From Pseudomonadota bacterium (lineage in GTDB: Bacteria; Desulfobacterota; S145-22), in assembly GCA_015493505.1 (NCBI GenBank), contig WGDA01000172.1, positions 1 through 36,727 on the forward strand: a DNA stretch of 36,727 nt. The letters are read 5' to 3'. The position numbers and the translations under genes are program-made. Position 1 is the stretch's first letter, and each line of letters begins with the position of its first letter. The notes under the pieces were generated by a model. The model was given only the letters and a program-made list of their open reading frames with translations. It had not been told where the DNA came from and did no database searches. This document shows positions 1-36,727 of this stretch, piece by piece.

Positions 1-75
1 CCTCATCAGACCTTTGGGGGCAGGACACCTTCAGAGATCTACTGGGGTGAAACCAAACAGAAAAGGGCAGCGTGA
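1..75 (+). pseudogene. C-terminal end of an IS3-type (DDE integrase-core) transposase, cut by the window edge
   Basis: Reading from base 1 in frame 1 gives 24 residues ending at TGA (73-75). They contain PHQTFGGRTPSEIY, which matches the usual C-terminal signature of IS3-family OrfB transposases (RPHQAL.G.TP.E.Y). The rest of the gene lies outside the window, so whether the copy is intact cannot be judged. The family call is from the short motif alone; IS481-type integrase-core transposases end in a similar way. Confidence 0.7.
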
Positions 76-160
76 GGATGAAAAGAGAAACAAAAACAAC
101 CAAAACTTCTACACCTTATTTTCACTCAAGAACTGTCTTGACAATAGGGTCTACCTTAAT
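76..160 (+). mobile_element. Probable right end of the IS3-type element
   Basis: The stretch after the transposase stop ends near 131-158 in a sequence (AACTGTCTTGACAATAGGG...) that resembles the terminal inverted repeats of IS3-family elements, which commonly carry a TGTC..GACAATGGGG-like core. The left end is outside the window, so neither the inverted-repeat partner nor a target duplication can be seen, and the exact boundary is a guess. Confidence 0.4.
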
Positions 161-373
161 GGGAGGTCGATAACTGAAGGCTGAAATCCAAATTGAACAA
201 ACTACAGCCACCAATCATGGAGATGAAGGTAGTCAACATCCAGTTTCCTGCCAATCGAATTTAGTGCTGTTCGAAAAAACTTTCCAAATTATACTGCCAG
301 CGGAATTAATGGCATAAAAGAATTGTCACAAAGTCGCTTTCCCGTAATGGCAACATCGTGATATGATGAAAAA
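161..373. other. Gene-free stretch between the IS end and the channel gene
   Basis: Only short reading frames occur here (for example one of about 17 codons from 218) and none resembles a known protein. No convincing promoter or RNA gene was seen. It may be flanking sequence disturbed by the insertion. Confidence 0.4.
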
Positions 374-706
374 ATGAGAAGCATGGTTGAATTTTTAAGG
401 CATTTTTACCATTGCTTGATGCACGTTCGCCTGATTCTCTTTATCCTCAACCTCTGCATTGTTGCGCTGGGAATACTGTTTGCCACAGTTGAAGGCATTG
501 GCATGGGAAATGGAATCTATTTTGCCTACATAACTGCTCTGGCTATCGGTTTTGGAGACATAAGCCCTACGACTGCAGTGGGAAAGCTTATCAGTGTCCT
601 CCTCGCCCTAATAGGAATAATACTCTTTGGAATATTGGTAGGTATCTCCACCCGGACGATTATGATCATTATGCATCCAGAAGAACAAGGGATCGAACAG
701 AAATAA
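374..706 (+). CDS. Small two-transmembrane potassium-channel-like protein
   Basis: This 110-residue protein has the layout of an Ion_trans_2 pore unit. Helix 1 is at about 18-38, the pore loop at about 48-66 and helix 2 at about 71-92, with a short charged tail. The pore loop reads TALAIGFGDISP, aligning with the K+ filter region TATTVGYGDLYP of KcsA. The G-F-G-D and following Pro are kept. The filter Thr (Thr75 in KcsA) is Ala and the preceding Thr is Leu, so ion binding at the inner site is likely altered. There is no RCK/TrkA-N domain. ATG 374 is the first start after an in-frame stop at 359; no good Shine-Dalgarno sequence precedes it. Family membership is fairly sure; selectivity for K+ is inferred. 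Confidence 0.72.
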   Translation: MRSMVEFLRHFYHCLMHVRLILFILNLCIVALGILFATVEGIGMGNGIYFAYITALAIGFGDISPTTAVGKLISVLLALIGIILFGILVGISTRTIMIIMHPEEQGIEQK

Positions 707-973
707 TGGCTTACCCTTCATTTTCTGGCTATAAGGCTGTTTGATCCCTGACCTTGAGTTTTGGCTGTCAGAACTTAATGTCACTTTTCTGTCGAAGTCA
801 TAAGTTCGGAAATTGAAGCTTAGCTTTGACGGTTACCCTCTACATCTTGCGCTTCAAATTAAATATCCATTCCCTCGTCATTCTATTATAACGTGAAAAC
901 ATACCCAGATTAATGGACAGGGGCAAAGGTTTTCTGGTATACCTTCGATAAGTTTATCCTCAGGAGTTGTGAA

Positions 974-1762
974 ATGAGCTCTTTTAGAATTGCCACGTTC
1001 AATGTCAATTCCATCCGCTCCCGCCTGCATATCGTGATTCCATGGCTGAAGGAGCATCAGGTGGATGTTCTGTGCATGCAAGAAACCAAGGTGGATAACG
1101 CTCAATTCCCCACCATGGAATTTGAGGGTATCGGGTACCACATCACCTATTTTGGTTACAAGCGCTATAATGGCGTGGCCACGGCTTCCCTTTTGAAACC
1201 TGACGAGGTCATCCATGGCTTTCAGGACGGCGGGCAGGATGACAAGGACCGCCTCCTCGTCACGCGATTTCCTTTTGGAACAGTCCTCAACGTGTATGTT
1301 CCCCAGGGGAGAGAAAAAGACCACGAGTTTTTCCAATATAAGCTTCAATGGTTCGATCGCCTGAAAAGCCTCCTGGAAGGCAGTTTCTCTCCTGAAGACC
1401 ACGTTCTGCTATGTGGGGACATGAACGTGGCCCCGGAAAGGATTGACGTGTATGACCCCGAGGGGCTTCTGGGGCACGTCTGTTTTACGCCGGAGGTTTG
1501 GGAAGCCTTAACCTCTCTGAAAAAATGGGGGCTCATCGATATCTTTCGCAAACACCACCCGGATGAACCAAAACAGTTCACCTTCTACGATTATCGCCTC
1601 CGTGGCGGCATCAAACGGGGACTTGGATGGCGCATCGATCACATCCTGGCGACGCGGCCCCTGAGTGAGAAATCCATTGCCTGTAATATTGACATGGCAC
1701 CCAGGCTCCTGGAAAAGCCCTCGGACCACACCATTCTGATAGCTGAATTCACCCAACTTTGA
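974..1762 (+). CDS. xth: Exodeoxyribonuclease III (AP endonuclease, Xth/ExoA family)
   Basis: This 262-residue protein is full length for the family (E. coli XthA is 268). It should cut the backbone 5' of abasic sites and degrade duplex DNA 3' to 5' in cytosolic base-excision repair. Visible motifs are NVNSIR (10-15), QETK (36-39, metal-binding Glu), GDMN (148-151, catalytic Asp and Asn), RIDHIL (220-225) and SDH (250-252, catalytic His). AGGAG at 962-966 lies 7 bases before ATG 974. It is a single gene between the channel gene and the convergent ABC transporter operon. Confidence 0.95.
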   Translation: MSSFRIATFNVNSIRSRLHIVIPWLKEHQVDVLCMQETKVDNAQFPTMEFEGIGYHITYFGYKRYNGVATASLLKPDEVIHGFQDGGQDDKDRLLVTRFPFGTVLNVYVPQGREKDHEFFQYKLQWFDRLKSLLEGSFSPEDHVLLCGDMNVAPERIDVYDPEGLLGHVCFTPEVWEALTSLKKWGLIDIFRKHHPDEPKQFTFYDYRLRGGIKRGLGWRIDHILATRPLSEKSIACNIDMAPRLLEKPSDHTILIAEFTQL

Positions 1763-1868
1763 CACCCTCGCAAAGAATGAGCTACCCCACCGCAAGCGGT
1801 CGTGATATCTACCCCATTTTCAATAAAAGCGGCAAGCCGTAGGGTATTGAACCCTAAAGGGGAATAAA

Positions 1869-1881
1869 GGGAGTTCTTCCC
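1869..1881 (-). terminator. Weak hairpin at the end of the ABC transporter operon
   Basis: On the minus strand GGGA-AGAAC-TCCC, followed by TTTATT, overlaps the stop codon of the last permease gene. The stem is only four pairs, so it may slow rather than stop transcription. No stronger terminator was seen between here and xth. Confidence 0.25.
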
Positions 1882-2549
1882 TAATTAAGAGTCCCGCCTC
1901 CAAGGCCGGGAATGCGTGTGCGGCGTTCCAGGAGGTGGAGGAGCTGGTTGATGATAAACACGATCCCGAGATAAATGATAGCAACCACGATGAAGACCTG
2001 AATGTAAAGGAAATTGTGTGACGCGATCCGCATTCCTTCCCCCATCAGGTCAAGGACCGTGACCATGTAGACGATCGAGGAATACTTCAGCATCAGAATC
2101 AATTCGTTGGACCAGGAAGGAATCACGAGCCGAAGTGCCTGTGGAAGAATCACGCAACGGATGGCCTGTGGAAGGCTCATCCCGATGGATCGGGCGGCTA
2201 ACATCTGGCCTCCCTTGACGGATTGAATCGCCCCTCGGAAATACTCCGCCTGATACGCCGCGGTGTTCAGCCCGAGGGCGAGCATCCCGCAGGTGATGGG
2301 AGAAAGGCGGATTCCCCAGCTTGGAAGCCCGTAATAGGCCATGAGGAGCTGTACCAATAGGGGAGTTCCACGGAAGAACTGCACATAGGCGCTGCAGAAG
2401 AGGGAAACAAATCGGCCGCCGTACAGCTTTCCCAACGCGATGAAAATTCCGAGAACGATGCCGATCAGAATACAGACCGAGGTAATTTCGAGGGTTATGA
2501 GGAGTCCCCGAAAGAGGGCTGGAAGCCAGGAAATGATCGTCGCAATCAA
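1881..2549 (-). CDS. Polar amino acid ABC transporter, permease subunit (HisM/GlnP type)
   Basis: This 222-residue membrane protein belongs to the His/Glu/Gln/Arg/opine permease family. Hydrophobic segments lie near 8-35, 55-80, 90-105 and 180-212. The cytoplasmic EAA-type coupling loop reads RGAIQSVKGGQMLAARSIG, where the ATPase docks. Its ATG overlaps the stop of the ATPase gene by four bases, so the two are translationally coupled. It is last in a four-gene operon (binding protein, permease, ATPase, permease). With the other permease (3292-4032) it would form the heterodimeric channel. Confidence 0.93.
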   Translation of the reverse strand: MIATIISWLPALFRGLLITLEITSVCILIGIVLGIFIALGKLYGGRFVSLFCSAYVQFFRGTPLLVQLLMAYYGLPSWGIRLSPITCGMLALGLNTAAYQAEYFRGAIQSVKGGQMLAARSIGMSLPQAIRCVILPQALRLVIPSWSNELILMLKYSSIVYMVTVLDLMGEGMRIASHNFLYIQVFIVVAIIYLGIVFIINQLLHLLERRTRIPGLGGGTLN

Positions 2550-3295
2550 TTCGTTTCCCCGTAAAGCTCCGTAATCTTGTGGAGGAATTCTCCAGTCCGT
2601 TTGTGTTCAGGCGCCGTGAAAAGTTTTTCCGGTGGCCCTTGTTCCACGATAACGCCATGTTCCATAAAAATGATTTCATCCGCGACAGACCGGGCGAATC
2701 CCATTTCATGTGAAACGACCAGCATGGTCATGCCTTCCTTGGCAAGCTCAATCATGACCTCGAGGACATCTCCGATCAGTTCGGGATCGAGGGCGGAGGT
2801 TGGTTCGTCAAAAAGAATCAGTTTTGGGGACATGGCCAGGGCGCGCGCAATGGAAACGCGCTGCTGTTGCCCGCCCGAGAGTTGCGCTGGATAGGCGTTC
2901 GCCTTGTCGCCGAGTCCCACTTTACCCAACACTTCAATCGCGAGCTTTGTCGCCTCTTTTTTGGGCATTTTTTTGACCTTGACAGGCCCGAGGCGCACGT
3001 TTTCCATGGCGGTAAGGTGTGCGAAAAGGTTGAAATCCTGAAAGACAAACCCCATTTGAGCACGCAGCTTGTTGATGTTCGTATGTTGCCCGGTTACCTC
3101 CACACCGTCCAGAAAGATCCTCCCGTCATCGGGAGTGGTTAACTGGTTGATGCAGTGCAAAAGCGTCGATTTTCCCGTGCCTGAAGGGCCGATGATGACC
3201 TTTGTTTCTCCCTTTTCGACCTCAAAGGAGACGCCCTTGAGGACTTCAAGGTCCCCGAAACGCTTATGAATATTTTCAACTTTGAGTAAACTCAT
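2546..3295 (-). CDS. Polar amino acid ABC transporter, ATP-binding subunit (GlnQ/HisP type)
   Basis: This 249-residue ATPase has GPSGTGKST (Walker A, 36-44), a Q-loop near FVFQDFNLF (83-91), LSGGQQQR (signature, 139-146) and LILFDEPTS (Walker B, 159-167), then an H-loop in VVSHEM. Length and motif spacing are typical of the amino acid class. Start and stop overlap both neighbouring permease genes by four bases. It powers uptake through the two permeases; the exact amino acid cannot be told from the ATPase. Confidence 0.96.
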   Translation of the reverse strand: MSLLKVENIHKRFGDLEVLKGVSFEVEKGETKVIIGPSGTGKSTLLHCINQLTTPDDGRIFLDGVEVTGQHTNINKLRAQMGFVFQDFNLFAHLTAMENVRLGPVKVKKMPKKEATKLAIEVLGKVGLGDKANAYPAQLSGGQQQRVSIARALAMSPKLILFDEPTSALDPELIGDVLEVMIELAKEGMTMLVVSHEMGFARSVADEIIFMEHGVIVEQGPPEKLFTAPEHKRTGEFLHKITELYGETN

Positions 3296-4032
3296 CTTCT
3301 TCCGGCTCCAGATTTTTTATACCCCTCCAGGCCGGGGATACGCGTCCCCATTTCCAGAAGGCCGAGACAGCCATTGCCCGCGTAGGTGAGGACGAGAAAA
3401 ATCAGCGCCACCGTGAGATAAGTGGGCATGGCCAATTTATAATGCTGTACGATGATGTATCGCGCGTGGCGCAGAATCTCATTGAGGCCTACCGCGTAGG
3501 CCAGTGTGGTATCTTTGACGACTGATGAGAATTCATTGGACCAGGCGGGAATCGCCAGGCGAAACGCCTGAGGAAGAATGATCGAAGTGACTGCCTGGAA
3601 CTGGCTCAACCCGATTGAACGGGCGGCTGTCATTTGCCCGCGCGGCAGTGATTGAATGGCGCCCCGGAAGATTTGCGACTGGTACGCGGAAGACCTGAAA
3701 CCCAGGGCGAGAGTCGCGGCAACAAAGGAGGAGATCTCCAGGCCGAATTGTGAGGAGCCGAAATAGAACAGGATGAGCAGGACAAGCGCCGGAATGCTCC
3801 GAAAAATCCATTCATAGCCAAACGATAGGGTACGCAGTGTGCGGTTGCCATAGACCTGTAACAGGGCAACGATTGTTCCCACAATCAGGCCGAGTGCCAG
3901 CAGCGCCAGGCAAAGCTCTATATTGATTAACACTGCCCGAAGCAGCATGGGAAGGCTTTTCCAGAGGACGCTTACAGTATCGATAGCTTCACCCTTCCTC
4001 GTGAAAACAAAGGTCCCTCCTCCGGAGTCCAA
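3292..4032 (-). CDS. Polar amino acid ABC transporter, second permease subunit
   Basis: The protein is up to 246 residues, in the HisM/GlnP family, with the coupling loop RGAIQSLPRGQMTAARSIG and membrane helices matching the downstream permease. The start is unsure. The longest frame begins at TTG 4032, which sits in the loop of a hairpin (4013-4041), and no clear ribosome site precedes it. Alignment with the other permease suggests the protein should start only about ten residues before LPMLLRA. The first in-frame ATG is inside that motif, so a non-ATG start in this stretch is likely. It overlaps the ATPase gene by four bases. Confidence 0.88.
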   Translation of the reverse strand: MDSGGGTFVFTRKGEAIDTVSVLWKSLPMLLRAVLINIELCLALLALGLIVGTIVALLQVYGNRTLRTLSFGYEWIFRSIPALVLLILFYFGSSQFGLEISSFVAATLALGFRSSAYQSQIFRGAIQSLPRGQMTAARSIGLSQFQAVTSIILPQAFRLAIPAWSNEFSSVVKDTTLAYAVGLNEILRHARYIIVQHYKLAMPTYLTVALIFLVLTYAGNGCLGLLEMGTRIPGLEGYKKSGAGRR

Positions 4033-4041
4033 AGGAGGGAC
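4002..4041 (-). promoter_or_regulatory. Hairpin plus T-rich tract between binding-protein and permease genes
   Basis: On the minus strand GTCCCTCC (4041-4034) pairs perfectly with GGAGGGAC (4020-4013) around a 13-base loop and is followed by CTTTGTTTTC. It lies 24 bases after the binding-protein stop and covers the candidate TTG start of the permease. Such elements often cause partial termination or protect the upstream mRNA, so that the binding protein is made in excess over the membrane subunits. Confidence 0.55.
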
Positions 4042-4065
4042 ACATCCTGTTCCGTAGATTACGTG

Positions 4066-4992
4066 TTACTTGTTTGCCAGCTCCGCGAAGGTTTTCGCGT
4101 ATTTCTCAATATCCTTCAGGTTTTTCGCCTTTAGGAGAATGTCTTTACACTGCAGCCAGGCGGCCTTGATTTTCTTTGTTGATGGTCCGAAATACGCCTT
4201 CATCAGATTGTCCCAGGCACTGCCGGGCGTCACGATCAGATCGTATTTACCGGTCACGTTTTTCTGGGCCGTCAGTCCCAGCTTCTTGATGGCGGCATTG
4301 ATTTTGGGGAGAAGTTTCTTCGGATCGTTTTTGGCGACCACAAACCCAAAGTATTCATAGGTGTTGATGATGCCGGCGATCGTCAGCTTTTTGGGATACG
4401 CGATAATGGACGCCCTGGAAGCGGGTTGATCCTGAATGACCGCGTCGATTCTGCCATTAACCAGGTCCATAATGGCCAGGGGATAGGTTTCATATCCCTT
4501 TCTCGTAACTTTAATCCCCTTCTTCTGGAGGTTGTCCTTGATCCATTCGAACCCCGTCGTTCCGTTCTGGGCGCCAATCGCCTTCGTGGGCCCCAAACCG
4601 CAGAGGGCGGTCACTATATTCAGCTTTGAATCTTTTCTAATGACGACGGCCTGGTTGGACAGGTAGTAGGGATGGGAAAAACTAATCGTTTTTGCCCGTT
4701 CCTTCGTGATTGTAAAACCTGAAGCACCGATATCCACTTTACCGGCCTTGACAGCGGGGATGATGGAATCGAAGGCCAGGTTCTGGATTTTCACGTCGTA
4801 ATGGGACAGCACTGCGACGGCTCGCATCACATCAAGGTCGAAGCCAAAATACTGCCCGTTGGATGTGACCATTTCAAATGGCGGCCATGGAATATCGGAA
4901 GCGACCACAACCTTTCCCTTTGCCATTGCGGGGCCACCTATAAGGAGCAGCGCAAGAAAAACAACCATCACACCAAGCATCCATTTTTTCAT
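4066..4992 (-). CDS. Polar amino acid ABC transporter, periplasmic binding protein (SBP_bac_3)
   Basis: This 308-residue secreted binding protein starts with a signal peptide (KKWMLG, a hydrophobic run, then PAMAKG). The mature part begins VVVASDIPWPPFEM, typical of family 3 binding proteins, followed by FGFDLDVMRAVA and the lobe segment IGASGFTITKERAKTISFSHPYY (contains the ligand-contact Arg). ATG 4992 was chosen because AGGAGGT lies 7 bases upstream; an upstream ATG at 5031 would add 13 residues before the signal peptide. It is the first gene of the operon and delivers the amino acid to the two permeases and the ATPase. The ligand is not predictable beyond a polar or charged amino acid. 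Confidence 0.94.
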   Translation of the reverse strand: MKKWMLGVMVVFLALLLIGGPAMAKGKVVVASDIPWPPFEMVTSNGQYFGFDLDVMRAVAVLSHYDVKIQNLAFDSIIPAVKAGKVDIGASGFTITKERAKTISFSHPYYLSNQAVVIRKDSKLNIVTALCGLGPTKAIGAQNGTTGFEWIKDNLQKKGIKVTRKGYETYPLAIMDLVNGRIDAVIQDQPASRASIIAYPKKLTIAGIINTYEYFGFVVAKNDPKKLLPKINAAIKKLGLTAQKNVTGKYDLIVTPGSAWDNLMKAYFGPSTKKIKAAWLQCKDILLKAKNLKDIEKYAKTFAELANK

Positions 4993-5021
4993 ATCATGCA
5001 CCTCCTGTTTTTTATTAGTGA

Positions 5022-5050
5022 AAATTAGCATATCGCATAACCACAGTCAA
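5022..5050 (-). promoter_or_regulatory. Sigma70-type promoter of the amino acid ABC operon
   Basis: On the minus strand TTGACT (5050-5045) and TAATTT (5027-5022) are separated by exactly 17 bases, about 30 bases before the ATG at 4992. Only pattern matching supports it. Confidence 0.55.
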
Positions 5051-5223
5051 GCAATTTTGTAACCCCATGCAACGGTCTGAAACGGGTCAAGTCTTCATTT
5101 GACCTCTAATATTGCCCTTCACCTTTGGCCTTTTTTCCAGTCCGCGTTATCCGTACGTTCCACTGAAATCTGCCCTTGTTGAGTACGTGTTAACGCAATT
5201 TAACCGGACAAACCCGCGCCTCC

Positions 5224-5254
5224 AAAAAAAAGCCCCCACTTCACGCGGAGGCTT
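5224..5254 (-). terminator. Intrinsic terminator of the tRNA operon
   Basis: On the minus strand AAGCCTCC pairs with GGGGGCTT (one G-T pair) around a nine-base loop and runs directly into eight Ts. It lies 10 bases after the CCA end of tRNA-Ala. Confidence 0.85.
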
Positions 5255-5264
5255 TTATGATTTC

Positions 5265-5340
5265 TGGTGGAGCTGAGGAGATTTGAACTCCCGACCCCTT
5301 GTCTGCCAGACAAGTGCTCTCCCAGCTGAGCTACAGCCCC
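5265..5340 (-). tRNA. tRNA-Ala (anticodon GGC)
   Basis: The 76-base cloverleaf has acceptor GGGGCTG/CAGCTCC with the G3-U70 pair that identifies alanine tRNAs, D-arm GCTC/GAGC, anticodon arm CTTGT-CTGGCAG-ACAAG with GGC at 34-36, and T-arm with GTTCAAAT. CCA is encoded. It is last of three tRNAs transcribed leftward. Confidence 0.97.
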
Positions 5341-5359
5341 GGAACCATTATTATCTTGA

Positions 5360-5434
5360 TGGCAGTCCCAAGGGGAATCGAACCCCTGTCTTCGCCGTGA
5401 GAGGGCGATATCCTAACCGCTAGACGATGGGACC
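5360..5434 (-). tRNA. tRNA-Glu (anticodon CTC)
   Basis: The 75-base cloverleaf has acceptor GGTCCCA/TGGGACT (G1-U72 wobble), anticodon arm TCGCC-CTCTCAC-GGCGA with CTC at 34-36, T-loop GTTCGATTC and an encoded CCA. It lies four bases after tRNA-Gln and 19 before tRNA-Ala. Confidence 0.96.
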
Positions 5435-5438
5435 AAAA

Positions 5439-5512
5439 TGGCTGGGGGACGAGGATTCGAACCTCGGTTAACGGGGCCAGAACCCGTCGTCCTGCCACTA
5501 GACGATCCCCCA
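5439..5512 (-). tRNA. tRNA-Gln (anticodon CTG)
   Basis: The 74-base cloverleaf has acceptor TGGGGGA/TCCCCCA with the U1-A72 pair typical of glutamine tRNA, anticodon arm ACGGG-TTCTGGC-CCCGT with CTG at 34-36, T-loop GTTCGAATC and an encoded CCA. It is first in the tRNA operon. Confidence 0.96.
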
Positions 5513-5527
5513 GCAACAATGGCACTT

Positions 5528-5556
5528 CATATACCCAATTTTATCGCTTTCGTCAA
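5528..5556 (-). promoter_or_regulatory. Promoter of the Gln-Glu-Ala tRNA operon
   Basis: On the minus strand TTGACG (5556-5551) and TATATG (5533-5528) are 17 bases apart and 16 bases before the mature 5' end of tRNA-Gln, the usual geometry for a tRNA promoter. Confidence 0.65.
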
Positions 5557-5595
5557 CCCCGTTTTCCGCCTGAGGGGTCGAAAACACCCCGCGTC

Positions 5596-5964
5596 TCAAA
5601 CTCTGGTCCTGAAAATCTTCTTTATTCTCTCCTTCAGTTCCGTCAGGTCACCCGACTTGACCACATAGTGGTCGCACGCGACGGACGCAATGTCCCGCTT
5701 GAATGAATTATACGCTGTAAGCAAAATGACAGGGAGGTCATAATACTTGTCGCGGATGAGCCCCAGAAGCTCTATGCCGCTCAACTGGGGCATCTTAATA
5801 TCTAGCAGGATCAGGTCTGGCTGGACCTCTTCTATCTTATCAAGCGCCTGGGTGGGGTCCCCCAAGGTATGCACCTCATACCCTTCATCCGTGAGTTCTT
5901 CTTTCAGGATGAACCGGATATCTTCCTCATCATCGATGGCCAGAATCTTTCTTTTTGCTTCCAT
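5596..5964 (-). CDS. Single-domain response regulator (CheY/Spo0F-like receiver)
   Basis: This 122-residue protein is only a receiver domain. It has the acidic pair D11-D12, phospho-acceptor D55 in LLDIKMP, T83 in LLTAY and K103 in VVKSG, so it should be phosphorylatable. There is no output domain. ATG 5964 has GAGG 8 bases upstream and sits two bases after the glycosyltransferase stop; an upstream start (5994) would overlap that gene. No histidine kinase is in the window. It is the last gene of the pta-ackA operon, so acetyl phosphate, a known small-molecule phospho-donor for receivers, could be its donor; that link is inferred. Its target is unknown. Confidence 0.93.
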   Translation of the reverse strand: MEAKRKILAIDDEEDIRFILKEELTDEGYEVHTLGDPTQALDKIEEVQPDLILLDIKMPQLSGIELLGLIRDKYYDLPVILLTAYNSFKRDIASVACDHYVVKSGDLTELKERIKKIFRTRV

Positions 5965-5966
5965 GG

Positions 5967-7250
5967 TTATCCCTCGCACCCCTTTTCCCTCCACTGCTGG
6001 AGGAGGTAGGGCTTGGTATCCTCGTAGATCTCACACAGCTCTTCGACCACTTCCTCGGCCCTGTAATCATCATAGGCCTCGGTTTCCCTGATGAATGAAG
6101 TGACATACCCAAAGTAAAGCGGGATCAGGGAACCGAGCAGGCGTTTCCGGTCGGGCTCGACCTGGTAGCGCGCGGCAAAGTTATAAATCGTCTTTACCCA
6201 GAGGACCTTTGGAAAATCCGCAATCTCCGGGCACATTTCACGCACTTCCGACAGCTTCGAAAAGCAGTCGTCTGACAGGAAGGTCGCGTAATACGGCCGG
6301 TTTTCGTCAAATCCTTCCTCGAATTTGCGAATCATCCTTTTGGCATCAACACGTAGGGGCCTGGGAGATACTTCTGACTGGAAACCAAAGATAGCGGTCG
6401 GCCGGCTCCCCACGACGGATTTCCATTTTCCATCGTTTTCCCGCATCAGGGTAAAGATGGTTCCCACCACCTGCTCGAACATGGGGCCGAGGTCTGCTCC
6501 CGGGTCCTTGACATCGTGGATTTTCGCGCCCATGAAGGATTGGCAAATTCTGAACCCTTCGACCATGGCTGTTGTGGTCATCCAGATATCGATACCAAAA
6601 CGCGCCACATCTGTTTCCCACACATCCTTTTGGAGATACCGGCAAACCAACTCTCCCGAAAATCCGAAATCGCCCCCAATGGGTTGCCGCACCCGGCGGC
6701 CATACAGAGCGCGCGTCAGCGGATAGGCGATGCTGTTCGTGATGGTCCCGTCATACTTGTGGCGTCGATAAAAGGGACAAACGTAACCATACCCCTTCTC
6801 CAGGACAGGGGCGACCAGAAGCTGCACCCATTCCGGCGTGATGCTTCGAAGATCCGAATCAAAAACAGCGCAGGCCTTCGCTTTCAAAACACGCGCCGCT
6901 TCAAAGATCGCCCTGAACGCGGAGCCCTTCCCCGGGATTCCCTGATAGATCACAGAGCGTCCCCGCATCGGTTTTTCTGGCTTCTTCACCAGGCTGGCTG
7001 CGGGTATGTCCCTTTCAAGTGTTGGCAGAACCACTTCGCGGGTCCCATCCGTGGATCCCCCATCCGAATTTATCAGGACAACCTGCCTGTCCGGGTAGTA
7101 CCGGGCGTGTCCTATCCTGACCGCTTCCACCACATGCCCGATCGTCTCGGCATTGTTGAAGCTGGGAATCCCTATCAGGATATCCGCTTCACCCAGGCTT
7201 TCCAGGAAGGCGCGGTCCTCATCCGGCAGCGCGAAACAACCTTTATCCAT
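5967..7250 (-). CDS. GT81-like glycosyltransferase (glucosyl-3-phosphoglycerate synthase type)
   Basis: This 427-residue GT-A fold enzyme shows SDGGSTDGT (62-70), PGKGSA (106-111), metal/nucleotide motif DSD (131-133), PIGGDFGFSGE (190-200) and FGIDIW (218-223). These match glucosyl-3-phosphoglycerate synthases and mannosylglycerate synthase-like enzymes, which join a nucleotide sugar to 3-phosphoglycerate or glycerate to make charged compatible solutes. No membrane segment is seen, so it acts in the cytosol. Its start overlaps the DUF3783 gene by eight bases. The phosphatase that would finish glucosylglycerate is not nearby. The sugar donor and acceptor are inferred from the family; a plain GT2 enzyme is the alternative. 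Confidence 0.8.
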   Translation of the reverse strand: MDKGCFALPDEDRAFLESLGEADILIGIPSFNNAETIGHVVEAVRIGHARYYPDRQVVLINSDGGSTDGTREVVLPTLERDIPAASLVKKPEKPMRGRSVIYQGIPGKGSAFRAIFEAARVLKAKACAVFDSDLRSITPEWVQLLVAPVLEKGYGYVCPFYRRHKYDGTITNSIAYPLTRALYGRRVRQPIGGDFGFSGELVCRYLQKDVWETDVARFGIDIWMTTTAMVEGFRICQSFMGAKIHDVKDPGADLGPMFEQVVGTIFTLMRENDGKWKSVVGSRPTAIFGFQSEVSPRPLRVDAKRMIRKFEEGFDENRPYYATFLSDDCFSKLSEVREMCPEIADFPKVLWVKTIYNFAARYQVEPDRKRLLGSLIPLYFGYVTSFIRETEAYDDYRAEEVVEELCEIYEDTKPYLLQQWREKGCEG

Positions 7251-7713
7251 TCTGCCCAGATTCCTTTTTTTCGCTGGGCTGATTCCCGTTTTTCTGCCGC
7301 AGACGTTTCATCTCTTCGGCCTCACGAGACAGCTCTCTTAGCAACACGCGCACGGGCCAAGTTTCAGAAGTCGGCGTCAACGCCGCCAGGAGTGGGCGCG
7401 GGATTCCCTCTTCACGAAAAGCGGCAAGCAAAGCGTGGAGTTCCTTTTCCGTAAAACCGGAAATAACGATGGCCTTCTGTGTGCCGGGGTCCTCCTGATA
7501 GCCATAGAGATGGGGTCGGGAGATAAAATCCTTCACAAGATTCCCTTCCTCCCGCCCGGGGACAAAAACCACATGGAACTGCTCAAACCCCTTGGCTCTG
7601 AAAAAGGCCAGCAGCGGATCATGCTGCCCTGGCGAGTATCCACAGACCACAATCTTACAGGGACCATACATGCGCTCCTCGGAAGCGCCGACTTTTTTAA
7701 AACCTTTCGTCAT
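7243..7713 (-). CDS. DUF3783 family protein
   Basis: This 156-residue soluble protein of unknown function has the DUF3783 pattern: IVISGFTEKELHALLAAFR (82-100), then a proline-rich turn and ALTPTSETWPVRVLLRELSRE (111-131). The tail (135-156) is charged and low-complexity. The ATG overlaps the ackA stop by four bases and AGGTGG precedes it, which supports this start over M15. Family members are common in anaerobes; the link with acetate kinase here is positional only. Confidence 0.75.
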   Translation of the reverse strand: MTKGFKKVGASEERMYGPCKIVVCGYSPGQHDPLLAFFRAKGFEQFHVVFVPGREEGNLVKDFISRPHLYGYQEDPGTQKAIVISGFTEKELHALLAAFREEGIPRPLLAALTPTSETWPVRVLLRELSREAEEMKRLRQKNGNQPSEKKESGQNG

Positions 7714-8939
7714 TTTTCCACCTTTTCACGTGACGCGCGGGCAACAATTCTCCCGGTTTGAAGGGCAATCTCAAGTTCTTCATCTGTGGGGATGACCAAT
7801 ATCCTGACGTGGCTTTCGGCGGCCTGAATCTCAGTCATTACCCCAATCGCGCGCCGGTTCCTCTCTTCATTCACCCGGATCCCCATGTGTTCAAGCCCCT
7901 CGCAGGCCATGCGGCGAATCAGCGGGCTGTTTTCGCCGACGCCCGCGGTGAAGACCAGGGCGTCCACCCGATTCAGAACCGCAACATACGCCCCGATATA
8001 CTTTTTAATTCGATACGTGTACATGCCCAGCGCGAGACGCGCGTTTTTATCCCCGCCCTCAGCGCGCTTCAGGATATCACGCAGGTCGTTGTTGCCGCCC
8101 ACACCCAGCAGCCCACTTTTTTTATTCAACAGGTCGTCAATCTCATCCATCCCCATGCCGAGGGCGCGGTTCATGTAAAAGATGATCGAAGGATCGATAT
8201 CCCCGCAACGCGTACCCATCATCAGGCCTGGAAGCGGGCTGAACCCCATGCTTGTGTCAACAGACTGACCGTTCTTTACGGCGGTGACGCTCGCGCCGTT
8301 CCCCAGGTGCAGGGTAATCAGGTTGACATCTTCCACATCTTTTCCCAGGAATTCGGCGGCCCTTTTCGCCACATACAGGTGGGAAGTGCCATGAAATCCA
8401 TACACCCGCACCCCGTGTTCGCGATAAAAAGACCCCGGGATGGCATAACGGAACGCCTCTTCCGGGATCGTCTGGTGAAAAGCGGTATCAAAGACCGCGA
8501 CCTGTTTCGCGGAGGAGAAAATCTCCATGGCCACTTCGATGCCCCTCAGGTTTGCCGGATTGTGAAGGGGCGCCAGGGGTATGAGCCTTCGTATTGTTTC
8601 CAGAACCTCATCCCCTATCAGGGTCGTGGCACTGAAGTGCTCCCCCCCGTGAACCACGCGATGCCCCACCGCGTCCACCTCCGAGGGATCATGTATGACC
8701 CCTAACTCCGGAGAGGTCAAAAGGGTTGAGACGATTTGAAGTCCCTCACGATGATCCTTGACCGGCATGGTACGGGTATGCTTTTCCAGCTCGCCTTCCT
8801 GGCGATACTGGTGCGTTACTTGGCTGTCATCATGGCCAATGCGCTCGACCAGGCCCTTCGCCAGAACCTTTCTCTCCGGCATCTCAAAAAGTTGGTATTT
8901 GATAGAGGAACTTCCCGTGTTAATGACAAGAATCTTCAC
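7710..8939 (-). CDS. ackA: Acetate kinase
   Basis: This 409-residue member of the acetate/sugar kinase superfamily interconverts acetyl phosphate + ADP and acetate + ATP in the cytosol. Seen motifs are NTGSSSIKYQLF (7-18), R94 in GHRVVHGGE, catalytic D151 in FDTAFH, HGTSH (183-187), HLGNGAS (211-217) and R244 in MGTRCGDIDP. Length is normal. It lies 33 bases after pta and overlaps the DUF3783 gene. With Pta it gives substrate-level ATP from acetyl-CoA or activates acetate. Confidence 0.98.
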   Translation of the reverse strand: MKILVINTGSSSIKYQLFEMPERKVLAKGLVERIGHDDSQVTHQYRQEGELEKHTRTMPVKDHREGLQIVSTLLTSPELGVIHDPSEVDAVGHRVVHGGEHFSATTLIGDEVLETIRRLIPLAPLHNPANLRGIEVAMEIFSSAKQVAVFDTAFHQTIPEEAFRYAIPGSFYREHGVRVYGFHGTSHLYVAKRAAEFLGKDVEDVNLITLHLGNGASVTAVKNGQSVDTSMGFSPLPGLMMGTRCGDIDPSIIFYMNRALGMGMDEIDDLLNKKSGLLGVGGNNDLRDILKRAEGGDKNARLALGMYTYRIKKYIGAYVAVLNRVDALVFTAGVGENSPLIRRMACEGLEHMGIRVNEERNRRAIGVMTEIQAAESHVRILVIPTDEELEIALQTGRIVARASREKVEK

Positions 8940-8972
8940 GCGTATGTCTCCTGGCCCGTTGGTGAAACAGCC

Positions 8973-11078
8973 TTAGGGGTGCTGCGCCTGGACGGCCGTG
9001 ATCGCCACGGTATTGATGATATCTTCAACGGTGCATCCCCGGCTAAGGTCATTCACCGGCTTGTTCAAGCCCTGGAGAACGGGGCCAATCGCGATGGCAC
9101 CGGTTTCCCGCTGTACGGCTTTGTAGGTATTGTTACCCGTGTTGAGATCCGGAAAAATCAGGACCGTGGCCTGCCCCGCCACCTTGGAGCCAGGCATCTT
9201 CGCCTTTCCGACCTTCTCATCCACGGCGGCGTCATACTGAATGGGGCCTTCGATCAGGAGGTCAGGCCGCTTCTTCCGAGCCATTTCCGTGGCCTGGCGC
9301 ACGCGCTCCACCTCCTCCCCGGACCCGGACGTACCGGAGGAATAGGACAGCAATGCCACCCGCGGGAAAATTCCGAAGGCCTTTGCCGTCTCGGCGGAAG
9401 TAACGGCGATCTCAGACAGCTCTTCCGCCGTGGGCTTGGGTACCACCGCGCAGTCTCCGTAAATCAGAACACGGTCCTCCAGGCACATGAAAAAGACTGA
9501 TGACACGATGCCGACCCCGGGACGCGTCTTGATAATCTGAAAGGCCGGACGAATCGTGTGCGCCGTTGTGTGAACAGCACCCGAAACCATGCCGTCCGCG
9601 TGGCCATGATAAACCATCATGGTGCCAAAATATGAGATGTCATGCATCGTCTCACGCGCCAGCTCCGGTGTCATCCCCTTGTGTTTCCGCAGTTCGTACA
9701 GGACCTGGGCGTATCTCTCGAAGTTGGGAGACGCGACCGGATCAATCACGGAAACCCTTTTAAGATCGATGGACAACCCCATCTGGTTGATGAGCGATTC
9801 AATCTCCCGCGAGTCTCCCAGAAGAGTGATGTCCACGATATCGCGTTCGAGAAGGGCCTCTGCCGCCCTCAAGATACGCGGATCCGTGCTTTCGGGAAGC
9901 ACGATGCGTTTCTTGTCAGCCTTCGCCCACTGTACCAGGTTGTATAGGAACCGTTTGGGGGGCACGCCGCGGGACTGCACCCGGCCGAAACGCTCAAACA
10001 CGGCCTCCATGTTCACATGCTTTTCAAAAAGCTTCTTGCCCGTTTCTATTTTGGCGGGGTTGTCGGGGGTAATGTAGGATCGTACCGCGTTGAGGCGCGT
10101 CACGGTTTCGAACGTCTCCGTTTCCACTGACAGGATGGGCAAAACACTTGGCAAACCATCCAGGATTTGCCTCACAGTCGGGGCGGGCTGCTCCCCCGTG
10201 GCAAGCACCAGACCGGCAAGAGGCGGGTATTTCGTGGACTGGTGGGCCTGCAACGCGCTCAATATCACCTCACCCCGGTCGCCGGGCGTCACTAAAAGCG
10301 CGTGAGGTTTGAGCCTGGCCAGGTAATTCTGCATCTGCATCGCGATGACCATGTAGCGATACGCTAGCCTGTCCAGCTTGTCCTCGCCATACAGAACCTT
10401 CGCCCCCAACTGCTCAGCGACCTCCCTGATCGTGGGACTGCCCAAAAGTTCGTCATTGGGGATGAGGGAAAAGACCATCTCGTGGCCCTTGAAAGAGGTA
10501 GCAATTTCACGCTGGACGCGCGGCATTTCGTCCGGGGGGATGCGGTTGACGATAACCCCAACGATGGGGCACCCTTTCGCGTGATAGATTCCCACGGCGT
10601 TATGGATATTCGCCACAAGGCTGTCCAGGGAGATGCCTCGCGCATTGGTCAGTATCAGCACGGGACAATCCAGGTTCCGCGCCATTTCGGCGTCCAGATT
10701 CGACTCGAACAGCGCCATGTCCTGGCTGTACTCCGTCCCAAGGCAGAGAATGAAATCGCAGCGGTCCTCGAGAGCGCGATACTTCTGGATGGTGTGATTC
10801 AGGAGGGTATCATCCTCCTGCCTCGCCAGAAGGCGGTTCGCCTCCTCCAGGGTAAAGGCGTAGGTGTCTTCATAGGGAATATTGAGATTGAAGTGCTCGA
10901 GCAAGAGGTCGATCTTTTTATCCCTCTCTCCTCTCGCCCCAGGATCGATGATGGGGGTGAAAACTCCAATACGTTGCGTGGTTCGGGAGACCATCTCCAG
11001 AATCCCAAGAGAAATCAGCGACTTTCCACTATGGGGTTCCGGCGTGGTCAGATACAGGGAACGCATTTTTTCGCTCAT
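8973..11078 (-). CDS. pta: Phosphate acetyltransferase, long three-domain form
   Basis: This protein of about 701 residues moves the acetyl group between CoA and phosphate. The N-terminal P-loop/BioD-like domain carries TTPEPHSGKS (residues ~11-20), then a DRTGG domain, then the catalytic PTA_PTB domain from about residue 365, including YSSGTSGSGEEVERV and the C-terminal GPVLQGLNKPVNDLSRG. This is the regulated long form seen in enterobacteria and many anaerobes. ATG 11078 is preferred: it overlaps the ligase stop as ATGA and has GAGG 8 bases upstream; a second ATG lies two codons earlier (11084). Confidence 0.97.
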   Translation of the reverse strand: MSEKMRSLYLTTPEPHSGKSLISLGILEMVSRTTQRIGVFTPIIDPGARGERDKKIDLLLEHFNLNIPYEDTYAFTLEEANRLLARQEDDTLLNHTIQKYRALEDRCDFILCLGTEYSQDMALFESNLDAEMARNLDCPVLILTNARGISLDSLVANIHNAVGIYHAKGCPIVGVIVNRIPPDEMPRVQREIATSFKGHEMVFSLIPNDELLGSPTIREVAEQLGAKVLYGEDKLDRLAYRYMVIAMQMQNYLARLKPHALLVTPGDRGEVILSALQAHQSTKYPPLAGLVLATGEQPAPTVRQILDGLPSVLPILSVETETFETVTRLNAVRSYITPDNPAKIETGKKLFEKHVNMEAVFERFGRVQSRGVPPKRFLYNLVQWAKADKKRIVLPESTDPRILRAAEALLERDIVDITLLGDSREIESLINQMGLSIDLKRVSVIDPVASPNFERYAQVLYELRKHKGMTPELARETMHDISYFGTMMVYHGHADGMVSGAVHTTAHTIRPAFQIIKTRPGVGIVSSVFFMCLEDRVLIYGDCAVVPKPTAEELSEIAVTSAETAKAFGIFPRVALLSYSSGTSGSGEEVERVRQATEMARKKRPDLLIEGPIQYDAAVDEKVGKAKMPGSKVAGQATVLIFPDLNTGNNTYKAVQRETGAIAIGPVLQGLNKPVNDLSRGCTVEDIINTVAITAVQAQHP

Positions 11079-12352
11079 TCCCACTTCCTCACGTCTTCAA
11101 TCACCTTGGCTCCCTCCGGAATCGTCCCTCTCTCCACGAAAGAGACATCCCCCCGCAGTTTCAGAACCTCACGAATCTTCTCCTCGATTTTCGTCTTCAG
11201 GGCGTCCGACCCCGTGACGCCCTCCGCGAGCTCCACGTCGAAAAGCATCAAGTCGCGGGCCCCTTCCCGGTCCACGCGCACGCGGGCCTTCACAACCTCG
11301 GCGAATGCCTTCACGACCTCCTCGACCTGGCTGGGATGGATAAACATCCCCCTCACCTTGGTGACCTGATCCACCCGTCCGACAATCTTCATCATGCGCT
11401 TCGAGGTGCGGCCGCAGGTACATGGCTCCTCTTCATAATAGGAAAGGTCACCCGTTCCGAGCCGGATGACCGGATACGTCTGGTGCCTGAGCGGGGTTAC
11501 GACAACCTCCCCCACCTCCCCCGGCCCCAGTTGCTTCCCGGTTTGCGGATCCACGATTTCCACCGCCCGGTGCTCTGAAAAGTGCATCCCGTTTTTCTCA
11601 GCGCACTCGTAGCTGATGCCACCGATATCCGCGATAATCAGGCCCTGGCGCACAATGATGTGATAGTCTTCTTCAAGTCTTCGCCGCATGGAATCGGGCA
11701 GGATCTCTCCCGCCACGAAGGCGACTTCCATGGCGAAATCCTTGTTAAAGTCGTATCCCTTCTGTTCCGCTTTTTCGATGAGACTCATCAGAAAGCTGGG
11801 AACCCCCACATACCCGTTGACCTGGAGGTCCAGCATGGTCTTGATCTGGACTTCCGTGTTGCCCACCCCTGTGGGAATGAGCACGCACCCCAGGGCGTTG
11901 ATGGCTTCGTCGCAGAAGATTCCCGCGGGTGTCAAGTGGTAGGAAAAGGTGTTGAGGACACGATCCCCTTTCCGAAAGCCGGCGTTGTAAAAGATCGGCT
12001 GCAGGCTGTAGGCGTCTTTCTCCCGACCATGGGGATCGTAGATGGGGCCCGGAGAGATATAAACGCGCTTGAGCTCTTCCGGCGGCACCCCCAAGAGCCC
12101 TCCAAAAGGGCCCTTTTCCTGGTTCAGCCTCACCAGGTCCCGCTTGGGAGTGATGGGAATTTTCTCCAGGTCTTTGATGGTCTTTATGGCGTCGGGGCCC
12201 ACACCCGCCTCGTCCATCTTTTCCTTCACGGTTTCGCAATGTTCATACGCGTACCGGACAGTCTCAGCCAGCCACGCCGCTTTACGGCTTTCTCTCTCTT
12301 CGGGTGATTGCGTTTCCCATTCCTTTTCATAAAATCCGATTCTCGCTGTCAT
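11075..12352 (-). CDS. PaaK-like AMP-forming acyl/aryl-CoA ligase family protein with unusual P-loop
   Basis: This 425-residue protein belongs to the phenylacetate-CoA ligase (PaaK) branch of adenylate-forming enzymes. Kept features are the N-terminal ETVRYAYEHC segment, GVPSFLMSLIEKAE, YPVIRLGTGDLS (ribose-binding Asp), a CTCGRT zinc-ribbon-like turn, the hinge RVDQVTKVRGMFIHPSQVEEVV and a C-terminal Lys-bearing tail. The Ser/Thr/Gly phosphate loop, usually SSGTTGxPT, reads SPGPIYDPHG. ATG 12352 has AAGGAG six bases upstream. It overlaps pta by four bases, so the product is probably made together with Pta and AckA. The acid substrate is unknown and ligase activity is not assured. Confidence 0.82.
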   Translation of the reverse strand: MTARIGFYEKEWETQSPEERESRKAAWLAETVRYAYEHCETVKEKMDEAGVGPDAIKTIKDLEKIPITPKRDLVRLNQEKGPFGGLLGVPPEELKRVYISPGPIYDPHGREKDAYSLQPIFYNAGFRKGDRVLNTFSYHLTPAGIFCDEAINALGCVLIPTGVGNTEVQIKTMLDLQVNGYVGVPSFLMSLIEKAEQKGYDFNKDFAMEVAFVAGEILPDSMRRRLEEDYHIIVRQGLIIADIGGISYECAEKNGMHFSEHRAVEIVDPQTGKQLGPGEVGEVVVTPLRHQTYPVIRLGTGDLSYYEEEPCTCGRTSKRMMKIVGRVDQVTKVRGMFIHPSQVEEVVKAFAEVVKARVRVDREGARDLMLFDVELAEGVTGSDALKTKIEEKIREVLKLRGDVSFVERGTIPEGAKVIEDVRKWE

Positions 12353-12393
12353 TGTCATCTCCTTACACCACAAAGATTTTCATCAGTTGTTTA

Positions 12394-12777
12394 TCATGAT
12401 TCTCCTTCCAAAACCACCATGGCCACTCCCATTCCCGCGTCGTGCGACAGAGACAGGTGCGACCGCGTCACCCTCAGCGCCTCCATTCTCCGGTGAGCGC
12501 CGTCTAACAGTCGCAGGCGTGGCGGCCCCGTCCTCTCCCGGACCACCTCGATGCTTTTGGGCGAGATCTCCATTCCTAAGCCTGTTCCGACGGCTTTGCT
12601 GAAAGCCTCCTTGGCGGCGAACCTCACGGCAAGATGGGCAGCGGGGTCCTTCTTCCCAAGGCATTCTTCCTTTTCCCGCTCGGTGAACAGGCGGTCCACA
12701 AGTTTTCCGTCCCAACGCTCCAAGGACCTTCTGAAACGTTCAATATCGACAATATCGACGCCGATTCCCTTGATCAT
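12394..12777 (-). CDS. acpS: Holo-[acyl-carrier-protein] synthase
   Basis: This 127-residue 4'-phosphopantetheinyl transferase moves phosphopantetheine from CoA to apo-ACP. The magnesium-binding D8 is in [10 protein letters not shown] and E57 in [11 protein letters not shown]; the C-terminal HLSLSHDAG block is present. Length is normal. It overlaps pdxJ by four bases, a common arrangement in bacteria. Forty-one bases separate it from the PaaK-like gene. Confidence 0.97.
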
Positions 12778-13517
12778 GCCGGCGCGTCCGCGTCCCGTTC
12801 CGCCTCGCGAATGAGGGCCTTCATGTCCCGTACCGCTCGGTCGAGTCCCACGAAAACCGCGCGCGCGATGATACTGTGACCGATATTCAGCTCCTCGATT
12901 CCCGCCAGGCGGGCAATGGGTTTGATGTTGAAATAGTTCAACCCGTGGCCCGCGTTCACGCGCAGGCCGTGTTTCAGCCCTTCTTCCACGCCCAGGCGAA
13001 TCCTTTCATATTCCTTCTGGCGCTCATCCGGGGTTGCCGCGTCACAGTACCGGCCCGTGTGAAGCTCTATGGCGTCGCTGCCAAGTTCCTTCGACACGGC
13101 AATCGCCCTGGGTTCCGGATCGATGAACATGCTGACAAAGATCCCCCGCCCGTGCATGCGTTTTGTCATCTCTTTCAGCTTGTCGAAGTGGGTTTCCACA
13201 TCCAGCCCCCCTTCGGTGGTCACCTCCTGCCGCCGCTCCGGGACAATGGTGACCATGTCGGGGCCCGTTTCAAGGGCAATGGCAATGATTTCATCATTGG
13301 CAGCCATCTCCAGGTTCAGTTTCGATTTGACCGTTTTCCTGAGAATCGCGAGGTCGCGGTCCTGAATGTGCCGCCGATCTTCCCTGAGGTGAACCACGAT
13401 TCCGTCCGCGCCGGCCATTTCGACGAGGGCAGCCGCTGCGACCGGGTCCGGGTACGTAACTCCCCGCGCCTGCCGGACGGTCGCGACATGATCGATATTG
13501 ACTCCCAAGCGTATCAT
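12774..13517 (-). CDS. pdxJ: Pyridoxine 5'-phosphate synthase
   Basis: This 247-residue TIM-barrel enzyme condenses 1-deoxyxylulose 5-phosphate with 3-amino-2-oxopropyl phosphate in the DXP-dependent vitamin B6 pathway. [14 protein letters not shown] (5-18), [13 protein letters not shown] (41-53) and the phosphate-binding GHGLNYFNI near 192 are typical. Start and stop both overlap neighbours by four bases (glmM and acpS). The aminotransferase at 22857 would be one consumer of the cofactor. Confidence 0.97.
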
Positions 13518-14887
13518 CCGTTTTCCTCCATCCGTGTAAGTTTTTCTTTTAGAAAGGCCTCCAGCTCGTCCGCAATTTCACTGATAAGTTCCTCGGACTC
13601 CCCTTCCACCATCAGTCTCAGGATGGGTTCCGTCCCCGAGTAACGAAGGATGATCCGGCCCGCGTTGTCGAGCCTTTTTCCCATCTCGGCGACTTTGTTC
13701 CTGATTTCCGGGGCTGTTTCCAGGTCAACTTTTATCTCCGCCGGAATATTCCTCATGACCTGTGGAAAGGGTTCCATCACTTTCGCCAGTTCCGCCAGGG
13801 GCTTTCCCGTCTCTTTCATGATGGCAAGCACCTGAAGGGCCGTGACGATTCCATCCCCCGTGGTGTTGTAGTCGAGAAAAATAAGATGCCCGGACTGTTC
13901 CCCGCCCAGGTTATACCCGTTGCGCAACATGGTTTCCATCACGTTTCTGTCACCAACCTTCGTTCTGACCACCCGGATGCCGTGCCCTTCCAGGGTTTTG
14001 TCCAGGGCGTAATTGCTCATAATCGTCGCCACAACGGTCTGTTTGCGGAGCATCCCCTTCTGGTGCAGGTGAAGGCCGCAAAGGGCCAGCGTTTTGTCGC
14101 CATCCAGGATATTCCCGCCATGATCCACAAAAACGACCCGATCCGCGTCGCCATCCAGGGTAATCCCGATATCCGCGCCGGTTTTCAGGACCTCGTCCCG
14201 AATCCGGTCGGGATACAGGGAGCCACACTCCTGATTGATATTCATGCCATCAGGGGAAACACCGATCGGATAGACTTCTGCCCCCAACTCCTCAAAAACC
14301 GCCGGGGCAACTCGATAAGATGCTCCGTTGGCGCAATCCACCGCCACCTTGATGCCATCCAGGTCGAACTCCCTCGGAAATGTCCCTTTCAGGAACACCA
14401 CGTAACGGCCAATGGCGTCATCCACCCGGAAGGCCTTTCCTACTTCGTCCTTCGTAGGTGTCATCCAGCCGTTCTCAGGCCTCGCCACCGCCCGTTCGAT
14501 CCAGGCCTCCTCCTCGTCGGGAAGCTTGTAGCCCTCCGCCGAGAATATCTTGATGCCATTGTCATAGTAGGGGTTGTGCGAAGCGGAAATCACAACGCCG
14601 GCGTCCGCCCGCATGCTACTGGTGATAAACGCGATACCCGGCGTTGGAAGGGGCCCCACCAGCAGAACGTCCGCCCCCATTGAACAGATTCCCGAAGCGA
14701 TCGCCGTCTCCAGCATGTAGCCGGAGAGGCGGGTATCCTTGCCAATCACGATCTTGACCCGGCTCTTGCCGTTCTTTTTCTGGCACAACCGGGCCAACGC
14801 CTGGCCGACCCGCATGGCCGTTTCGACCGTAATCGGCTCCATGTTGGCAATCCCCCGGATGCCGTCTGTCCCAAAAAGCTTTTTCAT
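13514..14887 (-). CDS. glmM: Phosphoglucosamine mutase
   Basis: This 457-residue enzyme converts glucosamine 6-phosphate to glucosamine 1-phosphate for UDP-GlcNAc, feeding peptidoglycan and [11 protein letters not shown] (5-12), the phosphoserine loop ISASHNP (S103), metal loop DGDADR (245-250), GEQSGH near 330 and RYSGTEP near the C-terminus are all present. ATG 14887 has AGAGGAAAG just upstream and gives the standard N-terminus; an earlier start adds 11 residues and overlaps cdaR. GlmM often sits after cdaA-cdaR and in Firmicutes is reported to bind and restrain CdaA. Confidence 0.97.
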
Positions 14888-14897
14888 TTTCTTTCCT

Positions 14898-15827
14898 CTA
14901 TTCTCTGACTCTCTGCTCAACCAGTACGTTCACTTTCGGCGGCGCAATCGACAGCACCTTTATTCCCTGCGGCACCCCGATCTTTGGCACCACGGCGTGC
15001 CGCCCTGGCTCCAACCCCTTTGTGGACACAATCGCCCTGATATCCGATGGAGAGATGACATCAACGATGGTAGCCCATCCCCGGATAAAAACCGTAATTT
15101 CAGCGGGGTTGATGGTATAGGCATACAGGCCGACCACATGATCCGGCACCACCTTGACGCCGCTTATCTTTTTATCCCAAACCTTTTCCCGCAGGCTCAC
15201 CACCACCTCGACCTGCTCGTGACTCTTCAGGAGGTGCACGTCCCTCGGAACGTCCAGGTCAACTTCCTTCTTGAGATCCTTTTTCAGCCCGTCGACGTCG
15301 ACCACCACGGTGGGGATGTTCTCGAGCGATGCCCGTGCCTTGCGGTCGCCAATCACCCAAACCGATTTCGGGATGGTCTCAACCTTTCGAATCGTGTAAT
15401 GGGGATCAACCCTTCCACGCAACCTGACCTTGACGGGTAGTTTGAATTTTCTGAGTTTTTCCAGGGTTACATACACGACCTCTGGGCTGATTCCCTCGAT
15501 CCGTATGCCATCCGGAAGGTTGAAGTGGCTGGGGAGCAGTTCATACCGGCTTTTCCCTTCATGCGCTCCGGACAGGTCGATGGTTCCGCGTATCTTTCCG
15601 ATCTCCATGGCTCTGAGCACTGATATGGGCCCTTCCAGGTGCAGCCGGACCCGCTCATCGCTGACCATTCTCACCTTCATGGTCTTGGGTACATTGACGA
15701 ACGTCAGAGGCACGGTCACCAGGAGATTCGTCTGGCGCTCGCTGACCACCGTGTACCAAAGGACCACAGCGAAAAAAAGCGACAGGATTTTAAGCCCCAG
15801 GTTTCTGAACAGAATGGAACGAATCAT
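14898..15827 (-). CDS. cdaR: CdaR/YbbR-domain regulator of the diadenylate cyclase
   Basis: This 309-residue protein has one N-terminal membrane helix (about 10-30, NLGLKILSLFFAVVLWY) and then about three YbbR repeats outside the membrane, each with a V-P-L/V-x-V core such as VPLTFVNVP and LPVKVRLRG. Family members bind CdaA at the membrane and adjust c-di-AMP output. It overlaps cdaA by four bases and precedes glmM by ten, so the three proteins are probably made together. Confidence 0.9.
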   Translation of the reverse strand: MIRSILFRNLGLKILSLFFAVVLWYTVVSERQTNLLVTVPLTFVNVPKTMKVRMVSDERVRLHLEGPISVLRAMEIGKIRGTIDLSGAHEGKSRYELLPSHFNLPDGIRIEGISPEVVYVTLEKLRKFKLPVKVRLRGRVDPHYTIRKVETIPKSVWVIGDRKARASLENIPTVVVDVDGLKKDLKKEVDLDVPRDVHLLKSHEQVEVVVSLREKVWDKKISGVKVVPDHVVGLYAYTINPAEITVFIRGWATIVDVISPSDIRAIVSTKGLEPGRHAVVPKIGVPQGIKVLSIAPPKVNVLVEQRVRE

Positions 15828-16618
15828 GACTCACGCTTCCAGAATTTCCACACCGGGTTCCTACCCGTCTGAACAAACAGCCGCTGTAACACCTTTTGAA
15901 ACCCTTTCTCATCCATCTTTCGGCTCAACTTGCCACCCATGGCGAACCGGATGCCGCCCGTTTCCTCGGAAACTACGATGGCAACGGCATCATTTTCCTC
16001 TGTCAACCCGATGGCCGCCCGGTGCCGCGTCCCCATTTCTTTCTCCAACCCCGGGTCCTGCGTCAGGGGAAGAAAGCAGGCAGCGGCGGCAATCCGCCCC
16101 TCGCTGATAATCACGGCACCGTCATGGATGGGAGATTCCTTGTTGAAAATGCTGACCAGGAGTGCACCACTGATTTTGGCGTCCAGTTGCACGCCCTTTT
16201 CCACGTAGTCCCGCAAACCGGTATTCCTTTCCAGAATAATCAGGGCGCCAACCTTACGGCCGGACAGGGAGGCGATCCCCCGGCTGAGCTCTTCAATTTC
16301 AGATTCCCTCCCAAAAAAATAGACCCGGCGAAAAAAAGGGGTCTGACCCATGTTCATCAGGGCCTTGCGAATATCGTTCTGAAAAATAACGATGATAACC
16401 AGGATGATGGAGCTCAGAAAGCTCGTGAGAATCCAGTGAAGGGTAACCAGGTGAAGCTTCTGCGAAAGCACGGAAACAACGAAAAGGACCACCAGGCCCA
16501 CCACCATCTGGACAGCCCGGGTCCCTTTGATGAGGTCAATGATTTTATAGATGATGAAGGCGACAATAAGGATATCTAACGCATCATACCAGTGTACGGT
16601 TGGGAGGAGATGCAACAT
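15824..16618 (-). CDS. cdaA: Membrane diadenylate cyclase (CdaA/DacA type)
   Basis: This 264-residue enzyme makes c-di-AMP from two ATP. Three membrane helices lie at about 12-29, 36-52 and 61-79. The DisA_N catalytic domain follows, with DGA (166-168) and RHR (198-200), both essential in the family, and LERNTGL (129-135). It starts one base after the folP stop. c-di-AMP commonly controls K+ and osmolyte balance. No c-di-AMP phosphodiesterase or obvious receptor is in the window. Confidence 0.96.
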   Translation of the reverse strand: MLHLLPTVHWYDALDILIVAFIIYKIIDLIKGTRAVQMVVGLVVLFVVSVLSQKLHLVTLHWILTSFLSSIILVIIVIFQNDIRKALMNMGQTPFFRRVYFFGRESEIEELSRGIASLSGRKVGALIILERNTGLRDYVEKGVQLDAKISGALLVSIFNKESPIHDGAVIISEGRIAAAACFLPLTQDPGLEKEMGTRHRAAIGLTEENDAVAIVVSEETGGIRFAMGGKLSRKMDEKGFQKVLQRLFVQTGRNPVWKFWKRES

Positions 16619-16619
16619 C

Positions 16620-17807
16620 CTACTCTGAAATTTCCCCTTTTCTGTCTCCGGGGTGTATCATCGCTTCCAGCATTTGAAGGACCCGTCTGTTTTCCTTCAC
16701 GTCATGCACGCGAATGATATCAGCGCCCCGCAGGGCACCAAAGAGGGTCGTGGCAAGGGTGCCTTCGAGACGCTGGTCAACATCCACATCGAGTGTCTTG
16801 CCGACAAACGATTTCCGGGAAGCCCCCAGGAGGATGGGTTTACCCAGGGCGGAGAACTCGTAAAGGTGGTTCATAATCATCAGGTTCTGCTCGACGCTCT
16901 TGCCGAAACCGATCCCTGGATCCACCACAATCTGATGGGAGGAAATCTCCGCCGCTCGGGCGACTTCAATGCCTTCCTTGAGATAGCGCAGGATTTCCGA
17001 AAAGAGCGACTGATACCGCAGGTCCTGCTGCATGGTTTTCGGCTTCCCCCGGGTGTGCATAATCACCACGGGAACTTCATACCGCGCGGCAACCTCCGCC
17101 AGCTTCAGGTCCCAGTGCAGCCCGCTGATATCGTTTATCATCCCGGCGCCGGCATCCAGCGCGGCACGGGCCACCTCGGACTTAGTGGTGTCCACGGAGA
17201 TGGGGATGGTCAACTCCCTGGCGAGCCTTGAAATAACGGGAACCACGCGAACCATCTCTTCCCTGGCCTCGACGGGATCCGAACCAGGGCGGGACGATTC
17301 GCCACCAACATCGATGATATCCACCCCGTCTTCCACCATCTCGTGCGCACGGGCCACCGCGTCCTCCAGGCGATAATTGACGCCTCCATCTGAAAAGGAA
17401 TCCGGAGTGACGTTGATAATCCCCATGATGCGGGGCTTCTTACCCAACCTGAGGGGCTTCCCCCCGCAATTCAGGACAACTTCTTCCCGCTTGACGCCAG
17501 ACAGAACCGAGCGTACCAGGCTCAATATCTCTTCTATTTTATCAGACCCCCGGCTCTCGTCCATGAAGGCCCGAAGCGGCGCGAGCAGTAACAGGTCTCT
17601 CTGGGACGAATCCCCAAGTCTTGAAGGATTGACCTCCATGACGCCCTGGTTTTTCAGGATCCATTGCTCACACGGTTCGATCGCCTTCAGCGGCACTCCC
17701 TCGACCAGAACGCCAATGGGGAACATGTTTCGCTGCCACCCATGCGTGGATGCGCCACGCTGAGACAGGCACAAATATGTCAGATAATCGGGTATCCTAA
17801 CCAGCAT
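16620..17807 (-). CDS. folP: Dihydropteroate synthase with an N-terminal extension
   Basis: This 395-residue enzyme joins p-aminobenzoate to the pterin diphosphate in folate synthesis. The DHPS barrel runs from about 125 to the end: GIINVTPDSFSDGG (129-142), DVGGESSRPGS, DISG, VIMHTRG, DPGIGFGK and GASRKSF. About 110 residues before the barrel are additional to the usual ~280-residue enzyme and match no domain I know. ATG 17807 has GGAGG six bases upstream; the longer frame to 17888 overlaps ftsH and has no site. It lies 25 bases after ftsH and one before cdaA. Confidence 0.95.
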   Translation of the reverse strand: MLVRIPDYLTYLCLSQRGASTHGWQRNMFPIGVLVEGVPLKAIEPCEQWILKNQGVMEVNPSRLGDSSQRDLLLLAPLRAFMDESRGSDKIEEILSLVRSVLSGVKREEVVLNCGGKPLRLGKKPRIMGIINVTPDSFSDGGVNYRLEDAVARAHEMVEDGVDIIDVGGESSRPGSDPVEAREEMVRVVPVISRLARELTIPISVDTTKSEVARAALDAGAGMINDISGLHWDLKLAEVAARYEVPVVIMHTRGKPKTMQQDLRYQSLFSEILRYLKEGIEVARAAEISSHQIVVDPGIGFGKSVEQNLMIMNHLYEFSALGKPILLGASRKSFVGKTLDVDVDQRLEGTLATTLFGALRGADIIRVHDVKENRRVLQMLEAMIHPGDRKGEISE

Positions 17808-17832
17808 GGAGTCCTCCCGAACGCCGCGCGCG

Positions 17833-19794
17833 TCATGCGCGCGGGGGTTCTTCCTCTTGTGGCGGTGATTCAGCCGCCGCCTCCTCACCCTGGCTTTCGT
17901 TTCCGGTGGTCTGTGCCGCCTCGTCGGGCGCCTCTTTCACCTCTTTCGCCACCGTTTCCGTCGGTCTCTTCCTCTCCTTCAACGGCAGGCCCTTGACAAT
18001 CTGATCAATTTCTTCCCCATCCAGAACCTCCCGCTCAAGCAGGGTTTCAGCCAGACGGGTAAGGGTCTCGAGGTTGTCCATCAGCAACTTTTTTGCCCTG
18101 TCGTAGCACTGGGTGACTATCGCCGTCACCTCTTCATCGATTTCCACGGCTGTTTTTTCACTGTAATCCTTGTGCTGCGCGATTTCACGGCCAAGGAAAA
18201 TCTGCTCCTCCTTTTTCCCGAAGGAAAGTGGCCCAAGGCGCTCGCTCATTCCCCATTCGCACACCATCTTCCGTGCCAGGTTTGTGGCCCGTTCGATGTC
18301 GTTTCCGGCGCCGGTGGTCATGTGATTGAAGATAATCTCCTCCGCCACACGCCCTCCCATGAGAACGGTAATATTGTTCAGGAGGTATTCCTTGGAATAG
18401 GTGTGTTTTTCATCGATGGGAAGCTGCTGCGTCAGGCCAAGCGCCCGCCCGCGGGGAATAATGGTGACTTTGTGAATGGGGTCGGTCCCGGGAAGAAGTT
18501 TGGCGACCAGGGTGTGTCCCGCTTCGTGAAAAGCGGTATTCCGTTTCTCATCTTCCGAGATAATCATACTCTTGCGTTCCACACCCATGAGGACTTTGTC
18601 CTTGGCCTCTTCGAAATCGGCCATCTCAACCTTGTCTTTCCCCTTGCGGGCCGCGAGCAGCGCCGCCTCGTTCACCAGGTTCTCCAGATCGGCGCCCGTA
18701 AACCCGGGAGTCCCCCTCGCGATGACCGAAAGGTCCACCTCGGGCGCCAGCGGGGTTTTGCGGGTGTGCACCTTGAGAATCTCTTCCCTGCCCCGCAGAT
18801 CGGGAACGGGAACCACTACCTGGCGGTCGAACCTGCCCGGACGCATCAGCGCGGGGTCCAGGACATCGGGCCGGTTGGTGGCGGAAATCAGGATAACGCC
18901 GTCTGAGGACTCAAACCCGTCCATCTCCACCAGGAGCTGGTTCAAGGTTTGTTCACGCTCGTCGTGGCCGCCACCGAGGCCCGCGCCGCGATGGCGACCC
19001 ACGGCGTCGATTTCGTCAATAAAAATAATGCATGGAGCGTTCTTTTTTCCCTGGACGAAGAGGTCACGCACCCTGGAAGCCCCCACGCCGACAAACATCT
19101 CCACGAAGTCTGAACCGCTGATACTGAAGAAGGGCACGTTCGCCTCTCCCGCGATCGCCTTCGCCAGGAGTGTTTTTCCCGTGCCCGGCGCGCCCATCAG
19201 CAAAACACCCTTGGGGATCCTGCCCCCCAGGCGCGTAAATTTCTTGGGGTCTTTGAGAAACTCGATAATTTCCTGAAGCTCTTCCTTCGCTTCTTCAATC
19301 CCCGCCACGTCCTTGAAGGTTACCTTTTTCTTCGATTCAGAGAGGATTTTGGCGCGGCTCTTCCCAAACGAAAGAGCCTTCCCGCCCCCCACCTGCATCT
19401 GGCGCATGAAGAAAATCCAGACCGCGATGAGCAGGAGCATGGGGAACCACGAAATCAGGATAGACTGCCAGAGAGGTGACTGCTCCGGTGGCTTGGCGGA
19501 GATTTTCACCCCTTTGCTCTGAAGGAATTTCACAAGGTCTGGGTAGTTGGGTGCGTAGGTGCTGAATGTGGACCCGCTGGCGGTCGTCCCCTTTATCTGA
19601 TTGCCCTGGATGGTCACGGAGGTGACATCCCCCGTGCTGACCATGTTCAAAAAATCGCTGAAAATGACCTTCCGCTGCGGCGACTGCCCCTTGTTGAAGA
19701 CATTGAACATAAAAATCATGAACAAACTGATCAGCAGCCAGAATGCCAGGTTGCGATAAAACGGGTTCATTTTCTTGTTGTTTTTTCTTTCCAT
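17833..19794 (-). CDS. ftsH: ATP-dependent zinc metalloprotease FtsH
   Basis: This 653-residue membrane-anchored AAA+ protease has helices at about 15-33 and 112-130 flanking a periplasmic segment, Walker A GAPGTGKT (201-208), Walker B IIFIDE (256-261), the arginine-finger region [20 protein letters not shown], zinc site HEAGH (423-427) and a C-terminal acidic, Glu/Pro/Ala-rich tail of about 45 residues. It degrades unassembled membrane proteins and some regulators. The open frame continues to 20217 but that part overlaps purA and is not FtsH-like. ATG 19794 was chosen; ATG 19770 (MNPFYRN) is also possible as neither has a strong ribosome site. Confidence 0.96.
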
Positions 19795-19828
19795 TCTGTG
19801 TTCTCGCCTGCCCGTGTTAGTAATTGAA

Positions 19829-19857
19829 TTTATACCATAAAAAAAAGGAATTTCCAA
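19829..19857 (-). promoter_or_regulatory. Promoter for the ftsH-folP-cdaA-glmM operon
   Basis: On the minus strand TTGGAA (19857-19852) and TATAAA (19834-19829) are 17 bases apart and about 35 bases before the ftsH start. It overlaps the T-tract of the purA terminator. Confidence 0.5.
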
Positions 19858-19902
19858 TGAGGCTACCCCCCATCGGCCCAGAAGCAGGCCGGATGAGGGG
19901 GT
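19839..19902 (-). terminator. Probable terminator after purA
   Basis: On the minus strand 19902-19887 (ACCCCC-TCATC-CGGCC) pairs with 19879-19865 (GGGCCGATGGGGGGT), with two single-base bulges. A run of eight Ts (19846-19839) comes 18 bases after the stem, right after a small GGAA-A-TTCC hairpin. The gap between stem and Ts makes it less than ideal. Confidence 0.5.
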
Positions 19903-19918
19903 CAAAGGAAAACAGAGG

Positions 19919-22847
<2,929 letters not shown>

Positions 22848-22856
22848 TACGCCCTC

Positions 22857-23990
22857 CTAAGCCAGTTTTTGCGCCAGCACGCTCAACCCGCTTCCAAGCG
22901 TCACCGGATACCCCATCTGGTACAGGCACATTTCGAGCGCCGCGATGACCTGAAACATGTCCAGCGAGTCAAAATAGCCCAAATGCGCGATTCGAATAAT
23001 TTTCCCTTTAACCTGGTTCTGCCCCCCCGCGACGGTGATCCCATACCGGTCCAAAAAGGCCTTCTTCAATGCCAGGCCATCAATCGACTCCGGCACCCGC
23101 ACCGCCGTGAGGGCGTCACTGGGAGAAAATTTCGGAAAGAGCTCCAGCCCCATGGCCTTCACGGCTTCACGGGTCGCGTCCGCCAGGCGGTGATGGCGCG
23201 CGAATACCTCCTCCAGGCCTTCCTGCCGAATCATCTTGAGAATCTCATGCAGGCCGAAAACCAGCGCAATAGCCGGCGTATAAGGGGTCTGGTTCTTCCC
23301 GGCGGAGGCGAGATATTTCTTTAAATCGAAGTAATACGTCGACGTGTCGGTTGACTCCGCCTTCTTCCACGCCTTCTCGCTCAGTGAAACAAACGCCAGG
23401 CCGGGTGGCAGCATTAGGGCCTTCTGAGATCCTGTGATGACCACATCGATTCCCCAGGCATCCATAGGCATGGGAAAAACTCCCACAGCCGTTATCCCAT
23501 CAACGATAAGCACCACGTCGTCCCGTTTCGAGGTAATGGCGGCAATTTCCTGAATGGGATGCATTACGCCCGTGGAGGTTTCCGAGGCCTGAATGAGAAC
23601 GCCCCGGATATCCGGCTGGGAAGAAAGAGCTTCTGAAACTCTGGCGGGGTCCGCCGGCTCGCCCCAGGGAAAATCCAGGTAAACCGGATCAAGGCCAAAG
23701 GCTTCGGAGAGTTCTCCCCACCTTTCGCCAAATTTTCCCGCCCGAATGACCAGGACCTTCTCTCCTTTCGAAAAGAGGTTGCTGACCGCCGCCTCCATAG
23801 CCCCCGTTCCGGAAGAAGTGAGGATCAATACCTCCTGCTGGGTCTGGAAAAGGTATTTCAAACCTTCCCGGACCTCTTCAAACACGGCTTCAAAAGCCTT
23901 TTCACGATGATGAATAATCGGTGCCGCCATGCGGAGCAGCGCCTTCTCGGGTACCGGCGTGGGGCCTGGAGCGAACAGATACGACTTCAT
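22857..23990 (-). CDS. Class V aminotransferase (alanine-glyoxylate type), probable phosphoserine aminotransferase
   Basis: This 377-residue PLP enzyme opens [10 protein letters not shown], with SSGTGA (59-64), the PLP-stacking DGITAVG (164-170) and Schiff-base K190 in TGSQKALMLPPG. It belongs to the alanine/serine-glyoxylate aminotransferase branch of class V, not classic SerC. Because it is first in an operon with serA, its likely job is converting 3-phosphohydroxypyruvate to phosphoserine, as reported for some archaeal and anaerobic homologues. Serine-glyoxylate or serine-pyruvate activity is the alternative. ATG 23990 has AAGGAGG seven bases upstream. Confidence 0.88.
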   Translation of the reverse strand: MKSYLFAPGPTPVPEKALLRMAAPIIHHREKAFEAVFEEVREGLKYLFQTQQEVLILTSSGTGAMEAAVSNLFSKGEKVLVIRAGKFGERWGELSEAFGLDPVYLDFPWGEPADPARVSEALSSQPDIRGVLIQASETSTGVMHPIQEIAAITSKRDDVVLIVDGITAVGVFPMPMDAWGIDVVITGSQKALMLPPGLAFVSLSEKAWKKAESTDTSTYYFDLKKYLASAGKNQTPYTPAIALVFGLHEILKMIRQEGLEEVFARHHRLADATREAVKAMGLELFPKFSPSDALTAVRVPESIDGLALKKAFLDRYGITVAGGQNQVKGKIIRIAHLGYFDSLDMFQVIAALEMCLYQMGYPVTLGSGLSVLAQKLA

Positions 23991-24077
23991 GAGACCTCCT
24001 TCCATGCGTCTACATGTTACAGGGGGAAAAGAATTTGTGGATACGATGCTGCGCTATTTTTTTTACCACGGCGCGGC

Positions 24078-24106
24078 ATTATAAAATACATCTATTGAAG
24101 TGTCAA
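24078..24106 (-). promoter_or_regulatory. Consensus sigma70 promoter of the aminotransferase-serA-purA operon
   Basis: On the minus strand TTGACA (24106-24101) and TATAAT (24083-24078) are perfect consensus hexamers with a 17-base spacer. The predicted transcript starts near 24071 with an 80-base leader in which no riboswitch-like structure was recognised. Confidence 0.8.
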
Positions 24107-24131
24107 TGAATTTAATTTTTCGCCAGATGCT

Positions 24132-24153
24132 GTCAACGCGCTTCCGCGTTGAC
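24132..24153. terminator. Perfect 9-bp hairpin after the MFS gene
   Basis: GTCAACGCG-CTTC-CGCGTTGAC forms a strong stem 15 bases beyond the MFS stop. On the minus strand it is not followed by Ts, while on the plus strand TTTTTTT comes eleven bases later. It may act as a transcript 3' end by folding alone. It separates the MFS gene from the serine promoter. Confidence 0.5.
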
Positions 24154-24167
24154 GTTTGCAGTTTTTT

Positions 24168-25376
24168 TCACCGCTCCGCATGGGCGCTCATGGGTTTCGT
24201 GACAAGGATGAGAAGAAAAATAATCGCGACCACAAGAATCGAGGCCATTGCCATGACGAGAAAAACCGCCTGAATCGACCAGGTCTCCTTGACCCATCCG
24301 ATCAGTCTCACCGCGAGTGCCCCAACCCCGAATTTCAGGACAAACTTAACCCCAAACCCGGAATGCCGTAGCCTGTCCGGGGTATATGCCGCGATCAGCG
24401 TGTTCTCAACAGGTTGCAGGCCCAGGAGAAAGAAGACATAAAAAATCGAAATGATGATGAGCGGAATATTTGTCAGGTAAGCCATCCCCAGCGCCCCAAA
24501 AAAGGCGAGCCCATTGAACCAGATGTACGCACGCCTGAGATCCGCGTGGTCGGCCACGTACCCCCCCAGATATACGCCAAATATGCCGATAACAAAAACG
24601 AGTGAAGTCAGGATGGAAGCGACCACGTTGTGAGACTGCAGGAAGCTGACGCTACCAGCCAGCATCTTCAACAACCCAGGGAGTCGGAGCTGAAACAGGG
24701 AAGGAAGGGTCACGGTCAGGCCTCGAAAGGCGATCCCGCCAAAAATCATGGCGAAGCAAAGGATAATGAATCCTTTCAGAAGCCCTTTTCCATCCGACTG
24801 ATTGATGGCAACCCCCTTTTCCGGATCATAAATTTTAAGAAAAAGCATCAGAAAAAAACCCAGAATGTTAAAGATACCCAGGAAAAAGTACGCCGCCCGT
24901 GGCCCCCATTTCCAATTGATGAATCCCGCGATCAACGGGCCGGACGCGAAGCCGAGATTCCCCACCACCCCGTTGATTCCCAACGCCTTCCCAATCTTAC
25001 GAACACCCCTCGAAATCAGCCCGATCCCGGCGGGATGATAAATCCCGGAGAAAATCCCGATCCCTGAAAGATAGAGGGAAAACATGAACGGGGAATTCAT
25101 AAAAATGGCAGATAGAATCGAGCAGGCTCCGGTTCCGAGGAAGAAGGTTGCCAAAAGTTTCTTCGCCCCTAATCTGTCGGTCACCAGCCCCCACGGTAAC
25201 GCGGTAATGCCATAAAAAAGGTACATCAAAAAGGAGAGTTGAACAACCCGGCTGAAATTGAGGTGATAATAAGTCGTCAGGGGCAACACCAGAGCGGGAA
25301 AAACCATCATGTTGAAGTGGCTCATAAAATGCCCGAAACTGGTAACCGTTACAATCTTACGTTCTTCAGGGTTCAT
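24168..25376 (-). CDS. Major facilitator superfamily transporter
   Basis: This 402-residue protein has about twelve hydrophobic segments. The MFS loop motif between helices 2 and 3 reads GLVTDRLGAKK (~63-73), with a second-half counterpart GGYVADHADLRRAY (~258-271). Overall it resembles the fosmidomycin-resistance/drug efflux type, but substrate and direction cannot be told. It is transcribed in the same direction as the radical SAM gene 104 bases upstream, with a hairpin between them, so it may be a separate unit. Confidence 0.88.
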   Translation of the reverse strand: MNPEERKIVTVTSFGHFMSHFNMMVFPALVLPLTTYYHLNFSRVVQLSFLMYLFYGITALPWGLVTDRLGAKKLLATFFLGTGACSILSAIFMNSPFMFSLYLSGIGIFSGIYHPAGIGLISRGVRKIGKALGINGVVGNLGFASGPLIAGFINWKWGPRAAYFFLGIFNILGFFLMLFLKIYDPEKGVAINQSDGKGLLKGFIILCFAMIFGGIAFRGLTVTLPSLFQLRLPGLLKMLAGSVSFLQSHNVVASILTSLVFVIGIFGVYLGGYVADHADLRRAYIWFNGLAFFGALGMAYLTNIPLIIISIFYVFFLLGLQPVENTLIAAYTPDRLRHSGFGVKFVLKFGVGALAVRLIGWVKETWSIQAVFLVMAMASILVVAIIFLLILVTKPMSAHAER

Positions 25377-25418
25377 ACGAATAGCGCCCCATCTGATCGG
25401 TTTCTTTTATTATCTAAG

Positions 25419-25454
25419 AAAAAGCCCACCTTCTTCCCGCGAAACACGCGGGAA
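25419..25454 (-). terminator. Hairpin after the radical SAM gene
   Basis: On the minus strand TTCCCGCG-TGTTT-CGCGGGAA is an eight-pair stem, followed after ten bases by TTTTT. The distance to the Ts makes it a weak candidate. Confidence 0.4.
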
Positions 25455-25480
25455 AATATGCGCGCGATATTGGGCCAGGG

Positions 25481-26380
25481 CTACAGGCAACGATAGTCCC
25501 GGGGTTTGAAATAGGTCTCCAGCAGCTCAGGCTTTTCTTCGATTTCAGTCAGAATCTCCCGCATCGCGTCAACCATCTTCGGTTTGTCCGCCGGGAGAGT
25601 CCCGTTCAAGTTTACCAGATTGGAAATATGGTCGGAGAGAAACTCACTGTGAACATTCAGGTTTTCCACCAGCGTCAGCGTCTCCGTGAGAATCGTTTTT
25701 GGAGATGCCGGGTTAAACACACCTTCATTGATTTGATCGAAAATGGGTGTACCGGGATACGGCACCAGGGTCCGCACCCGGATAAAGTGAGGATCGATGG
25801 CGTTTAGAACGTCAGCAGTATGCCGGGCATGGTCCCGGGATCGATCCTCTCCCCCAATGCCCAGAAGGACGTAGAGCGACAGCTCGAACCCCGCCTCAAT
25901 CGCCTTTTTCCCTCCTTCAATCATCTCTTCCGGTGTGGCACCTTTCCGGATAAACTCCAGGAGATAGGCGTCGCCCGTCTCCAGGCCCACGTGCAGGCGC
26001 GTCAGGCCCGCCTTACGAATGGCCCGCAGGTCTTCCAGCTTCCTCCTGCGTACCGTCTTCGCCCGCGCGTACGTGGTCACCCGTTCCAGAGTCGGAAAAT
26101 TTTCATAAAGATACCGCAGAACCTCGATAAAATCCTTCGGTTTCATTACCAGGCTGTTGGAGTCTCCTATAAATACCCGCTTCACGTTTGGCCCGTAAAA
26201 GGCGCGGGCGGCCTCTATGTCTTTTATGATGCTCTCGACAGTCTTGATTTCAAACCGCTCATCCTTGTACATGCCACAGAAGGTGCATTTGTTCCACGGG
26301 CACCCGCGCGTGGCCCGTATCAGCACGCTGTATGCCTCACTGGGTGGGCGGTAGGGTGGCATATCATAAGGAAGCATCAT
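25481..26380 (-). CDS. Radical SAM protein with CX4CX2C cluster motif
   Basis: This protein of about 299 residues is of the Elp3/HemN-like radical SAM type. The cluster motif is RATRGCPWNKCTFCGMY, so three cysteines spaced CX4CX2C instead of the usual CX3CX2C. Other features are VFIGDSNSLV (strand 2), TTYARAKTVRR, LHVGLETGD (SAM-contact region) and LLGIGGEDRSRDHARHT. No second cysteine cluster or B12 domain is seen. ATG 26380 has AAAGGA seven bases upstream; a GTG two codons earlier (26386) is possible. The reaction is unknown; proteins of this group are usually annotated only as radical SAM. Confidence 0.87.
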   Translation of the reverse strand: MMLPYDMPPYRPPSEAYSVLIRATRGCPWNKCTFCGMYKDERFEIKTVESIIKDIEAARAFYGPNVKRVFIGDSNSLVMKPKDFIEVLRYLYENFPTLERVTTYARAKTVRRRKLEDLRAIRKAGLTRLHVGLETGDAYLLEFIRKGATPEEMIEGGKKAIEAGFELSLYVLLGIGGEDRSRDHARHTADVLNAIDPHFIRVRTLVPYPGTPIFDQINEGVFNPASPKTILTETLTLVENLNVHSEFLSDHISNLVNLNGTLPADKPKMVDAMREILTEIEEKPELLETYFKPRDYRCL

Positions 26381-26491
26381 TGGCACAGTCCTTTCAACTT
26401 CTTAAGTAAAATCTAAACATTGCCTTGACAAGACGTCAACCACCGGGGTGGCAGCATCCATTGGCTTCGCGCCTGTTAAAGGGCCGTTTCC

Positions 26492-27073
26492 TTACAACCC
26501 CAGTACCTCATCGATGCCCCGCATAGCCTCCAGACTGATAACCGCGAATTCCGGCAGGGGGATATCAATCTTCTCACACAGGCGGATAAGATCACGATTC
26601 ACGCTCCGGGCAAACCCTTTCTCCTTCATCCGCTTCGTAATGGATTTGGGTTTGACACTCTTCAGCTTTTTATCCGGATACACCAGCGTGGTGGCGGTAA
26701 TCAGGCCCGTGATACACTCGGAGCAGGTAATCGCGTAATCGAAGCGTGTTTTGCGCTCGATGCCCAGAGCTTCCGCGTTGTGCGCCAGGATCGCGTCGAT
26801 CATATCCTGAGGAAAGCCTTTCTCTTTCAGAATCTCCGCCGTCTTTTTCGCGTGCTGCTCCGGCGTGTCATAAGTCTCTTCATAATCGAGATCATGAAGT
26901 AATCCAGCGATCCCCCATTTATCGGGGTCCTCACCAAATCGCTCCGCCAGGCTGCGCATAATCGCCTCAGTCGCCAGGCAATGTTTGATCAGGTTTTCCT
27001 GATGAACATACGACTTGAGAAGCTCCAGGGCCTCTTCACGACTCATGGGAATCTGTTTCTCCGCGTCACTCAT
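26492..27073 (-). CDS. HD-domain (HDIG-type) phosphohydrolase-like protein
   Basis: This 193-residue cytosolic protein has an HD fold: H in NLIKHCLATEAIM, the HD pair in GLLHDLDYEE (~56-65), a following His in PEQHAKK and a further His in LAHNAEA. The C-terminal part (KSITKRMKEKGFARSVNR) is typical of a small family of uncharacterised HD proteins. Substrates are unknown; members hydrolyse phosphate esters or nucleotides. ATG 27073 sits behind GGGGTGGAG; the longer frame to 27127 has no site. It is divergent from sucC. Confidence 0.87.
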   Translation of the reverse strand: MSDAEKQIPMSREEALELLKSYVHQENLIKHCLATEAIMRSLAERFGEDPDKWGIAGLLHDLDYEETYDTPEQHAKKTAEILKEKGFPQDMIDAILAHNAEALGIERKTRFDYAITCSECITGLITATTLVYPDKKLKSVKPKSITKRMKEKGFARSVNRDLIRLCEKIDIPLPEFAVISLEAMRGIDEVLGL

Positions 27074-27156
27074 GGCTCCACCCCTTTCGCGTTTTTTGCA
27101 TTTTACAACATCGAAAAAGGAATACAAGCCTAAACCGCCCGTCTGCCCGCCTCCCC

Positions 27157-27185
27157 TTGACTCATTTCACACCAGCGCATAAGAT
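27157..27185 (+). promoter_or_regulatory. Promoter of sucC-sucD
   Basis: TTGACT (27157-27162) and TAAGAT (27180-27185) are 17 bases apart, giving a leader of about 30 bases before ATG 27222. Confidence 0.6.
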
Positions 27186-27221
27186 GAGATTGTTTTTACG
27201 AACCATGAATTGGGAGGAACT

Positions 27222-28391
27222 ATGAAGCTACACGAATATCAGGCAAAGGGAATCTTTAGAAAATGGGGCGTTCCAACACCCGAAGGCGCCGTGGCTTTCA
27301 GTGGAATCGAGGCGATGCAGATTGCCAAGGGCCTGAAAACGAACCGTTACGTGGTCAAGGCCCAAATCCACGCGGGCGGACGCGGAAAGGCCGGGGGCGT
27401 CAAGTTGGTCGACACCCCGGAAGAGGTTAAGGCAGCGGCGGAAGAACTCATCGGGAAACGCCTTGTTACACACCAGACGGGCCCGGAAGGCAAAGAGGTA
27501 CACAAGGTTTTGGTGGAAGCGGCTTCTTCCATCAAACAGGAACTCTATGTGGGCGTTCTGATCGACCGTGACCTGAACCGCCCTGTGATCATCGCGAGCG
27601 CCGAGGGAGGCATGGAGATTGAAGAGGTCGCCAAAACCTCACCGGAGAAAATCTTCAAGGAATGGATCGATCCCCTCGTAGGGTTCAGGTCATTTCAGGG
27701 CATGAAACTGGGCTTCAAACTGGGCTTCAACGCGGGCCTCAGCCGAAAACTGAGCGCCTTTCTTGCCAAGCTGGTCAAACTCTTCGAGGGGGTGGACGCG
27801 TCACTCTGCGAAATCAACCCGCTGATCCTCACGGACGAGGAAAATCTTCTCGCCCTGGACGCCAAGCTGACGCTGGACGATAATGGGCTGGCCCGCCACC
27901 CGGACCTGGCGGAGCTGCGGGACATCACGGAGGAAAACCCTCTCGAGGTGGAAGCCTCCAAATACAACCTCAACTATATCAAGCTGGATGGGAACATTGG
28001 CTGTATGGTCAATGGGGCCGGCCTCGCCATGGCGACCATGGATATGATTAAATTTTCAGGCGCTGAACCGGCCAACTTCCTGGATGTGGGCGGGGGCGCC
28101 AACGCCGAAATGGTGGAAAACGCCTTCCGGATTCTCATGTCGGACAAAAACGTCAAGGCCGTTCTCATCAATATCTTTGGCGGAATTTTACGCTGTGACA
28201 CCCTGGCTACCGGCGTGGTTCAGGCCGCCAAAAAGGTTCACGTGGATCGCCCCATCATCATCCGTCTCGAGGGCACCAATGTGGAAGAGGGGCGACGGAT
28301 TCTGAATGAATCGGGAATGGATTTCCAGGTGGCCGACGGCATGAAAGACGCCTCGGAGAAAATCGTTTCCATCGTTCGATCTTTCAGTTGA
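27222..28391 (+). CDS. sucC: Succinate-CoA ligase (ADP-forming), beta subunit
   Basis: This 389-residue ATP-grasp subunit has [17 protein letters not shown] at the N-terminus, [17 protein letters not shown] (nucleotide site, ~45-61), INPLIL, the DAKLTLDDN metal site, [18 protein letters not shown] (~256-273) and [10 protein letters not shown]. It forms a complex with SucD and interconverts succinyl-CoA, ADP and phosphate with succinate, CoA and ATP. ATG 27222 follows GGGAGG by five bases; an upstream TTG at 27210 would lack a site. Sucs of this sort run either way in anaerobic carbon metabolism. Confidence 0.97.
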
Positions 28392-28404
28392 GAGGAGAAA
28401 TTCA

Positions 28405-29286
28405 ATGGCGATATTAGTGGATGAAAACACGCGCGTTTGCGTTCAGGGTATAACAGGAAGCGAGGGAAGTTTTCACACCCGTCAATCCCTCGAATATGGC
28501 ACCAAGGTTGTGGCGGGGGTCACGCCGGGCAAGGGAGGACAATCCCTGGATGGCGTCCCGGTCTTTGACACGGTGGAAATGGCTGTCAAGGAAACGGGGG
28601 CCAACGCCACCGTTATTTATGTCCCCCCCCGATTCGCACCGGACGCCGTCATGGAAGCGGCCGACGCGGGTATCAAGGTCATTGTCTGTATTACGGAATG
28701 GATCCCGGTTATCGACATGGTCAAGGTTTACGCCTATGTCAAGGCGCGTGACGCCGTTCTGATTGGCCCCAACTGCCCCGGCATCATCACACCGCGGGCA
28801 AAGTGCCGGATGGGTGTCATGCCCTACCGGATTCATCAGCCCGGGTCCGTGGGAATCATCTCCCGAAGTGGTACATTGACTTATGAAGCGGTTGGTCAGC
28901 TGGGCGCCCAAGGGTTAGGGCAGTCCACCGTCATCGGGATTGGCGGGGACCCCATCATCGGGACCAAATTCATCGACCTGATGCGCCTGTTCCGGGATGA
29001 CGGCCAGACCGAGGCCGTCCTTCTCATCGGGGAGATCGGGGGCACGGCAGAGGAAGAGGCCGCTGCGTATATTGTTGAGGAAAAATATCCGAAACCGGTC
29101 ATCGGCTTCGTGGCGGGCCTGACGGCCCCGCCGGGACGACGCATGGGTCATGCTGGCGCGATTATCTCCGGAGGCCAGGGCGGTGCCAAGGAAAAGATTG
29201 CCGCCATGAAGAAGGCCGGCATCCACGTGGTCGAAACGCCCGCCGATATCGGGGAAACCGTTGCTCAAGCCCTGAAAAGCCGCTGA
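28405..29286 (+). CDS. sucD: Succinate-CoA ligase, alpha subunit
   Basis: This 293-residue CoA-binding subunit carries [16 protein letters not shown] (13-28), VTPGKGGQ (39-46), [10 protein letters not shown] (121-130), SRSGTLTYE (153-161) and active-site H249 in [10 protein letters not shown], the residue phosphorylated in the reaction. It lies 13 bases after sucC with GAGGAG upstream and is closed by a strong terminator, so sucCD is a two-gene operon. Confidence 0.97.
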
Positions 29287-29304
29287 TAAACTTATCAGAA
29301 CATA

Positions 29305-29335
29305 GGGGGCGATTCCATCGCCCCCCTTAAATTTT
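29305..29335 (+). terminator. Intrinsic terminator of sucCD
   Basis: GGGGGCGAT-TCC-ATCGCCCCC (29305-29325) is a perfect nine-pair stem followed by CTTAAATTTT. A second small inverted repeat, CTGATAA-AC-TTATCAG, overlaps the sucD stop. Confidence 0.85.
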
Positions 29336-29595
29336 CCACACCTTATCCACTTTATTAAAAAGCTTCTCCCTGAAAATCGTCCTCGGGATTTCCCGCGGGT
29401 TATCAACTTCTCTTCTGATTATGTAACTTATTGAAACAATTGGATTTATAGATGAACAAAAAGTATGCAAAATGCTTTTTCTCAAAGAAAATAAAAGATA
29501 GACATTCTTCATACAGGGATATTCACGCATTATCCACAAGTTTTGTTGAAAAAACATTAACCCTTAAAATTGATTAGGGAAATCAGTTATCCAGT
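29332..29595 (+). other. AT-rich gene-free stretch with a cluster of DnaA-box-like 9-mers
   Basis: The ~370 bases between the sucD terminator and the IclR gene (29336-29704) hold no credible gene. On the plus strand there is one perfect DnaA box TTATCCACA (29530-29538), two near matches TTTTCCACA (29332-29340) and TTATCCACT (29343-29351), and two weaker ones TTATCAACT (29400-29408) and TTATCCAGT (29587-29595). All face the same way, and the stretch between 29410 and 29520 is strongly AT-rich. This could be a DnaA-binding locus or an origin. Confidence 0.4.
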
Positions 29596-29704
29596 GTTCT
29601 ATTTTCCAAACCTCAGGTATAAAAATATCTTGAAGACCTGAAAGTAGCCGGCACCAGAAACAACGGAAAAGGCGGAACTTCACAACCACTTGTAAAACAT
29701 TTTT

Positions 29705-30493
29705 TTATTCTTTGTACCCTATTTTTAATGAAATATCTTCGCAAGCTTTTTTCAGCATCTCGACATAGGATTTTATTTTTTCTTCCGTTAACCCCTTCCC
29801 TATCGGAAGGGCGATACCTAATGCGGCAATGACATTTTTCGAAAAATCTCTTATCGGTGCGGCAATACCCACAACCCCTATCACTGCTTCACCAACCTCC
29901 ACGACATAGTTCTGTTTGCGTATCTGATCTAAGCGAAAAAAAAACGTTTCTTTATCCGTAATAGAGTTCGGAGTATAGGGCATTAACGGGTATTGCGCTA
30001 ATATCCGTTCAACATATCCTGGATCTTGATACGCCAACAATACCATCCCGAGCATGCCGTAATTAAGGGGTCTTCGCCATCCGATTTCCGAAGAAATACG
30101 AATCATCTGGTTTCCCTCTTTTTTATTGATATAGACGAGCTGGTCTTCCATCATCTCTCCCAGAAGAACCGTTGCCCCCGTCACCTCCCGTAAACGATCC
30201 ATCCAATAATCTGCGACTTTGCTAACAGAGAAAGAAGAAAAAACCACTCCGCCCAACTCAAACAGACGTAACCCCAACCTGTATTTTTTTGTTATCGGGT
30301 CCTGCTGTAGATATTTCCTACGGGTGAGATTCGAAAGGATTCTCTTTGCAGTCGTTTTATTCAAACCCGTTTTTTTTGCCACTTCTGTTAAGCTCATCTC
30401 CCTATTTTCAAAAGTAAAACTATCCAAAATATCCAACAACCGATCAATCACCTGAATCCTGTAGGTATTCTGGTTACTGATTTCCGCAGCCAT
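29705..30493 (-). CDS. IclR-family transcriptional regulator
   Basis: This 262-residue protein has an N-terminal winged helix-turn-helix (about 12-75, SLTEVAKKTGLNKTTAKRILSNL) and a C-terminal IclR effector domain (about 85-260, with GMLGMVLLAY and VVGIAAPIRDFSKNVIAALGIALP). It is divergent from the UbiD gene 129 bases away, so it most likely senses the imported acid or a product and controls the UbiD-TRAP operon and itself. ATG 30493 was taken; a TTG five codons upstream is possible. Base composition is visibly richer in A+T than the genes left of 29 kb. Confidence 0.93.
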   Translation of the reverse strand: MAAEISNQNTYRIQVIDRLLDILDSFTFENREMSLTEVAKKTGLNKTTAKRILSNLTRRKYLQQDPITKKYRLGLRLFELGGVVFSSFSVSKVADYWMDRLREVTGATVLLGEMMEDQLVYINKKEGNQMIRISSEIGWRRPLNYGMLGMVLLAYQDPGYVERILAQYPLMPYTPNSITDKETFFFRLDQIRKQNYVVEVGEAVIGVVGIAAPIRDFSKNVIAALGIALPIGKGLTEEKIKSYVEMLKKACEDISLKIGYKE

Positions 30494-30529
30494 ATAAATT
30501 AACCCCAAAAAATATTTTTCTTTCTTATC

Positions 30530-30558
30530 TTGACAATACCAAAAGCCCCTGATAAAAT
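30530..30558 (+). promoter_or_regulatory. Promoter of the UbiD-TRAP operon
   Basis: TTGACA (30530-30535) and TAAAAT (30553-30558) are 17 bases apart, with transcription expected near 30565, about 58 bases before the UbiD start. Confidence 0.7.
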
Positions 30559-30574
30559 CAAATCAATTATAAAA

Positions 30575-30591
30575 CATGGTGTCACAATATG
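30575..30591 (+). promoter_or_regulatory. Candidate IclR operator
   Basis: The 17-mer CATGGTGTCACAATATG is an imperfect palindrome (CAT..TGT-C-ACA..ATG) lying just downstream of the predicted start site, where a bound repressor would block transcription. It runs into a direct repeat, ATATGAAAC then ATATGAAAA ten bases on (30587-30605). Confidence 0.4.
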
Positions 30592-30622
30592 AAACTATAT
30601 GAAAAGATAAGGAGGGCACGGA

Positions 30623-32065
30623 ATGGTTAACGATCTCAGAGAATTTTTGGATGAGCTTGAAAAAAGGGGCAAACTCCTCGTTGTGAAAAACGCTGACTGG
30701 GATCTTGAAATTGGGACCATCAATGAGCTCGTAGCTGAAAAACAAGGCCCCGGACTCATCTTTGACGAAATCAAAGGGTATCCCAAAGGGTTTCGCGTTG
30801 CCACAAATCTTTTGCATCACCGGATAGGCCAGAAATTGGCTTTTAACTTTTCCGAAGAGATGACAGACCTGGCGTGCGTCGAGGATTTTAAAAACAAAAT
30901 CAATAGATTCTCGCCAATTCACCCCATTGAAGTTTCAAACGGACCTGTCAAGGAAAACATACTGACAGGGGATTCCATTGATATTTACAAATTCCCCACG
31001 CCAAAATGGCACACACACGACGGAGGGCGCTATATCGGAACAGGTGTGATCACGATTACACGGGATCCTGATGAAGGGTGGGTTAATTTTGGGACGTACC
31101 GGGTCATGATTCAGGATAAAACGACACTGGCTTTTTACGCTTCCCCGGGCAAACACGCCACGATTATGAGGGAAAAATACTGGGCGAAAGGAAAGCCGTG
31201 CCCGGTGGCCATGTGTTTCGGCCAAGATCCCCTTCTGTTTGGTGTTTCCACCATCGGTCTGCCCTGGGGAATGTCCGAGTATGATTTCGCAGGATTTGTT
31301 AAAGGGAAGGGAGTAGAAGTCATCATGGATGAAACAACCGGGCTCCCCATCCCCGCCTCGGCCGAAATTGTGGCCTGCGGATTTTCGCCACCTCCGGAAG
31401 AAGACAGTCGCCCGGAGGGACCCTTTGGAGAATGGCAGGGATACTACGCATCCGGAACGAGGAATGAGCCGGTTGTCCACATCAAAACCCTTTATCACCG
31501 TAACGATCCGATTCTGTTCGGCCAACCTCCGATCAAACCTCCGGTCAATACCTGGTTTCCCATTCCTCTGCATACCGCAAGTTTTTTGTGGAACAGACTT
31601 GAGAAATCTGGCATGATGGATATCCGGGGCGTCTATGTTCACGGACCGGGGAACAGGATTATTGCGGTCATTTCCCTGAAACAAAGGTACCTCGGGCACG
31701 CAAAACAGGTTGCAACACTGGCAGGGGCCTTTTTGCAGGGAGGGGCCTGTACCGGCCGATATATCATCACAGTGGACGAAGACATTGATCCGTCCAATCT
31801 CGATGAAGTTTTATGGGCGGTCTGTACCCGTTGTGATCCCGAACAGTACATCGACATCGTCCCCGGATTCCTGACGAGCCCCCTCGATCCCATGTTGAGC
31901 CCGGAAAAACGCGCCAAAAAAGACTACACCACCGCCAAGGTTTTTATTAACGCATGCAAACCTTACCATTGGAAACATGAATTTCCATTGGTTAACAGGG
32001 CATCTGATGAATTGAGACAAAAGGTAATGGAAAAATTCAGCGAGGTCTTTAAAGGGATTAAGTGA
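30623..32065 (+). CDS. UbiD-family prenylated-FMN-dependent decarboxylase
   Basis: This 480-residue enzyme belongs to the reversible UbiD/Fdc decarboxylase family. Catalytic residues can be placed as R160 in FGTYRVMIQD and the Glu pair E265/E270 in PEGPFGEW. ASPGKHATIM and PFGVST-like LLFGVSTIGLPWGMSEYDFAG (~205-225) are also family segments. It would remove CO2 from (or add it to) an aromatic, heteroaromatic or alpha,beta-unsaturated acid. It needs prenyl-FMN from UbiX; no ubiX is in the window. AAGGAGG lies nine bases before ATG. As first gene ahead of a carboxylate TRAP transporter, its substrate is probably the imported acid. Exact substrate cannot be deduced. Confidence 0.93.
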   Translation: MVNDLREFLDELEKRGKLLVVKNADWDLEIGTINELVAEKQGPGLIFDEIKGYPKGFRVATNLLHHRIGQKLAFNFSEEMTDLACVEDFKNKINRFSPIHPIEVSNGPVKENILTGDSIDIYKFPTPKWHTHDGGRYIGTGVITITRDPDEGWVNFGTYRVMIQDKTTLAFYASPGKHATIMREKYWAKGKPCPVAMCFGQDPLLFGVSTIGLPWGMSEYDFAGFVKGKGVEVIMDETTGLPIPASAEIVACGFSPPPEEDSRPEGPFGEWQGYYASGTRNEPVVHIKTLYHRNDPILFGQPPIKPPVNTWFPIPLHTASFLWNRLEKSGMMDIRGVYVHGPGNRIIAVISLKQRYLGHAKQVATLAGAFLQGGACTGRYIITVDEDIDPSNLDEVLWAVCTRCDPEQYIDIVPGFLTSPLDPMLSPEKRAKKDYTTAKVFINACKPYHWKHEFPLVNRASDELRQKVMEKFSEVFKGIK

Positions 32066-32111
32066 AATTAAAGCAGATACTTATATCGCTTTATAAGAGA
32101 AAACAAACACG

Positions 32112-32139
32112 AAAGGAGGTGAACTTGTTTAGAAAATAA
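32112..32139 (+). promoter_or_regulatory. Extra ribosome site and possible mini-ORF ahead of dctP
   Basis: AAAGGAGG at 32112-32119 precedes TTG 32125, which would encode only four residues before TAA (32137-32139); a GTG at 32119 gives six. A second, separate site (AAAGGAGG, 32154-32161) serves dctP. The first could support a leader peptide or simply load ribosomes. Confidence 0.3.
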
Positions 32140-32167
32140 CAAAAAAGAAGTCAAAGGAGGTCGAAAA

Positions 32168-33277
32168 ATGAAAAAATTCAGCCGCAATCACTTCTTTACA
32201 ATAATGTTTGCGCTCTTCGTGATACCGGGGTTCATCTTGGTCATTTCGCCCGGCAACTCCCAAGCCAAATCAGCCCGTGTTTTACGATTTGCCTCTTACT
32301 TCCCCACAGCAGCTCCCCAGTCGAAATTACTGGAAAAGTTTTGTAGTGACATCAATAAGGAATCAAACGGTAAAATAAAGATAGAGTTTTTTGGAGGCGG
32401 ATCTCTTCTCAAGGCCACCAAAGTCGCCGATGGTGTCGCCCAAGGAATTGCTGATATCGGATTTTCGCATGTGGAATATACCAGAGGGCGGTTTCCCATA
32501 ACGGAAATGCTCGATCTACCATTGGGATTCCCCAGTGCATGGGTGGGAACACATGTAGCAAACAGTTTTTATAAACATTTTAAGCCGAAGGAATGGAACA
32601 AATATCACATTCTCTGGCTAAACACTTGTCCGCCCAACGTAATCATTCTGGCGAAAAAGCCCGTTTACAAGATGTCTGATCTGAAGGGCCTGACGATTCG
32701 TGGACCGGGACGGGTCGGAGATGTTTTAAAAAGGTTAGGGGCGACGCCAAAACCGGTTCCAATGAATGAGATTTACGAAGCAATGGCCCGTGGCGTCGTG
32801 GACGGATCCATGACCCCGATCGAAACCCTGAGATCGTTCAGACTGGCGGAGGTGTCAAAATACGTCACAAACTGCTGGCAAATCGGAAATGTTTATACCT
32901 TTTATGTGGTAATGAACAAAAAAGTGTGGGACAGATTGAGCCCTTCAGAAAAAAAGATTTTCAACAAAGTTGCCGACCAATATAAAGAAAAGGCGGCTCA
33001 GGTATGGAATAAGGTAGATCTCGAGGGACTTAAATTCGGGAAAAAGCATCACATTAAGTTTATCGACCTCTCTTCGGCTGAAGCCTCCCGATGGATTAAA
33101 ACGGTCAAACCCGTTCGCGACAACTACATCAAGGAAATGGAAGCCAAGGGTTACTCAAAAACCAAGTTAGATTCCATGCTTAGCTACATTAGGAAACAAA
33201 TCAAGTCATGGACCGAGAAACAGGCTCAAAAGGGTATCCGATCGGTGACAGGCCCAACGAGCATCCGAATTAAATAA
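32168..33277 (+). CDS. dctP: TRAP transporter solute-binding protein (DctP family)
   Basis: This 369-residue secreted protein has a signal peptide (KKFSRNHFF, a hydrophobic run to ~28, then SQAKS). The mature protein starts with RVLRFASYFPTAAPQSKLLEKF, typical of DctP, followed by GIADIGFSHVEYTRGRFP and DLKGLTIRGPGR, whose R178 aligns with the Arg that salt-bridges the ligand carboxylate. The segment MARGVVDGSMTPIETLRSF is also characteristic. It binds an organic acid in the periplasm and passes it to DctQ/DctM. A strong ribosome site, AAAGGAGG, is six bases upstream. Confidence 0.95.
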   Translation: MKKFSRNHFFTIMFALFVIPGFILVISPGNSQAKSARVLRFASYFPTAAPQSKLLEKFCSDINKESNGKIKIEFFGGGSLLKATKVADGVAQGIADIGFSHVEYTRGRFPITEMLDLPLGFPSAWVGTHVANSFYKHFKPKEWNKYHILWLNTCPPNVIILAKKPVYKMSDLKGLTIRGPGRVGDVLKRLGATPKPVPMNEIYEAMARGVVDGSMTPIETLRSFRLAEVSKYVTNCWQIGNVYTFYVVMNKKVWDRLSPSEKKIFNKVADQYKEKAAQVWNKVDLEGLKFGKKHHIKFIDLSSAEASRWIKTVKPVRDNYIKEMEAKGYSKTKLDSMLSYIRKQIKSWTEKQAQKGIRSVTGPTSIRIK

Positions 33278-33295
33278 TTTTAGAGAACCCATAAC

Positions 33296-33328
33296 AGAGG
33301 GGGTGTTTTAACTTTAATCACCCCCTCT
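33296..33328 (+). promoter_or_regulatory. 10-bp hairpin between dctP and dctQ
   Basis: AGAGGGGGTG (33296-33305) pairs perfectly with CACCCCCTCT (33319-33328) around a 13-base loop, then AAAACGG follows. Without a T-tract it is not a standard terminator, but it could shield the 3' end of dctP mRNA and so raise binding-protein levels over the membrane subunits. Confidence 0.55.
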
Positions 33329-33345
33329 AAAACGGAATCGGGACA

Positions 33346-33867
33346 GTGAAAGATCTTGCGTTTCCAGGTCAAGGGAAGGACAGATTAAAAAGGGTTGTCT
33401 ACTTGTTGTCTGGGAAACTTACGATTATAGGGGGATTCGCCCTTTTCTGTATGATCCTTGTGACCTGTTTTGACGTGATTGGAACAAAGGTTTTTAAGAA
33501 ACCTTTCAGCGGTTCCTATGAGCTCGTATTTTTGGCGCAATTGGTCGCTATCGCCCTCTCCTCGGGGGACACCCTGATCTATGGAAGGCATGTGCATGTC
33601 GAGATCTTCGTCATGAAAATGCCACCGCGTCTAAGAAGGATTGTTTCATTCATTGTGTCGTCCCTTGGCTTTATTCTTTTTGTTGTTTTGGCGTGGGAGG
33701 GGTTCTCATACACCGCATCTCTCAAAAAAGCCCATGAAGTCACGGGAACCGTAAAAATTCCCCTGTTCCCCTTTGCCTTTATCCTGGGGGTTTCCGGGGT
33801 GATGGTCGCCGCGATTTACCTCATCAAGATCCTTGATTTTCTGGATATCAAAGGCCCGGAAAAGTGA
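33346..33867 (+). CDS. dctQ: TRAP transporter small membrane subunit (DctQ family)
   Basis: This 173-residue protein has four membrane helices (about 22-45, 58-75, 95-118 and 139-162) and the DctQ hallmark between helices 1 and 2: CFDVIGTKVFKKPFSGSYELV, then HVHVEIF. It joins DctM in the Na+-driven transporter. GTG 33346 is the start and lacks a strong ribosome site; it lies 17 bases after the hairpin. Its stop overlaps the GTG start of dctM by four bases. Confidence 0.92.
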   Translation: MKDLAFPGQGKDRLKRVVYLLSGKLTIIGGFALFCMILVTCFDVIGTKVFKKPFSGSYELVFLAQLVAIALSSGDTLIYGRHVHVEIFVMKMPPRLRRIVSFIVSSLGFILFVVLAWEGFSYTASLKKAHEVTGTVKIPLFPFAFILGVSGVMVAAIYLIKILDFLDIKGPEK

Positions 33868-35168
33868 CGCCCGTAGAAATCGGAATTTTGGGTATCTGCC
33901 TGTTACTGTTCCTGTTCTTTTTAGGCATGCCCGTATCCTTCTCGATGGCTTTCATCGGGTGGGTCGGATATTGTTATCTGGTCTCACCCGAGGCAGGAAG
34001 CAAACTCCTTGTCCGGGATTTCTTTACTATGTTCGCATCCTATCCCCTGAGCGTTATCGCCGCTTTCGTTTTAATGGGGAACTATGCCTTCGCTTCCGGG
34101 ATCAGCGAAAAACTGTATAAAACGGCCTATGACCTGTTTGGACAGTTGAAAGGAGGATTGACCGTCGCCACGGTCGTCACAAGCGCAGGGTTTGCCGCCG
34201 TATGCGGGTCAACCTCGGCCACCGTGGCAACCATCGGCAAAATTGCCCTCCCGGAAATGAAAAAATATAAGTATAAAGATTCATTGGCCACTGGATGTAT
34301 CGCAACGTCCGCAACCCTGGGGATTCTGATTCCCCCCAGCACCATATTTATCGTTTATGGAATCCTAACCGAACAATCCATCGGCAAACTCTTCATCTCG
34401 GGAGTTGTTCCCGGCATCATCCTGGCCTTTCTGCTCGCCATGACAACGATCCTTATCTGTTACGTAAAACCGGAGCTTGGCCCTCCCGGTCCGAAAACAA
34501 CGCTTTTGCAGAAATTGAAATCCCTGACCGGGGTGGTCGAGGCGATCGTCCTGTTCGGAATTACGATGGGGGGGCTTTTCGCCGGATGGTTCACGCCGAC
34601 ACAGGCGGGAAGTATCGGGGCCGCGGGAGCCCTGTTAATCGGTCTGGTCAAACGAAAAATAAGCTGGAAGGCCTTCTTACTCGCAACCAAAGACGGCGTT
34701 TTGACATCCTGTATGATTCTTTTTCTGATTACGGGGGCCACTGTTTTTGGGCACTTCATGGCCATCACTCGCATCCCGTATCTCCTGGTCAATTCCGTTA
34801 AGAACCTCCCCCTCTCCCCGGCTGCAATTTTAAGCCTGATCTGTTTCTTTTACATTGTGGGTGGGTGTTTTATGGACGCGATGGCCTTGGTGGTCCTGAC
34901 GATTCCTTTCGTATATCCGATTATCCTGAAGCTGGGCTACAACCCCATCTGGTTTGGCGTGATCATTGTGCTGGTCAGCGAGTTGGGCGTGGTGACGCCT
35001 CCGGTAGGCGTGAATGTCTATGTGCTGAAAGGGATCGCACCCGATATCCCCCTGGAGACCATTTTCAAGGGCGTCATGCCCTTCCTGGGCGCCATCATTC
35101 TTACCCTGATCATCCTGATCTCTTTCCCGGAACTTGCGACCTTTTTGCCGAGATATGTGAAATGGTAA
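33864..35168 (+). CDS. dctM: TRAP transporter large membrane subunit (DctM family)
   Basis: This 434-residue protein has about twelve hydrophobic segments and the DctM signatures GMPVSFSMAFIGW (21-33), CGSTSATVATIGKIALPEM (114-132, Na+-site region), ATLGILIPPSTIFIVYG and a matching second-half segment ELGVVTPPVGVNVYVLKG. It drives Na+-coupled uptake of the acid handed over by DctP. GTG start, four-base overlap with dctQ. Confidence 0.95.
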   Translation: MTPVEIGILGICLLLFLFFLGMPVSFSMAFIGWVGYCYLVSPEAGSKLLVRDFFTMFASYPLSVIAAFVLMGNYAFASGISEKLYKTAYDLFGQLKGGLTVATVVTSAGFAAVCGSTSATVATIGKIALPEMKKYKYKDSLATGCIATSATLGILIPPSTIFIVYGILTEQSIGKLFISGVVPGIILAFLLAMTTILICYVKPELGPPGPKTTLLQKLKSLTGVVEAIVLFGITMGGLFAGWFTPTQAGSIGAAGALLIGLVKRKISWKAFLLATKDGVLTSCMILFLITGATVFGHFMAITRIPYLLVNSVKNLPLSPAAILSLICFFYIVGGCFMDAMALVVLTIPFVYPIILKLGYNPIWFGVIIVLVSELGVVTPPVGVNVYVLKGIAPDIPLETIFKGVMPFLGAIILTLIILISFPELATFLPRYVKW

Positions 35169-35217
35169 ACGAAACACACCCAACAAAAATAACCTTCTCA
35201 TGCTTCAAGGCGCAAAA

Positions 35218-36447
35218 ATGAAAAAGTCCATCGCTATCGTCGGAACCCTCGACACGAAGGGAGAGGAAATCTTTTTCCTAAAAACCCTTATTGAAGAAAG
35301 GGGGCATACCCCTCTTGTCATTGACACAGGAATCCTGGGGACTCCTGGCATGAAGGCCGATATTCCGAGAGAGGACGTGGCAAAAGCAGGAGGCGAATCC
35401 CTCAGGGCCCTCCGGCAAAAAAATGATGAGTCCTATGCTCAGAAGATCATGTCTGTCGGTCTGAAAAAAATAGTCTCCTCCCTTTTGGAATCGGGGAAAA
35501 TTCATGGGATGATTGCGATCGGCGGAGGCCAAGGATCCGTTATCGCCTCCCCTGCCCTCAAATATCTCCCTTTTGGTTTCCCCAAGCTACTGGTCTCGAC
35601 AAAGGTGTCTCAGGCCGGTATCCGGCCCTACATTGGGATCAAGGACATTCTTGTCCTACCGCCTGTGGCCGATTTGGCAGGAATCAACAGGTTGACCGAA
35701 AAGGTTCTCGTCAATGCCGCGGGAGCCATCTCCGGGATGGTCGAAATGAAACCCGGAAAAAAAGGGAAAAGAAAGCCTCTGGTCGTGATGAGTATGAACG
35801 GCACCATCACAGATTGTGGGCTAAGGGTCAAAAATGCCCTGGAAGGCAAGGGGTATGAAGTCTTGGTCTTCCATTCCATTGGCACGGGCGGGGAGGCGCT
35901 GGAGGAATATGTGAAAACAGAAAGTGATGTTGCCTGTGTCATCGAGCTGGCCGTTAACGAAATCGGCAATCACTTGCTTGGTGGCCTGGCCTCCTCCGGC
36001 CCGCATCGCCTGACTTCTGCCGGCAAGCGTGGAATTCCCCAGATTGTTGTTCCCGGAAGTGCTGACTTTATAAACTTTCTTGGCGTTACAACGGTTCCGG
36101 AAAGCTTCAAAGGTAGAAAAATACATCCCCACAATCCCCAGGCGACCATCGTCAGGACAAACGCGGAGGACAATAAGCTCCTGGGGAAAACGATTGCGGA
36201 AAAGCTGAATCAGGCCACGGGGCCTGTCGCAGTCCTGTGGCCCCAAAAAGGGCTCTCATCCGTGGACAGGCCGGGAAAACCATTTTGGGACCCCGAAGCG
36301 GATCAGGCTTTAATGAAAAGCCTTCAGAAAAATTTAACCCCGAAGATCCCCCTCATTCAGGCAAACGCCCATATCAACGATCCGGCCTTTGCCCAAAAGG
36401 TCGTGGAGATTTTTGACAAGATTGTCTCCATGGAGAAGGAAGCCTGA
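35218..36447 (+). CDS. Tm-1-like ATP-binding / UPF0261 protein
   Basis: This 409-residue protein opens KSIAIVGTLDTKGEE (3-16), typical of the Tm-1-like ATP-binding family (COG5441), and has IGGGQGSVIASPALKYLPFG, KLLVSTKVSQAGIRPYIG and the C-terminal VPGSADFINF and NAEDNKLLGKTIAEKL. The plant member Tm-1 is a virus-resistance ATP-binding protein; the bacterial role is unknown, though homologues often sit in catabolic operons. ATG 35218 is preferred over TTG/ATG further up (35200); AAGG precedes it. It is 49 bases after dctM and two before the truncated ligase. Confidence 0.88.
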   Translation: MKKSIAIVGTLDTKGEEIFFLKTLIEERGHTPLVIDTGILGTPGMKADIPREDVAKAGGESLRALRQKNDESYAQKIMSVGLKKIVSSLLESGKIHGMIAIGGGQGSVIASPALKYLPFGFPKLLVSTKVSQAGIRPYIGIKDILVLPPVADLAGINRLTEKVLVNAAGAISGMVEMKPGKKGKRKPLVVMSMNGTITDCGLRVKNALEGKGYEVLVFHSIGTGGEALEEYVKTESDVACVIELAVNEIGNHLLGGLASSGPHRLTSAGKRGIPQIVVPGSADFINFLGVTTVPESFKGRKIHPHNPQATIVRTNAEDNKLLGKTIAEKLNQATGPVAVLWPQKGLSSVDRPGKPFWDPEADQALMKSLQKNLTPKIPLIQANAHINDPAFAQKVVEIFDKIVSMEKEA

Positions 36448-36449
36448 TC

Positions 36450-36578
36450 ATGGCCGACGGTTCAATCCCCTACTGGAATCCCTTCCTTGAAACCCTGCCA
36501 AGGGAAAAGTTGGTTCAGATTGAGCTGAAGAACTTTCGGGCCATTCTCCAGACAGAGTCTGGAGTTTTTTGCGGATGA
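36450..36578 (+). pseudogene. 5' remnant of a second PaaK-like CoA ligase gene
   Basis: Forty-two codons starting two bases after the UPF0261 gene encode MADGSIPYWNPFLETLPREK followed by LVQIELKNFRAILQ, which is the standard N-terminus of phenylacetate-CoA ligase-like proteins (normally ~430 residues, continuing with a SPFYR-type motif). After about residue 34 the match stops, the frame runs into a hairpin-T6 and ends at TGA 36576. The gene was therefore cut, presumably by the event that brought the adjacent insertion sequence. Before that it probably activated the acid handled by this operon. Confidence 0.65.
36546..36570 (+). terminator. Intrinsic-terminator-like hairpin inside the ligase remnant
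   Basis: CTCCAGAC-AGA-GTCTGGAG is a perfect eight-pair stem followed directly by TTTTTT. It would end transcription of the UbiD-TRAP operon just before the insertion sequence. Confidence 0.8.
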
Positions 36579-36631
36579 AATAACTGCGCCGATTGTCCTT
36601 AATCCTCCATCAAATAAAAAAGGACACCCCG

Positions 36632-36660
36632 TTGTCACTGAATATTCAGTGCGTTAGAAT
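36632..36660 (+). promoter_or_regulatory. Probable transposase promoter inside the insertion sequence
   Basis: TTGTCA (36632-36637) and TAGAAT (36655-36660) are 17 bases apart, with the perfect palindrome in the spacer. Transcription would start near 36667, after the left arm of the inverted repeat. Confidence 0.5.
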
Positions 36661-36703
36661 GAGTTAAAGGAAAACAAACTAACACCAACGGGGTGAAGAC
36701 ATT

Positions 36704-36727
36704 ATGCAACAAAAAGCGTTGCCTTAC
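36704..36727 (+). CDS. Start of a probable transposase gene (truncated by the window)
   Basis: ATG 36704 opens MQQKALPY and stays open to the end of the window. GGGGTGAAG lies about six bases upstream as ribosome site. The product is inferred from its position in the element only. Confidence 0.4.

What the first reader, a model, noticed from the sequence alone, without database searches (positions are those of the whole stretch)
36620..36727. Insertion sequence leader built to block read-through translation of transposase
The right arm of the inverted repeat (36686-36695) contains the ribosome site GGGGTG of the ORF at 36704. The left arm (36625-36634) lies upstream of the predicted start of the internal promoter. 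A transcript entering from outside would fold and hide the ribosome site; one from the element's own promoter would not. This is the logic known from IS10 and IS50. The palindrome within the promoter spacer could be an operator.
Basis: partly seen in the sequence, partly recalled or inferred. Interest (0 to 1): 0.5.

Follow-up and report, generated by a model that had tools for sequence, protein, structure and literature searches.

The report
RNA lock against read-through transposase expression
The left end of this bacterial jumping gene carries a short sequence that, only when transcription leaks in from a neighbouring gene, should fold over and hide the ribosome site of the transposase; relatives keep this pairing with different letters, so it looks like a real and widespread safety catch.

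Summary
The window ends inside the left end (from 36597) of an IS1380-family insertion sequence. Arms 36625-36634 and 36686-36695 are a perfect 10-bp inverted repeat; the right arm holds the ribosome site (GGGGTG, 8 nt before the ATG at 36704). The best promoter (TTGTCA-17-TAGAAT) places the start near 36667, so only transcripts entering from outside contain the left arm. Computed cost of opening the ribosome site: 14.6 kcal/mol in the read-through RNA, 4.3 in the own-promoter RNA.

Relatives support this. In 53 aligned leaders the outer stem is kept in 96-97% of cells, with at least 7 Watson-Crick replacements on a transposase tree. The palindrome in the promoter spacer is not a conserved operator: its place holds a second stem whose sequence is replaced again and again (31 changes; 7-12 when slid). 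Across 141 IS1380 leaders (24 protein clusters), 98 have a significant arm for the ribosome-site region, against 6 of 123 other genes. ISEcp1, ISPme1 and IS1247 lack it. P3 is not supported on the tree; 13 of 53 leaders gain under 3 kcal/mol.

Verdict: an IS10/IS50-like read-through lock, apparently unreported for IS1380. No experiment was done.

The parts
36597..36727 (+). left end of an IS1380-family insertion sequence, cut by the contig end; first 17 bases CCTTAATCCTCCATCAA are the terminal repeat region
   Evidence: identical 131 bases on C89 with a different left flank; aligns with the left ends of L102, L115, L178, L128; related elements such as L117, L120, L125 begin 106-107 nt before their ATG, here 107
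36625..36634 (+). left (anti-ribosome-site) arm of stem P1, CACCCCGTTG
   Evidence: P1 kept in 95.6 and 96.9% of cells over 53 leaders
36632..36637 (+). predicted -35 TTGTCA; its TTG is the 3' end of the left arm
   Evidence: TTG at this place in 50 of 53 leaders
36636..36651 (+). palindrome CACTGAATATTCAGTG = stem-loop P2 in the promoter spacer
36653..36657 (+). 5' strand of possible stem P3 (GTTAG), partner 36679-36683
   Evidence: not supported by the tree-based test
36655..36660 (+). predicted -10 TAGAAT; transcript start inferred near 36667
   Evidence: TAnnnT here in 48 of 53 leaders, together with TTG in 46 of 53, spacer 17 (39) or 18 (7)
36679..36683 (+). 3' strand of possible stem P3 (CTAAC)
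36683..36695 (+). weak alternative hairpin CACC-AACGG-GGTG predicted in the own-promoter transcript
   Evidence: fold
36686..36695 (+). right arm of P1, CAACGGGGTG, containing the ribosome site GGGGTG 36690-36695
36704..36727 (+). start of the transposase ORF (MQQKALPY; continues on C89 as MQQKALPYKYEAEQSISSEMTGL)
   Evidence: 11 of 15 residues identical to the start of the IS1380 transposase in L115
32168..36447 (+). co-directional upstream genes DctP, DctQ, DctM, UPF0261, a possible source of read-through
36546..36564 (+). terminator-like hairpin followed by T6 between those genes and the element

Best explanation
This is a cis-acting RNA lock at the left end of an IS1380-family insertion sequence. 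The promoter of the transposase gene also encodes an arm complementary to the ribosome site. RNA polymerase starting at the element's own promoter begins after that arm, so the ribosome site stays mostly open. RNA polymerase arriving from a neighbouring gene transcribes the arm; the RNA folds (P1, with the promoter-spacer hairpin P2 shortening the loop) and the ribosome site is buried, so insertion next to an active gene does not raise transposase. Shown: sequence, position, predicted energies, compensatory evolution, recurrence in unrelated subgroups. Inferred: the transcription start, folding in the cell, and the effect on translation.
For: Perfect 10-bp arms, the right one over the ribosome site. 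Opening cost 14.55 against 4.30 kcal/mol. In 53 aligned leaders 86.9% of cells pair and 81 cells have double changes against 29.6 in shuffles (0 of 500); slid versions pair in 24.7-45.1%. On a transposase tree of 45 rows without the window: P1 7 Watson-Crick replacements (5 at one pair), P2 31 against 7-12 when slid. Opening cost over the 53: external mean 9.8, own 4.8, shuffled upstream 4.3; 40 of 53 gain over 3 kcal/mol. In 141 IS1380 leaders, 98 at p<=0.05 and 66 at p<=0.01, with unrelated arm sequences, e.g. TCCTTTTGGTC/GACCAAAAGGA, CCTCCTCTGG/CCAGAGGAGG, TCCTCCTTTCG/CGAAAGGAGGA; 12 of 24 protein clusters have median p<=0.05. Control: 6 of 123 other genes at p<=0.05. The left arm overlaps the best predicted promoter in 74 of 98 (shuffles about 35) and the start falls between the arms in 77 of 98 (shuffles 46.1).
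Against: P3 is not supported on the tree (2 changes, slid versions 2-7). 13 of 53 leaders gain less than 3 kcal/mol. P1 itself is nearly invariant within the closest group, so most of its covariation is at one pair. ISEcp1, ISPme1, IS1247 and the Pseudonocardia, Acidiphilium, Nostoc and Lactiplantibacillus members gave no significant repeat; Rhodococcus (p 0.11) and ISAzs3 (p 0.09) are borderline. Two larger IS1380 clusters (11 rows around L036, none at p<=0.01; 7 rows around L034, two) mostly lack it, so it is not a defining trait of the family. 82 leaders fall in one cluster. The own-promoter transcript also has a weak hairpin over the ribosome site. No RNA or protein was measured.
Confidence: 0.82

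Rival explanations
1. The arms and the palindrome are DNA sites: binding sites of the transposase or operators for a repressor that acts at the promoter.
For: They overlap the -35 and spacer of the predicted promoter; the P1 arm sequence is highly conserved in the closest group.
Against: The P2 sequence is replaced throughout while pairing is kept; other IS1380 subgroups have arms of unrelated sequence, always at the ribosome site. In 18 elements inspected, arm-like motifs (one mismatch allowed) between the end of the gene and an automatically guessed right end were found in 4, in two of them the same motif at the same place.
Confidence: 0.08
2. The repeat lowers transposase translation constitutively, from every transcript, rather than only from read-through.
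For: The start site is predicted, not mapped; in L184, L187, L189 and some others the best predicted promoter does not lie at the left arm.
Against: TTG and TAnnnT at fixed places in 46 of 53 leaders with 17-18 nt spacing put the start after the left arm.
Confidence: 0.08
3. Chance inverted repeat, or a by-product of the conserved promoter and ribosome site.
For: The ribosome site and the TTG of the -35 are themselves conserved for other reasons.
Against: Shuffles, control genes and compensatory changes.
Confidence: 0.02

Closest known systems
IS10 and IS50 read-through protection (recalled: Davis et al. 1985; Krebs and Reznikoff 1986; not read here)
   Same: Sequence at the transposase end pairs with the translation start only in transcripts that enter from outside.
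   Different: Different transposase family (IS1380 against IS4, recalled); here the left arm is part of the promoter (-35 and spacer) and a second covarying hairpin fills the spacer. No promoter-like site on the minus strand in 36400-36727, so no sign of an IS10-type antisense RNA.
IS1380 family (NCBIfam NF033539; ISEcp1, ISPme1, IS1247, IS1678)
   Same: Transposase and terminal-repeat homology of the closest relatives; IS1678 of Enterococcus faecium also has a strong pairing.
   Different: ISEcp1, ISPme1 and IS1247 lack a significant pairing.
ISPpu9 5'-UTR control (PMC8450116; listing, abstract start and passages seen)
   Same: Secondary structure of the transposase 5'-UTR affects its expression.
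   Different: That system works with two small RNAs; the present one needs only where transcription starts.

Membership tests
IS1380 family | transposase over the NCBIfam NF033539 cut-off | tested here: inconclusive
   The window ORF is 23 codons with C89: no match by itself. Relatives with the homologous left end (L115 212 bits, L102 217 bits, cut-off 180) pass.
IS1380 family | family-type terminal inverted repeat at the left end | tested here: met
   CCTTAATCCTCCATCAA aligns with the left ends of relatives; in L125 left CCTTAATCCACCATCAA matches right CCTAAATCCACCACCAA.
IS1380 family | right end and target-site duplication | not testable with these tools
   The right part of this element was not identified in the assembly.
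IS10/IS50-type read-through lock | inverted repeat whose right arm holds the ribosome site | tested here: met
IS10/IS50-type read-through lock | left arm inside the element but upstream of the transposase transcript start | tested here: met
   element starts 36597, arm 36625, predicted start about 36667; the start is predicted only
IS10/IS50-type read-through lock | ribosome site hidden in the long RNA, open in the short RNA | tested here: met
   computed only: 14.55 against 4.30 kcal/mol
IS10/IS50-type read-through lock | outside transcription does not raise transposase in cells | not testable with these tools
   needs reporter assays

The most novel reading that the evidence does not exclude
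Locks against read-through are a recurrent design of bacterial insertion sequences: arms complementary to the ribosome site have arisen many times with unrelated sequences, within IS1380 and in other families, often by building the arm into the promoter so that a polymerase starting at home cannot copy it.
Probability: 0.5. Interest if true: 0.65.

Novelty: new variant of a known kind. Interest (0 to 1): 0.5.

Why it matters
It would show that a control known from two classical elements is common in a large transposase family and evolved repeatedly, and it supplies an alignment, a covariance model and named elements to test. It would also mark which IS1380 elements (such as ISEcp1) lack the lock and may respond to neighbouring transcription.

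Tried and rejected
Rejected: palindrome as operator (sequence not conserved, pairing is). P1 arms as transposase sites shared by both ends. A known Rfam family: no match for the window stretch or for eight relatives. RNAalifold on A2 recovered only six P1 pairs, probably because one row (L113) has an insertion that splits the columns; the structure used for counting was set by hand from the window fold, the L015 comparison and a register scan, so P2 and P3 registers were chosen on A2 itself. A viral-contig search with the 77-aa P0003 found no relatives.

Dropped rows: of 60 distinct leaders, A2 uses 49. Left out were L122 (cut by contig edge), L161 (short), L133 (near-duplicate), and L152, L162, L163, L166, L170, L171, L175, L179, set aside on reading because their leaders differ; of these L162 (GTTGCCTCGTTG/CAACGAGGCAAC) and L171 (GCTCCTATACTTTC/GAAAGATAGGAGC) show other long pairings by eye. 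Leaving these out favours the A2 pair counts. One search takes all of the 60 but L122 and those with under 95 bases upstream. In one search the starts of L046, L050, L063 and L090 were moved by hand to an in-frame GTG that fits L100, and L096 to an earlier ATG; L098 was dropped as a copy. ISEnca1 (L183) was dropped because IS26 cuts its leader.

Other IS families with the same test: IS110-like 5 of 22 tested (8 of 30 skipped) and ISL3-like 4 of 17 tested (13 of 30 skipped) at p<=0.05. Suggestive only; in IS110 the leader may hold bridge RNA (recalled).

Full report
What is there. The window is one whole contig (C172) of a 2.8-Mb genome in 174 contigs. One genome of its phylum sample (G131) has a contig of the same length, 55,781 bases, as the Smithella sp. 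M82 contig that gave a 100% match to its transposase, so the phylum is probably that of Smithella. The window ends inside an insertion sequence. Its last 131 bases recur at 100% on contig C89 with a different left flank, which puts the element's left end at 36597. C89 adds 45 bases, giving MQQKALPYKYEAEQSISSEMTGL. This peptide alone matches no family, but left end, leader and start codon align with elements L115, L178, L128 and L102, and the L115 and L102 transposases pass the NCBIfam IS1380 cut-off (212 and 217 bits against 180). No further copy of this left end was found in the genome. Two copies of another IS1380 member (L020, L024) and an unassigned C-terminal piece on C83 are present.

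The finding itself. The stretch folds with z -3.82. The long RNA must pay 14.55 kcal/mol to open 36690-36695, the RNA starting at 36667 4.30.

Relatives. A transposase alignment (A1) found 131 relatives in one scan of genome contigs; 80 were kept, 75 had a usable start, 60 leaders were distinct. Alignment A2 holds 53 leaders: the window, 49 of those 60, and L015, L020, L025. For the structure P1+P2+P3, 86.9% of cells pair (shuffled 78.9; slid 24.7-45.1), with 81 double-change cells (shuffled 29.6), 0 of 500 shuffles as high. Because related sequences inflate such counts, I counted Watson-Crick replacements on a transposase tree of 45 rows without the window: P1 7, P2 31 (slid 7-12), P3 2 (slid 2-7). 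So P1 and P2 are supported and P3 is not. One P1 pair alternates between T-A (40 of 53) and C-G (10 of 53), with 3 unpaired, the ribosome site changing between GAGGTG and GGGGTG to match.

Promoter built from the arm. TTG is at the end of the left arm in 50 of 53 leaders and TAnnnT downstream in 48; 46 have both, 17 nt (39) or 18 nt (7) apart. The same DNA therefore serves as -35 and as the arm that a home-started transcript cannot contain.

Beyond the closest group. A family search of 395 genomes found IS1380 matches in 112. With 40 further stretches, the scanned group and seven plasmid elements, 141 leaders were tested: 98 at p<=0.05 and 66 at p<=0.01; of 24 protein clusters, 12 have median p<=0.05. 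Arms differ entirely between clusters. The same test on 123 other genes gave 6 and 2. Among the 98 significant leaders the best promoter's start lies between the arms in 77 (shuffled 46.1), and 74 left arms overlap the promoter (shuffled about 35); most of these are from one large cluster. A covariance model (R1) hits 38 of 395 genomes. Of the 30 loci fetched there, the transposase start follows the hit directly in 23; L217 has only an interior piece further on; six (L191, L193, L197, L204, L208, L218) show no transposase by the A1 profile, of which L191 and L197 end within 13 bases of the hit and L193 keeps about ten codons.

Against. ISEcp1, ISPme1 and IS1247 have no significant pairing. 13 of 53 leaders gain under 3 kcal/mol. 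No transcript or protein data exist here.

Setting. Upstream genes DctP, DctQ, DctM and UPF0261 point into this copy, with a terminator-like hairpin between, so read-through is plausible here; the C89 copy has a divergent neighbour by my reading.

Literature. Searches listed no paper that by title or start of abstract describes this for IS1380; the library lacks most subscription journals. I saw passages of PMC8450116, PMC4265352 and PMC9330008, and only listings of the rest. The IS10 and IS50 mechanism is recalled. I judge this a new variant of a known kind.

Noticed in passing
L190, L194, L200, L202, L206, L212, L213, L214: The conserved leader is followed by only the first 39-61 codons of the transposase, then by nothing or by later pieces: internally deleted copies that keep the left end.
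   Followed up: partly
L007 1441-1568 (genome G001, same genus): The left 68 bases of the element are joined to a long perfect hairpin (GTCACAGCCACCGGC and its complement) at a contig end; possibly a truncated or miniature element.
   Followed up: no
L131-L147, L149, L150, L173: One Dehalococcoidia genome (CATOSD) carries at least 20 copies of a related IS1380 element.
   Followed up: no
L125, L120, L107, L103 (guessed elements of 1.82-1.89 kb): The guessed element ends leave roughly 300 bases after the transposase, of unknown role.
   Followed up: no
window 36450-36575: A 41-codon ORF between UPF0261 and the element resembles, from memory, the start of a phenylacetate-CoA ligase; no Pfam match.
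   Followed up: partly
L255, L249, L254 (IS110-like), L285, L276 (ISL3-like): Transposase genes of other families also show arms that pair with the ribosome site or start codon, e.g. CGTGGTCGTCCTCCCGG/CCAGGAGGGCGACCATG.
   Followed up: partly
alignment A2, columns 81-84 with 104-107: The small hairpin CAYC-AACGR-GGTG over the ribosome site is itself conserved and excludes P1; it may tune translation from the own-promoter RNA.
   Followed up: no
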